DNA of 64,000 nucleotides, from assembly GCF_950295315.1 (NCBI RefSeq), contig NC_080170.1, forward strand, positions 96,562,477-96,626,476, given 5' to 3'. Shown in pieces: positions 1 to 64,000 of this stretch. The DNA is from Erinaceus europaeus. Its lineage: Eukaryota; Chordata; Mammalia; Eulipotyphla; Erinaceidae. Position numbers and translations under genes: made by a program. The first letter of the stretch is position 1, and each line of letters opens with the position of its first letter. A model generated the notes under the pieces. That model ran no database searches. It saw only the letters and a list, made by a program, of their open reading frames with translations, and had not been told where the DNA came from.

Positions 1-222
1 TGGCTTCTTTCCTGATCTTATATAGTGAATTATTTTTCTGGGAATATAGCCTAGTTTTTTCATTTTGTTGCATCCCAGATAGAATAAGGTTATTTTGAGA
101 CTTCTACAATGATGTTTTTCTTATATGGCATAGTCATGTCTACATCAAGTCTTCTTTTTATGTTGTTTATAAGAGAAACACATTACACTAATTTTTAAAG
201 AGGAAAAGCAATGCTGATATAG

Positions 223-260
<38 letters not shown>

Positions 261-2204
261 ACCTAAAGTCAAATTAACCTGATTTCTTTTTTTTTTTAAC
301 AGTGGTTTCATGTATTTAACACTTTTTCTTTCTAGTGGGCTAAATGTATTTGAGAGTTTATATAAAGGACAAACACTGTATATCTCAAATTACCCTTATA
401 GTCCACCATGATATCCAAATTAAAAAAAAAACTTTAGAGTTGTATACTTGAAGTAGTAAATAAAATCACTAGCCCAATAACCCATTATCTACCGTATTTT
501 GGCATTAAGCCCTCCTATCCCCCCTCTCTTTCACTCAGAAATCTATTCTTTTCAAATTCTAAAACTTTTCCTGTGCACAAAAATGATCAATTTTTATAAC
601 TTCTCAAATGTCTATATGAGACGTGAAGTAAAATTACAGGGACAGAAGTTCTATGTGAGTGAGTGGAAAGCATCTAAATTTTGTCACAGCTGAATTCTTT
701 TAAAATAAACTATGCATCCTTCTGGCCTTGAATGAACAAAGCTCAGTAAAATGTAGGGGCTTATGTAGACTTGGTATATATTTCAGAAAATGATTGCTAC
801 ATTTTTGTGAATTTCAACTCAGATATGCTGATGGATAAAAAATAATCTAGATGTAAGACATGTATGTATTGTTTGGTGACTCATTAGTCCTACAGAGAAA
901 CTGACAGTGAATGATACAAACTCAAGCACACAGATAAAGAGAATCACAATACATTATTTATTATATGATTACCTTCTGAAACAAGTGACTTCAGATGGTT
1001 TCTGTATTAATTTTCTGGACATATAAGATTAATAAGTTTAAAATCAGATTAATAATTTTAACATTAAAAATAATTTTAAATGAATAATTTTACAATTTAA
1101 AATTAATAATTATAAATCCAGAGTTATTGTATGGCTATGAAGTTTCATGAAATACAGTGAACATAAATAGTCATTCAATCCTCAGCGAATCAAATACAGA
1201 AATCAGAATAAATTTTGACCCTATCATACATATTTTGATGATGTAAACTTGTACAAAAAAGGAAGTGAGAAAAAAAGAAATGAAGTCTTAAGTGTGTAAT
1301 AATAATAATACTTAAAAATTGAGAAACTCTAAAGTTATGTATGAAATGAAAGAAAATTCACATGTAGAACATTTCAGCAATCTTTACTTTTAAAAAATCA
1401 CCATTGTGTCTATAGGAGGAAAGATACTCTATTTAGTAGGCTTTCCTTTTCTTTCAAGCTAATTTTTTTCTAGGCTCAGATTCCACTCTTCTGACAACAG
1501 CACAATCCTTATTATATTCTGCAAGTCATCAAGCGGAGGTTAGGAGAGAGGGAGCCTGTTCCCTAAAGCAATTTGTTTCAGCGATGCTGCTAGAGCATAG
1601 TTCAGAATTATCTTTAATATGAATGAGAAGCTGGAGCCACTTGAATAGGCAGATGGAGTTTTGTTTTTATCCCCCTAGACCATGAACTTGTCTGCTTCTT
1701 TTTTCAAAGTGCATTCATCATCTTGGTTGCTATTTTGTATAACCTTGTTCGGCCATTCTTTCCAATTACTCAGTTTAGCTTATCCATTCTGGGTTCACTA
1801 ATTGGCTTTGCTTAGCCCTCCTTTTCACACATTTCTACCCCATTCTGCATGTAATTCAGCTCCCATTAGCTCCCACCTCATTTAAACAAACAGGACTCCT
1901 GGGAGTAGTAGGTCTGTTGGGAACAGGTGCAACTGGCCAGATGGCTGCCTTGCCAAAAGGGTGGAGTAGACCCAGAAGCTCCCTCACCAAATACAGACTG
2001 TCAGAATGAGAGAGGAGAAAGGGCTATCAGAGGGCTGAAACTGGCTTTAATTGTTATATTTCTTCTGCTATAGATTTCCCCTTTAGCTCTAAATACAAAT
2101 CTGAGGCTTAAAGCCAAACAAGTTGCTAATGAAACACCAGACACCCAGCATTATAATTCACGCTATCAAAATACTGCTTGAAACTATTTTTTGAAAAATG
2201 AAAA
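1..2204. other. AT-rich sequence without identified features
   Basis: There is no supported gene or recognisable repeat here apart from the GT run listed separately. The only open frame of note (499-693, 64 codons) has composition like its surroundings and no recognisable domain. A or T runs are common. Ancient, unrecognisable repeats cannot be excluded by eye. Confidence 0.5.
225..258. repeat. (GT)n microsatellite
   Basis: An uninterrupted run of 17 GT dinucleotides. Confidence 0.97.
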
Positions 2205-2380
2205 CCAATTTTATTTATTTATTTATGATTTAATATTGATTTATAAAATTATGGATACCAGTAGTATAATTCCACACCATTTCCACAACCAGAGTGCTGT
2301 GTACCTAGTCCTTCCACTGGAAACTGCATTAGTTTTCCCAAGATCATAGATATGGGTTAACTATTACTTCTATGACTATC

Positions 2381-2431
<51 letters not shown>

Positions 2432-3225
2432 CCATTTTATCTATGATCCTGCCTTCTCTTCCTTTCTTAGTCACACCTACACCTATTACTGCTTCCGAAT
2501 GCCCTTCTTTTATCTCTGGGTCCTGATGGAACTGAGAGTTCAGAGTCCTTTGGTCATCTTCCCCTAATACTTCTCCCCCTCTTGGAATATGGACCAAAAA
2601 TTTTTTTGAGGTGCAGAAGGTGAGATTTCTAGTTTCTGTAATTGTTTCTCTGCTGTACATGGGCATTGGCTGACAGGTCATTCCATACCCCCAGCCTATT
2701 TCTCTTTCTCTAGTGAGGTGGGACTCTGCAGAGGTAAAGTTTTGTGACATATTGATGAGGTCATCTGCCCAGAAAGTCCAGAATGGAATCATAGTAACAT
2801 CTGCAGCTTGGTGTCTAAAAGGCAGTAAAATATAAAGCAAGACAAAATTTTTAATGAGCAGGAACCATAAAGTAGGAATAGAACAGATGGGAACAGGGAT
2901 TTTAGGATGGACAGAAGCTAGGAAGTCTATTTTAGGGCCCTAAGACTGGTAATTTTTGCTGGAGTTTGATAGTTAACCTGCAGTTCAACTAAAAATATTG
3001 TCTACGAAGATATTGGCAGAGAAAAGAATAAAATTAGAAAGCTGGATTAGGACAGAGAGTAGCTCCCAAACTTGACGGAAGTGTATAAATACAATTAACT
3101 GTTCACCACATCAATCTGACCTAGGCTCCCTATATATTCACAGTTAGCACAGGAGCCTGTGTAACCTGTGAGTCCCTGTCAGTTTGAGCTTGCAGTCCAT
3201 GGTCACAGCTGGGAACATTCTATGC
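2205..3225 (-). repeat. Repeat X copy 1, 3' portion
   Basis: On the reverse strand this ends in an A/T-rich tail near 2205. It shares the block seen in every repeat X copy: the GGTGGTGGGAAT-like motif near the 3' end, then going 5' a stretch with 'cccagaggga', 'cttctgca' and 'ccatgttcagc'. Its 5' side stops at 3225, where the retrovirus is inserted. Alignment with the copy at 59816-60615 shows that the sequence left of 3226 and right of 5652 was once continuous. I do not recognise the family. The A-rich tail and variable 5' truncation suggest mobilisation by L1. Confidence 0.7.
2387..2429. repeat. (TA)n microsatellite
   Basis: About 21 TA dinucleotides inside the 3' half of repeat X copy 1. 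They create the poly-Tyr/Ile low-complexity frames seen on both strands. Confidence 0.97.
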
Positions 3226-3575
3226 TGTTGTTAAAATTCGGCGGCTCTTGCTGGGCGGCTAGCTTCACGGGCGGGTAACAGAGACGCGGAGACAATGGCT
3301 GGGCAGGGAAGCTGTATTTCTTTATTCAGGAACAACGATTCATAAACTAAGACAAACTAATCACCAAACAGAACTCTGCTGTCTCTTTGTGGCGGCGCAA
3401 GCACTCTCTCTTACTCTGGAACTCAGGAACCCTCTCTTTCTTACTCTGTAACTCTGGAACTCTCAAATTCTGGCGGGGTCCCTAGGGGCAGGGCCAAGCG
3501 GGCCTGCGAAATTAACTGGACTGATCTAATTCTCTTGGCGGGGGAGAACTAGAACCCAATGTAAAGCATACAACA
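3226..3575 (-). repeat. 3' LTR of the provirus
   Basis: About 350 bp. On the reverse strand it reads TGTTGTATGC at the start and TTTTAACAACA at the end. A polyadenylation signal AATAAA lies at 3321-3326 (reverse strand). It is shorter than the partner LTR, mainly because the GAACTCT-type tandem block around 3400-3475 has fewer units. Outside that block the two LTRs are almost identical, indicating a fairly young insertion. Confidence 0.88.
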
Positions 3576-3580
3576 ATTCA

Positions 3581-3593
3581 CCCTTTTCTTTTT
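3581..3593 (-). other. Polypurine tract
   Basis: The reverse strand reads AAAAAGAAAAGGG just upstream of the 3' LTR, the expected primer for plus-strand DNA synthesis. The following TGAATTG leaves open whether the LTR starts at TGAATT or at TGTTGT. Confidence 0.7.
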
Positions 3594-3911
3594 AACTAAA
3601 TGACTATAGTATCAAGGGTGTGGGGTGAACAGAAACATATATCATACAGGCATTTTTTTTTTTTAAAAAGAAATGGCACAAACATGGAGAAACATGTAAG
3701 CAAGTAACAAGAACCAGTGTACTGCTAAGGGAAGGCCTGAGGGGGCCATATCTGCCTCTGTGGGCTAAACTTTATCAGCTTAAAAAAAAACATTTCTTGC
3801 CTCTGGGGGGCTACTTGCCTCGATGGGCATTTGCAAGGGGGTGGGGAATGACCTAGAGTCCCAAAGGCAGCTGGCTGCAACTTACTTACTATGAAACAAA
3901 ACTTGTTATTA

Positions 3912-4139
3912 GCATATTTCTAATAGAGAAGGAATTTGAGACTTTTACATAGCAACAATGTCTTTTAACCTTTTGTTACACCCATTCAAGATGGAGTCAC
4001 ACCCTAGCTGTGGGCAGGAAAGGAAACCTCAGGCATGAGAATAATTAGCATAGCCATTGTGCGATCTACCATTTCTAATAGAGAAGGTAATGGAGAGTTT
4101 TACATATCAACAAGTCTATTTAACCTTTTGTTTAGACCA
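3912..4139. repeat. Imperfect internal direct duplication in the provirus
   Basis: A segment beginning 'tttctaatagagaagg' near 3917 recurs near 4072, followed in both places by diverged 'gagnnttttacata' and 'taaccttttgtt'. The units are about 70 bp long and offset by about 155 bp. It lies in the non-coding AT-rich part between the ORF and the 3' LTR. Confidence 0.75.
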
Positions 4140-4386
4140 ACTTAGTTAAAATATATTGCTTGTTAACTAATTTTTACCTTAGACTTTAAATGTAAGTTAA
4201 TTTTATCTTTATGAGAATTACGTTGAAAACCTTTTTCATTTAACTTTGACTAGTAAGAATTTAGCCTTAAAGCTACTGTTTACCAAACTTTAAACATACA
4301 CATAAACATGGTCATTAATACACAAGGAGAGAAACCTTTGTTAAGAAGACATGTCATTTTAAACACGAATTTAAATCTGTACTGTC

Positions 4387-5175
4387 TTAGTTGTTGGGGG
4401 GGGGTTCACCATCCGGAGGTGGCTTCCCGCGCAGCTTCACTTCTAGGAATTGCAGGTTGCGATCTCTGTACAAATCTCTGCGTACTCCAGCTTGTCTGCC
4501 TTCAGACCGGACCGGCAGCTGGAGATCTCGTGTGCCCAGTTTCGGCAGGGAGCCCGGGGGTCCGGGAGGCCCGGGATGGTTCCAGAATTCATAGCAAGAG
4601 GGCAGGCGGGCCAGTTTTGTAGAAGGCGTGGGCCTAGGTGCCCAGGGGTGGCGGCCATGATAGGCCGCCGCGGCCCTGCCCCATGGCCCTGCCATGTCTG
4701 CTGCGCTGCTCACAGTGGCCAAGCAGCGTGGAGGGATCACGCGTCCAGTGCCCTGCGCCACGCGGTGGAGAGCCGGCTCCTGTGGGCTGGCCTCAGGCTC
4801 TTGCGTGTTGGCATCGGGCTCCAGCGTGTTGGCATTGGGCTCCAGCGTGTTGGCATCGGGCTCCAGCGTGTTGGCATCGGGCTCCAGTGTGCTGGCATTG
4901 GCCTCTTGCGGGCTGCGGGGCTTTGGGGCTGCAGGCGCGGTGCGCGGGGTTGTCTGGGCACAGCCGGCTGGCTGGCTGTTTAACCAGGTGGAAACGGCAG
5001 CTCCACGCCTCGCCTCCCTCCCACTGGCTCTTCCCGCTGGCTGTTCTGAGTTCGCCCGAGCGAGTGGAAACCACAGAGTGGTCCAGAGATAAATGTTCCA
5101 GAAATAGCAAAACAGTCTCGTGAAGAAAGAGCAGAGGCCTTTGGAGATCTTTTCACAAGCAGAAGAGAAGGCCAT
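4387..5175 (-). CDS. Uncharacterised ORF in the provirus leader/internal region
   Basis: This is the longest open frame in the window. From the ATG at 5175 it encodes about 262 residues. The frame stays open upstream to an ATG at 5358 inside the LTR, for 323 residues, but that start would lie before or within the primer-binding region and is less likely. The first 45 residues contain a hydrophobic stretch (LFCYFWNIYLW). The middle carries seven-residue repeats of the ANTLEPD type encoded by a minisatellite. The C-terminal third is Pro/Gly/Arg-rich (PGPPGPPG). I see no myristoylation start, capsid motif or zinc knuckle, so it cannot be called Gag. Other long frames overlap it on both strands, so the openness may come from high GC content and the 21-bp repeat. 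Function unknown. Confidence 0.3.
   Translation of the reverse strand: MAFSSACEKISKGLCSFFTRLFCYFWNIYLWTTLWFPLARANSEQPAGRASGREARRGAAVSTWLNSQPAGCAQTTPRTAPAAPKPRSPQEANASTLEPDANTLEPDANTLEPNANTLEPDANTQEPEASPQEPALHRVAQGTGRVIPPRCLATVSSAADMAGPWGRAAAAYHGRHPWAPRPTPSTKLARLPSCYEFWNHPGPPGPPGSLPKLGTRDLQLPVRSEGRQAGVRRDLYRDRNLQFLEVKLRGKPPPDGEPPPNN
4804..4908 (-). repeat. 21-bp minisatellite inside the provirus ORF
   Basis: Five tandem 21-bp units; the first four differ at one position and the fifth is diverged. The unit length is a multiple of three, so gain or loss of units keeps the frame and encodes ANTLEPD-like heptads on the reverse strand. The opposite strand also stays open across it. Confidence 0.9.
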
Positions 5176-5226
5176 AGTGCTTAAGTAGCCAAATTTGTCT
5201 TTACTTATCTGAGAGATGCGCAGGTC

Positions 5227-5244
5227 AGGTCCACGTGGGCGCCA
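5227..5244 (-). other. Primer-binding site, lysine tRNA-like
   Basis: Read on the reverse strand, two bases after the LTR end comes TGGCGCCCACGTGG. This matches the Lys1,2 primer-binding site of HERV-K-like retroviruses except for one missing A and some changes further in. It fixes the element's orientation and supports class II membership. Confidence 0.75.
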
Positions 5245-5246
5245 TT

Positions 5247-5642
5247 TGTTGTTAAAATTTCGTAGGCTCTTGCCAGCCGGGCTAGCTTCACGGGCGGGTA
5301 ACAGAGACGCGGAGACAATGGCTGGGCAGGGAAGCTGTATCTCTTTATTCAGGAACAACGATTCATAAACTAAGACAAACTAATCACCAAACAGAACTCT
5401 GCTGTCTCTTTGCGGTGGCGCAAGCACTCTCTCTTACTCTCGAACTCTGGAACTCTCTTTTACTCTCAAACTCTGAAACTCTCTCCAACTCTTCCTCTGC
5501 CACTCTCGAACTCTGCAACTCTTCAACTCTGGAACTCTGGTGGGGTCCCTAGGGGCGGGGCCAAGCGGGCCCGCGAAATTAACTGGACTGATCTAATTCT
5601 CTTGGCAGGGGAGAACTAGAACCCAATGTAAAGCATACAACA
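5247..5642 (-). repeat. 5' LTR of the provirus
   Basis: About 396 bp, with the same ends as the 3' LTR and AATAAA at 5344-5349 on the reverse strand. A GC-box-like CCCCGCCC lies in the upstream third. The pyrimidine-rich GAACTCT-like block around 5420-5545 is longer than in the 3' LTR. As the upstream LTR, this is the element's promoter and would transcribe leftward. Confidence 0.88.
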
Positions 5643-6165
5643 ATTCCCCCTTTGCTGCACTCATTTCAGGACCAGTCTTCCTTGAATGGTAGAGTTGTAT
5701 GACCCAGCCTCCTTTTAGCAAGTGGGGCACTCCTTACCATTGCTACTTTATAGTGATGTAAGGTCCTTGAGAAGTCCACAAGAGGTCTTATGATGATGTT
5801 TCTGATGGAAATGACCAGTGATGGTAGAGAAAGTGTTTTATTTGACTTCTTAGCCCACTGAATCCATGGGGGAATCCAAGCATTCCTTGATTAGGTCCCA
5901 GGTGATGGGATGGCCTATGATTGATCAAAAAGGCTATCATTAAGTGAACAAGTCTCTTGCCCTTATCCATATGTTGTAGTCCTTTCTTTGTTGTTAAAGT
6001 GTTAAATATCATTTGTTATATCTAATCTGGTATTAGATTTATGGGGTCTGGCCTCAAGTTAGGGAAGAAATAGACCTAGGGTTTTGGGTTTTAGTGTGAT
6101 ATAAATTGACCTTAAGTTTTACTGCATTTACTCATTTTATGATTCTAATAAAAGTTGTCATAGGG

Positions 6166-6436
6166 GGAGTCAGGCAGTAGCACAGCGGGTTAAGCACACG
6201 TGGCGCGAAGCGCAAGCACTGGTGTAAGGATCCTGGTTCGAGTCCCTGGCCCCCCACCTGCAGGGGAGTCGCTTCACAGGAGGTGAAGCAGGTCTGCAGA
6301 TGTCTATCTTTCTCTCCCCCTCTGTCTTTCCTTCCTCTCTCCATTTCTCTCTGTTCTATCTAACAATGACAACATTAATAACTACAACAACAAGCAACAA
6401 GGGCAACAAAAGGGAAAATAAATAAAAAATTTTAAA
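6166..6436 (+). mobile_element. tRNA-derived SINE, family A
   Basis: Starts gggagtcaggcagtagcac, has the B box GGTTCGAGTCC, a CT-rich body and an A-rich tail. It is flanked by a perfect 16-bp target duplication, aaaagttgtcataggg, at 6150-6165 and 6437-6452. It lies inside repeat X, so it is younger than X. Confidence 0.95.
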
Positions 6437-6473
6437 AAAAGTTGTCATAGGGATAATAATGGTCCTTCAGTTA

Positions 6474-6475
<2 letters not shown>

Positions 6476-6525
<50 letters not shown>
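6476..6525. repeat. (CA)n microsatellite
   Basis: About 25 CA dinucleotides just downstream of the SINE's right target duplication. Confidence 0.97.
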
Positions 6526-6527
<2 letters not shown>

Positions 6528-7696
6528 TATATCTAGTGGACCAATGTATGTAATATTTCTTCTAAAGATTATCGAGGGGTGACAGTAATGTTGACGCTGT
6601 CAGAAGAGATTAGGACACACATTTTACATACTTTCTTTTGTGTAGTTTGTTGAGTAGAAAGTAAAGTAGAGGGTATGTGATGAGAGTGAATAGGTCTAAA
6701 TGGTAAATATTTTATTAGACAATTTATGGTGCCTTCTATAGGACTTTCTACTTGCTTGCCACACTTGCTAAGTCTAAGTCTAATCACAGAGGACAATTAC
6801 CCACTTTTACTTTGAGGTATATAATTGCTTCTGGTATATATATTGACCCAGTCCTGGTCCCTAGTCTATCTCTAGGGTCTGTAACTTTGTAAGGGAGTAA
6901 GCCATTTGAAGTGGAACTACGTAGTCCTATGTGTTAGGAAAAGTCTCACCAGATTATTGGAGTTGGAAGGTTGACATCTCTGGCTTGGCTTCACTGGATT
7001 AAATCAGATTTGAAGAGGCATGAGCAGCATAATGTGACATGATGGCATTTGTTGCATTGATTTAGTTGAAGTCAGCAGAGACAGTATAACAGAATAGAGG
7101 ATCAAGACGAAAAGTATCAAGAAATACAAGTAAAGTCCCGGAAGTTCCAGGACCGGGAGAAATATGGATTTTGAAGAGAATGAGAAAGGTTCCTTGCAGC
7201 CCTAGAGTTTAAGAAGGCAATAGATAAGTATTATTTTTAACAAAGTTACCTGGAGCTTGCCTCATATGGGAGGCAAAGTTACAGAACCTAAATATAGATC
7301 AGAGCCCATAAGATAGGACACATGTGCACATGTATCCATAAATTAGGGGAAAATATATACCTTCAAGTAAAAAGTGTGCAGTAATCTACAGTGACTCAAT
7401 AAGTGCAGTAAGGTAGGGACTGAGGGCTTTAACTCATTGCAACATGTGTGCTCAACTAGGTGTGCCACCACCTGCCACCTGGCTCTGCTTAGACTGTATT
7501 TGTACATTCATTGTATGATGATACAAAGTGATTCCTGAAAATTCATTATATTCCTGTTAACTACATTATCTTTCACAATCTGACTCTCAATGAGTCTTTT
7601 GTAGACTTGTCTTGCTATACTCTGAAATTGAACTGCTTTTTCTACCCAAAATTTTTCTATGTCTGCTATCCTGTCCCTGGCTTTCCTTTTTTTAAA

Positions 7697-7993
7697 AAAG
7701 AAAAATTTATTTATTTATTCCCTTTTGTTGTCCTTGTTTTATTGTAGTTATTATTGTTGTTAATGATGTCGTCATTGTTGGATAGGACAGAGAGAAATGG
7801 AGAGAGGAAGGGAAGACAGAGAGGGGGAAAGATAGACACCTGCAGATTTGCTTCACCACCTGTGAAGTGACTCCCCTGTAGATGGGAGCGGGGGTGGGGG
7901 CTCGAACTGGGGGCTCAAACCCAGATCTTCATATGCTGGTCCTTGCACTTTGCGCCACGTGCGCTTAACCCGTTGTGCTACCGCCCAGCTCCC
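7697..7993 (-). mobile_element. SINE, family A
   Basis: Reverse-strand copy: T-rich tail on the left, the gataggacagagagaaatgg body, and the tRNA-like head ending 'cccgttgtgctaccgccc'. A second partial B-box region (ctcgaactgggggctcaaac) shows a small internal duplication. Flanks carry similar 'ccctgg-ttcct' sequences. Confidence 0.92.
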
Positions 7994-8939
7994 TGTTTTC
8001 CTGCTTCAAGAAATATGTCTTCCTTCCTCCATCTTTTCTAATTTTTCATATGTTTCTATACTGATGATATGAGGTAGAAAGTCATACAGATAACAAAACT
8101 GATTGTTTATAATTTTTTTTAAATTGAAATTGCTAGAGTAAATGGCTTCATTTCACTCCTTAATCCTTGAATTCATTGTACACTACAGTGTATCACTTCC
8201 TTGGTGCTAAAAAATTTTAAAGTGCTGTTCATATTGTTTAAGAAAACTATTATCTCCATATGTACCTGTATGAAGACTAGCTTTTATTTTTATAATTGTT
8301 CTAGATATGACTATTTCTAATGAATAATTGTGTTATTTTGTATAGTTTAATCCATTTATAATTAGAAATTCCACAAATCTTTGGGTATAAATGATTAAAA
8401 TTAACCATAATTACACATAAAATAACTAAGTCAAGAAACATTTTAACATAAGATACTGGGAGTTGATCCACAAAGTAGCTGATTTCTGTTTCAGTAAAAT
8501 AGGATTTATAAAATATGAATAGCATTATCCACTATTTCAGTGTCTCAAATATGAGTCAGGCATTGTCGATGAAATAAATGTCTTTGGAGTCCTTCAAGAA
8601 TAGGCTGTATAACATTTCATATATCATAATTTATGGTTATGTAATAAATACGTGCTAACCTTTATTAAGAATCTGTTATATTATCAAGAAAATACTCTAA
8701 ATTACTTCTAGACATTTTTGTATTTAGTCTTCAGAATTCTAAAATGACGTTAACACTATCGTTGGCCTGTTTTATGAATAAATCAGTTGAAACTTACAGA
8801 GTTTAAATAAATTATCCAAAGATATTGAAAGCTAGCTTTAACTTTGGTAATTGAACTTTGGTCAATCTAATTTCAGAAGATAATTTCTTAAGTGTTTCCC
8901 AATATGAGATGCCTAAATGTCTTCAATTATTTGTACAAT
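7994..8939. other. No identified feature
   Basis: AT-rich sequence without a supported gene or recognisable repeat. The 74-codon reverse frame at 8301-8525 has no recognisable domain. Confidence 0.4.
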
Positions 8940-8953
8940 TATGTTATCATCTT

Positions 8954-9096
8954 TTTAAATTTATTTTTTAGTGCATTTATTTATTTATTATTGGATAGAG
9001 ACAGAACTTGAAAGGAGAGGGGGAGGCAGAGAGAGAAAGAGAGACACCTGCAACCTTGCTTTACCACTTGTGAAGCTTCCCCCCCTGCAAGTGGGC
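8954..9096 (-). mobile_element. SINE fragment, family B, 5' truncated
   Basis: The tail and body of a SINE without its tRNA-like head, flanked by a perfect 14-bp duplication (tatgttatcatctt) at 8940-8953 and 9097-9110. The intact duplication shows it inserted already truncated. Confidence 0.92.
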
Positions 9097-9110
9097 TATG
9101 TTATCATCTT

Positions 9111-10925
9111 AATGTGCATTAGGAAGAAAACGTGATTTTCAGATTGAGACTATTGTAGACACTTATTTTTCTGTGAATTTCTGAATAAGTGCTATATAGT
9201 AGTACATATGTTGCATAAATATAGTAAAATCAAGAAAGTAGTAATTTTATTTATATGAATTTTAAGAAATTTTACAGTCATCCATTGTGCGTCTCCAGTC
9301 AGCTTTACTCTACTCCTTCTTCTTCCTATTCTTCTTCTTCTTCTTTTTTACTAGATAGTATTAAGAGAATTTTACTCAAAACTCATCCTAGAGGATATAA
9401 ACAAGTTTCTTTTAGTATATACTGTGATTCAGAAACTCCTTATCAGAGTTGTTTCCTCATATACTCTTTGGTTATTAAATTACCATTCTCTGTGAGTCTG
9501 AAACTCATTATCTCTCTTGAAACTTATCTGACCTATGTTCATTTCTTAATTGGCATGCTTCCTTGGAAACTATCAAACTTATACATCCCCTCTATAAGTT
9601 AATTTTATATTGTAACCACACCATTTATTACCTAAACCATAGGAGTGAGTAATTATGGTTATTTCAGATGTTGTGTCACAGCCAGGATGCTATTTCCAAG
9701 AAGGATAACTGGGTCTTTTTGATGGTCTCTAAATCATACCAGGTAATTGTGATGTCTAACTAGTCTTGAAGGAGAGTGAGTCGTACCATCTTAACAGTAT
9801 GTTTGGTTTTTATCTCATTATGAAGAAAATAAAATCCATTTATCTAAGAAATAAAATTTTCATGAATGTTTCATGCAATTATTTAATTTTAAGCCATGTT
9901 GACAACTGAAAAGATGACATGGACTGAGGATACAAAGAATGTAGGCATAGTCTCTGCTGAGAGAGAGAGAGAGAGAGGGAGAGAGAGAGAGAGGGATTGT
10001 GTTGATGTGGAGTGGAAGTAGCAATCTATGGGAGGGACAGATTAATAGAGGTTTAAGTCATAGTAGTATAAACTGTGACATACTGAAGTGTCTCTTAGTA
10101 TAGGAAGAAGCATTATCTCATCCTGACCACAGATGTTTAATGCTCCCAGAGGAGGAATGATTTGAGTTGAATCTTCAAGAAAATGTAAAGGCTTATCAAG
10201 CAAACAAGAAGAAAAAAAAAAGCATCCAGGGTAAAAGAGTCAGAAGGAACAGCATGTGAAAATACATGAAAATAAAAAGGCTGTTTTCTTTTGAGAAGAG
10301 TATAGAGATCAGAGTGGTAAAAAAATATCATGACCTGAGATGAAACTCATATAGTTTTCTCTCTGTTGGATAATGCTATGTGCTTCTACAGGCTATAAAT
10401 AGCCACAGATATGGAGATCTAGTCAGAAAATAACCCCTTTGACATGATGAAACTAACTATTGCATTTAGCTATTATCTCATTATTTAGAATCCCACATTC
10501 CTTTGAATTGTTGATTAACAGTGTAAAAAAAGTAATATATGGTGATGAATGAATCTATCAATTAATCTATCAATTAATTAATTCAATAAATATGATCAAA
10601 TACTTATTATATATTATGAAACTATGCCTATGCAGATGTGCAGTAATAAGCAAGCTCTATACTAACTATAGGAAAATAACAAAAATAGTCTTCTCTGAGT
10701 CTAAAACATAAAAGATTACCAGTAAGAATTACTTAGTATACTGGTCTTATAGGAATGGAGAGCGCTTTAGCTTCTATCACAAGTACCCTGGCCTCTTTAC
10801 CAGTTTTATATTTGTGGTAAATGTGGACATAGATTAATCTTGAAAAAAAAATTTTCATATAATAATCTAGCATCTTCTTTTTCTTTTTTGACGTCAGGGC
10901 TTTGTTGAGGCTTCCTACCTGAGTG
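9111..10925. other. No identified gene; AT-rich sequence
   Basis: Contains a CTT-rich patch (9320-9350), a GA run (9957-9995) and no recognisable coding or repeat family. The 115-codon forward frame at 9255-9602 is low-complexity at its start and has no recognised domain. Confidence 0.4.
9957..9995. repeat. (GA)n microsatellite
   Basis: GA-dinucleotide run with one G insertion. Confidence 0.95.
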
Positions 10926-10929
10926 ATTC

Positions 10930-11105
10930 CATTGCCTCTAATGTTTTTTTTTTCTTTTTCTGTTTTTCTGATAGGAGGAGACAGAAGAGTGACACCAGAG
11001 CACTGTTCCACCACTCCTGAGGCCACCCTTTGCATGCTGTCCTCCTCATGTGCTGACCAGAAGTTCAAACCTGCATCTTTGCACATGGCCAAGTGTGTGC
11101 TATAT
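10930..11105. mobile_element. Old SINE-like fragment, possibly family C
   Basis: Contains 'acaccagagcactgttcc', a diverged form of the 'caccagagcactgctca' block of family C SINEs seen at 26270 and 63075. The rest is diverged, so orientation and limits are uncertain. Confidence 0.4.
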
Positions 11106-11447
11106 TAGGTGAGTTCTCTCCTGGTTGCCAATCCAGTATCTTTGACTCTTTTTTTCATTAAAACTTTTTTTAGAGTAATCTTACTGTTATGTTTAGGAAT
11201 AACGTAAGTGAATAAAACACAGATATGGGGTATACTTGATCTGTGGACTGTTCAAATTCCCTTTTTACTTAAAAGTGATGTATTTTGTGTGATAAACTAG
11301 GAAGTTGTGATTTAGTGATTATATACTCTGAGGGGTCATCACAGGAAATAATAGAGGCCAATTTGAGCGTCAAATATTGAATAGGAAGAAATCAATAAAA
11401 ATGTTATTTTTTCTATTATCTAGAAATTGAAAAACAGTAGACTTAAG

Positions 11448-11498
<51 letters not shown>

Positions 11499-11740
11499 CA
11501 GACAGGAAGGAAGGGGAGAGGGAGAAAGAGAAGCAGAGGGGGAGAGAAAGAGCAAGAAAGTAAGATAGGGAGAGGAAGAAGGAGAGGGAGGAGGAGAGGG
11601 AGAGGGAGAGAGCTTCACTCCACTGCTCATTAAACTTTGCCCCAACAGGCACTCCCATATGGTGATCCAGGACTCAAACTTAGTTCCTTATTGATGGTTG
11701 TATGTGCACTCTATCACGTGCACCACCCATTAGTCCCTAA
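11448..11740 (-). mobile_element. SINE family B with an expanded GATA tail
   Basis: A (GATA)n tract at 11448-11498 grades into a GGGAGA-rich body. Then follow 'agcttcactccactgctcat' and a diverged tRNA-like head ending 'cacgtgcaccacccattagtccc'. The microsatellite occupies the position of the SINE's purine-rich middle and tail and probably grew there. Confidence 0.7.
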
Positions 11741-11880
11741 TAAGAGAATAATTCTGGTGCAAGTGGTACCAATGATTGAACTCCAAAACTCATGCTTCTA
11801 AGTCCTGCACTCTACATCACCACCACAGATTTTTCTTAAAAGTTGTTTAAGTCAGGATAAGAATAAGAAATATACACTAT

Positions 11881-12180
11881 TGGGAGTTGGGCGGTAGCAC
11901 AACGGGTTAAGTGCAGGTGGCACAAAGCACAAGGACCGGCTCAAGGATCCCGGTTCGAGCCCCCGGCTCCCCACCTGCAGGGGAGTAGCTTCACAGAAGG
12001 TGAAGCAGGTTTGCAGGTGTCTATCTTTCTCTCCCCCCGTCTCCCCCTTCTCTTTACATTTCTCTCTGTCCTATCTAACAATGACATAAATTACAACAAT
12101 AATAACTACAACAACAATAAACAGCAAGGGTAACAAAAAGGGAAAATAAATAAATAAATATTAACAAATATTTTTAAAGA
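11881..12180 (+). mobile_element. SINE, family A
   Basis: A nearly consensus-like copy with the B box GGTTCGAGCCC and an (AATA)n tail. Left and right target copies aagaaatatacactat lie at 11865-11880 and 12181-12196. The next SINE starts directly after the right copy. Confidence 0.95.
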
Positions 12181-12196
12181 AAGAAATATACACTAT

Positions 12197-12378
12197 GGGC
12201 CGGGAGGTGGTGCACTTGGTTGAGCACACATTACAAGGTGCAAGGACCTGGATTTGAGCCCCTGGTCCCCACCTGCTGGGAGGAAGTTTTGTGAGTGGTG
12301 AAGTAGTCCTGCAGTTATCTCTCTATTTCCTCCTTTCCTTCTGAATTTCCAGCTGTTTCTATCCAGTAAATTAAAAAT
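12197..12378 (+). mobile_element. SINE, family B
   Basis: Starts gggccgggaggtggtgcac, with 'ttgagcacacattacaaggt' in the head and 'tgtttctatccagtaaatt' before the tail. A third copy of the same target (aaatatacacta, 12379-12390) lies at its right end, so two SINEs entered the same site. Confidence 0.88.
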
Positions 12379-12509
12379 AAATATACACTAAATTGTCCAA
12401 CAAGTTATTTGTTTGTTTATTTACTTGCAACCAGGGTTATCGCTGGGTCTCAGTGAATAATCCATGAATCCACTGATTTTGGTAGCCATTTTTAAATGTT
12501 CCTTTGATT

Positions 12510-12690
12510 ACATTTTTTTAGAGACAGAGATTTAGAGATAGAGAGATAAATAGATATCTGTAGCAGTGCTTCAGTATATGTGAAGATGCAGATGGGGACT
12601 AGTTACTTGAACTTGGATCCTAGCTTATGGTAATGCATGCACTCTACTGAGTGTGTTCTACTGGATGAACCACAGCCTAACCCCTGACTA
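12510..12690 (-). mobile_element. Old SINE, family B
   Basis: Diverged reverse copy: 'agagacagagatttagagatag', 'gcagtgcttcagtatatgtgaag', then a decayed head ending near 'ccacagcctaacccc'. Confidence 0.65.
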
Positions 12691-13556
12691 GTTATTTAAA
12701 TCTGTAAGAATCTCCATCACATTTATTTTCTCACTTGCAATTTAAATGTTGGAAAAAATATCCTAGGTGCTGATTTTTTTCTGTAGTGTCATTAGACATG
12801 TTCATCCATGATGTGCTTATTATATTAAATTAGCATTTGTACCTGAAATTCCTCAGAATCAAATTTATCCTATAATTTACCTATTTTTGACAAGATTATT
12901 TCATAGTTATGTTTGGACAAGAGGAACTTGTCAATCTTTATTTTATAGGATGCTAGAAACTATCAGGGCCTAATACTTAGATTTAAATCACTTCTAGATT
13001 AATCACCTTGTCTTTTTAATCATCTGTGGAGGAAACCTTATGTTTTTATATATCTCCGTCAACTGAATGTAGAAAAAAATAATGCATAAGATATTTATTC
13101 TGTGTCTAGAAAGAAAGTGCTGAAGATGGGGGAGGGGAGAAAGGTATCATCCTATAGAAATAAATTACTCTTGAGAATTCTGTAATTCACTAATAGTATC
13201 TTCTAAGTCATTTTATTTATATCATAAAAGTCCTAGTTATAAAATGCTATTGTCTTGATACAAATGCTGTAATAGATATTTAAATATTTTTCAATATTTA
13301 TTAGACTTCAGCAACATGAAGATTAATTTTCTAGCTTGGAAATTATATGTTATTATTTGCTTACTATAAGATTGAACACAATGAAGCCTGAAAGACACTA
13401 CATTACATAGCATAATGATTAAACTTATATAGGTCAATTGTGGAAAATATAGATAACTTAAATATCTTCGCATTATTTTATATACCACATTAAGATTTTC
13501 TTTCAACAAACAGAAGTGTAAGTACAGATACAGTGAAGAAGGGGTTCATGCTGGAG

Positions 13557-13595
<39 letters not shown>

Positions 13596-14050
13596 CTAGA
13601 GCCTCAAAGGACAAGTATTTGAGATAGACTTTAGAAAATGAAAGTGACTTAAATGTTGAATAGGAGATGGAAGGATATCAAAATGTGAGGTATTAAATTG
13701 AAATTGAACAGCAGTGGCCTATGTTGGATGGAAAGTGGACTAAAGATGGACAGCAAGTCTGGGAATATGACTGGTATCCATGTATCAGTGGTTAAATCTT
13801 CTGGTTGACTCACCTTCTGTAGTGCAAATTTTAGTATGACCTTTAAACAGTGTTTTGATTGCTAGTCTTGGTCCTCTGAAAAGTACATACCAAGACAGAA
13901 ATGAGCCATGCAAAAATCTATCTTTTGAAGTTTAATTTATTCATTAATGAGAGAACCAGAACATCACTCTGATGCCAGAGATCAAACTTGGCACCTCATG
14001 CTTGAGAGCCACTACAGGAACTCCTGGACTACAGGAATCCACAATCTTTA
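12691..14050. other. No identified gene
   Basis: AT-rich, with a GT microsatellite at 13560-13593 and no recognisable coding region. A weak SINE-like stretch at 13930-14040 (atcactctgatgccagagatcaaacttgg) may be a decayed family C copy. Confidence 0.4.
13560..13593. repeat. (GT)n microsatellite
   Basis: Pure GT run of about 16 units. Confidence 0.95.
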
Positions 14051-14054
14051 TTGT

Positions 14055-14285
14055 TTGTTTGTTTACTTTAATCACTTCATTGGGAGTGATAGGTTTACAA
14101 TACAATTGTTGACACATGGATAGAATTCCTCATCTTACCCTGATAAGTATCTGCAAATCACTCTTAGCCCCAATCTAGGACCTTTTCCACCATTATGTAT
14201 CAGGACCCCAAAGCCTACTCCTAAGCCTCCTCCCTACCCTCTTTCCCCAGAGTTCTTTGATGTGGTGCAATACACTACCATGCAA
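14055..14285 (-). repeat. L1 3' UTR fragment
   Basis: The left edge is T-rich (the tail on the reverse strand). 'ttacaatacaattgttgacac' and 'aggaccccaaagc' match the pattern of the L1 3' end at 25180-25395, and 'tttgatgtggtgcaatacac' matches that at 19560. 5' truncated and diverged. Confidence 0.6.
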
Positions 14286-14904
14286 GATCTTTATAGGAGT
14301 AAATACTTATGAGGCAACTGAGAGTAAGTCAGTGAAGATTAAGAAATTTGTCCTATTATGATATCAGTCTGATCCCTGTGAAAGGTAAAGAAATGGAAAT
14401 CTTAGCAGTGTAGTTCAAGAAAATGTTTGTCAAGTTGGCAGACCACCCTAAGGCTAGCATTGATTTTCAGCAGCGTACACTGTCTCTCAGTCAGTGGCTG
14501 GGAACAACCCATATGAGTTGTAACTTGAGTGCAATACAATAGGAATTTCAGAATTTAACAGCTGAATTCATGCTCAGTTACACTCTCAACTAGGAAAGGT
14601 ACATCTTTACACCTTTCAAAGTGATACTGAGCATCTCTATAAATTGGAGCTGATCATTTGCCAGAGAAATTTGAGTGTTTCCTTTATAGAGCTCTTAAGT
14701 AAATGAAGAAAAATCTCTCAAAAGAATAAAAGCTATAGTGTAGAAGTTGTGATTTCAGAGATGATTTTGATGACTTTTTAATAATGATAATTACATGTAA
14801 GGAAAAGAATTTTAGTTTAATTGGCTAGAGGTTAGTAATGTATAATTTTTAAGTAAAATGTGACACAATTAAATTTTACTGAGGAAATAAAAATATAGTT
14901 ATTG

Positions 14905-15125
14905 AGGGAGTTGGGCAGTAGTGTAGTGGGTTAAGCGCACATGGCGCAAAGCACAAGGACCCTTTGGGATCCCGGTTCGAACCCCCAGCTCCCCACCTGC
15001 AAGGGAGTCACTTCACAGGTGGTGAAGCAGGTATGCAGGTGTCTCTCTGTCTCTCTTCCTCTCTATCTCCCTTTCTCTCTCAATTTCTCTCTGTCTCTAT
15101 CCAATAACAAATTATATATATATAT
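14905..15125 (+). mobile_element. SINE, family A
   Basis: Starts gggagttgggcagtagtg; B box GGTTCGAACCC; CT-rich body; tail passing into TATA/TTTA repeats. A frame running through it (14941-15180) is only SINE sequence. Confidence 0.92.
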
Positions 15126-15969
15126 TTATTTATTTATTGAAATAGAAGTGTCAAAACACCAGAGGAAAAGGCTATTCTGATGGGATTTATAGATAAGCAG
15201 GTGCAGGCTATTCGTATATACCAATCTCATAAAAGAGAAAAAATTACTAGGAAAAATTAGTATATTAACTAAGATGTAAAAGTAGGCAGAAACAGTCTTG
15301 AATTCAGATGTTGTCTGAAATCCTAGAAAGACAGGAAAATAAAATGGATCATAGAGGACAACTCTGTGGGTATGATATCTGAATAGATGTTTAAGGTTAG
15401 AGGAAGAAACACAAATGATTAAGATTTTGCATTGACATCTTGGGAATGTTGGTAAGGGGTAAGAAAATAATCTAAAAGACAAGAGTTTTAAGTATAGAAA
15501 TTTCTGGCCCTTTAAATTTTTCGATTGTTCAAACTGTGGTCTGAATACCTTAAGTAGATAAAAAAATGAAGGTCAGTAGACCAGAAACATGTTATATCAG
15601 AAGTAAACAAGTTGAAGCCTAATAAAGTAGGAAATAAAACTTTCCAATTAAAAAAAAACAAGAGAAATAAATTATGCAAACAATAGGAAATATACTTGCA
15701 ATTGAGAGCACATATATGGTCATCAAGAAAACAACTACATCACTTAATGAAGGGAAAAAAATAGGACTTCATATATTTCTGAAGCGAGCTTGGAGTTAGT
15801 AGCTGGGATCTGAAAGTTAGCAAAAATGAAAAGAGAAAGGGAAGGGGGAAATGTTTCAAAAATTTAAAAATACAGTGTTAAACACTGACCAGTAAAATAT
15901 TCAAAGAAAACTTTGGATATGTGTATAACTGAAGAGAAGTTGCGACTAAATAAATTTATTAATCAAAAG
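15126..15969. other. No identified feature
   Basis: AT-rich sequence without recognisable genes. The 118-codon reverse frame at 15126-15482 has no recognised domain and starts inside the SINE tail. Confidence 0.4.
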
Positions 15970-16165
15970 TTAACCCCTCCAGGCGAATGCTAACCTGGTA
16001 AATAAAGCATGTGCCTAGGTCTCAAGTTTGAGAATCAACACCATTTGAGAGAACTATAGCACCAGGGGAAACTCCAGAGATGGTAGAGTAATGCTATGGT
16101 ATCACTTCCTCTGTCTGTCTCTTTTCCTGTATCTCTATATGTTTAATAATAAAAAGAATTAAAAA
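15970..16165 (+). mobile_element. Old SINE-like element, family D
   Basis: Carries 'taaagcatgtgcctaggtctcaagtttgag', a decayed tRNA-like head, then 'cctctgtctgtctcttttcc' and an A-rich end. Similar layouts occur at 29435 and 49845. Confidence 0.45.
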
Positions 16166-16317
16166 TTCAGCCATAGTAATGCAATCATGAGTGTGAGAGG
16201 CCTAGGCACTCACTGCAAAGATAAGTAAATACATTTAATTTTCAAAGTTAGTTATTTTCCTTTTGAAAAAAAATTTGATTAGACAGATAATTCTGAATAT
16301 ATAAAATAAGTAAAAAT

Positions 16318-16696
16318 AGGGGGGTGGCCAGGCAGTAGCACAGCGGTTAAACGCACATGGCATGAAGCACAAGGACCAGCATAAAAAATTAGGTTTGAGT
16401 TCCTGGCTCCCCACCTGCTTGGGGGGGTCAATTTACAAGCGGTGAAGCAGGTCTGCATGTGTCTCTTTCTCTTCCCTCTCTGCATTCCCCCCCCTCTCCA
16501 TTTCTCTTTGTCCTATCCAACAATAACAAGCACAATAACAACAATAATAATAACAACAACAAAGGTAACAAAGTAAAAAAAAAATGGTCTCGAGGAGCAG
16601 TTGATTCGTAGTGCAGGCACCGAGCCCCAGCGATAACCCTAGAGGCAATAAGTAAATAAATAAATAAATAAATAAGTAAATAAATAAATAAATAAA
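16318..16696 (+). mobile_element. SINE, family A, long form
   Basis: tRNA-like head, CT-rich body, A-rich linker, then a second module (gaggagcagttgattcgtag ... gcaccgagccccagcgataaccctagaggc) and an (AAAT)n tail. Short-form copies lack this module. The B box is damaged (aggtttgagtt). Confidence 0.9.
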
Positions 16697-16699
16697 AGG

Positions 16700-19390
16700 C
16701 ATCAAGTTTACAGTCCTTTTTTAAAGCTTTGCTGAAAGAAAACAGGAACAAAGTAATAGAATAGTCTGTACAATAGTTTGGGAAGCGACATGCATAGACA
16801 TTTGTTTGTAACCTCCACTAAAAGATACCTCTTTCTCAGAGTCAGAAAAATAAAGAGAAATGATAGAGTGATTTTACACCTGAAAAAGTTAAAGATGAAT
16901 AGTTGTATATGGGGAGCTTTAAGTTTCTCAGTAAGTTGGAGAACGATATCATCATCCAGCAGCATAGCTTCGTTAACTTGGTAAGTTCCACTGTCAGCAG
17001 TAATCTACCAATCACATTTATCCTGCTAGTGCTCTTTAAAATGCCTGGAAGCATTCCTACTTATTCCTGACAGTATTAGTAAAGTGACACCATGAAGATA
17101 CAAATTAAGCTAATATTTTATTCAATTAATTTATTTCGATTGAATCTGATTACTTAGGTACCATGATAATCACTCTCTAAGCATTTGAATAAAATATTCC
17201 AAATATTTTCATAAATTCACTGCTCACTCTTGTATTCTAAGTGTAATGAAGTAATCAGTTTAATTCTTAATAGGGACTTACAATTTGGCTTGTCAAATGA
17301 TAATGTAGTAACAGACAAAAATGTCATTCATAAGAACTTCTTCTAGAAATATGATCAAGTAATTCACTGTCATAAATTTTAGAACAAAGATGCATAGCAG
17401 TATTTTTATAATTTAATACTTAATGTGATTTTTGTTCTGCTGTGAAATTCAGATGTTTAACAATTTTGAAGTAGCTAGTTTTTATCCTAACAATATGTTA
17501 GTGAATGCTATCTTTAGTTTGTGAATTAAATTACTTTTTGCTCACTCCACTCAGGAATTACTGTCAGTAATGTAGTGCATTCTCCTAGGAAAGTTTAATA
17601 GCAGCTGTGCTGTATAAACACATAGTATAATGGAATTATTTATATGTATATATTTTGGTATAACCGTGATTTTTTTCAAAGCAGAAATCAATCATGCTAG
17701 TCTTCATTAGAGTTGAGAATTAACCAAGATAAAGTTCGAGTAGCAGAAGGAACACATCAGCTTCACAAGATTTCCTTCAGTATATTGCAGTCAATGTGAA
17801 AAATGACTTGGCACATTTTCTTGAACCAAAGATTCAGGAAATTATTACTTACTTCAGAAATTAGGGGCATTTGTGGAATGCTTTTTGAAACCCATACATA
17901 TATGGGGAGCCAGAAAATGTCGCTATTCTATCGTAGTTTATTGCAGATACTTAAAGCTAAAGGACATGGAAACTAGAGTACAAGCATTTTGCTTTTCAGC
18001 ACTTGATAGAAGAAATGGTGATGGATAATAAATGAATGGTAGCTCCTATGCAAGGTGTCAGCTCTAAAAGTTAGAGGAAAAAGCAGAAACACATTCCTAA
18101 AGATTAGTTTTGGTGACTTAAATAATGAATTAGTTAAATTAAGAATTAGCCTAAAATTTCCCTTTTTATTTCGAACAATAATCTGGACATCAGTGTTGAC
18201 TTTTTGAGCTACTACTAACACACCTATAAATCTTTGCTTTAACTTTCTGAAAAAAAATTCTTTATCATGTTATCATGAGTCATTTGAACATAAAAATCAA
18301 TGGAACATAAGGTGGTGAATAATACTTCTACTGTGTTTCAGTTTCAACTCTTAGAGATTCCAGGGGGGGGGGGGGGAAGGAAAGAAAGAGAGAGAGGGAG
18401 AGAGAGAGAGAGACAGAGAGAGAGGAAAAAGGAAGGAGAATGGGAATAATCAGCATAACCTTATGGTCAACAGTATCTCTTCACAGAAAAAAATGAATAT
18501 TCGTAGAAGATATTAGAATAGTCAGGTTCACCTTACTTGCCAATGAAATATGGTGTCACTGGAAATGTCAATTTCTGTCTTGATCCTTTTTTTGTGGAAC
18601 TAATCAACTATAGATTCAATACATATGAAATACCATTTAATCTGTACTTGTGATATATGTTCCTTCCTTTTAAAATGAAATTACCTCTACCATGGTTGAT
18701 CAAACATTTAAAGAGATGCAGAGATAGTTTATCAGAGATAGTATGATCAAAGGGAAACTATATCTAGTGTATCTTACTAGACTTCATTCTCTCTCTCTCT
18801 CTAGTCTGAGCTTACCGAACTTCTAATTTAGTAACTAAGAACTATTTAGTACCTATATACAATATTTAATTTTTGGTGTTGTGAGAGAAATTAATTTACA
18901 GAGTTTCATTTAAATAATCTCCTTCTTTGTTAGTGTATAGTACAAGAAAAAGGAGAGGAGAAAAAGAAAACACCTATATACTTCCTTGTTTACCTAATTT
19001 GTTGCAGTGAATAAGAATAAGATATCTTAGACTGTTAATAACTTAATTTGTAACTATACTTTTGGCCCTCATATATATTTATTATGTATAATATTATCTA
19101 TTTTGCCTGGCTTCTCATAGAGAAAACCAGGCCATAAAAAATGAGTGCTGAGAAATATTGTTAGCAACATCAAGATGTCTATATAGATATGTGTTACCAC
19201 CAGCCTTCTTTCACTGCAGGAAATTATTTAGCAAAAGAAGCAAATTCATGGCCACAAATACTGCTTTCAACTCTGTCACCTCTACTTTTTTTTAATCATC
19301 TGATTCCTGTGTAGTGTTTCATTTTATCACAACCTGTAGTACCTTGGTATCAAACTTTCTGCTCACTCATGGGTGTTTGCTTATTTAGGT
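16700..19390. other. No identified gene
   Basis: Mostly AT-rich DNA with an 11-base G run plus GA repeat at 18362-18424. Short frames on both strands show no recognised domain. Confidence 0.4.
18362..18424. repeat. Poly-G plus (GA)n tract
   Basis: A run of about 13 G leads into AAGGAAAG and then GAGA repeats, a strongly purine-only stretch. Confidence 0.9.
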
Positions 19391-22300
19391 TTTTTTTTTA
19401 TTATTTCTTTATTGGGGAATTAATGTTTTACATTTGACAGTAAATACAATAGTGTGTGAATGCATAGCATTTCCCAGTTTTCCATATAACAATACAACCC
19501 CAACTAGGTCCTCTGTCATCCTTTTTGGACCTGTATTCTCCCCTCCACCCACACCAGAATCTTTTACTTGGTGCAATACACCAACTCAAGTTCAGGCTCT
19601 ACTTGTGTTTTATCTTCTGATCTTGTTTTTCAACTTCTGCCTGAGAATGAGATAATAACATATTCATCCCTCTGTTTCTGACTTATTTCACTTAACATGA
19701 TTTTTTTCAAACTCCATACAAGATTGGCTGAAAACAGTGAAGTCACATTTTCAATAGCTTCGTAGTATTTCATTATGTATATATACCACAACATGCACAG
19801 TCAGTCATCTGTTGCTGGATACCTTGGTTGCTTCCAGGTTTTGGCTATTACAAATTGTGCTGCTAAGAACATATGTGTACACAGATCTTTTTGGATGGGT
19901 GTGTTGGGTTCCTTAGGATCTATCCCAAGGAGAGGAATTGCAGGATCATAGGGTAGGTCCACTTCTAGCCTTCTGGGAGTTCTCCAGACTGTTCTCCACA
20001 GAGGTTGGAACAATTTACATTCCTACCAGCAGTGCAGGAGGGTTCTTTTGACCCCACAACATCTCCAACATTTGTTGCTGTTACCTTTTTAGATGTCTGA
20101 CATTCTCACCTGAGTATTAGTTCTTCTTTGAAGGTTTTGTAGAATTCATTTGTAAAACCATCTGGTCTAAGACTTTTATTTTGGGGGAGGTTTTTGATAA
20201 TTGTTTCAATTTCATTAGCTGTGATGGGCCTATTCATATTATCTACTTCCTCTTTACTTAATTTTGGAAGTTCATAGGTATCTAGGAAATCATCCATTTA
20301 TTCCAGGTTCTCCAACTTGGTGGCATATAGTTGTTCATAGAAGCCTCACATGATATGTATTGAATTTCTACAATGTGTGTTGTGATATCTCCTGTCTCAT
20401 TTATGACCCAATTTATTTGGGTCTTCTCACTTTTTTGTTTTGTGAGTCTGGCTAAACGTTTGTTGATTTTGATTATTCTTTTGAACAACCAACATTTACT
20501 TTTGTTGATCTTTTGTATGGTTTTCTTATTTTCAGTGTTACTTAATTCTGCCCTAACTTTAGTTATTTCTGTCCTTCTGGTTGCTGTAGGGTTCCTTTGT
20601 TCTTCTTCTTCTAGGTCTTTAGGATGTGCAATCAGGCTATTTATTTGTGCTTTTTCTTGTTTCCTAATGTGTGCTTGTATGGCTATGAACTTCCCTCTCA
20701 GTACTGTCTTAGCTGTGTCCCAACTATTTTGATAGTTTGTGTCTTCATTTTCATTGAACTTCAAAACAATTTGATTCCTTCATTTCCTCTTTGACTTAGT
20801 AGTTGTTAAGTAGTGTACTGTTGAGCTTCCACATTTTGGAACTATTAATAATCTTTTTCTGATTGTTAAGTGTTAGTTTAATTCCACTGTGGTCTGAGAA
20901 GATGCTTGCAATGATTTCAATGCTCTTGAATTTGCTGATGCTGTCTTTGTGGCCTAACATGGTTATTCTAGAGAATGACTCATGTGGACTTGAGTAGAAA
21001 GTTTGTTCCAGTTTTTTGTGGTGAATGACTTTGAAGATGTCCAATAGTTCTAGTTTATCTATCTCCTCATTTAGCTACCTCATGTCTTTATTGATTTTCT
21101 GCCTGGATGATCTGTCAAGTTGAGAGAGTGGGGTGTTGAAGTCCCCTACTATGAGTTTGTTACTATTAATACATTGCTGTAGCTCTTTCAGTAGATGTTT
21201 GATGTATTTAAATGGCTTTTCATTGTGTGCATAGGTGTTAAATAATTGTTAAGTCCTCTTGATTGACTGATCCTCTGAGCATTAGGTAATGTATATACCT
21301 ATGTTTTTAATTTTTATTTATTTTAAAGTCTATCATGTCCGATATAAGAATAGCTGTTATTTGTGGGCAATTGGCTTGTATGATAGTTTTCCATCCTTTC
21401 ACTTTGAGTCTGTTTGTCTTGTTGAGTTAGGTGGGTTTCCTGAAGTCAGAATATTGTTAGGTTGTGTCTTCTGATCCATCTTCCTACTCTATGCCTTTTA
21501 ATAGGTGAATTCAGGCCATTGAAATTTATTGATATCAAAGATTGAAGATGTTTTTTTTAATTTTTTTATCTGCTGCTAACCTTATGGGTTTTCCTCTGTA
21601 GGTAACTCTTTGTCCTCGATCTTGTTAATTCTGTCTTCAGCCTCATTTATTCTGTTCTCCCTCCCCTGTACTATTTTCTGGTGTTCATCTATTTTGTTAC
21701 CCTGTTTTGATACTATTTTAGCTTGTTCAGCTAGTTGTGTTCTTAGCTCAGTTATTTCAGCTTTCAGCTCTCTAATAACCTTGAGATAATTAGTGTTTTC
21801 TTCCAGAGTCTCATTTGTAGTTTATATGTTTCTGATGACAATTCTTTCAAAATCTTTACTCACTCATGTGGTTATTTCATTAACTAGTGTTTGGATGTTG
21901 ACCTCATTATTTTGTGCTTAAACATTTGGGGGGATTTTAGCTGGACTCTCGTCCTAGTTTATTTCTCCAATATTTCTTATTATTGGCTTAACCATTCTAT
22001 ATAGTATGTTATGAGGTCCCTCTCTCAGTACTATTCAAATTACTGATCACTCTTGCCTGGATTGATTTGTGTCTAAGTAAGGAACTTAAGGGTTCACAGT
22101 TGTGAAATTAACAGTTTTATCAATATTATTTCAATCCCTGACTTGAAATACAGTAGCTTTTAAACCTCTTTTGTTCTTTTTCTTCCCTGTAGTCTATGGG
22201 AGCCTGTGGGCTTTTAAACTCTAAGTATGTTTCTTAGCTTAATCCCTCACTCCTGACCAAGAAATAAAGCAGGGTGGGGAGAGATAATATAGTGTCTATG

Positions 22301-22935
22301 CAAAGAGACTCTCACATCCCAATGATCCAAAGCTCCAGACTCAGTTCAGCTTCTCTGCCAAGCTGGGCAGCACTGCTGGGCCCTGTAAGTTTCCAAACAA
22401 GTCCTGTTTATAGTCTATAGGTTCTGAGGCAACTATACATTATGTTCTCATCAGGAGAATAATATGGAAAGGCTCACACCACACAGCCAGCCTCACCACT
22501 TGGCCATAAAAGTGCAGCTCTTCTCCTGAGTTTCCTGGTTAGTTCTCTGTCCCCCGATGTCAGCACAGGGCCTCTCCCCTGCTGCTGCAGCCTCTGAGGG
22601 CAGCAGCAATTGTATTTGACTCACAGCAATTGACTCACAGTTGTATTTGATGAATCTTAGGGGAGTCCTCTCCTCCCTTCAGCCATCTTTTTGTTGGTAA
22701 AACAGACTGGAGTTGGTGTCTCAACTGGTAAACATGCCAGACTGTTATAAGCCATTTAATCTCTCCCTAAACTCCTCCCTAACCAGGAGCCACACTTGCA
22801 CTCACCAGTGATTTAGTGGGTTCGTAAAGTCATTCTAGTCCTGCCTTATTGTGGTTCCAGATGATCTACTTTGGTGTTCCTAGTTGACTCAGGAGAGAAG
22901 AAGAGAGAAACACAGCTGCTTCTGCTGCATAGCCC
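19391..22935 (-). mobile_element. LINE-1 with internal deletions
   Basis: Read on the reverse strand: 5' region with 'aagatggctgaagggagg' near 22670-22690; an ORF1-like coiled-coil stretch (about 21600-21880); ORF2 endonuclease start (NFNGLNSPIKRH, LQETHL) near 21390-21540; then reverse-transcriptase flanks and a 3' UTR ending at a T run on the forward strand (19391). The ORF1 3' half and the ORF2 catalytic core are absent. The 5' limit is uncertain. Confidence 0.88.
19700..21545 (-). pseudogene. L1 ORF2 remnant
   Basis: Broken ORF2 on the reverse strand. In order: endonuclease N-terminal region (21545 to about 21060, DFNTPLSQLDRSSRQK-like); endonuclease C-terminal part at 20796-21044 (SRITMLGHKDSISKFK, SIFSDHSGIKL); linker to the RT domain at 20282-20764 and 20106-20297 ([31 protein letters not shown]). 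It then jumps directly to the extreme C terminus at 19801-20013 (YDPAIPLLGIDP, KTWKQPRYPATDD). The jump near 20105 removes the catalytic reverse transcriptase core, so it cannot be active. Confidence 0.88.
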
Positions 22936-23286
22936 CTATTTAATTGTTTTTTTTTCTTCTTCTATCTTCTCAATAATTCCCTTCCTTATTTTCTTAAGAC
23001 ATTTAAATATTTATTCATTTTATCCTTTTCTAATCCTAATGTTTTCAATCAATGGAGATAATTCTTTGTAATTCTTCTGTAGGAGAACAAAAAGCTACAT
23101 ATTTGTTTCTAACTAAATGGAAAAGATACAAAAGGAAGCATTTGGGATAGGCATAGTCCTTTTGAGGCATTTGGCTTCTCACCTGTGAACAGTAAGTCTA
23201 CAATATTTAGATCATTCTTTGTGAGATGAAGTTTCCATATCATCAAATGAAAGATCATGTATTTGTAGCTCCCTGGTATAAACAAA
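22936..23286. other. No identified feature
   Basis: T-rich then mixed sequence between the L1 and the solo LTR. The last six bases (aacaaa) are the left copy of the LTR target duplication. Confidence 0.4.
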
Positions 23287-23928
23287 TGTCAGGAAATTGT
23301 GAGGATGTTGTTGAGCTTGGCAGGGCTTTAATTGAGGGGACATCCATCCTGTCAGTCTCTCTCTCTCTACTGAGAGGTCGAATGAGGAGGGACACAATCC
23401 CCCAAGGTTTGCCTCGTCTTATCAGACTCCCTGCTTCACAAAGCATCCTGCATAACGGATACTATATCCTGCTCCCTTATTATCTACATAATCATTGTTT
23501 TGCTTGAAAGATCCCCACCCATTCCTTTGATCTATCTTCTTTTTACCCTCAAGACCCTCCCTGCCTGCAGGGTATTATTTATCCTACCTCTTCTTCTTCT
23601 AGAAGAAGAATTTATCCTACCAATTAAAACCCTCTCAACAGTTGCTAAGGAAGTTCCTACCTTTCCCAGCCCCTTTTGCCTTTCTCCGACCCTTTCCAAA
23701 CCATGTCAAGCCATATCTGTTTCTGACTTGCCACTTCTGGTCCTGACTCTTAAAATCCTTGGCTATCTTATCAGTGAAGAATTGAATTACCTCACCAACA
23801 CGAGCTCTGTTCCTGGGTCATCTCTCTAGTGTCGCTGAGTGAGTAGCAGCCCAGGCTGGCTCTGTTCGTGTTCTCTCCAACCCAGAGAGTACGCGCCCAA
23901 GAGGAGGCACCCCCATGCTAGCCCGGCA
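23287..23928 (+). mobile_element. Solo LTR, class II-like (family L1a in my notation)
   Basis: Begins TGTCAGGAAATTG and ends TAGCCCGGCA, flanked by a perfect 6-bp duplication aacaaa (23281-23286, 23929-23934). It is related to the LTRs at 42819-43414, 48572-49279 and 63524-64000. The region matching the AATAAA of the 42819 copy reads gtgaagaatt here, so the canonical polyadenylation signal is lost. No internal retroviral sequence adjoins it. Confidence 0.92.
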
Positions 23929-23934
23929 AACAAA

Positions 23935-24383
23935 ATTCTCCTAGTTAATGGATTGCAGATGCTATTGTAAAAGGAATTTGCACATATGATTACAATGGCC
24001 TATCAATTGAAGAAACATCAGCTGGATCTAACCTAGTCCTGTTTACCCTACAAATCTAAATCTAAAGTCAGAGACAGGAAAATCAAAGATTAAAATTTTG
24101 AGAGGCATGCTTCAATTCATTTAAAGAAAAAAAAGTAAACATTAATAAGGAACTTCATGTAGCCACTATGAACAGAGTGGTCCCTGAACAATATCTAAGG
24201 GGGGGGACATGATATAGTTGCAAATAGCTCAATTTGGCCAACAACCCTAATAAGTTTGGAAAGTACACTAATTCTAAGAAAATGGCAGGATGATCAACTC
24301 TTGTTTGTAGATTTTAATGAATCTGTAAAAGCCAGCACAAAGAACATAGATGTACCATCCTTACGTTGCAGAACTGAAGAATT
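23935..24383. other. No identified feature
   Basis: AT-rich sequence with no recognisable gene or repeat. Confidence 0.4.
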
Positions 24384-24398
24384 AGAAATAGATAAATA

Positions 24399-24682
24399 GG
24401 GAGTCAGGCAGGTTAAGCACAGCAGGTTAAGTGCAGGTGGCACAAAGTGCAAGGGCTGGCACAAGGATCCCTGTTCGAACCCCTGGCTCCCCAACTGCAG
24501 GGAAGTCACTTTACAAGTGGTGAAGCAGGTCTGCAGTGTCTATCTTTTTCTCCCCTCTCTGTCTTCCCTTCCTTTCTCCATTTCTCTCTGTCCTATCCAA
24601 CAACAATGACATCAATAATAAACACCAATAAAACAACAAGGGCAACAAAAGGGAATAAATAAATAAATATTTTTTTTAAAAA
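24399..24682 (+). mobile_element. SINE, family A
   Basis: Head gggagtcaggcaggttaagc with a small rearrangement (a duplicated 'ggttaag'), B box TGTTCGAACCC, and an (AAAT)n tail. Perfect 15-bp duplication agaaatagataaata at 24384-24398 and 24683-24697. Confidence 0.93.
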
Positions 24683-24699
24683 AGAAATAGATAAATAAA

Positions 24700-25179
24700 T
24701 TAGTATTTTTAGCCATCAGTATTTATGGTGATTTATTAAACAGTAATTGAAAAGTAGTACAGTCTTAATAAGTAGATTGTGAAAAAGAAGCTAGGGATTG
24801 TCATACATCTGTTATTGGTTGATCAGGACTTCATTTACTAACATTACTTTCAACAAAAAAAAAAATTATGACTTGGGGAAGGGAAAAAGCCTCAAAGACC
24901 TGTTCACTGCCATACTAATATTTATTCCTGTATGTACACTTGACAGAGATATTGAAATAAATTATTACTTGTCTTTTGAATAGAAAATTCAAGATACCAG
25001 ATATGGTAAACAGTATATTAGGATACCATCACAAGAATTCTGTCACTTCAGCATTATCAAAGGCTTTCAATATTATGCTCTGAAATGATTACTTTTAAGT
25101 TATATAATGCTTAAAATATTACAGAAGGGAGAAATTTTTGACTCATCTGACCTTTTTCTCTTTTATTTTAATTCATATG
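24700..25179. other. No identified feature
   Basis: AT-rich sequence without recognised genes. Confidence 0.4.
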
Positions 25180-25395
25180 TTTTTGTTTTTGTTATTTTTA
25201 GATTTTACTGGGGAATAATGGTTTACAATATAGTTTATTTTGACACAAATTACAAACTCTCATCTCCCCATGCCAGGTGTCTGTAAGACACTCTCTCATC
25301 ATGTCTCAGGACCCTAGCATTCTTTTCCCCCATCTTCTTCCTTCCTACCAAGGCTTTACACTGTCTACTTTACCCAGACTGACTTTGTTTTTTTT
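25180..25395 (-). repeat. L1 3' UTR fragment
   Basis: 'gattttactggggaataatggt' and 'ttacaatatagtttattttgacac' followed by 'caggaccctagcattc'; same pattern as 14055-14285. T-rich at its left edge as expected for a reverse-strand tail. Confidence 0.6.
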
Positions 25396-25515
25396 AAATT
25401 TTTTTTTTACTGAGCTTCCCTGAATGCCATGTTCCTCCCACATAGTGCTGGGCTTGAACCCAGGGCCTCCACCATGGTAAGGCAGATGCTTTAGTGGGTA
25501 GGTTATCTCTCAGCT
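25396..25515 (-). mobile_element. Old SINE fragment, family C-like
   Basis: Contains 'agtgctgggcttgaacccag' and 'ggcagatgctttagtgggtag', the usual end region of family C copies here. Diverged. Confidence 0.5.
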
Positions 25516-25735
25516 TTCTTTTTTAAATTACTTCTTTTGGATAGAATACAGAGATAAATTGAAAGGTAAGGGCATATAGGGACAGAAAGAAAGACACCAG
25601 TAGCACTGCCACATCATTCATGAAGCTTCCCCTCTGCAGGTGGGGACAAGGGGCTTAAACCTGGGTCCTTGCACAGTGTAACATGTACACTCTACTGGGT
25701 GTGTCATTGTCTGGCCTCCACTTGCTTTTATTTTT
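25516..25735 (-). mobile_element. SINE, family B
   Basis: 'ggatagaatacagagataaattg', 'catgaagcttcccctctgcag', then a head with 'ttaaacctgggtccttgcac' and 'ctctactgggtgtgtcattg'. A diverged reverse copy. Confidence 0.8.
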
Positions 25736-26269
25736 AGTGAGAAAAATACATGTTCATTATATTGATTCAAAAAAAATAAAATTTTATGAAGATTTCATTC
25801 TTTAAAAGTCTTTTTCAGTACAGAATCCAATGTTAACTATAAACTTTCCACACCCCCGTTTTCTCCTTGATAAAAATCCACTTAATCCAGAGATTCACAT
25901 TATATCTAGACCTCAGGGGTGGAATGGGGTGGGTAATTTGAACTAGTTAAAAAGTGAAATTCCTTAGATTAGAGATGAGTTTGTAAATTAATTTCTTTCT
26001 CAGCCAGATTGAAGAGAAAAATGCCTATCCATCTTTAAGAACAGTATTTCTCCTTTGTGTCTGCCAGCAGTAAATGAGCATAATGCTGCTCAGATTGTCA
26101 TTTGTAGCCACCTTGAAACCACGGGGACCACCAGCAAAGAGGAAGAAGAGGATTTGGATTCTTGCTTATGTTTAGGCTTCACTTTAGAACATACTTGGAG
26201 CCCACCCTCCTTCTGATCTTCAAAGGGGAGTGGGTGTGTTCTCTTGTCTATAGCTCAAATATTCTTTTT

Positions 26270-26450
26270 ATTTTTTTTAAACTATTTTCATTTACTTTAT
26301 TTTAATGAGAAAGAGTTGATACAGAGGGAAAGATACTGAGAGAAAGAGACCAAAACACTGCTCAGTTCTGCTTATGGTGGTGCTGGGGATTGAACCTGAG
26401 ATCTCAGAGCCTCAGGCTTTTAAGGTATTTGTATAACCAGCCCCAGCTCA
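26270..26450 (-). mobile_element. SINE, family C
   Basis: Purine-rich 'gagagaaagagaccaaaac', 'actgctcagttctgcttatg', 'ggtgctggggattgaacctg', then 'cagagcctcaggc' and 'ttgtataaccagccccag'. It is the clearest family C copy in the window. Confidence 0.75.
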
Positions 26451-26686
26451 AATATTCTAAGAGATAATGTGATGTATCACTACTTCCTGTCAGCTTACTA
26501 TTTAAACTTTATTCTCAAATGTAAAGTCTTTTGAAATCCTATGAAATTTCATCTCTAGTTTCCCTGGCAACTATCACATGTCACTCATGGATGTTCTGAA
26601 GCACACAGGTAATATTCTATCTCATCACCTCAGTTTTAAATCCAGAAAAAGACAAATGAAATGGCTTCCAGTAAGTCCTTAAGGCT

Positions 26687-27258
26687 TCTTCTTCTAGCGT
26701 TTGCCCTTCTTCCATAGCCAGTCAACAGCGTCAGGTGGAGCCTAATGTAAAGTTTCGAGACCTCCTTTGAATCTAGAGAGGTGGCAGTCGTTGACTATGT
26801 GGGTCATAGTCTGTCTGTAGCCGCAGGGGCAGTTTGGGTCATCTCTGGCTCCCCAGCGATGGAACATAGCGGCGCACCGGCCATGGCCTGTTCGATAGCG
26901 ATTGAGGAGGGCCCAATCATAACGTGCTAGGTCAAAGCCGGGTTGACGCTTGCAGGGGTCTGTGCTGAGGTGTTTGTTCTTTACCTCAGCTGACTGCCAA
27001 CTCTGTTTCCAAGAGACTGGAACAGAGAAGTTCAGTGTAGGTGTAGGGGACCAGATTGGGTGACGAGACGTCAAGCGTTGGACAGGGTGGGCGAAGATAT
27101 CCGAGTATATTGGCAGGTCCGGTCGAGCGTAGATGTGGGAAATGAACTTAGATGATGCCGCATCCCGACGAATATCTGGCGGGGCGATGTTGCTAAGAAC
27201 TGGCAGCCATGGAACCCGGGTGGAACGGATGGTTCCAGAAATTATCCTCATGGAGGAA
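26687..27258 (-). mobile_element. Non-L1 non-LTR retrotransposon, 5'-truncated copy 1
   Basis: A GC-rich island of about 572 bp in AT-rich surroundings, coding on the reverse strand for the C-terminal region of a non-LTR retrotransposon polyprotein (see the pseudogene entry). On the coding strand it ends only about 10 bp after the natural stop codon, in AAG repeats, with no poly-A. Flanks carry the same 7-bp taaggct (26680-26686 and 27259-27265), a plausible but short target duplication. Protein features do not match L1 or BovB/RTE. I cannot name the clade. Confidence 0.8.
26694..27251 (-). pseudogene. Non-LTR retrotransposon ORF, C-terminal domain, one nonsense change
   Basis: Open for 169 codons from the first ATG (27251), although the true protein would start far upstream. 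Residues 4-31 (ISGTIRSTRVPWLPVLSN, IAPPDIRRDA) resemble the segment that follows the reverse transcriptase domain in Jockey/I/R1-type elements. Residues 113-126 are WALLNRYRTGHGRC. Residues 141-156 form CPCGYRQTMTHIVNDC, a CxC-x7-H-x4-C zinc-binding-like motif. At 26742 a TAG replaces the CAG seen in copy 2; beyond it the frame continues APPDAVDWLWKKGKR to a natural TAG at 26694-26696. So one point mutation is the only visible break in about 185 codons, which implies a recent insertion. Family assignment is from memory of related proteins, not a search. Confidence 0.78.
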
Positions 27259-27451
27259 TAAGGCTGTAGAGATAAAAAGAAAAGAATGTAAGTCTGAGCT
27301 GCAAAAGAAAGTAAAAAAAATCTACCATGTTTACTAGTCTTATCCTTTCCACATTTTTTTCATTTCTCTTTTTTTTAATGCAGCCATGAGAGACCCAAAA
27401 TTTAATGTAAATTTTATTGGAGGTCAAGTTTTTCTTTCTGCATTAGTTTTC

Positions 27452-28287
27452 CTTTTTAAAAATTTATTTATAAAAAAAGAAACACTGACAAAACCATAGG
27501 ATAAGAGGGGTCTAACTCCACACAAGTCCCACCACAAGAACTCCATATCCCATCCCCTCCTCTGATAGCTTTCCTATTCTTTAACCCTCTGGGAGTATGG
27601 ACTCAAGGTCATTGTGGGATGCAGAAGGTGGAAGGTCTGGCTTCTGTAACTGCTTCCCCGCTGAACATGGATGTTGGTAGGTCTATCCATACTCCCAACC
27701 TGCTTCTCTCTTTCCCTAGTGGGGCAAGGTTCTGGGGAATTGGAACTCCAGGACACATTGATGGGGTTTTCTGTCCAGGAAAGTCTGGTTGGCACCATGC
27801 TAGCAACTAGAACCTGGTGGCTGAAAAGAGAGTTAATATATAAAGCCAAACAAATCGTTGACTAATCATGAACCTAAAAGCTGGAATAGTGCAGATGAAG
27901 AGTTGGGGAGGGGGGTCCTCTGTTTTTTAGATAGCTAGTAGGCATATTTTAGTTTTATTGCAAAGGGCCTGTGGCTATACTAATTTTTTTTTTCCTTGAG
28001 CCTGAAATCTGATATGCAGGTAAATCCAACTTATTGTCTGAGGAGATGATATAATGGCTGGAAAAAAGGGCCAGAAAGCTGTATCAGGGAAGAGAGTAGC
28101 TCCCAAATATGGGAAAGGTGTATAAATATTGTTGACTATAAACCCCATCGATTTGATGTGGTCTGGGGCTCATATTCAGCTTAGGAGCCTGTGTGACTAC
28201 TGCATGCATATAGATCTGAGCTCACATTCTGTGGTCATGAGTAGGAATGTTCCAACCTTCCCCAATTTCAGAACCCAATTTTATGGT
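27452..28287 (-). repeat. Repeat X copy 2 with a 31-bp target duplication
   Basis: An 836-bp reverse-strand copy: A/T-rich tail at 27455-27480, the GGTGGGACTTGT-like 3' block, and 'cttctgcat', 'ccatgttcagc' and 'ccataggata' landmarks. It is bounded by a perfect 31-bp direct repeat at 27421-27451 and 28288-28318. The flanks and A-rich end show integration by target-primed reverse transcription, typical of L1 machinery. Confidence 0.8.
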
Positions 28288-28318
28288 AGGTCAAGTTTTT
28301 CTTTCTGCATTAGTTTTC

Positions 28319-29434
28319 TAAACACACTTGAGTCTCATATACAAAAACAAAACAAAACAAAACAAAAAACACAAAAATGCTGTCACAGAAAACAATTCAA
28401 TTTCATAAGATTATAAGCCCAATTTCATAATCTAAGACCTTTGTTCTCCTTTTTCTCCACGTCATAAGAATAAACTTTAATCTTGGGCCTAAATAGGTAT
28501 AATAGATTAATACAAAATATTTCACTGCTAATAGTATTACTCTTTCAGTATCCTATAGTGCTCAGTTAGTTATTTACTGATTATTTAAATGATGGAAATA
28601 AAATTGAGAAGATGATTTTTTCCAAAACTTTCTATACTGTTTTTCATCATAGAAGTATATAAGTGGAGAAATTTCAAATCATAATGATAGCTTTTTTTTT
28701 CTTTGTTGACTTGGATAGTAAACAGATGAGACTTTCATTTATAAGAAAGAAGTATCTAATTCAAAAAAAAATATTGAAAACTTCTACATAGCCAAGAACT
28801 ACTCAGCCAGAAATCTAGTGAAGAAAAGTTTTCTTTTCCCATATGGACAGTTCATTTACTCCACAGTGACTTCCTGATTTCAATTTCTGACACCTGATAT
28901 GTTGCCTGTTGTCCATATAATTGCATGATTATTTTAATCATCAAATAGAAAATTTCACTGCTCAAAATTTCTAATAAGTTTAAATCAAAGGGTATGAGGA
29001 CTATCAAGATTCTATATAATCAGATCTTCAGCTAAGTTCCTTGACTTGATAGCCTCTCTTCCTTTTAAGTTCTACTCCATCTACTCTGTCTCCCCTGAGC
29101 TGAAAATGCCAGTCTTGCTTCCATTCAGTACCTTTGTACTTGCAAATTCTCTGACTGTGAATAGAATGTGAGCTCCATGATATTAGGAACTCTCTTTTGT
29201 TTATTACTATGTCACCACACCACTTAGTAGAAGTTAAATAACTAGTAAGTACATGGATGTACTTTTATTTTTATAGAAGGTACCAAAAATATATACAGTA
29301 TTTCCAGATTGTTCTAATGAAAACTGTTCTAATGAAAGCCATGTTATAAATTAATTCTGAAAATGATGTTATTTCTCACTCATTTTTTTAAATTTCATGT
29401 TTCTTTTAAAAGGCACTATATGTTTCTTAGAGAG
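28319..29434. other. No identified gene
   Basis: AT-rich, with an AAAAC repeat near 28340-28370. No recognisable coding or repeat family. Confidence 0.4.
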
Positions 29435-29625
29435 AGACGTATGTGAGTGTGTACTTGAGAGATGATGTGCTTAGTAAAGTGCATGTTGTAAAGAGCTTGA
29501 CGCCCTGGCTTCAACTTCCAGCACCTCAGGGAAGCATCCTAGACAGCCCTAAGGGAAATATGTAGATGATGGATAGTGCTTTGCCTCTTTCCTTGTCTAT
29601 CTCTTTCTTTATCTAAAAATATGGA
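29435..29625 (+). mobile_element. Old SINE-like element, family D
   Basis: 'agatgatgtgcttagtaaagtg', 'catgttgtaaagagcttgacg', 'cttcaacttccagcacctcag', then a CT-rich end and an A-rich tail. Decayed tRNA-like head. Confidence 0.5.
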
Positions 29626-29892
29626 ATATAAATTAAGTCAGAGTAGGGGAACAGGATACCCAGGAATTCATTTTCAAAAAAAATAAGTAAAAGAAGAAAA
29701 ATGAATTGTAGGTACAGTTCAACATCAAGAGACAACATATCAGACTAAATAGGAATGAGGTATTTTTATTTCCTGGGAAACATTTTAATATAAATTTTAC
29801 TCTTTGGATTGAAACTATTTTGCCTTTTCCTATGAAACAAACTGAACAAAATACCATCAAGTAACCACTAACTCTGTTACTTAAAATATTTA

Positions 29893-30195
29893 CTTATGAA
29901 AGAGAAGGAGAAAGAGAAAAGAGGAGGAGAGGAGGGGAGGGGAGAGAAGAGGAGAAGGGAAGGGAGAGAAAAGGAGAGGGGAAAGGAGAGAAGAGGAGGG
30001 AGGAGAGAGAGGAGAGGGAGAGGGGGAGGAAGAGGGAAGATATATATATATAGAGAGAGAGAGAAAGACACACACTTACAACCTGAGTCACTGCTTGTGA
30101 AGCAGACCCCCAGCAGGTGGGGATCCAGGGCTCAAACAAGAATACTTGTGAGGGTCCTTGTGCTTTGTACTTTGTGCCCTTATTCTAGTAAGCCT
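29893..30195 (-). mobile_element. SINE, family B, with an expanded GGAGA purine tract
   Basis: About 140 bases of almost pure purine (GGAGAGGGGAGA-type) followed by a TATA/GAGA run, then 'tgcttgtgaagcagacccc', 'caggtggggatcc' and a decayed head. Four long frames across it are low-complexity artefacts of the tract. Confidence 0.75.
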
Positions 30196-30429
30196 CCGTC
30201 CATCACCCATAATCACTGATCCTTAATGAAGAATAGAGACACTAATTTTAAAAGAGACACCCCTGAGGCTAACAGTGTCATAAAGCAATGCTGCTTCACT
30301 TAAAATATTATCACTGTCTAGCACAGTTTTAGATTTTATCCTTCATAAGGAAGCATACATGTTTCTGATGTTTGAGCTGAGGGAAGAGTGAAATTTCCTC
30401 ATATTAGAATCATTATTAACTTTAGCACT

Positions 30430-30640
30430 TTTCTTTTTAATATATTTTTCTATTATTTATTATTGTATAGAGACAGAGAGAAATTGAGAGAGGAGAGGCA
30501 GATAGAGAGGGAAAGACACAGACACTTACAGCCCTGCTTCACCACTCATGAAGCTTTCCCCCTGCAGGTGGGGACCAGGGGCTTGAATCTGGATCCCTGC
30601 ATTGTGAGCACTTAACCAGATGTGCCACCACCTGCCCCCT
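30430..30640 (-). mobile_element. SINE, family B
   Basis: 'ttattattgtatagagacagag' tail/body, 'catgaagctttccccctgcag', 'ttgaatctggatccctgc', then 'cttaaccagatgtgccaccacctgcc'. Confidence 0.85.
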
Positions 30641-31830
30641 CATTTTTCTATGAAGTTAAAAAAAAACAACAACAAAATAACCACAAGGCAAAAATAAATT
30701 ATTGGTACACTTTCATTAGCATTTCACTCAAATACAATTATACAAAAGTACATCTCAAATACCCCTATTTTATAACCAAGTAAAAATGTCCCATTTACAG
30801 AAAGTTCAAGACCTTATCTCTGTAAAATAGTGTTATCCGTGAATAGGTTAAATTTGTATATTTCTTTTAAATTTTAAAGTAAAATTGACTGTGAGTATAG
30901 CTTTCAATTTCTATTTAAATATGCTCTGGTTGTTTTAGTGCTCTTTTAAATTCACAATACTTATGTCTAGCATACACATAATGCCAGTACATATTCAACC
31001 TAGTAAATAAGAATGTCTAGTCTTTGAAATGAGTTCATCTCCATTCATTTGCCCCACAAAATAAATTCAATTTGTGTATTTTTCAAGTTACCCAAAGTTA
31101 TAATTATTTCAGAGGTTGTTACATTAGAATTATTACACATTTGGGTAACAGACATCAAGCAACATGTTGTTCTTGTTGTTGATATTGCTCATTATATGTA
31201 TGTCACTGAGGGGAAAGGACATGACCTGGACTTTTTTTTAAATTTGTGTCAATTCAGAAACAGGTTTTTTTTCCCACCAAATTTCGCAGTTTCCATTTCA
31301 CTAAAATTCAGCTTTATTATAGGATAGGAAAGTCTGAATACAAGGCCAGGTCCTTTGGTCTGATTAAAATTCATGTCCAGAATTAAAATTTAATTCCACT
31401 TGTTGAAGAAGATAGGCAAATAAAGAAGCTTTCAAGAGCAATTGTGCTCTCAAGAGAGAAATAGGGACTTTGCTGTTATTTCTGGGAGGTATACTGTTAA
31501 ATCCACAACATTTGTTTAAAGTGTTGCCTAAGATATTACCACAGGTAAATCATTTAGGTTCGGACTTGAGGGTCCTTGATACAGCTAGCATGACACTGCA
31601 GGAGTATATTGTACCTTCAGGTCCCCAAATCAGTACTACTTAATGAACCTGAATTCCAGAAAAATCTATACATTTCATGATGAAGTTGGTTGTGGATATG
31701 CTATTTCATGCATCAATCTGCATTTATTACAGAATGCCTACTTCATATTAAGGACTCCTCTGTATTCAGTTGTCTAATAAAACCCAAAGACTTATGCATT
31801 GGAACTCTCAGAGGTGAGATACATGTTTTC
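30641..31830. other. No identified gene
   Basis: AT-rich sequence. A 92-codon forward frame at 31049-31327 shows no recognised domain or conserved pattern. Confidence 0.4.
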
Positions 31831-31845
31831 AGGGCATATAATCTC

Positions 31846-31915
31846 GAAACTTTACATCAGGCTCAACCTGACGCTGTTGACTGGCTACGGAAGAAGGGCA
31901 AACGCTAGAAGAAGA
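31846..31915 (+). mobile_element. Non-L1 non-LTR retrotransposon, 70-bp copy 2
   Basis: Encodes ETLHQAQPDAVDWLRKKGKR and a stop, then AAGAAGA, matching the last codons and tail of copy 1 with few differences and without its nonsense mutation. It is flanked by a perfect 15-bp duplication agggcatataatctc (31831-31845 and 31916-31930). The duplicated target ends in ctc, which is also the element sequence just upstream of the truncation point (ctcgaaac), suggesting microhomology joining at the 5' end. Confidence 0.9.
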
Positions 31916-31930
31916 AGGGCATATAATCTC

Positions 31931-32830
31931 AGAAGAAACCAGTTATGTATCTACTCTTAACACCATTTAAGAAATTTCCTAGTATCATCTCGTAAATGTA
32001 AATTGCTTAGTCCACTTGTCTCTGAGTCAGAATCTGTCAAATTGAAGACCCGGTATACAGTCCAAATTACAGATTGGAAACCAGCAGAAAAGAAAACAAA
32101 AGGAACTTTCAAAACTGTCTTTCCCTCCCATTTCCACTTCCTTGTCAGTCTGAATCCAAGCCTGTCTAGTGACTCTCCTCCCTCTAGTTCACAGAGCTGA
32201 AAATGTTGTTCAGCTTGATCTAATAATGATAACTATAATCACATAAATTGCATATTCCACTTGGCAGGGTGCTGCACAGAGAATTGATGGCCTTGTGCAG
32301 AGCAGTCATGTATCAAAGCTGCAGGACCTGTGTAGAATTCAGGAAATGCCAGTGCTCTCCTTCACATTATGTTCCCTGTAACCTTATGATCTCGCTCTGT
32401 CACTGTACCAGAGAGCAGGTGATCAATCAAAAGAGAAACATCATAAACTACTCTTCTGCCCTCCAAAATATGTTTCTTCCCCTTTGAATTTTAAAATTGA
32501 AGTTGGAATATTTTGTGTGGTTTGCTGAAACTCTCAGAATCTTGACCCCACTGATTCGGTCCTTAGTCTGTCCCTATTGAATTTGTCTTATTAGAGAGAG
32601 ATCTCTTTTCTCAAGACACTGGACTATTCCAGACAGCAATAACACATTCTAAAGAAACTGCATTTCAGAACTGGATGGTTTTCTATCAAATATTCAAACA
32701 GTCTGAATCAAGACACTGTGGCTGACAAGACCTGTTCTCCAGTCCCTTCAACGTGCCAGCTCTTCAGCACAGTTATCTTAAGTTTGAGTGTGGGAGAGAG
32801 GGGAGATATACAATCTCTTTTTGGTACTTT
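31931..32830. other. No identified gene
   Basis: Mixed-composition unique sequence. Frames at 32003-32200 and 32248-32487 lack recognisable domains. Confidence 0.4.
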
Positions 32831-32846
32831 AGAAAGAGGAACAATA

Positions 32847-33150
32847 CCCCACCAATGTGTTCTGGAGCTCCAGTTCCCCAGAACCCCACCCCACTAGGGA
32901 AACAGAGAGGCAAGCTGGGAGTATGGATCCACCTGTCAACACCCATGTTCAGCAGGGAAGCAATTACAGAAGCCAGGCCTTCTGCATCTCACAATGACCT
33001 TGGGTCCATACTCCCAGAGGGTTAAAGAATAGGAAAACTTTCAAGGGAGGGAAGGGGATATGGAGTTCTGGTGGTGGAAATTGTGTGGAGTTGTTCCCCT
33101 CTTATCCTATGGTTTTGTCAGTGTTTCCTTTTTATAAATGAAAAAAAGAA
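32847..33150 (+). repeat. Repeat X copy 3, 5' truncated
   Basis: Contains 'ccaccaatgtgttctggag', 'catgttcagcagggaagcaa', 'catactcccagagggttaaag', 'tatggagttctggtggtgg' and an A-rich end. Flanked by agaaagaggaacaata (32831-32846) and agaaagagaaacaata (33151-33166), a 16-bp duplication with one mismatch. Confidence 0.85.
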
Positions 33151-33187
33151 AGAAAGAGAAACAATAACATCCAATAGAGATGTAAAG

Positions 33188-33444
33188 GGGGTCAGGGGAG
33201 CCAGGCGGTGGCACACCAAGATACTTGGTTAAGCGCACGTAGTATGAAGGACCTGAGCAAGGATACCGGTTCAAGCCCCTGCTCCCCACCCGCAGCCGGG
33301 AGAGGGGGGTTTGCCTCAGAAGTGGTGAAGGAGGTCTGCAGGTGTCTAGCTTTCTCTCTCCCTCTCTTTCTTCCCCTCCCCTCCCAATTTCTCTCAGTCC
33401 TATCCAAATGAATAAATAAATAGATAATTTAAAAATGGCTGCAG
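33188..33444 (+). mobile_element. SINE, family A, interrupted by a second SINE
   Basis: Head 'gagccaggcggtggcac', B box CGGTTCAAGCC, CT-rich body, A-rich linker, then the start of the 3' module (aaaatggctgcagg). The rest of that module (aggagcagtggattcatagtg) reappears at about 33780-33830, after the inserted SINE. Confidence 0.82.
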
Positions 33445-33746
33445 GAGGGGCCGGGTAGTAGCGGACTGGGTTAAATGCATATGGCGCAAAGCTCAAGAAC
33501 TGGTTTAAGGGTTGGGGTTCCAGCCTCGTGCCCCCCACCTGCAGGAAGGTCACTTCACAAGCCATGAAGCCAGTCTGCAGGTGTCTTTCTCTCTTCCTCT
33601 CTGTCTTCCTCTCCTCTCTTGATTTTTCTCTATCCTGTTCAACAACAACAGCTATATCAACAACAAAAAGGGCAACAAGATCGAAAAATGGCCTCCAGGA
33701 GCTGTGGATTCATAGTGTATGCACCTAGCCCCAGCAATAACCCTGG

Positions 33747-33777
<31 letters not shown>

Positions 33778-33778
33778 A
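33445..33778 (+). mobile_element. SINE, family A long form, nested; CA-expanded end
   Basis: Head 'ggggccgggtagtagcgg', body, linker, and 3' module from gcctccaggagctgtgg. The module end, normally ccctggaggcaaa, is replaced by ccctgg plus a CA microsatellite (about 33747-33772). It sits in the 3' module of the SINE at 33188. Confidence 0.82.
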
Positions 33779-34054
33779 CTACAGGAGCAGTGGATTCATA
33801 GTGCAGGCACTGAGCCTAAGCAAGTACCCAAGAGGAAAAAAAGACAGGGAGAGAGATGGAAAGGGGAGAGGGAAACAGAGTTTGGGGAAAGCTCTGATTT
33901 GAAGATAGAAACATTTAATTAACATCTAGTGTTTTTAACAGTTTGACAACAAACAAAACTTCATTACTTATGCAGCTATTTCTGACACTTCCTAGAGGCC
34001 CTCAGCTCAGAACCCAAAGAAAGAGTTTTGGAGGCAACAAACTCTCACCATCCA

Positions 34055-34064
34055 TCTATCTATC

Positions 34065-34099
<35 letters not shown>

Positions 34100-34215
34100 A
34101 TTTAATTTTGATCAACAAGACCGTTAGATAAGAGGGGTACAGTCCCACACAATTCCCACCACCAGAGTTCCACATCCCATCCCTTCCATTACAGACAGCC
34201 TAGCTACTTTAATGG
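34055..34215 (-). repeat. Repeat X copy 4, 3' end with (ATCT)n
   Basis: An ATCT run (about 34059-34098) occupies the tail position. It is followed by 'gataagaggggtacagtccc', 'acacaattcccaccaccag' and 'cacatcccatccc', the 3' end of repeat X on the reverse strand. Strongly 5' truncated. Confidence 0.75.
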
Positions 34216-34790
34216 TAGTGGTATTTTGTAATACATGCTGAATCTGCTAATGGGCCATCTATTGTTCATTGCTCTTTTTAATTCAATATTCTTATACTTT
34301 CATATTTTTGAGGTCAATCTTTAATAAAACTAAATTATTATGTTGTGCTACATAATAATGTAATCAAATGTAATCAAAATGGACGACGCTCATAGTTTAA
34401 CATGCTTCAATTTAGTATCTGAGGCTCAAGTATTATTTTCTTACATATATTTCAAAATGGATGAAGACCTAATTCTTTGTCATTCACACAAGAAGATCAA
34501 TGACATCATTTTACACAAAAGCAATGTGATCAAAGAAAACAATTGTATTCATTAACTCTGTTGAAAGTCACTATCTTATGATGAGCATACTGGCTCTATT
34601 TATGCATGATGACATATATAATATAGAAATAATATTTGGAAAAGAATACATGTACATTTTCTTTCCAATAGAAACTAGTCATCACTACATTTGAAATAGG
34701 AACTATTTTTGTCCTTCCAAAATAGTAACTCGTCTTCAGGCAGCCCATTACTCTGTTGTTATTATTGTCACCAGGCTTCACTATTTTGAG

Positions 34791-34793
34791 ACA

Positions 34794-34856
<63 letters not shown>

Positions 34857-34958
34857 TCAGTAGAAGAGCCCAGTGAGGACTAGACTCATGGGACCTAGGT
34901 CACATGCATAACAAAACAGGTGCACTCTGCACATGAGCTATCTTACAGGCCTGCCCAT
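34791..34958 (-). mobile_element. SINE remnant with a (CTTT)n tract
   Basis: About 16 CTTT units (34795-34859), then 'agtagaagagcccagtgaggac' and 'aaaacaggtgcactctgcac', a decayed SINE head in reverse orientation. Confidence 0.55.
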
Positions 34959-36261
34959 GACTTTTAAAAATGTTTTCCAGTTTTGTCTTGTCTCTAAGCA
35001 ACATGGTATTACTTTTTCTGTACCTAGAAAGTTCTTCATATGAAATCATCACTTAGATTTCCATTTACTTGACTTACTTACTATAATTTATAACATTTAG
35101 TTAGTAGATAAACTTTATTTTCACTACTGAGTACTGTTGAATTGTACAAATCACACATTTACTCATCTCCTAATATACATTTGAAGTGTCTCAATTTCTT
35201 TAATTTCTTGATAGTGAAATGCTGTATACTCCTTTTCATAAGAGGTCGTTCTATGTTTTAATAAAACTAAATCTTAATTAGATGAAATACACAAAGGAAT
35301 TTTCTACATTATGCAAGGTTTCATTGTTTGACTCTACTTAGTATGTGGGTAACACCTGTTTCTCTAGGTTTATTTGTGGCTAGACTTTTCATGGAATGTG
35401 GTGAAGATGGTGCTATTTCCAGAATTATACTTATCTTGCTAGTCTTTATCATATATCTCCTTCTTCAAGAATTCCCAATTTACCAAAACCAAAACAGAGC
35501 TCCATTTCATATAACAAATGAAAATTTTTTCTGATGACCATAATAAAAATAGTATGGAAACTTTTATTCTCTGTCTTCTGCATATTATTTCTGATTGATA
35601 TATCAAGGTATATACTTTTACTTGCAGTGTTCATGAAATTGGGGGGAGGGGTCTCTTTAAAAAGTTTGTGTCAGTGCATGTTTCTCAGCACTAAGTGTCC
35701 ACTTATGATTTATTTAGCTCTTTCTCCTCTTGTGGATGTCTGCTGCATTTCCATGTGGCTCATCTACTTTCCCCTCTTGGCTACTGAGCTTTATGGACCA
35801 TTTCAAGAGTTTTATAACAGCTGGAAAGAGGGGACATATTGCTATATCAAGTCAGCCTATCCATCAGACAAAGCTATTTCTTTTCTAGTCCCTGCACTGC
35901 TGAATCTCACAGACGAGATAATAATAGGATGGTCTTTATTTTTCTCCACAGTTCACCAGTAAGAAATAAGTCTTTTCATGTGGCATCTTATGTATGCTTA
36001 TGCTTAACCTGGCATCAGTGGTTCATAAAGGGCTCTGGAATTTTATTACTTCTTGATAATATTTATCTGCTTACTTTCTGTGCATTTTTTATCAAACTAG
36101 TTAACATTTCTTCAATTTTCTTATCTATACAATGGGATATATTGGGGTGTACAAAAAATGTCATGATACATTTTAGCATAGGAAAACAGAAGAAAAAAAC
36201 ATCATGATATGTCTGACAACCCAAAAATACAATACTGTATTTGTTCCTTCTTTTTATTTAT
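34959..36261. other. No identified gene; longest non-repeat frames in the window
   Basis: Contains overlapping forward frames at 35328-35534, 35534-35962 (142 codons) and 35839-36207. The 142-codon frame is Leu/Ile/Phe/Ser-rich, as expected from translating T-rich DNA. I see no splice-site pattern, homology or Kozak-like start that would support a gene. Confidence 0.45.
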
Positions 36262-37376
36262 TTACTTTTATTTATTTATTTAAGAAAGGAGACATTAACA
36301 AAACCATAGGATAGGAGGGGTACAACTCCACACAATTCCCACCACCTGATCTCCATATCCCATCCCATTCCCTGATAGCTTTCCCATTCTCTCTCCCTCT
36401 GGGAGTATGGACCCAGGGTCATTGTAGGTTGCAGAAGGTAGAAGGTCTGGCTTCTGTAATTCCTTCCCCACTGAACATGGGCATTGACTGGTTGATCCAT
36501 ACTCCCAGTCTGCCTCTCTCTTTTTCTAGTAGGGTGGGTCTCTGGGGAAGCGGGCTACCAGGACACTTTGGTGGGGTCATCAGTCCAGGGAAGTCTGGTC
36601 TGCATCATGCTGGCATCCGGAACCTGGTGGCTGAAAAGAGAGCTAACACACAAAGCCAAACAAATTGTTGAACAATCATGGACCTAAAGGCTGGAATAGT
36701 GCAGAAGAAGTGTTGGGGGGTGGGTGCTCACTGCAGACTCTTTTGTACTTCTGCTTTCAGGTGTATATTTTTCCCTGGTTTATGGACACATGTGAACATA
36801 TGCTCTATCACAGGGGACTGGTCTATATCTAGGTTTGGGGACTTTATTAGGCAGTGGACCACCTGGAATGGAATTAGAGAATACTATGAAAGGAAAGGTC
36901 TCACCCGAGTGATGAAGCTGAAGGGTTCTCATTCCACACTTGAAGTCTCTGGACACAGTCTGAAGTGAAGCATGCTGGGGTGGCACTCCTTGCATTGATT
37001 AGGTTTTGATATTGGCGGATACAATATTATTTGATATGAATTGTGAGAAGCATGCAGGAAAGTGAGCCCTGCACTAAGGTTCCAGGACTGGGAGAAATAT
37101 AGGCTCTATAGTGGAAATGTGAGGTTCCTGCTATCTTAGGGTTCAAGAAAACAATGGGTAGTTATTCTTATCACATTATTTGGTAATTGAAAAGTAACTT
37201 TGAAAAGTCCCTTTGTTAGGGTTTGCTGTATAATACCCAGCATCTTGTATATAGCTGTGCCACCGGTTGCTTCTGTTCTATCTGGTCTAGACTTTTGAGA
37301 GAGTCAGCATATCAAAGACTCAGTCTATATATTAAAAAGACTTAGTCTGTGTTTTAAAAAGTTTGAGACATACAAT
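36262..37376 (-). repeat. Repeat X copy 5
   Basis: About 1.1 kb. The (TTTA)n tail at the left edge is followed by all repeat X landmarks (aacaaaaccataggatagg, cacacaattcccaccacc, gggagtatggacccaggg, ccactgaacatggg). Then comes the 36720-37330 part shared with 51190-51750 and 6840-7290. Its 5' side abuts the L1 3' UTR at 37377 with no visible poly-A between them. Confidence 0.78.
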
Positions 37377-38803
37377 TTTCCCCTCTCATATTAATTAGTG
37401 ATTTATATGACTACACTTTAATAGGAGCATACATAAACATCATTCCCACCACCAAAAGACTGTGTCCCATCCCACCTACTCCCCCCCCCCCCACTGCCCC
37501 AGGAATCCAAATGTCCACCCTCCCCCTCACCACAGGGTTTTTACATTGGTGCCCTACTCTCCATTTAATCAGATCCTGCTTTTAGTTTCCCTTTCTGTTC
37601 TTTCTCAACTTCTGTTGATGAGTGGGATCATCCCATACTCATCTTTATCTTTCTAACTTAGCTCACTTAACATAATTCCTTCTAGCTCCATCCAAGATGG
37701 GTCAGACAAGGTGGGTTCATTGTTCTTAATAGCTGCATAATATTCCATTGTGTATATATACCACAGCTTTCTCAGCCACTCATCTGTTGTTGGGCATCTG
37801 GGTTGCTTCCAGGTTTTAGCTATTATGAATTGTGCTGCTATGAACATAGGTGTACACATATCTTTTTGATTGGGCATTATGGAATCCTTGGGGTATATCC
37901 CCAGGAGAGGAATTACTGGATCATATGTAAGGTCCATGTCTAGCCTTGTGAGAGTTCTCCAGACTGCTCTTCACAGAGGTTGGACCAATTTACATTCCCA
38001 CCAGCAGTGCATAAGGGTTCCTTTGTCCCCACAGCCTCTCCAACATTTGTTACAGCTGTCCTTTTTGATGTATGCCATTCTCACAGGAGTGAGGTGCTAT
38101 CTCAATGTTGTCTTTATTTGCATTTCTTTGACAATCAGCGACCTGGAGCAGTTTTTCATATGTTCGTTAGCCTTTTGGATCTCCTCTGGTGTGAATGTTC
38201 TGTTCATATCCTCTGCCCATTTTTGGATGGGGTCATTTGCTTTTTTGGTGCTGTTTGCTGAGCTCTTTGTATATTTTGGTGATTAGTCTCTTGTCTGATA
38301 TATGTCATGTGAAGATCTTCTTCCATTCTGTGAGGGGTCTTCTTGTTTGTGTGATAGTTTTTTTTTTTGGCTGTGCAGAAGCTTTTCAATTTGATGTAGT
38401 CTCATTGGCTTGTTTCTGCTTTAGTCTTCCTTGCAATTGGGTTTGTTTCATCAAAGACGTCCTTGAGGTTTAGGTGGGAAAGTGTTCCCCAATGTTTTCC
38501 TCTAAGTATTTGATAGTTTCTGGTCTAACATCCATGTCCTTGATCCCCCTGGAGTTGATTTTTGTTTCTGGTGAGATAAGGTAGTTCAATTTCATTTTTC
38601 TGCATGTTACAACCCAGTTTTCCCAGAATCATTTGTTGAAGAGAGCCTCCTTCTTCTATTTAATACTTTGGGCCCCCTTATCAAAGGTTAGATGTCCATA
38701 GGTGTGTGGGTTTAGTTCTGGGCTTTCACTTCTGTTCCTCTGGTCTGTGTGCCTATTTTTGTTCCAGTACCAGGCTGTTTTGATGATGATGGCAATATAG
38801 CAA
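37377..38803 (-). mobile_element. L1, 3' part of a twin-primed insertion
   Basis: Reverse-strand ORF2 C terminus at 37653-37937 (YDPVIPLLGIYP, KTWKQPRCPTTDEW, LWYIYTMEYYAAIKNNE, ending MLSELS), preceded upstream (to 38803) by broken ORF2 up to an [14 protein letters not shown] stretch. The 3' UTR runs to about 37377 and includes a 13-base C run near 37481. It joins an oppositely oriented, more 5' ORF2 segment at 38804. Confidence 0.9.
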
Positions 38804-39225
38804 GGTGTCAGGCTACAAAATCAATGTACAAAAATCAGTGGCATTTCTTTATGAAAACACTAAAACTGAAGGAGAAGACATCCAGAAATCACTCCCATTC
38901 ACTGTTGCAGCAAAATCAATAAAATATCTGGGAATAAAACTTACCAAAGAAATGAAAGACCTGTATATTGAGAACTATGAGTCACTATTCAAGGAAATAG
39001 AAACTGATACCAAGAAATGGAAAGACATTCCATGTCATGGATCAGAAGAATAAATATCATCATAATGAATATTCTCTCCAGAGCCAAATACAAATTTAAT
39101 ATCATACCCATCAAATTTCCACAAATCTTCTTTAAGAGAATAGAACAAAAACTACAATAATTTATCTGAAACCAGAAAACACCTATAATTGCCAAAATTA
39201 TCTTGAGGAAAAGAAACAGAAATGT
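38804..39225 (+). mobile_element. L1, inverted 5' part of the same insertion
   Basis: Forward-strand ORF2 sequence: [53 protein letters not shown], then FNIIPIKFPQIFF and FIWNQK-like codons with a few stops. In intact L1 this lies just upstream of the [10 protein letters not shown] segment found on the other strand at 38803, with roughly 15-20 codons missing at the join. Confidence 0.9.
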
Positions 39226-39834
39226 ATTTTTTAGTTCTTGCTCTGTAAAAAAACAGAGAAAACTGAATCATAAAACAATTATTATATCTTTATTTCTCCT
39301 CATTTCTCAGTGTCTTACCAAGCTTGATTGATGATGTGGGTTGAATGTAAGTGATCTCGGTTCAGTGGCATGCACTCAGTAGGTAGGATTGCTGAAGCTG
39401 GCCTAAGGTAAATTTGGTTGGGTTTTTCATATCTTTTGTACATGTTTCCTCAGCCCGGATTTGTAAACATGCCAATGGCAGGAATCTGAGCTTATGAAAT
39501 TAGAATTTGTCTAATGTTATTTCTGTCAAAGAAATGAACAAGATTAATGTAGAAATTATCAAGTTACAATACAAACGGTAGTCCTTACTTAAGGTAATAA
39601 TTCCACCTAGTAGTTCAAACTCTGCATGAGAATTAACCTATATAAACTCAGTACAGTGGATTATATATCCCAAATTACTTCCCTAATGTCTAGGGCTATA
39701 ATATATACTGTCTTTTTGTTCAAAATATATTTGTTAAGTAGAAGGGTAATGGCTATTTTCATCAGTTCTTGGCATTAAAAAAAACAAAATTCTTAAAAGA
39801 GATATACTATGGTTTCATTTCAGATCATCCAGTT
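39226..39834. other. No identified feature
   Basis: AT-rich unique sequence between the L1 and the solo LTR. Its right edge is followed by the target copy ctttca. Confidence 0.4.
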
Positions 39835-39840
39835 CTTTCA

Positions 39841-40484
39841 TGTTGGAGAATAGGGCCCACTGTCCCTGGAAGTAAGGCCATTATTTCTATGAGGTTTAAG
39901 TGGGTTGACCCCCAACTCTCCCTTAGGTCGAGACAAGGGGCAGGACCCCTGACCTCTTGAACTAATGATGGATGGCTTCTCTGGAAAGGGGGCTATCTTT
40001 CTGCACATGCCTCTCTACTCCCCTTAAAACAAAGGCCATGAATTACTGTACATTGTGTTTGGCCTAACTTGAAAGCCACCACATACATTCTTGCTCAACT
40101 ACACCCTCCTCCTCCCCCTTCCTCTGAAGTGCCTGTAATTTACCCCCAGGGAAATATGCATTGTGAAGCTTGTGAACAAACCTTGCATGGTAATTCTTCA
40201 TTTGTGATCAAATAGTTTATAGGTCAATATACGGCTATGCATTGTGTTGCTCTGTGCTTGGGTTAATGATTACCTTGGCCCTCTACCTGGGCAATGGGTA
40301 TATGTACTTGCTTTCTCTCTCAATAAACAAATTGCCCTCCGAGGCTTTTCCCAAGGCTGAGTATTTGTCTCCCTGTGCATGTCGCCCTTGACATGCTGAG
40401 CTGCTCTGGGACTTAGAGGGGGCCACTCTTGACCTCCTTCTCCCAAGGACCAGGGAGATAGGCAGACCCAGGAGTGAGCCTGCA
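39841..40484 (+). mobile_element. Solo LTR, class II-like (second family)
   Basis: 644 bp, starting TGTTGGAGAATAGGG and ending GAGCCTGCA, between perfect 6-bp copies of ctttca (39835-39840, 40485-40490). AATAAA at 40322-40327. Sequence differs from the 23287/42819/48572 group and from the provirus LTR. No internal retroviral sequence is attached. Confidence 0.92.
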
Positions 40485-40689
40485 CTTTCACCTTTTTTAA
40501 AAAATAGAAAGTGTTCTTTCTATTTTATTGAATAGATAGACAGAAATTGGCAACAAAGTTCTAGATCAAGGTAGCAACTATCTGAGATGTTAACTCATAT
40601 GATCGCCAGCCACAAGAAAGCAATAACACATCTGAGAGGGCACAAAGAACAATGTTCCTGATGCCAATATCGCATTTTACTGTAGTTTA

Positions 40690-40825
40690 ATTAATTAATT
40701 TTTTACACCATAAAACACACCTCTGCCTTGTGGTGTTGTGGGGATGAATTTGGGACCTCAGAGCCTTGGGCATAAAAATCTTTTGCATAACTACTATATT
40801 ATCTTCCCAACCCAGATGTCTGTAT
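40690..40825 (-). mobile_element. Old SINE, family C-like
   Basis: 'gaatttgggacctcagagcc', 'ttttgcataactactatattatctt' and 'cccaacccag' match the family C end. Confidence 0.6.
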
Positions 40826-40859
40826 TTTAAGTGTAGTATATGGGGAAATAAATATTGTA

Positions 40860-41085
40860 CTTAAAAAAGAAAAAGAAAGAAACAGACAGAAATCAAGGTG
40901 GAAAGGGGTGTTAGTTAGGAGAGAGACTCTTTGAGCACTATTTCACTGCTTGAGAAGCTTTCCCTCTGCAGGTGGGGATCCAGAAGTTCAACCCAGGTCC
41001 TTGAGCATGGTAATATTTATACGCAAACATGTGTGCCACAGCCCAGACCCAGTATTTCAGCTTTTACCACAACATCTATCATTGC
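40860..41085 (-). mobile_element. SINE, family B
   Basis: A-rich start, 'cactgcttgagaagctttccctctgcagg', 'tggggatccagaagttcaaccc', and a decayed head ending 'tgtgccacagcccagaccc'. Confidence 0.75.
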
Positions 41086-41348
41086 AAAAAATGAAGACTC
41101 CATTCACACGATCATATGATCATATGAATTTGGATTGAACAATTTCTTTAAAGTGGCAGAAGGTAAATAAACTCTAAGGGTTATGTGGCTCTGTCACAAC
41201 TAGTCAACCCTGTCACTAGTAGTGACAAAATAGCCATAGTAGTAAAGTAAGTGAGAAAATAGTAGTGAGAAAATAGCCATAGATGATAATGCCACCAAAC
41301 TGGGACAGTTATGTTCAAATAAAACCTTATTTACAAAAATAAGTGTTG

Positions 41349-41564
41349 AGTGTCTGAGTGGTGGCACACCTGGTTGAGCACACATGCTATAATGTGCAAG
41401 AACCTGGGTTTGAGCCCCGGTTCACATCTGCAGGGGGAAAGCTTTACAAGTGGTGATACAGTGCTGCAGGTGTTTCTCTGTCACTCTTCCTCTCTACCTC
41501 CCTCCATTCCTCAATTTTGGCTGTCTCTATCCAACAAATAAATAATGATTAAAAAAAAAAAAGC
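41349..41564 (+). mobile_element. SINE, family B
   Basis: Head 'tctgagtggtggcacacctg', 'ttgagcacacatgctataatg', box 'gggtttgagcccc', body 'ggctgtctctatccaac', poly-A tail. Flanks share aagtgttg (41341-41348, 41565-41572). Confidence 0.88.
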
Positions 41565-41572
41565 AAGTGTTG

Positions 41573-42635
41573 TATTAGGTGTGGTTCACATATGGGTTGA
41601 TCTCATGATCTAGGTTGGATCTGAGTGACTTCAGCTTGGCTAGCTTAGGGTTATGTACTCAGTAGGTAAGTTAGCTTAGAATAGTCTATAATTGATTGCT
41701 TATTCAGCTCACTTTGCCTACCTCTCCTCTAAATGACTCAGCATATGAAAAACTGGGACACATTTTCACTGTATAATGTAATTTATTACTTAGTTCACTA
41801 GTCTTTTACTAGTTTCTGGTGTAATCAGCATGCTTCTGAAGTGAGAATTACTATGAGCATATGCCACTAAATATCAACAGTTATCATAAAAAGCTGTCTC
41901 TTATGATATAATGTATTATATAATGATATATAATATTGTAGGTGATAGAAACAGTGAAGAATGTTTTCATTGCACTGTAAAATAAAAGTAGTAAAGTGTT
42001 TTCAGACTTTTTGTCTTCAGAAAAACTGGAAATAGTATAGCTAGTTTAGGTGACTGATATAAACCCTACTCACTTTTATAACATTACATTACAAATCAAA
42101 TATTTTCATTAATCTTTTAATCATGAATATGCAATAGTATTTGCTTCAGATTCAGTAAAGTTGGTTTTGGCGATTATTCAGTTCTCTGGAAGACAAACGA
42201 GTATATGTCATGTCGTATACTATGATTAATATTTATATTAAAGCTATGATAACATGGGTGTGGGTTATTATAATACACACTGTATTGATGGTCCCATCTA
42301 GCATCACATTTATTCTTTTTTACTTTGCTTAAACATGGTCCTAGGGCAAGAGAACCGGTTTAACAACCTAATCCTCTGCAGTAAGAATTTGGTGTAGACT
42401 TGGATAGGGGAAAATCAGTTAGTTTATGTAGAAAGTCAAAAAACATATGTTTGGAGAAAATGAGTAACCAGTCATTTCTTTACTGTCATTTTAAATGTAT
42501 TTTCATCACAACTAGTATTGTCTTGTTCACTTTGATTTGTATTCAATTTCAAAAATGAATATAACTTTTGTTTCTCAACTATATTTACCACAGACCATAT
42601 ACATGCCTTATTTTCTTTAGATTCTATTTTATTTT
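41573..42635. other. No identified gene
   Basis: AT-rich sequence with no recognised coding region or repeat family. Confidence 0.4.
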
Positions 42636-43508
42636 ATTGTGATTTTTTTTGTTGTTGTTTTTTCCCTTTTGTTGCCCTTTTTTATTGTTATTGATGTCAT
42701 TGTTGTTGGATAGGACAGAGAGAAATTGAGAGAGGAGGGGAAGACAGAGAGGGGGAGAGAAATATAGACACCTGCAAACCTGCTTCACCATCTGTGAAGG
42801 GACTTCCCTGCAGGTGGGTGCCGGGTTAGCGTGGGGGTGCCTCTTCCCAGGCACATACTCTCTGGGTTAGAGAGAACTCGACCAGAGCTGGCCTGAGCTG
42901 CTACTCACTCAGCGACATGAGGGAGATGACTTAGGAACCAAACACGTGGCAGTGAGACAATGCAATTTTTTTATTGATCAGAGAGCCAAGGCTTTTAAAG
43001 GGCAGACCTGGAAGTGGCAAGTCATAAACAGAAATGGCTAAGAAAGGGGAGGAGAAAGGCAAAAGGGGGCTGGGAAGGTAGAAACTTCCTTAGCAACTGT
43101 TGCGAGGGTTTTAACTGGTAGGATTAATACTAGCCTTTAGGCAGGGAGGGTCTTGAGGGTAGAAAGAAGATAGATCAAAGGAATGGAATGGGTGGGGATC
43201 TTTCAGGCAATATAATGATTATGTATATAGGCCATAGTATCAGGAATGCAGGGTGTTTTGTGAGGCTGGGAGTCTGAGAAGATGGGGCACACCTTTGGGG
43301 TTACTCCTGTCCCTCCTTGCTCAACCTCTCAGTAGAGAGAGAGACTGACAGGATAGACACACTCCTCAGGTCAAACCCTGCCAGGCTCTACCGCATCTTT
43401 ACAATTTCCCTACAGGTGGGGAGCCTGGAGCTCAAACTGGGGCCCTTACGCTGGTCCCTGTGCTTCGTGCCATGTGCACTTAACCCACTGCGCTACCACC
43501 CAACCCCC
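42636..43508 (-). mobile_element. SINE, family A, split by a solo LTR
   Basis: The tail and body lie at 42636-42818 and the tRNA-like head at 43415-43508 (ctcaaactggggcccttacg ... gcactta acccactgcgctacc). The 596 bp between are the LTR, and the two halves join cleanly when it is removed. Confidence 0.93.
42819..43414 (-). mobile_element. Solo LTR, class II-like (same family as 23287)
   Basis: On the reverse strand begins TGTAGGGAAATTGT and ends AACCCGGCA, with AATAAA near 42973 (reverse strand). Perfect 6-bp duplication ggtggg at 42813-42818 and 43415-43420, made of SINE sequence. Contains the LTR-internal landmark 'ctctctctactgagaggtt' (reverse strand) shared with 23287 and 48572. Confidence 0.94.
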
Positions 43509-43784
43509 TAGATTTTAAATTGTCATCTTATAATTAGATATATTTAATATTTACTTTTTAAGTTTCATCATGTCTACTATACAGGTAACTTGGGTGATTC
43601 TCAAATTTATTGAATTTTCTTGAGAGATGAAAAATAGAAGAGAGATGGAGATTTGAGCTCCTCAGTACCTTCCATTGTGCTCACAAATGGAGCCAGAGAA
43701 CAAACTTAAGGCTTCACACACATGTGTGTGATTTAATAGGTTACCTATCTCATAATCCCTATTATTTTCCCCTTTTCTTTTCTT

Positions 43785-44165
43785 CTTCTGTTTAATTAGT
43801 GATTTACTAATGATTAATAAGATTGTAAAATAACAGGGGTACAATTCCATACAGTTTCCGCCACCAAAGTTCTGTGTCCCATACTGTCTATTGGAATCTT
43901 CTCTATTCTTTATTCTCTGGAAGTATGGAATTAAATATTTATGAGGTGCAGAATGTAGGTCTGGTTTCTGTAACTGCTTCTCTGCTAAACATGGACATTG
44001 GCAAGTCAATCCACACCCCCAACCTGTTTCTCTCTTTTTCCTAGTGGGCTAGGGCTCTGGAGAGGTGATATTTGGTTTGCCCAGGGAAGTCAAGATGGTG
44101 TCATGGTAGCATCTGCATCTTTGTGGCTGAAAATAGAACTGATACTCGGCATTGTATAACAACAA
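43785..44165 (-). repeat. Repeat X copy 6
   Basis: 'aggggtacaattccatacag', 'ttccgccaccaaagttctgtg', 'ctgtaactgcttctctgct', 'catggacattggcaagtc' and 'ggctgaaaatagaac' follow the repeat X order on the reverse strand. Diverged and 5' truncated. Confidence 0.75.
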
Positions 44166-44584
44166 TAAAAAGTAATCAGCCCTTAGTCTAGCTTAGAGTA
44201 TATAAAGAACCCAAAATGCTAATTTAATACATTCATATATTGCAATATAGTTCCTGTCTTAAGTTAGCCAACACCTCTAGCCCTTCAGATACTTATTGTC
44301 ATTTTTCTGCTACTTTATAACAAATCTTTTATTTTAATTGAAGTGCATTGAATATTGAACATTGAATACCACGGCAAGGAAATTGTGCTTAAAAATTAAA
44401 TGAAGGGAGGAAAGCAGAGACAATCCTTTCTATGGACTAAGATATAATGACTACTACATTAGGAAAAAATTAGTTTTGTTTTTAACATGATTGGAATCAA
44501 AACACAGAGGGAAACATGGTAGCTTATCTGCTTTCATTATAGAAAATGCTAATTTGTATTGTAGAGACATATTTTACTTTATTT

Positions 44585-44778
44585 TTATTTACACATTTGA
44601 TAAAAATTGTGAGAGGAAAATGAAACATAGGAAAAGAGAAAGAGAGACAACTGCAGCACTCCTTCATTGCTCATAAGCTTTTCCCCTGTAGGTGGGGACC
44701 AGGAGACTTGAACCCAAATCCTTGCACATTGTTTCATGTGCAGTCCACCAGATGTGCCAGTCCCTAGCCACCACATCT
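44585..44778 (-). mobile_element. SINE, family B
   Basis: 'agagaaagagagacaactgcag', 'cataagcttttcccctgtagg', 'ttgaacccaaatccttgcac', and head end 'agatgtgccagtccctagcc'. Confidence 0.8.
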
Positions 44779-44784
44779 TTTTTT

Positions 44785-44985
44785 AAAAAATTTTTAACCC
44801 ATTATCTTTTTTTATTATTGCATAAAGACAGCCAGAATTTGAGAAGGAAGGAGGTGATAGAGAGGGAGACAGAGAAACACCTGCAACATTGCTTCACCAC
44901 TTGTGAAACTTTCCCTCTGCAGGTGGGTACCGGGGCCTCAAACCTGGGTCCTTGTACAATGTACAAGGTGCATGACCACCCAGCC
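44785..44985 (-). mobile_element. SINE, family B
   Basis: 'gagagggagacagagaaacacc', 'cttgtgaaactttccctctgc', 'aggtgggtaccggggcctc', 'aaacctgggtccttgtac', head end 'gaccacccagcccc'. It lies next to another reverse copy, making a tandem pair. Confidence 0.82.
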
Positions 44986-45404
44986 CCACCTCCATATTTC
45001 CTCCTCCTTCTTTATTTGTCAGTGGATGAGTGAATTGGGTATGTGGTTTCTTTCTGCTTTTAAATTTCAATATCACTTGATTGAGGAAATGTTCATTTAT
45101 AGGATTTTTGTTGTCTTATAAGAAATTCCCATATTTTCCTAAGACATGTGTCAAACATAACCAGTCTAGGAGTGGTAAAATCTCACATGTGCATCATGGC
45201 CTGACCACCCCCCCAAAAAAAAATATAAAAAGACACAGTAAATAAATGGTTTGCAGCCAGGAGTGGCCAGAACCTAAAGTATATGCTTCAAAATCTGAGG
45301 TTCTGAATTCAGTCTCAGTACCGTATATGACGAGAGTGATGCTCTGGTCTTTCAGTAAATAAATAGGAGTGACAGTGTGGTGTGTGTATGTGTACATGTG
45401 CATG

Positions 45405-45745
45405 TATATACACAATAGAATGAACTATAATTCAGCAAAAAAAGAGGGAGGTTTAGTCACTAGTAGTAATGTTTATGGACCTTGAGGGCATATGCTAGGT
45501 GAAATAAATCAGACTGAGAAATGCAACAGGACAGATACCATATTATCTCACTGGTATGTAGAATTTATAGAAAAGGCACATTCTTAGATAAGAGACAAGA
45601 AATTGTTTATTGCCAGAAATGGGGGTTGGGGTGAGATTAATGGGTGAAGATTAAAAGTACAAGCTCCTTTTGACTATAAGTAATATCAATATTGGCATAA
45701 AGCTAGCACATAAATCTTGTCAGTTGAAGTTTCAGATGAGTCAGT
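45405..45745 (+). repeat. Old L1 fragment, ORF2 end and 3' UTR
   Basis: 'tatggaccttgagggcatatgc', 'ggtgaaataaatcagactgag' and 'atctcactggtatgtagaat' are the DNA of the ORF2 C terminus (MLxEINQTEK region) seen in old mammalian L1s, broken by stops and shifts. The sequence after it has decayed. Confidence 0.75.
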
Positions 45746-47810
45746 AAAAATATTTTTTAGTAATTTTGGGAAGAACTTATCATAAACTAAACCTTTAGTT
45801 TTATTTTAGGGTTCCAGTCCATGATGATATACATTATATCTATTTCATAATTTTTAGACATATGGGATAGTTCTTAGTTAAAATTATAATATTAGTTAAA
45901 TTAAAATATCAAATAATATCTATACCAAATTTTCGTTCTCCAGACTGATCTGCAAAAATAATATGATTTTTACTATACTGTGTGGAGTAAGAGATTCTAT
46001 TGCTCTTGGTCTGTGTCCTTAAACGTAATCAGCCCTTAGTCTGGCTAAGAGAGTATAAAGAACCAGTTGTCAATGAATTTTACTAATCATGCTGACTGAA
46101 GCATTATTCCCAAGGAAAGAGTCAACAACTCTTAAACTTTGCAAGTGTCATTGGGCAGTTGAACTTGACAAAGTCTCAAGAAATGTACTTAAGGGAGAAT
46201 TGAACAGGACATTTCTATTTTGTCTGTAGTCAGACAATCCATCAAATCATTATGAGTCATTTTCCTTCACAGTAGGACAATAATATTATTCTCAGGAGGT
46301 GTTGTGTTGGCATCTCTTGTGGCTATAATTTATTACATAAATTTTAGTCCCTTGTGTCATGCAGATGGGCATCATGTAGTCAGTTAACCTGTTTTTCTAA
46401 TTTTTTCTAATTTTTCCTTTTTTTCTACATTGTTTTCTACTTGCCTAGAAGATTCTATTTTGTAATTTATTGTCATTTCTTTCTATCTTTCTTTTTTTTT
46501 TTTTTTGATAATTCACTGTGTTAAAAGACTCAGGTCTGTCAAATTAGAGCAAAGGACTTATTTGTTCATTCTTCACTTATCCTTCCTTTTTTCCTATTAA
46601 TATCAGCAGCTGACACTTACTGAGCACTTGAGTCACATTTATATTCTACGTATTATATATACTAGCTGATTTAGTTTGAACAGTAACCCAGCAATTTCAA
46701 CAAGGTAAATTCTGTTAGGATCACTTTTTACAGATGAGGAAAAAAAGGCAGTCAATGAGTCAGTCAAGGTGATAAAACTAGCAAGTGCAAGAGTCAGAAT
46801 TCTAACCTCAGCATTAAATTTCAGAGCTTACTCAAACCATTTATTTTGCCTCTAAATTATTCACAGATTAGATTAAATATCTGCTTCATCTAAGTATTAG
46901 ATGTGTGATTTCAGACAGGTAACATGGACTAAGTATTTCCTTTTTCTCATTTCTAAAAAGAGGCCTAAATTCTTGACAAAGAGTCGGTTGTATGTATTAG
47001 ATGGGAAAATATTCCTAATGGTCATTTATTAAATTATATTATAACTATACTCTATGTAACTGTGTAAGGAAAATATTAATTTGTTTTAGAAAATTGATGT
47101 AATAGTTGCAGAAGAACTGTCTCTTCCCTGAGGTAAGGTAGGAAGGAATACTAGAAGAAAAGGCAAACATTTACGAAGTACCTGTTTTATATATGCTGTA
47201 ATTGAACCAATATCAGTGAAACAAAAAAAGAACTTGATAAAATAATAATAAATAAGTAACTTTCTCCTAGTTTGCTTGAAAAGAATAAGTAGCTGAAATG
47301 TGACCAGCTGCACATACCTGCTAGCATTGCAAAAGTAATGCATAATGTTAAGAGTGTAATATAAAATGCAAAATTCAAATACAGTGTCTTGGGGAAACTG
47401 GTAGGTGTGGCAATATTCAGTGTCTGGAGTTAAATGTCATTATGCTTGGAAAGCTTTCTAGAGAAGATAAGTATTTAGCAGAGGTATATGATTAGATATG
47501 GAGAGGAGGGAGGAGGGGAGGGAGAATATCTGGACATCTAAAATGACAAGTAGGTATAGTTAGCTTGATGTGTGAAGCATTTTGACAAGTCAGTAATCCT
47601 AGCTGACATGGACAATGTCATTAATGAGAGAAGAGTGAGTCAAGTAGACAAATTTCTGCACAGAATATTTTAATATTTAATATTTTATTAAATTCAACCT
47701 TAGACTGTATTTAAATATGTTAATCTTTTTAAATAATGCAAAAGACTACTAAATAACAGAGAAGTAACATACAAGGCTCAGCTATATGCATTTGTCATTG
47801 ATTAAGAAAA
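45746..47810. other. No identified gene
   Basis: About 2 kb of AT-rich sequence without recognisable genes. 'gcagctgacacttactgagcacttgag' and 'tacagatgaggaaaaaaggc' (46605-46750) resemble an old MIR-type repeat, but I cannot confirm this by eye. Confidence 0.4.
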
Positions 47811-47814
47811 AAAG

Positions 47815-48010
47815 AGGATCTGGGTACTTGCACACCTGGTTGAACACACACATTACAGTGCTTAAGGCCTGGGTTTAAGCCCTCAGCCCCCTTCTAGGGG
47901 AAAACTTCACACCTAGTGAGGCAGTGTTGTTGCTGTCTCTTTTCTCTTGCCATCTCCATTGCCTTCTCTCTAATTTTTTTTCCTTTCTATATCCAATAAG
48001 TAAAATATAA
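47815..48010 (+). mobile_element. Old SINE, family B
   Basis: 'acttgcacacctggttgaacac', 'aaggcctgggtttaagccc', 'ctagtgaggcagtgttgttg', then 'ctatatccaataagtaaaat'. Diverged. Confidence 0.75.
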
Positions 48011-48134
48011 AAAAAAGAAATGAAACCACTCATTTGTTTGTAAACTAGCCTTTGTTGTAGGCCTTTCTTATTGAAAAATAAAAATGAGGCTTTTAAACCT
48101 TGAATTTGTTCAAATTTAAAAAATAAAAGTAAAA

Positions 48135-48325
48135 GGGGTTGTATAGCGGCACACCCAGCTGAGCTCACCTGTTACTATATACAAGGATCCAGGTTCACAT
48201 CTCCAGTCTTTACCTATAGAGGGGAAGCTTCATTAGTGGTGAAGCAATGCTGCAGGTGTCTCTGTCTCCACTATCTCCCCTCCCCTTGCAATTTCTCTTG
48301 TTTTGTAAAAATAAATAAATAAATA
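48135..48325 (+). mobile_element. Old SINE, family B
   Basis: 'gttgtatagcggcacaccc', 'caaggatccaggttcacatc', 'ggaagcttcattagtggtg', 'caatgctgcaggtgtctctg', (AAAT)n tail. Confidence 0.8.
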
Positions 48326-48355
48326 TCAAAAACAAGAGATATAGTGATATACTTC

Positions 48356-48475
48356 CTCTCCCTTCCCTTTCCTTCTTTCCTTTCTTTCTTCCTTCCTTCC
48401 TCTTTTCCTTCCTTCCTTCCTTCCTCCCTTCCTTCCTTCCTTCCTTTCTTTCTCCCTTCCTTTCTTCCTTTCCTA
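48356..48475. repeat. (CCTT)n-rich tract
   Basis: About 120 bases of C/T-only tetranucleotide repeat with several interruptions, immediately beside a SINE. Confidence 0.93.
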
Positions 48476-48571
48476 CCAGAGAACTTCTCAGCTCTGACTT
48501 ATGATAGTGCTGGGGACTGAACCTGGGACCTCAGAGCCTCAGGATTTATTTACATAATCATTATGCTATTT
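48476..48571 (-). mobile_element. SINE, family C, interrupted by a solo LTR
   Basis: 'gagaacttctcagctctgac', 'gtgctggggactgaacctgg' and 'gacctcagagcctcagg' are the family C end region. It stops at the LTR and its last bases (tatcttcccag) reappear at 49280. Confidence 0.78.
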
Positions 48572-49279
48572 TGTCAGACTGGTGGAGAGGCCTCTTTCCT
48601 GAGCACAAACTCCTGGCTTACCCACTCTGTTGCGCACCAGATGCAGGGGCCTAAGAGAATGTTCTGGGGCAGCAGGGGTGGAGTTGTACAGGTCTCTCTC
48701 TATGCCTGATGCTAGTGTCAAGGCGAGAGAAGACCCAGGGACTTCTCTCATGGGCAATCCGTTTACTGAAAAGCAAAGCAGGGCTTATAAGGGGTCGCAG
48801 GTGGAAGTGACATGTGTATACTATATATGGTAGGGAGGAAGGGGTCACAGGAGGAAGTGACATGTGTATACCATATATAGTAGGGAGGCAAAGAGTCTGG
48901 GGAATGGTCAGGACTTTTCCAGTAATTGTTGAGCAAGAGGTTTAAGCAGTTAAAGGAATGAGAAAGCAAGGTTATCAGTAACCAGCAGCCAGAGCAGGAT
49001 CCTGAGGGTAGAGAGATGATAGATCAGATATGATCAAAGGAATGGAATGGGGTAATAGGGAGGGGAATTCCAGGCAAAACAATGATTATAGAGATAATAA
49101 GGAGGTGGGCTATTGTGAGGCAGGGAGGCTGATAGATGCGGCAGACCCTGGAGGCTGTGTCCTTCCTTGCTCAACCTCTTAGTAGAGAGAGACTGATAAG
49201 ATTGGCCATGCACCTCAGGCCCTCACTTCTCAATGGGGGGGTCCCACCAAGCTCTACCATATTCTCACAATTCCCTACA
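48572..49279 (-). mobile_element. Solo LTR, class II-like (related to 23287), with an internal duplication
   Basis: On the reverse strand begins TGTAGGGAATTGTGAG and ends CAGTCTGACA. Six-base duplication ctattt (48566-48571) and ctatct (49280-49285), one mismatch. The signal region reads AGTAAA. An imperfect 50-bp block with 'gaagtgacatgtgtata' and 'gtagggagg' is repeated twice at about 48793-48890. It is 708 bp, longer than its relatives, partly because of this block. Confidence 0.88.
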
Positions 49280-49285
49280 CTATCT

Positions 49286-49844
49286 TCCCAGTACAAGTGA
49301 TGTATTTTCAACTACTTCTAATTTTAACCTGCATGTAAAAATTAAAAAAGATAAAGTAGAATACTTAAAATTACTAGTGATATTTCCTTTTCAAAAAGCT
49401 ATTATTGATTGAGAATCTGAACTGCACATAATATACTTTTAAGGAATTGCAAATATAATAATTACAAAACTTGGAACTATATCCCTGTAATCTCATAATA
49501 TTGAAAACCACTATTAAATCATTAACAAAAATAGTAAGGAAAACTAACTATAAGATTTTTTTTTTTTTAATTATGATGGTTATAAGAGAGAATGGGAAGA
49601 AGTGTCTACATAGAAGTATATGTTTGGTATAATGGTACCGGAACATGGGTAGTGGGTGAGTTAATTCTTATACACATATAGGCATGAAACTGTACTCCTA
49701 GAATTGTATAATCTTATATATGCAATATTAATCAATAATAAATAATAATAAATTAATTTGTTTACAATGAAAAAATATTTTCACATTTTTCATAAAGGCA
49801 ATGCCTACATTTCTACAGTATTTTCAGGATAAGATTATTTTTCT
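49286..49844. other. No identified feature
   Basis: AT-rich unique sequence. Confidence 0.4.
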
Positions 49845-49985
49845 AGGCCTGGGGAGATAGCCCTATGGAAGTAGTATCACAAGTTAGATGCCCTGTGCTC
49901 TATCCCAAGAATTAGCGTATACTAGATATAAGCAGTCTTCTGTTCTCTCTGTGTGTCTCTCTCTTGAAAAATACATAAAACTAAA
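49845..49985 (+). mobile_element. Old SINE-like element, family D
   Basis: 'ggcctggggagatagcccta', 'agatgccctgtgctctatcc' and 'ctctctgtgtgtctctctc' with an A-rich tail; a tRNA-like head followed by a CT-rich body. Confidence 0.55.
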
Positions 49986-50117
49986 AAAAAGTAAACTAAA
50001 TATTATTCATCAATCTTCACATCTTCTATATGTGTATGTAAAATATAGATATTACCTACAACCTATTATCTATTCAGTAATCTCTTATACCTATGTAATC
50101 ACATAAATCTTATCTAT

Positions 50118-50375
50118 TAAATACATTTTTATTTCTTTATTTGGAGATTAATGTCATACAGTCAACAGTAAGTATAATAGTTTGTACATGCATAATGTAT
50201 CCCAGTTTTCCACATAAAAATACAACCCCCATTAGGTCCTCTGCCATCCTGTTCCAGGACCTGAACTCTCCCCCTCCCCACACACACTCCAGAGTCTTTT
50301 ACTTTGGTGCAAAACAATATACCAACTCCAGTCCAGGTTCTGCTTAGTGCTTTCTCTTCTGATCTTGTTGTTCAA
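50118..50375 (-). repeat. L1 3' UTR fragment, 5' truncated
   Basis: 'tttatttctttatttggagatt', 'catgcataatgtatcccag', 'ttttccacataaaaatacaac', 'ccagagtcttttacttt' and 'cttctgatcttg' closely match the 3' UTR of the L1 at 19400-19630. The T-rich left edge is its tail. Confidence 0.85.
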
Positions 50376-50744
50376 TTAAATACATTTTATTCAAAATTTA
50401 GAGAAAGCTGAGTTTCAACAAAAGCAAGTAATTTATTTCAAGAAATACAGTTAAAGTATCATACTGTAACCTCAGACTCTACTACTATGACTTCAGGGTC
50501 CCAGAATACCGCAACTGTAATTCAGCACTTATATCTCCTAAATCCATGGATTTATTAACTCATTTGGAGCTGTTGCATTTCTCAATTCCTGGAAGAAAAG
50601 CAAATCCCCAGCTATTTAGCTACAGAAACGTTTTCAAGGTTTAAAAAGATGTATTTAAGCAGTTGGCATTGATTGATTTGAAATAAAACTTCATGGTTTG
50701 TACTTAGATGCTTCTTTTTTTTTTATCATCCAAATTTTAAATGT

Positions 50745-51755
50745 GTTTTATTTATTTATTTAAGAAAGGGTAAATTAACAAAACCATAGGGTAGGAGGGG
50801 TACAACTCCACACAATTCCCACCACCCAATCTCCATATCCCATTCCCTCCCCTGATAGCTTTCCCATTCTCTATCCCTCTGGGAGCATGGACCCAGGGTC
50901 ATTGTGGGTTGCAGAAGGTAGAAGGTCTGGCTTCTGTAATTGCTTCCCCACTGAAAATGGGCGTTGACTGGTCGGTCCATACTCCCAGTCTGCCTCTCTC
51001 TTTCCCTAGTAGGGTGGGTCTCTGGGGAAGCGTAGCTCCAGGACACATTGGTGGGGTCTTCAGTCCAGGGAAGCCTGGCCGGCATCCTGATGACATCTGG
51101 AACCTGGTGACTGAAAAGAGAGTTAACATACAAAGCCAAACAAATTGTTGAGCAATCATGGGCCCAAAGGTTGGAATAGTGGAGAGGAAGTATCAGGGGG
51201 TTACTCACTGCAAACTCTAGTGTACTTCTGCTTTCAGGTATATATTTTGCAGTAGTTTATGGATACATGTGAACATATGCTTTCTCTCACACAGAAACTG
51301 GTGTATATCTAGGTTTTGGGACTTTGTTAGAAATTGAACCACCTGTGATGGAATTAGAGTATACTATGAAAGGAAAGATCTCACCCGAGTAATGAAGCTG
51401 AAGGGTTGTCATTCCACACGTGAAGTCTCTGGACACAGTCTGAAGTGAAGCATGTTGAGGTGGCCATTGTTGCGTTGATTAGGTTGTGATAGGCAGATGC
51501 AATATTATTTGATATGGATTGGGAGAGGCATACGGGAAAGTGGGCCCTATCCAAGGGTTCCAGGCCTGGGGAAAGTAGAGGCTCTATAGTGGAGATGTGA
51601 GGTTCCTGCTGTCTTAGGGTTCAAAAAGACAATTGACAGTTAATGTTTATCATCACATTATTTGGTAATTGGGTTATGTTTGAAAAGTCCTTTTGTTAGG
51701 GTTTGCTGTACAGTACCCAGTATATAGCTGTGCTATTGGTTGCTTCTACTTCTTT
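50745..51755 (-). repeat. Repeat X copy 7
   Basis: About 1 kb, very similar along its length to copy 5 (36262-37376), including the deletion of the middle section found in copy 1. Shared landmarks run from the (TTTA)n tail to 'gcacagctatata' near the 5' end. Confidence 0.82.
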
Positions 51756-52684
51756 TCTTAAATCCATCTTTTCCTCTTATTTATTTTACTTTTATGTGGC
51801 TGATTTGTTTGTAAAATAATAATGGTTGAAATCAAGGGAGAAAAATGGTTTTCCTCTCTCCAACAATAATTTGTAAGTAAGAGGAATATAGAAGATAATT
51901 AAATTAGAAAAAAATCAATGATCCTAATTAATGAGTTGTCTGATTTAAATAGCTTCTGGCTAATAGCCTTATAAATTTCCAAAAAGTATATATGCAATCC
52001 AGAAAAAATGCAAATTTACAAAACCTAAATATTAAATATCGTACAAGATATTATCAGTATATGAGAGGATTTTCTATGAAATATGGGCTAAGATAATATG
52101 GATAAAAAATAAGGAGTGGTTTTCTGTTATGAAACTTAATGACATTTTCCAGATGAAAGAAATGCATCCACAAGGCATTTTTCTCACAAGTTTTCTTGCT
52201 TAGAAAGACACTTACATTCTAATAGAAAACTACATACTTACTGCTAAGTAGCAATTATTGTACTTTTTTGTCTACTCTCTGTACAGTGTATCAGAAGAAT
52301 AACTAGTAGAATAAGGAAAAAGTTTCACAGAGAACATGAGGCTTGTTGGATCAAATACTTATTCAATATGAGAATCCAACCAGGCAGCACACATTAGCCT
52401 ATTCTCAAGTTGTTAAAGAACTCAGATACATAACCCCAATATCTCTCTTATAAACATAGGTATGAATATATTTCCTCTTGATAAAGGAAGCAATATTCAA
52501 AACATCGCCAGTGAACAAAATGGGAGCTCTAAAGGAAAATTGTATCATCAAAGATGGCACAATATAGCTTAGACTCCAAAGCAATCAGAGTAACAAATGA
52601 ACACATATACTATAATTTAATCTAAAATTTACCAGTATGAGTTACTTCCTGTAATAGCTCCTCACAATACAATTCAGGGGTCTA
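51756..52684. other. No identified gene
   Basis: AT-rich unique sequence with no recognised coding region. Confidence 0.4.
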
Positions 52685-52747
52685 GCAAGAAACCAGGGGT
52701 TCCAGAGCCCTGCACCACTAAGGAGACAGACAAAGAGAGAGAGAGTT

Positions 52748-52792
<45 letters not shown>

Positions 52793-53045
52793 CGGACTGA
52801 GAGTATGGATTGATTTGCCATTGTCCATGTCCAGCAAAGAAGCAATTACAGAAGACAGGCCTCCCACCTTCTGCACCCCATAATGATCCTAAGTCCATAC
52901 TCTCCCAGAGAGATAAAGACTAGAAAAGCTTTCAAGGGATGGGATGGGATATGGAGCTCTGGTGGTGGGAATTGTGTGGAATAGTACTTCTCTTATCCTA
53001 TGGCCTTATCAGTATTTTCATTTTATAAATCAATAAAAAAAGAAA
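52685..53045 (+). repeat. Repeat X copy 8 with an internal (ACAG)n
   Basis: 'ccaggggttccagagccctgc', then an ACAG microsatellite (about 52754-52792) where other copies have 'gaaagagagaagcagg', then 'gagtatggattgatttgcc', 'agaagcaattacagaagac', 'ggagctctggtggtgggaat', ending in A-rich sequence. Confidence 0.85.
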
Positions 53046-53334
53046 ACAAAAAAGAAATCAAGGGTTTTGAAGTACTATTAGCTCATCAGTTTTCTTATCT
53101 GCACAGTAGCAATAATCATTCTGCCTATAAATTTGCTTTCAGTATTGAAGGCACTCATGCTCACCAGGGCATATAGAGCCTTCATAAACTCTCAATACAT
53201 TCTTTTGTTCCTTCCCTACCATCCCTTATTTTTCATGAGACAACAAAGAACAAGAGTCTTATGATGATCCATATGACTAACAAAGGATGGAGTTATTCTA
53301 AGCAGCACAAATATATGTGAATGAGTAGGAAGTA

Positions 53335-53465
53335 GGGCTGGCAAAATAGCTCACTTAGATACTTTGTTATTTTACTTTGTGGTACTTTGTTATTTATGCA
53401 GCTTAAGTTTAAGCTGGGTCTCTTTGGCTTGTTCTCTCTTCTCTTCTATTCTCTTCTCTTCTCTT

Positions 53466-53553
<88 letters not shown>

Positions 53554-53577
53554 ACACACATACCTCCCTCTCTCTCT
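53335..53577 (+). repeat. Decayed SINE head followed by (CT)n and (CA)n tracts
   Basis: 'agggctggcaaaatagctcac' looks like a family D SINE head. It runs into TTCTC repeats, then CT repeats (to about 53498), then CA repeats (53499-53560). The translated Leu/Ser/His/Thr runs are artefacts. Confidence 0.75.
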
Positions 53578-53880
53578 TTCTCCTTCTTTTCCCATTCTCC
53601 TTTGTTTCTGTCTTTTAAAAAGAGCCTTTTTTTGCAGTGGAAAAAAAGTGAATGTAGGAGTAAGTAAAAATTGAAAGAACTTAAAATATTTGAGAAAATT
53701 AAAATAATCAGAAAAATTAGTAAAGATAAAAATAAAAATGTTTTATCTGAATCAAATTTTTATTAAACATCAGTTTTTATTGAATATATTTATGGGCCCA
53801 GAATTACACATTTTAGCAATAGATTGGCAAAAATATGGACACAAAGAGTCATGTTCCTGCCATGAGGGAAATTGCTGTAT

Positions 53881-53915
53881 CTTCCCTCCCCTCCCCTCCC
53901 CTCCCCTCCCCTCCA
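53881..53915. repeat. (CCCTC)n repeat
   Basis: Six to seven pentamer units, C/T only. Confidence 0.9.
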
Positions 53916-54709
53916 CTAGTCTCCTCTCCAGTTCTCCTCTTCTTTCCATTATTGCAAACCTGAAAAAATAAATGGTAGACCTGTTGGAAGCATTCTTAGC
54001 AGAAAATTAACATGGGGGCTAAAGAAAAACAAAAATAACACAGTTTCCTGGATTTAAGTTTTTAGATCAAGCCATACTTGAACTACTTTAGAAATTTTCA
54101 CTCACATAAAATAATTCATATATTCTTTTTCTGTTTTGGCCAGTTTGGATTACTTCATAATGGCTGGCAATTAAAAGAGTGATAGTGATGAGCTATGGTT
54201 AGCCATACATTTACTGAACAAGCAAACTTTAGCAAGTATTATTAAAGGGGGAAATAAAGACTGTGATAGATAATATAAACTTGCCAGTTTTTAAGTCACA
54301 TGGGGAAAAATCAAGACATTAAGTATATTAGGATTATGCAATAAGATTTTGAATTAATATTATGATTTCTTAAAGTTACTCAAGGTTGCATGTATACCCT
54401 GTTTATCAACCATTCATTTAAGAGATATATAATCAATTTATTCATTCTTTGAGAAAGACAACACCAGATAGAGACAACTATGATTTGTTTATCTCAAAGT
54501 GCTGTATCCTGCTGAGTCTGACTCATTCTCAAGCAGCTATTTTTCTTGACAGTTTAGTAAGCAGAATTTTTTTTAAAGGCTGGTATATAACATACATGTA
54601 TTTAAAATGTCTACAGTTAAATGGGCAAATATGTATAAATATAGATAAGTAGTTATAGAAAAGATAGTCAACCCATATTTGTGACCTTGGGAGAACTACT
54701 GAAATTTCC

Positions 54710-54835
54710 AAAAGAGGAAATGGGGACACAGAACTCTGGTAGTAAAAACAGCGTGGAGTTTTACTCCTGTCATCTCATAGTTTTGTAAATTAATATTAAG
54801 TTACTAGTAAAATTTAAAAATAAATAAGTAAGTTA
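54710..54835 (+). repeat. Repeat X copy 9, extreme 3' end
   Basis: 'acacagaactctggtagtaa', 'gtggagttttactcctgtc', 'atctcatagttttgtaaatt' and an A-rich tail. Heavily 5' truncated. Confidence 0.7.
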
Positions 54836-56489
54836 CATTTCATTTTATATTTGCATATTTGCTTTCTATATATGATGATAATTCTGATTTTTGTATTCTG
54901 GTGTTTTTTAACACATATTTTTAAAATCCAGGCTTTTTAGGTACATCTGAGGCAGGGGAGAGGGAGAGGGAGAGGGAGAGAAAGAGAGAGAGGTGAGTTT
55001 AAGGCAAACAGAGACAATAAACTACATTGAATTTCATGTATTTGACTAAATGTAGGGGTCATTACCAAAACATAGATTTAATTGAGACTAGGAACCCTTA
55101 TTCAGAAGGAAAAATATGAAGTAGAAGTCTTCATTCTCCAGAGGTGTTTGCATTAACATATATTATCTGCCCTGCACAGAGGTATCCAAATGGACCCAGG
55201 CTGTCTCCTTTGATCTTTGATCTCCTTTGCCTTGTATCCAGAGACTTTTGTTGATCATTGTTGCTATCAGACATACCGTCCAAGATCATTATGTAGACAC
55301 AGATAGACTGCCACTCAGGAATTTAAAATGATGAAATCATCTTTTTTGCTTCATCTTGGATAGAATTTAAAGGAATCATTTTAAATGAATTCCATAAACT
55401 ATTCTTGGCAATTTCACTTTGAAGACAAACTGATTTGACTTCTCAGATGTTCCCATGGAATGGTGGGGTGGTGATGGGCATTTTAATCTCTAACAAATCT
55501 AGAAGCAAATTAATTTTCTAGCTAAATGACTTTGGGCATATTAGATAATTTAACTTTATATATCTGTCATGTGGATGTGATAATTTCTACTTTATCCATA
55601 CTTTTTTGTGAGGATTGGTTTCATAAATGTAAAATACATTTATGACAGCCACAGAGCAAATAAATTTTCTGAATGTTTTATCTTCATGGAAGGACATCTA
55701 TTTTTTATCTTATAAAGTATTTAGCTTTCATAGTCTGGATGCTTGCCCAAGTATTGCCTAGTTACCTTTTAAGCTTACTGGCTCCTGGGAAATATATTCA
55801 AATTATTGAAGTCTTTCATTTAGTTGTGAACTTGCAATGCCCTTTCTTCTATTAAAACAAAGGCACCTCTGATGTTTATTTTAGGTCTTAATACCTTTGG
55901 GCTACATATATATATGAACCATATTTGACTTTGCTGACATGTTTACATTTTCAGGATCATAGAAGCTGGTTGTTTTAGATGATTTCAGTTAATAGTATTT
56001 TGTTTAAGCTCCCAAAAGAGTATAAGAACCTTTATAAAAAAACATATTTTGATTTAAGTTTGGCAAGAGAAAGAAAACCAAGCCTGGAAATAATAAAAAT
56101 TTAGAGTTGATGTATTGCTAAAATAAGGAATAGATGAGTCACAGAAGAAAGAATTTAAAAAGGTAGAAATGGATAGATATTTGATAATATCAAAGAATTT
56201 GTAAAAATGGTGGTGGTATGTTTTCTGTTAAAGGAAATAATCCTTATCTTTTAAGAGATTGTAACAGAAACAAGAAGGGTTGGAAAGGATTTTTTGTTCG
56301 TTTAATATAAGAATATTTATCCAGTGTAAGAAGATCTTCGTAACCAAATAGACCAAGATTCTTGGATCCCTCTTGAAAACTGGAGAGGCATGCTCTGGGT
56401 AGAATTGGAAATTGAATAAATGGAAATAAGGGGGAAAATGGCAGAAACAGACTTGAAATAAGACTATTAAAATATCTAGAAAAGTTTTT
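54836..56489. other. No identified gene
   Basis: AT-rich sequence with a (GAGAGG)n-like purine run at 54955-54995. The only other notable content is short frames without recognisable domains. Confidence 0.4.
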
Positions 56490-56755
56490 CTTGGGGCCTG
56501 GGCAGTGGCACACTGGGTTAAGCACACATAGTAGAAAGCCCAAGGATCCTGGTTTGAGGACCTGGCTCCCCACCTGCAGAATTAGTGAACAGTGAACGGT
56601 GAAGCAGGTTTGCAGGTGTCTTTCTCCTTCTCTATCTTCTCCCTCCCCTCACTCAATTTCTCTCTGTCCTATCCAAAAATAAAAGAATAAAGAAAAAAAT
56701 GGCCACAGAAGCAGTGGATTTGTAGTGCAGGCACCAAGCCCCAAAGATTACCCTC
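56490..56755 (+). mobile_element. SINE, family A long form
   Basis: 'gggcctgggcagtggcac', damaged box 'ggtttgaggac', CT-rich body, A-rich linker and the 3' module (ggccacagaagcagtggatttg ... gcaccaagccccaaagattaccctc). Confidence 0.88.
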
Positions 56756-56764
56756 AAGTTTATC

Positions 56765-57160
56765 ATTTGAATACCTGAGTGGTATTCTATCCTTTATATG
56801 TACCATAGCTTTCTTAAACAGTCGTCTGTTATTGGGTATCTAGCTTGTTTCTAAATTTGGGCTATTATGAATTATATTGCTATGAACTAGGTATACATAT
56901 ATCTCTTTGACTAGGAATCTGAGTAATGGATAGGTTCATGTCTAGTGTGTTGAGGAATCTCTAGACTGTCTTCCACAGAAGTTGGACCAACCTATATTCC
57001 TACAACCAGTTTAGAAGTACCCTCCCAATATACTTCCTGCATTCTCTCCATTCAAAGACTGGTTTCTGCCCTTTCTGATGCATGACATTCAAACTGCTGT
57101 AAAGTGGCATCTCATTGTTGTTTTTATTTCCATTTCTCTGGTAATCAGTGATTGACATTC
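56765..57160 (-). repeat. L1 ORF2 3' fragment
   Basis: 'tgtaccatagctttcttaaac', 'attgggtatctagcttgtttc', 'ctattatgaattatattgctatga', 'agttggaccaacctatattcc' and 'catctcattgttgtttttatttcc' follow the order at 37750-38130. Decayed, with the same orientation as the L1 at 37377. Confidence 0.8.
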
Positions 57161-57420
57161 TAGGAGGTGTGGCTACGGAATAAGGGCAGACAAAACAGAC
57201 TCTCCCCCAGTACAACAAACATCTACAGCTATCAATCTTAACAAACCTCACCAACTTCAACTAAGACATTCGCAGAAGCACTGCAGCCTCAGGCGCATGT
57301 TTACATGCATAGTTGGGGCAAGAAGGGTTACCGTGTGGAATTGAAACCAAACACACAGAGGTTATAAACTCCAGCAAAGTACAGTGACATTTTCCTTCAA
57401 ACACTCTATCTACTCAATTA
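57161..57420 (+). repeat. Possible L1 5' UTR-like sequence
   Basis: 'aggaggtgtggctacggaataag' followed by 'actctcccccagtac' recalls the GGAGGxGTGGC start of some L1 5' regions, but nothing else supports it. Function otherwise unknown. Confidence 0.25.
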
Positions 57421-57431
57421 ACTCTTCAAAA

Positions 57432-57487
57432 GGAAGGAAGGAAGGAAGGAAGGAAGGAAGGAAGGAAGGAAGGAAGGAAGGAAGGAA
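57432..57487. repeat. (GGAA)n microsatellite
   Basis: About 14 GGAA units without interruption. Confidence 0.97.
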
Positions 57488-57579
57488 GACATAATCTTTC
57501 CTCTTTTTAAAAATTTCTTCTATCAGAGCACCAGCATCATTGTTAATCTCTTGATGAGCTTCAGAAAAAAAACAACATA

Positions 57580-58009
57580 CAATTGGCCAAGTTTAATACT
57601 GGCAAAAACTATATATCAAGTAAAGGACAATTATTGTTTCTGTGACAACCTTTGTTAGAATCATCAAGCAAATAAATGCAAAAAAAAAAAAAAAAACCCT
57701 AAGATTACCTAAGATCCCACTAAAATCTTAGATCTATTTCCTCCCTAACCTATGACCAGATCCCATAAACCTAATACCAGTTTGGATACAACAATGGGAA
57801 TTCAGTGTGTTAACAACAGGGAGAAAGTCTAAACTTGTCAGATAAAGTGACTACAAAAACTGAATAAGGACAAGAGACTGGCTCACTTAATGATGGTCTT
57901 CCTGGCCACTATCAGGACACCCCATTATCTGGGGGTCTTACATAGGGAATCCTAGATAGGGATCCCCCCATAGGTAATATGGGCCTAGACCTCTGAGGTT
58001 TGTTAAGAT
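57580..58009 (+). repeat. Repeat X copy 10, 5' portion
   Basis: Aligns inverted with 5640-6100: for example 'gaccagatcccataaaccta' and 'aagagactggctcacttaatgatgg' against 'ggcctcaagttagg' and 'ccatcattaagtg'-like counterparts. It probably belongs with 59816-60615, separated by inserted SINEs and L1 pieces. Confidence 0.6.
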
Positions 58010-58011
58010 TG

Positions 58012-58235
58012 ATTGTTGCTATTAATGTTGTTTTTGGATAGGACAGAGAGAAATGGAGAGAGGAGGGGAGACAGAGAAGGGGAGAGAAAGACAGACACCT
58101 GCAGACCTGCTTCACAGCCTGTGAAGCGACTCCCCTGCAGGTGGGGAGCTGGGGGCTCGAACTGGGATCCTTATGCGGACCCTTGCCTTTCGCGCTACCT
58201 GCGCTTAACCCGCTGTACTACCGCCCGACTCCCAG
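58012..58235 (-). mobile_element. SINE, family A
   Basis: 'ggataggacagagagaaatgg', 'gaagcgactcccctgcaggtgg', 'ctcgaactgggatccttatg' and head end 'aacccgctgtactaccgcccgactccc'. Near consensus. Confidence 0.95.
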
Positions 58236-58319
58236 ACAATCTTTTAAGTCAATATTAAATCACTAATAATAAATAAATAAACAACTAATCTCCCATAACT
58301 ATGTGCATCTAATTTTTGA

Positions 58320-58871
58320 AAAGGGGGTCCATAAAACTGAATTAATAATGAGAGTTCTTCAACAAATAATGCTGGAAAAATTAGGTTGAAATATACAAAA
58401 AAATGAAATCAGGACCACCACATACCAACATGCACAAAGGTCAACTCCAAGTGAATTGAAGACTTGGACATTATGTCTAAAACCTTCATATATGTAGAAG
58501 GAAACATGGTCAGAAAACTCCATGACTTTGAAGACATCTTTCAAGAATAAATCCAACAGCAAGGAAAACAAAAATAGGGGGTCGGATGGTGGCACAGTGG
58601 GTTAAGTGCACATGGCGCAAAGTACAAGGACTGTCTTAAGGAATCCCGGTTCAAGCCCCCAGCTTCCCACCTTCAGGGGGGTTGCTTCACAGGTAGTGAA
58701 GCAGGTCTGCAGGTGTCTATCTTTCTCTCCATTTCTTTCTGTCCTATCCAACAACAAGGACATCAATAACAAACCACAACAATGGTAAGACAACAAGGGC
58801 AACAAAAGGGAAAAATAGCCTCCAAGAGCAGTGGGTATGTGGTGCAGGCACCGAGCCCCAGTGGAGGCAAA

Positions 58872-58902
<31 letters not shown>

Positions 58903-58990
58903 ATGGGACTACATCAAATTAAAAATCTACAGAAAGACATCAAAACAAAATAGGAGATCTCTATGTGTATATATCAAAGAATGGAAGTAT
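58320..58990 (+). repeat. L1 ORF2 fragment, split by a SINE
   Basis: 'aataatgctggaaaaattaggttg', 'gtgaattgaagacttggac' and 'aaactccatgactttgaag' encode the (FNKCWKN) to (KWIEDLD) part of ORF2 in broken frames. After the SINE at 58577-58903 it continues 'gggactacatcaaattaaaaa' (WDYIKLK). Confidence 0.8.
58577..58903 (+). mobile_element. SINE, family A long form
   Basis: 'gggtcggatggtggcacag', box 'cggttcaagccc', body, linker, a shortened 3' module (agcctccaagagcagtgg ... gagccccagtggaggc) and an (AAAT)n tail. It interrupts L1 ORF2. Confidence 0.93.
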
Positions 58991-59049
58991 CGCTCTCCAA
59001 CTTTATACTGCAAAGCAGAAGTGAAGCACTGAAGGAAAAATAGCACTCA

Positions 59050-59465
59050 AACCAATGGAACATGGAACAGAATGAAAAGACAGAAATTAACTCACACATA
59101 TGGACACGTAGTATGTGGCAAAGGGACCAAAACTATTTGATGTGGCAAAAATGCTTTCCTCATTAAATGGTGCTAGGAAAATTGGACAGCCACATGCAGA
59201 AAAATAAAACTAGACCACCACTTAAAGCCATACACCAGAAGTAACTAAAATGAATTAAATATCTGGAACATTAGCCCTGAAACTACAAAAAATACATAAA
59301 AGAAACATCATTGACTTGCTTCATGACTTTAACATCAGAGATGTATCTGAAGATTCAACCCCCATGGACAAGGAAAATTAAAACTATATAAATGGGTCTG
59401 TATCAAATGGAAACACTTCTACACATCAAAAGAAAATTCCACAAGTAATAGTATAATTAAGAGTA
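59050..59465 (+). repeat. Second L1 ORF2 fragment, overlapping region
   Basis: Encodes broken 'NEKTEINSHIW', 'CGKGTKTI' and 'NGARKIGQPHAEK'-like segments that cover the same ORF2 region as 58320-58576, so this is a separate L1 insertion in the same orientation. Confidence 0.75.
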
Positions 59466-59479
59466 TAGAATTTTTTTTT

Positions 59480-59815
59480 CCTCCAGGGTTATTGCTGGGC
59501 TCCGTGCCTGCACCATGAATCCACCGCTCCTGGAGGCCATTTTTCCCCCTTTTGTTGCCCTTGTTGTTGTAGCCTCATTATGGTTATTATTATTGCCATT
59601 GTTGATGTTGTTCGTTGTTGGATAGGACAGAGAGAAATGGAGAGAGGAGGGGAAGACAGAGAGGGGGAGAGAAAGATAGACACCTGCAGACCTGCTTCAC
59701 CGCCTGTGAAGGGACTCCCCTGTAGGTGAGGAGTGGGGGTCTCGAACCGGGATCCTTACACAGTCCTTGCACTTTGCGCCACATGCGCTTAACCCACTGC
59801 GCCACCGCCGACCAC
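59480..59815 (-). mobile_element. SINE, family A long form
   Basis: 3' module first (cctccagggttattgctggg ... accgctcctggagg), then linker, body and head (ctcgaaccgggatccttac ... gcttaacccactgcgccaccg). Its 3' module has inverted ends CCTCCAGG and CCTGGAGG. Confidence 0.95.
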
Positions 59816-60615
59816 CCGATTATTTTTAATATGAACCTAGATAGAGGCCAGGGTCCATGTGCACATGATAGACCTAGACCTCTAACAGATTTCCCACTCC
59901 ACCATCATTTGTCATCTCCAGCAGGAACAACATCATAAACCTTCTTGTGGGCCTCTATATGACCTTGCCCTCAATGCTGAACAACAATGGAAGAAATTTC
60001 TCCACTCTCCAAATGGAGGCTGGGTCACTTTAGGAAGACTGATTCTAAAATGAGTTCAGCCTATAATGTTTCTAACTATGACCATGGAATGCAAGCTCAG
60101 ACTGACAAGGATGCAGAGGTTACACAGGCTCCTGTGCTAAATATGAGTAGACATGGGCTCTAGGTCAGAACTATAGGGTTTACAGTTAATTGTATTTATA
60201 TACTTTTTCCATATTTGAGAGCTTCTCTCTGCCCTGATCAAACTTTCTAGTCCTATCCTCAACTCTAACACCATCTCCCCAGATAATACCTTTAGCCCAC
60301 CTGCATATTAGTTGCGGGGCTCAGGCAAAAATTAGTAGTTATGGGCCCCTTGGAATATACTTAAAATGGTCTTCCTAGCTCGATCAGTCAACATTCATGT
60401 CCAGCAGAGAAACAGTTACAGAAACCAGACCTTCCACCTTCTGCACCCCATAAAGATCTTTGGTCGATACTCCCAGAGGGATAAAGAATAGGTAAAGATC
60501 TAATGGAAGGGAGGGGATATGGAACTCTGGTGGTGGGAATAGTATAGAATTGTCCCCCTTTTATCCCCAATCTTGTCAGTCATTATTAAATTACTAATAA
60601 AAATAAATTGTTATA
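59816..60615 (+). repeat. Repeat X copy 10, 3' portion
   Basis: 'accatggaatgcaagctcag', 'acacaggctcctgtgctaaat', 'acagttaattgtatttatatac', 'catgtccagcagagaaac', 'ggaactctggtggtgggaat' and an A-rich end with AATAAA. It supplies the pre-insertion order for the provirus site in copy 1. Confidence 0.78.
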
Positions 60616-60789
60616 AAAAAGAATGAGAGAGTTAAAAAAGAAAAAGAAAAAAGAATCTCTGTAATATGACTCATGGGTTTAAGTGTGTTGTCCTTTTGAC
60701 ACCAAATTCTCATCATAAATAAAAAGCCATAGTGTATTTATGTCTGCTTCTTTCATGGTGAATCAACCTAGCTTTGCCATGTGTACATC

Positions 60790-60965
60790 CCAGGTGGGTT
60801 CACACCTGTTCCCCACTGCACTGAAAAAAGATTAAGTGCTATATGGCTTTCCCTCTCTACCTCTGTATCTCTTTTTTAATTATTATTATACTGAGGGCTT
60901 AGTAGAATGATGAATAGAAACTTGGCAGAATACTGAAACCCCAGCAATGATAAAAACAAAAATAT
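60790..60965 (+). mobile_element. Old SINE-like element, family D
   Basis: 'caggtgggttcacacctgttcc', 'ctctctacctctgtatctc' and a distal 'gaaaccccagcaatgataaa'. Strongly decayed. Confidence 0.35.
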
Positions 60966-61214
60966 ATTTATATGTGCCTGAATGAATAATAAATAATATA
61001 GAGAAAATAAATATATACATAGTATATATGAACTAAATATATTATCCAACAACGATAAATTTCACAACAATGAAATACTGAATATTATTATCATTTCCAT
61101 TCATTTATGGCATAGGAAAAATTAAAATGACAATTTGATCAGTTAATAAAATTTGAAATTTAATGTGAGAAACTTCATATGCTTAGCCAGAAAATACAGT
61201 ATGAAAGTAGGATT

Positions 61215-61690
61215 TGCTGGGAAATTGTGCAGATGCAGTCACATCTGCCATGTTGTCTGTCCCCTCAGGCTATTGCTAGTTCCCATGAGAGTTGGGACAT
61301 TCTCGGTGCCTGTTCTACCATGTTGTGCCCTCAGGGCATTGTCAATTTCCAGCAATAGTTGAAATGCTTTGGTTACTCCTCCCCCTTCCCATTCTCACGA
61401 GAGTTATTATCCTACCCTGGAGTGCTATGGTTACTCCTCCCCCTTCCCATTCTCATGAGAGCTATTCCCATAAAAACCCTTCTTCTTCCGCCCCTCGTTC
61501 TCTTGAACGCCTTTCATTTCAGTGATTAGACTGAGTGAAGGTTGCTGTGCGAGGCAGCCATTTTTGCTACCTCCACGTGGCCCAAACTCCTGCTCTCTCA
61601 CCCAACTCTGAGGTGCCAGCGCGAATAAAGGTTTTCCCTTTCTGCTCCAAACCTTTTTCTGCATCCTGCTGCCGCCACCACCAAGAAACA
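61215..61690 (+). mobile_element. Solo LTR, class II-like (third family)
   Basis: 476 bp, beginning TGCTGGGAAATTGTG and ending CCAAGAAACA, with a perfect 6-bp duplication aggatt (61209-61214 and 61691-61696). A TATA-like 'cataaaaacc' near 61470 and AATAAA at 61624-61629 lie in the expected order. The block 'ggttactcctcccccttccc' with 'attctcaygagag' is duplicated in tandem (about 61370-61470). Confidence 0.9.
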
Positions 61691-61696
61691 AGGATT

Positions 61697-62635
61697 CACC
61701 TTCATGTTATTATTAAACACTATAAAATAATTTCCTAAAGAATAAATATATACTTTCTTCTGAAAATTAGAAAATTATCCCATTGAATATATAATTAATA
61801 AGTGATTCAGCCCATTATCACAAATTGCCTATATAATGTACTTTTGAAATAAGTACCATTGTCTGACTAGCGCTGTGCATTATCCTTCTTGTTCACTATT
61901 AATTCAGCACTCTGTATAATTATAAAGGTATTTTTCTTTCTTTTTCTATTTTTACTTTACCCTTGCGAGCTCCATTATTTGGCTTTCATTTCTGTGAAAG
62001 CAATTGTTATAGATAGAAGCTAAGAGCTTCAGTGTAGTTCTTATCACTATGTGTTAGCCCAGGTTGCTCTTATGTAAGGGTTATTAATGTACAGTGACGA
62101 TGACTCAACACTTAATGGGAAGTTTCTCCTGTTTCTAGATGACCTTTTACCCCAGCTTTGTTAATAAAATGCTATCAATGTAACTCATTCCAACATAATG
62201 GAATCTGGGTGAACTACAATTTCTACTAAATTTGAACTGGATTGAGACTGTTCCTTCTGACTGCAGCAGGGAGGATGCAACCACATGGCTACAATTCAGG
62301 TAGTCATATAATTTTAAACCTTGAATTAGTCATCCAAGGATGAAATGTAGAATTAAATTCCTATAGCACTGATCCTTGGCAACACTGTTGTTGAGTGGCA
62401 GTGGTGAGCTACTGACATTGGTGGAGTAAATGTGCAGGTGGTGGTACCAAGGGGGTATGTCCAGTAGAGGATTTCTGGAACGTAGCCCTATTTGAATTTC
62501 CTGCTGTCTAAATACATGTGATTTCTGACCTCAATACTCGGTTTTCTAAGACATAGCCAATACATTTCAGTTATTTATTTTTATGCTTAAACCTATCCTA
62601 ATCATTTTCATTATTTACAAAAACACACTTTAAAA
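61697..62635. other. No identified gene
   Basis: Unique-looking sequence of mixed composition. No recognised domain in any frame. Confidence 0.4.
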
Positions 62636-62639
62636 ATTA

Positions 62640-63065
62640 TTGATTTAATAATGACAAACAAGATTGTAAGATAATAGCAGTATAATTCCACATAGTTCCC
62701 ACCATCAGTATTCATGTCCCATCCCCTACATTTTATCCCATCCTTCCCTATTTTTTATCCCTCTGGGAATATGAACCAAAATTCTTTATGGGGTACAGAA
62801 GGTAGAAGGTCTGGCTTCTGTAATTGCTTCTCCACTGGACATGGTAGTGCCAGGTTGATCCATACTCTCAGCCTGTTTCTGTCTTTCCCTAGTGGGATAG
62901 GGTTCTGGAGAAGTGAGGTTCTGGGATGCAATGGTGGGGGGTCTTCTTCCTGTCGAGGTCAGGATGGTGCCATGGATGTATCTGCAACTTGGTGGCTGAA
63001 AGGCAGTAAGACAAATTGTTCAATAAACAGGAACCAAAAGTAGGATAGAGCAAATGAAACTAGAG
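62640..63065 (-). repeat. Repeat X copy 11
   Basis: 'agattgtaagataatagcag', 'ttcccaccatcagtattcatg', 'gaaggtctggcttctgtaat' and 'ggtggctgaaaggcag' in repeat X order on the reverse strand. 5' truncated. Confidence 0.78.
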
Positions 63066-63074
63066 GTAAACTTT

Positions 63075-63190
63075 TTTTTTTAAACCAGGACACTGCTCAG
63101 TTCTGCCTTATGATTGTTTTTTGGATTTAACCTGGTGCCACAGGCATTAAAGTCTATTTGCATAACCATTATATTATCTTCTCAACCCTC
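63075..63190 (-). mobile_element. SINE fragment, family C
   Basis: 'ccaggacactgctcagttctgcc', 'ggatttaacctggtgccac' and 'tttgcataaccattatattatc'. Confidence 0.6.
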
Positions 63191-63523
63191 AAAGATATTT
63201 TCTTATAAAGTCAATAATGATGGATGCTAATTATATAAAATTTATTTTCATTTTCAGAGTATTTTCTTTACTTATATTACTGCTTTTCTCCCCAGATTTT
63301 TAGGCATATAATAAATGTAATATATATGTATATATTTAATGGGTATAATTTGATGAGTTGCATTTCCCTCCTGGTTCGTGATACAGAGTACCTTTTTACA
63401 TATCTGTTCACCATTTGAATATACACATGAAGTTACTCTATAGTTAAGGTAATGAAGTTATCCATCATTTCAAATGTGATGTGTCTTTTTTCCTGACTTT
63501 TGTCTGGGAAATATGACACTTAA

Positions 63524-64000
63524 TGCCGGGATAGCCTGAGGGTGCTTCTTCCCGAGCTAGTGCTCTCTGGGTTGGAGAGAACTCAACTGGAGCCGATCTA
63601 GGCTGCTGCGTGGGAGAGGGATCAGGAACTCGTGCCGCACTAACTTCGCAGGAGATACACTCTGGAACCCTTGGAGCCGGAAAGCAATTTCCAAGTGTCT
63701 TTAATCAGAAGAGCAGCTGTTTTTATACTCTCCAAGTAGGGTGGAAACAGGATGTGACATAGAGAGGGTGGAGCAAAAAGTGACTGGTGGAAGATCAGGG
63801 TGTGACAAGGAGAGGATCAGGGTGTGACAAGGAGAGGGGGTGGAGCAGGTGAGAGTTCTACCACTAAACCACCAATACCCTGGAGGGAGTGTGGTGCTTT
63901 ATGTAAATGTAAAAGTGATTTATGTAAATAGACCGCTTTGAATGGGATCAAACCAATCCCTATATAGGCATACCGGTGCTTGGTTAAGCAGAAGCCAGGG
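63524..64000 (-). mobile_element. LTR, class II-like, cut by the window edge
   Basis: Reverse strand ends CCGGCA at 63524 like the LTR at 42819 and shares its 'gagagaactc' block. 'agtataaaaaca' (TATA-like, about 63720) and ATTAAA (about 63703) lie on the reverse strand. Whether it is solo or part of a provirus depends on sequence to the right. The pair of 'gatcagggtgtgacaaggag' units at about 63795-63835 is a short internal duplication. Confidence 0.75.

Follow-up and report, generated by a model that had tools for sequence, protein, structure and literature searches.

A 5′-truncated LINE copy, most likely of the Vingi-1_EE family, in the genome of the hedgehog Erinaceus europaeus

We analyzed a stretch of 64,000 nucleotides from Erinaceus europaeus (here called the window), whose reverse strand carries the 3′-terminal part of a non-LTR retrotransposon in which 1 of 187 codons is a nonsense TAG. 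A second copy, consisting of the last 71 bases of the same element, lies on the forward strand. The features of the two insertions are as follows.

27259 to 27265, reverse strand: 5′ copy of the target-site duplication AGCCTTA (7 bp), identified as a sequence repeat
26687 to 27258, reverse strand: 5′-truncated LINE copy of 572 bp, with the last 187 codons, the normal stop, and an AAGAAGA tail
26784 to 26831, reverse strand: CxC-x7-H-x4-C motif, CPCGYRQTMTHIVNDC, with its position read off the sequence and the translation
26742 to 26744, reverse strand: in-frame TAG, the sole nonsense change ahead of the normal stop
26680 to 26686, reverse strand: 3′ copy of the target-site duplication AGCCTTA (7 bp), identified as a sequence repeat
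31832 to 31845, forward strand: 5′ duplication of the second copy, GGGCATATAATCTC, 14 bases (15 with an extra matching A at 31831)
31846 to 31916, forward strand: second copy, last 71 bases of the element, differing from the first at 3 of 70 aligned bases
31917 to 31930, forward strand: 3′ duplication of the second copy, a perfect repeat of GGGCATATAATCTC

The open frame of the first copy runs from 27359 to 26742 on the minus strand (205 codons) and includes both WALLNRYRTGHGRC and CPCGYRQTMTHIVNDC. Past the in-frame TAG, which is replaced by a sense codon in the second window copy, the same frame continues to ...WLWKKGKR and then to the final TAG, and the AAG-repeat tail (AAGAAGA) abuts this stop codon. 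The G+C content was 0.533 inside the copy and 0.353 to 0.355 in the 2-kb flanks, and the observed/expected CpG ratio was 0.74 inside the copy and 0.03 to 0.06 in the flanks. In a protein search with the window product, 98 of 123 candidates had an E value of ≤10 (best E value = 2.3 × 10−54), and the frame is therefore not a chance one. Pfam and PDB searches of the window fragment gave no match, nor did tRNA and Rfam scans of the whole window. The original prediction had placed a C-terminal region of a non-LTR retrotransposon on the reverse strand at 26687 to 27258, with this cysteine-histidine motif, a single nonsense change, and a GC-rich island; its coordinates were identical to those of the element as delimited by the AGCCTTA duplication, and the other points were borne out by the frame, the composition, and the protein search. 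Because it holds only the last 187 codons and has one nonsense change, the window copy is most likely dead on arrival and probably does nothing itself.

Taken by itself, the AGCCTTA duplication is moderate evidence of insertion, because in a sample of 20,000 pairs of random 17-base stretches, 1.2% had a word of at least 7 bases in common. The 5′ boundary is nevertheless firm, since the sibling copies continue with element sequence where the window departs from it: upstream of TTCCTCC, the element's own sequence was found in 20 of 20 copies (L009 to L028), whereas the window switches to other DNA. The bases immediately before TTCC were CAAATTATA in 18 of these 20 siblings, with slight differences in the other 2, and CAGCCTTA in the window copy, whose 5′ junction has a 2-base overlap (TA) between the element and the flanking DNA. 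These boundaries bear on whether the island could be a host gene exon, or a domesticated fragment under selection, with the splice acceptor TCTACAG just before it. The frame is open and G+C rich, and a pyrimidine run ending in CAG does precede it, but a target-site duplication bounds the island at both edges, and we dropped the idea for that reason. Moreover, the frame contains a nonsense change, the genome holds thousands of copies, and the window copy is no closer to its siblings (mean distance of 4.6% from the position-ordered set defined below) than the position-ordered copies are to each other (4.3%). A host exon is thus highly improbable, and insertion of a LINE copy is the reading that we carry forward.

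When 22-base and 30-base patterns from the 3′ end were searched with up to 3 mismatches, each found just the first and second copies in the window (mean for shuffled sequences = 0.00); a candidate third copy at 57170 to 57191, which has no tail, was taken as chance. What the window contributes is two ordinary insertions, one of them very short (71 bp) with clean boundaries.

The window also holds other repeats. A tRNA-like SINE at 24377 to 24690, which resembles the hedgehog SINE, recurs at 18 further places (19 in total, the others being about 72 to 85% identical), and ARAGORN identified no tRNA gene in the window. Just upstream of the LINE copy, at 27442 to 27920, there is a repeat of ∼480 bases with 10 places in the window, the others being 69 to 86% identical. 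A block rich in G+C and CpG extends from 4380 to 5600, with up to 42 CpG in 572 bases; short tandem copies lie around 4800 to 4890, and by eye, a minus-strand stretch near 5220 to 5640 resembles a retroviral LTR. A minus-strand open frame of 165 codons at 20282 to 20779 resembles an L1 ORF2 fragment.

The original prediction had proposed searches of the hedgehog genome and of protein databases. For the first, we used the window's own assembly (2,720,570,532 bases, or 2.72 Gb, in 1172 contigs). A 25-base word taken from the 3′ end had 23,938 exact matches (11,960 + 11,978; reversed control, 0) and a 27-base word from the 5′ end had 1,461 (699 + 762; control, 0), where both counts take in internally deleted copies and the 5′ word, which holds more CpG sites, loses more exact matches than the 3′ word. 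Apart from this difference in CpG content, an excess of 3′ over 5′ ends is as expected from 5′ truncation. A protein search of the same genome gave 34,169 first-look candidates, of which the best 150, a sample biased toward young and intact copies, were scored; their identity was 95 to 100%, with no stop within the matched residues in 145 of the 150 and a longest open frame of 799 codons.

The longest copies fetched, L018 and L009, are ∼3.06 kb long and share a common 5′ end; L018 is flanked by a 14-base duplication, and no flanking repeat of at least 7 bases was found for L009. L018 has its first ATG 86 bases from the 5′ end, and roughly 986 codons separate this ATG from the stop. The frame of L018 is broken, that of L009 consists of two overlapping pieces, and the whole frame was open in none of the fetched copies. 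With its own copies broken, the genome showed endonuclease and reverse transcriptase in separate open pieces: profile searches identified endonuclease domains (PF14529/PF03372) in the 5′ open pieces of L018 and L021 and reverse transcriptase (PF00078) in open pieces of L009, L010, and L012. RNase H was found in 0 of 5 open pieces of these own copies (profile search, E value ≤ 1). AAG repeats stand directly 3′ of the stop, and AAG-repeat tails were present in both window copies and in all siblings whose 3′ ends were inspected.

Three internally deleted copies keep both ends of the element (coordinates are those of the L018 copy).

L043: 1 to 168 joined to 2649 to 3054; one of 30 loci chosen by 3′-end DNA
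L059: 1 to 125 joined to 2987 to 3054; one of 18 position-ordered loci
L076: 1 to 112 joined to 3014 to 3055; one of 18 position-ordered loci

The 30 loci chosen by 3′-end DNA include the window's own second copy. The 18 position-ordered loci came from exact 25-mer matches, and 13 of them cover the last 423 bases, the excluded ones being the two deleted copies (L059 and L076) and the shorter L065, L070, and L074. Among the 13, a sample that also leans young because an exact 25-base 3′ end is needed, the mean pairwise distance was 4.3% (3.1% outside CpG columns), and 10 carried a stop or gap within the last 423 bases. The 20 protein-chosen copies had a mean distance of 2.1% and a minimum of 0.5%. 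The mean distance among the position-ordered copies indicates that the family expanded recently. At an assumed rate of 2 to 3 substitutions per site per billion years, a distance of 1.6% to the shared source, CpG columns excluded, corresponds, very roughly, to a mean age of 5 to 8 million years, with some copies much younger.

These distances also speak to a third reading, in which the element is an ancient mammalian LINE (L2, CR1, or X12_LINE) that has been preserved. Passages of two papers (PMC5753468 and PMC9004415) describe old Vingi traces in human, under the name X12_LINE, and to that extent agree with it. The copies are, however, too little diverged for an inactive fossil from early mammals, whether judged by the mean across position-ordered copies, with or without CpG columns, or by protein-chosen pairs down to 0.5%; CpG is, moreover, well preserved in the window copy. 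On divergence and CpG retention, we accord this reading next to no probability and retain that of a recently expanded family.

Within this family, a recurrent TGA located 18 codons ahead of the normal end was carried by 7 of 13 position-ordered copies, 4 of 16 copies chosen by 3′-end DNA, and 1 of 20 protein-chosen copies (L026, L044, L045, L046, L053, L060, L061, L062, L063, L067, L069, and L071). It looks like the mark of a subfamily that either expanded with its protein shortened or was mobilized by other copies.

We surveyed duplications in 40 copies (2 window, 20 protein chosen, and 18 position ordered). A repeat of at least 7 bases was found in 22, none was found in 11, and in 7 the 5′ end lay outside the stretch; 4 of the 22 repeats were away from the tail and chance-like. 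A looser search gave longer repeats farther upstream for some of the 11 (e.g., L014), which were excluded from the count. AG was the start of 12 of the 22 repeats (1 of these chance-like), compared with 11% in a simple simulation, which in this small and mixed sample suggests priming by base pairing of the target with the AAG tail.

In the mechanism that we propose, a full copy of ∼3.06 kb would be transcribed and would give rise to a protein with endonuclease and reverse transcriptase. The endonuclease would nick the target, and reverse transcription would begin at the RNA's AAG-repeat tail, by the step of target-primed reverse transcription drawn from established LINE knowledge. Synthesis would mostly end early, leaving 5′-truncated copies between target-site duplications (truncation and duplications were both observed), and the nicked end may anneal to the AAG tail, as duplications in the small sample often start with AG. 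Near-identical copies, open frames as long as 799 codons, and duplications that start with AG are compatible with a horizontally acquired LINE that is still jumping in living hedgehogs, its sites chosen by pairing between a CT nick end and the AAG tail; we offer this reading tentatively and consider it rather unlikely.

As for protein databases, the first search gave 98 relatives with 37 to 65% identity, the top values being over short pieces. Two more searches with longer relatives gave 882 and 1,253 proteins, from each of which the best 120 were taken. In all, 304 proteins were gathered, and 235 aligned over at least 150 residues. Among these 235, one protein (P0214) had 97% identity, and the next had 57%. 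P0214 is an ENA environmental protein of 582 amino acids. Since copies in the hedgehog's own genome are 94 to 98% identical to the window (14 longest matches), P0214 falls within their spread; it was dropped as a donor trace, and, judged by its sequence, the simpler reading is that it is probably host DNA in a metagenome.

Named relatives among the matches listed were from eel, turtle, pseudoscorpion, moths, aphid, planthopper, and psyllids. The C-terminal region is homologous in the eel Synaphobranchus (P0141, 51% identity) and the turtle Trachemys (P0152, 48%), with about half of the residues differing, and in the aphid (P0281, 44%) and the pseudoscorpion (P0246, 42%), with more than half differing; these four homologues would probably also be Vingi. 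In relatives with a reverse transcriptase, the C-terminal region comes directly after it, and six relatives combine endonuclease and reverse transcriptase in a single protein. RNase H was detected in 0 of 10 relatives (E value ≤ 1) and 0 of 27 relatives (E value ≤ 0.01), some of these proteins being partial. A tree of the C-terminal region combined the window with proteins from the 304 gathered, namely, the best 70 of the unnamed relatives and 10 of the named ones; the window paired with P0214, the pair sat at an open fork among other groups, and donor claims from the tree were for this reason set aside. Alignment A1 picked out 12 pattern stretches in viral contigs and 26 in GTDB genome contigs, 0 of which were confirmed, and a tblastn search of phage records yielded two weak matches (E value = 0.4).

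Vingi, which is set apart from Ingi by a missing RNase H domain, was reportedly introduced by Kojima, Kapitonov, and Jurka in 2011 as an Ingi-related clade from hedgehogs, where it had recently expanded. It is said to lack RNase H, to have internally deleted derivatives, and to have been absent from other mammals then sequenced. The hedgehog family fits this published Vingi because the features that could be checked agree: AP-like endonuclease with reverse transcriptase (in separate pieces in the own copies and in one protein in six relatives), absence of RNase H from the 5 own pieces and from the 10 and 27 relatives, and, as for Vingi-1_EE, nonautonomous deleted derivatives with both ends (L043, L059, and L076). 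The original prediction of a recent LINE outside L1 and RTE held, with a tail unlike that of L1 and position-ordered copies differing by 4.3%. Its Jockey/I/R1-like lineage came close, the published Vingi being Ingi related, with the placement made here by description. Its suggestion of an overlooked resident family did not stand, as passages of PMC5753468 and PMC3183009 already cite Kojima et al. 2011 for hedgehog Vingi and also put reptile Vingi in print. A passage of PMC3183009 gives 311 copies of Vingi-1N3_EE with <1% divergence in Erinaceus europaeus, and the hedgehog Vingi appears there among “older likely horizontal transfers” common to several descendant species; the horizontal transfer raised in the original prediction has thus already been put forward in the literature. 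Vingi is likewise mentioned in passages on the locust (PMC3391268) and, as the entry Vingi-2_Acar, on the anole (PMC3747384). Vingi and hedgehog go unmentioned in passages of PMC5857283, and no paper was retrieved under the exact name Vingi-1_EE.

The element could also belong to a distinct, undescribed I/Ingi-group LINE family sharing the genome with the published Vingi, for which there is room insofar as the latter was compared by description. Against this, the 150 scored (best) matches all belong to one family at 95 to 100% identity, and RNase H absence, compact layout, and deleted derivatives match what is reported of the published family. Hedgehog Vingi is, in addition, cited in the passages of PMC5753468 and PMC3183009 noted above, and we judge a separate family to be very unlikely. 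We are confident that the window element is a 5′-truncated Vingi-type LINE, most likely Vingi-1_EE; it is almost certainly a copy of an already described, unusual LINE family and, as such, an ordinary find. A mammal genome with a recent gain of more than 20,000 Ingi-group LINE copies is a good case for the study of horizontal transfer, and the same hedgehog genome is a natural case for the control of a non-L1 LINE.

The LINEs known to be recently active in placental mammals are L1 and BovB/RTE. They share with the window element's family an endonuclease and a reverse transcriptase, 5′ truncation, and target-site duplications, but their C-terminal ends are unlike that of the window element, and the 3′ tail of L1 is A rich, in contrast to the AAG repeats found here, which speaks against L1 membership. 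Compared by description, no difference from Vingi-1_EE was seen. The kind of host, as judged from the tRNA-like SINE and the assembly size, is probably the same, and the Vingi-1_EE and Vingi-1N families are like the family described here in recent expansion, absence of RNase H, compactness, and internally deleted derivatives.
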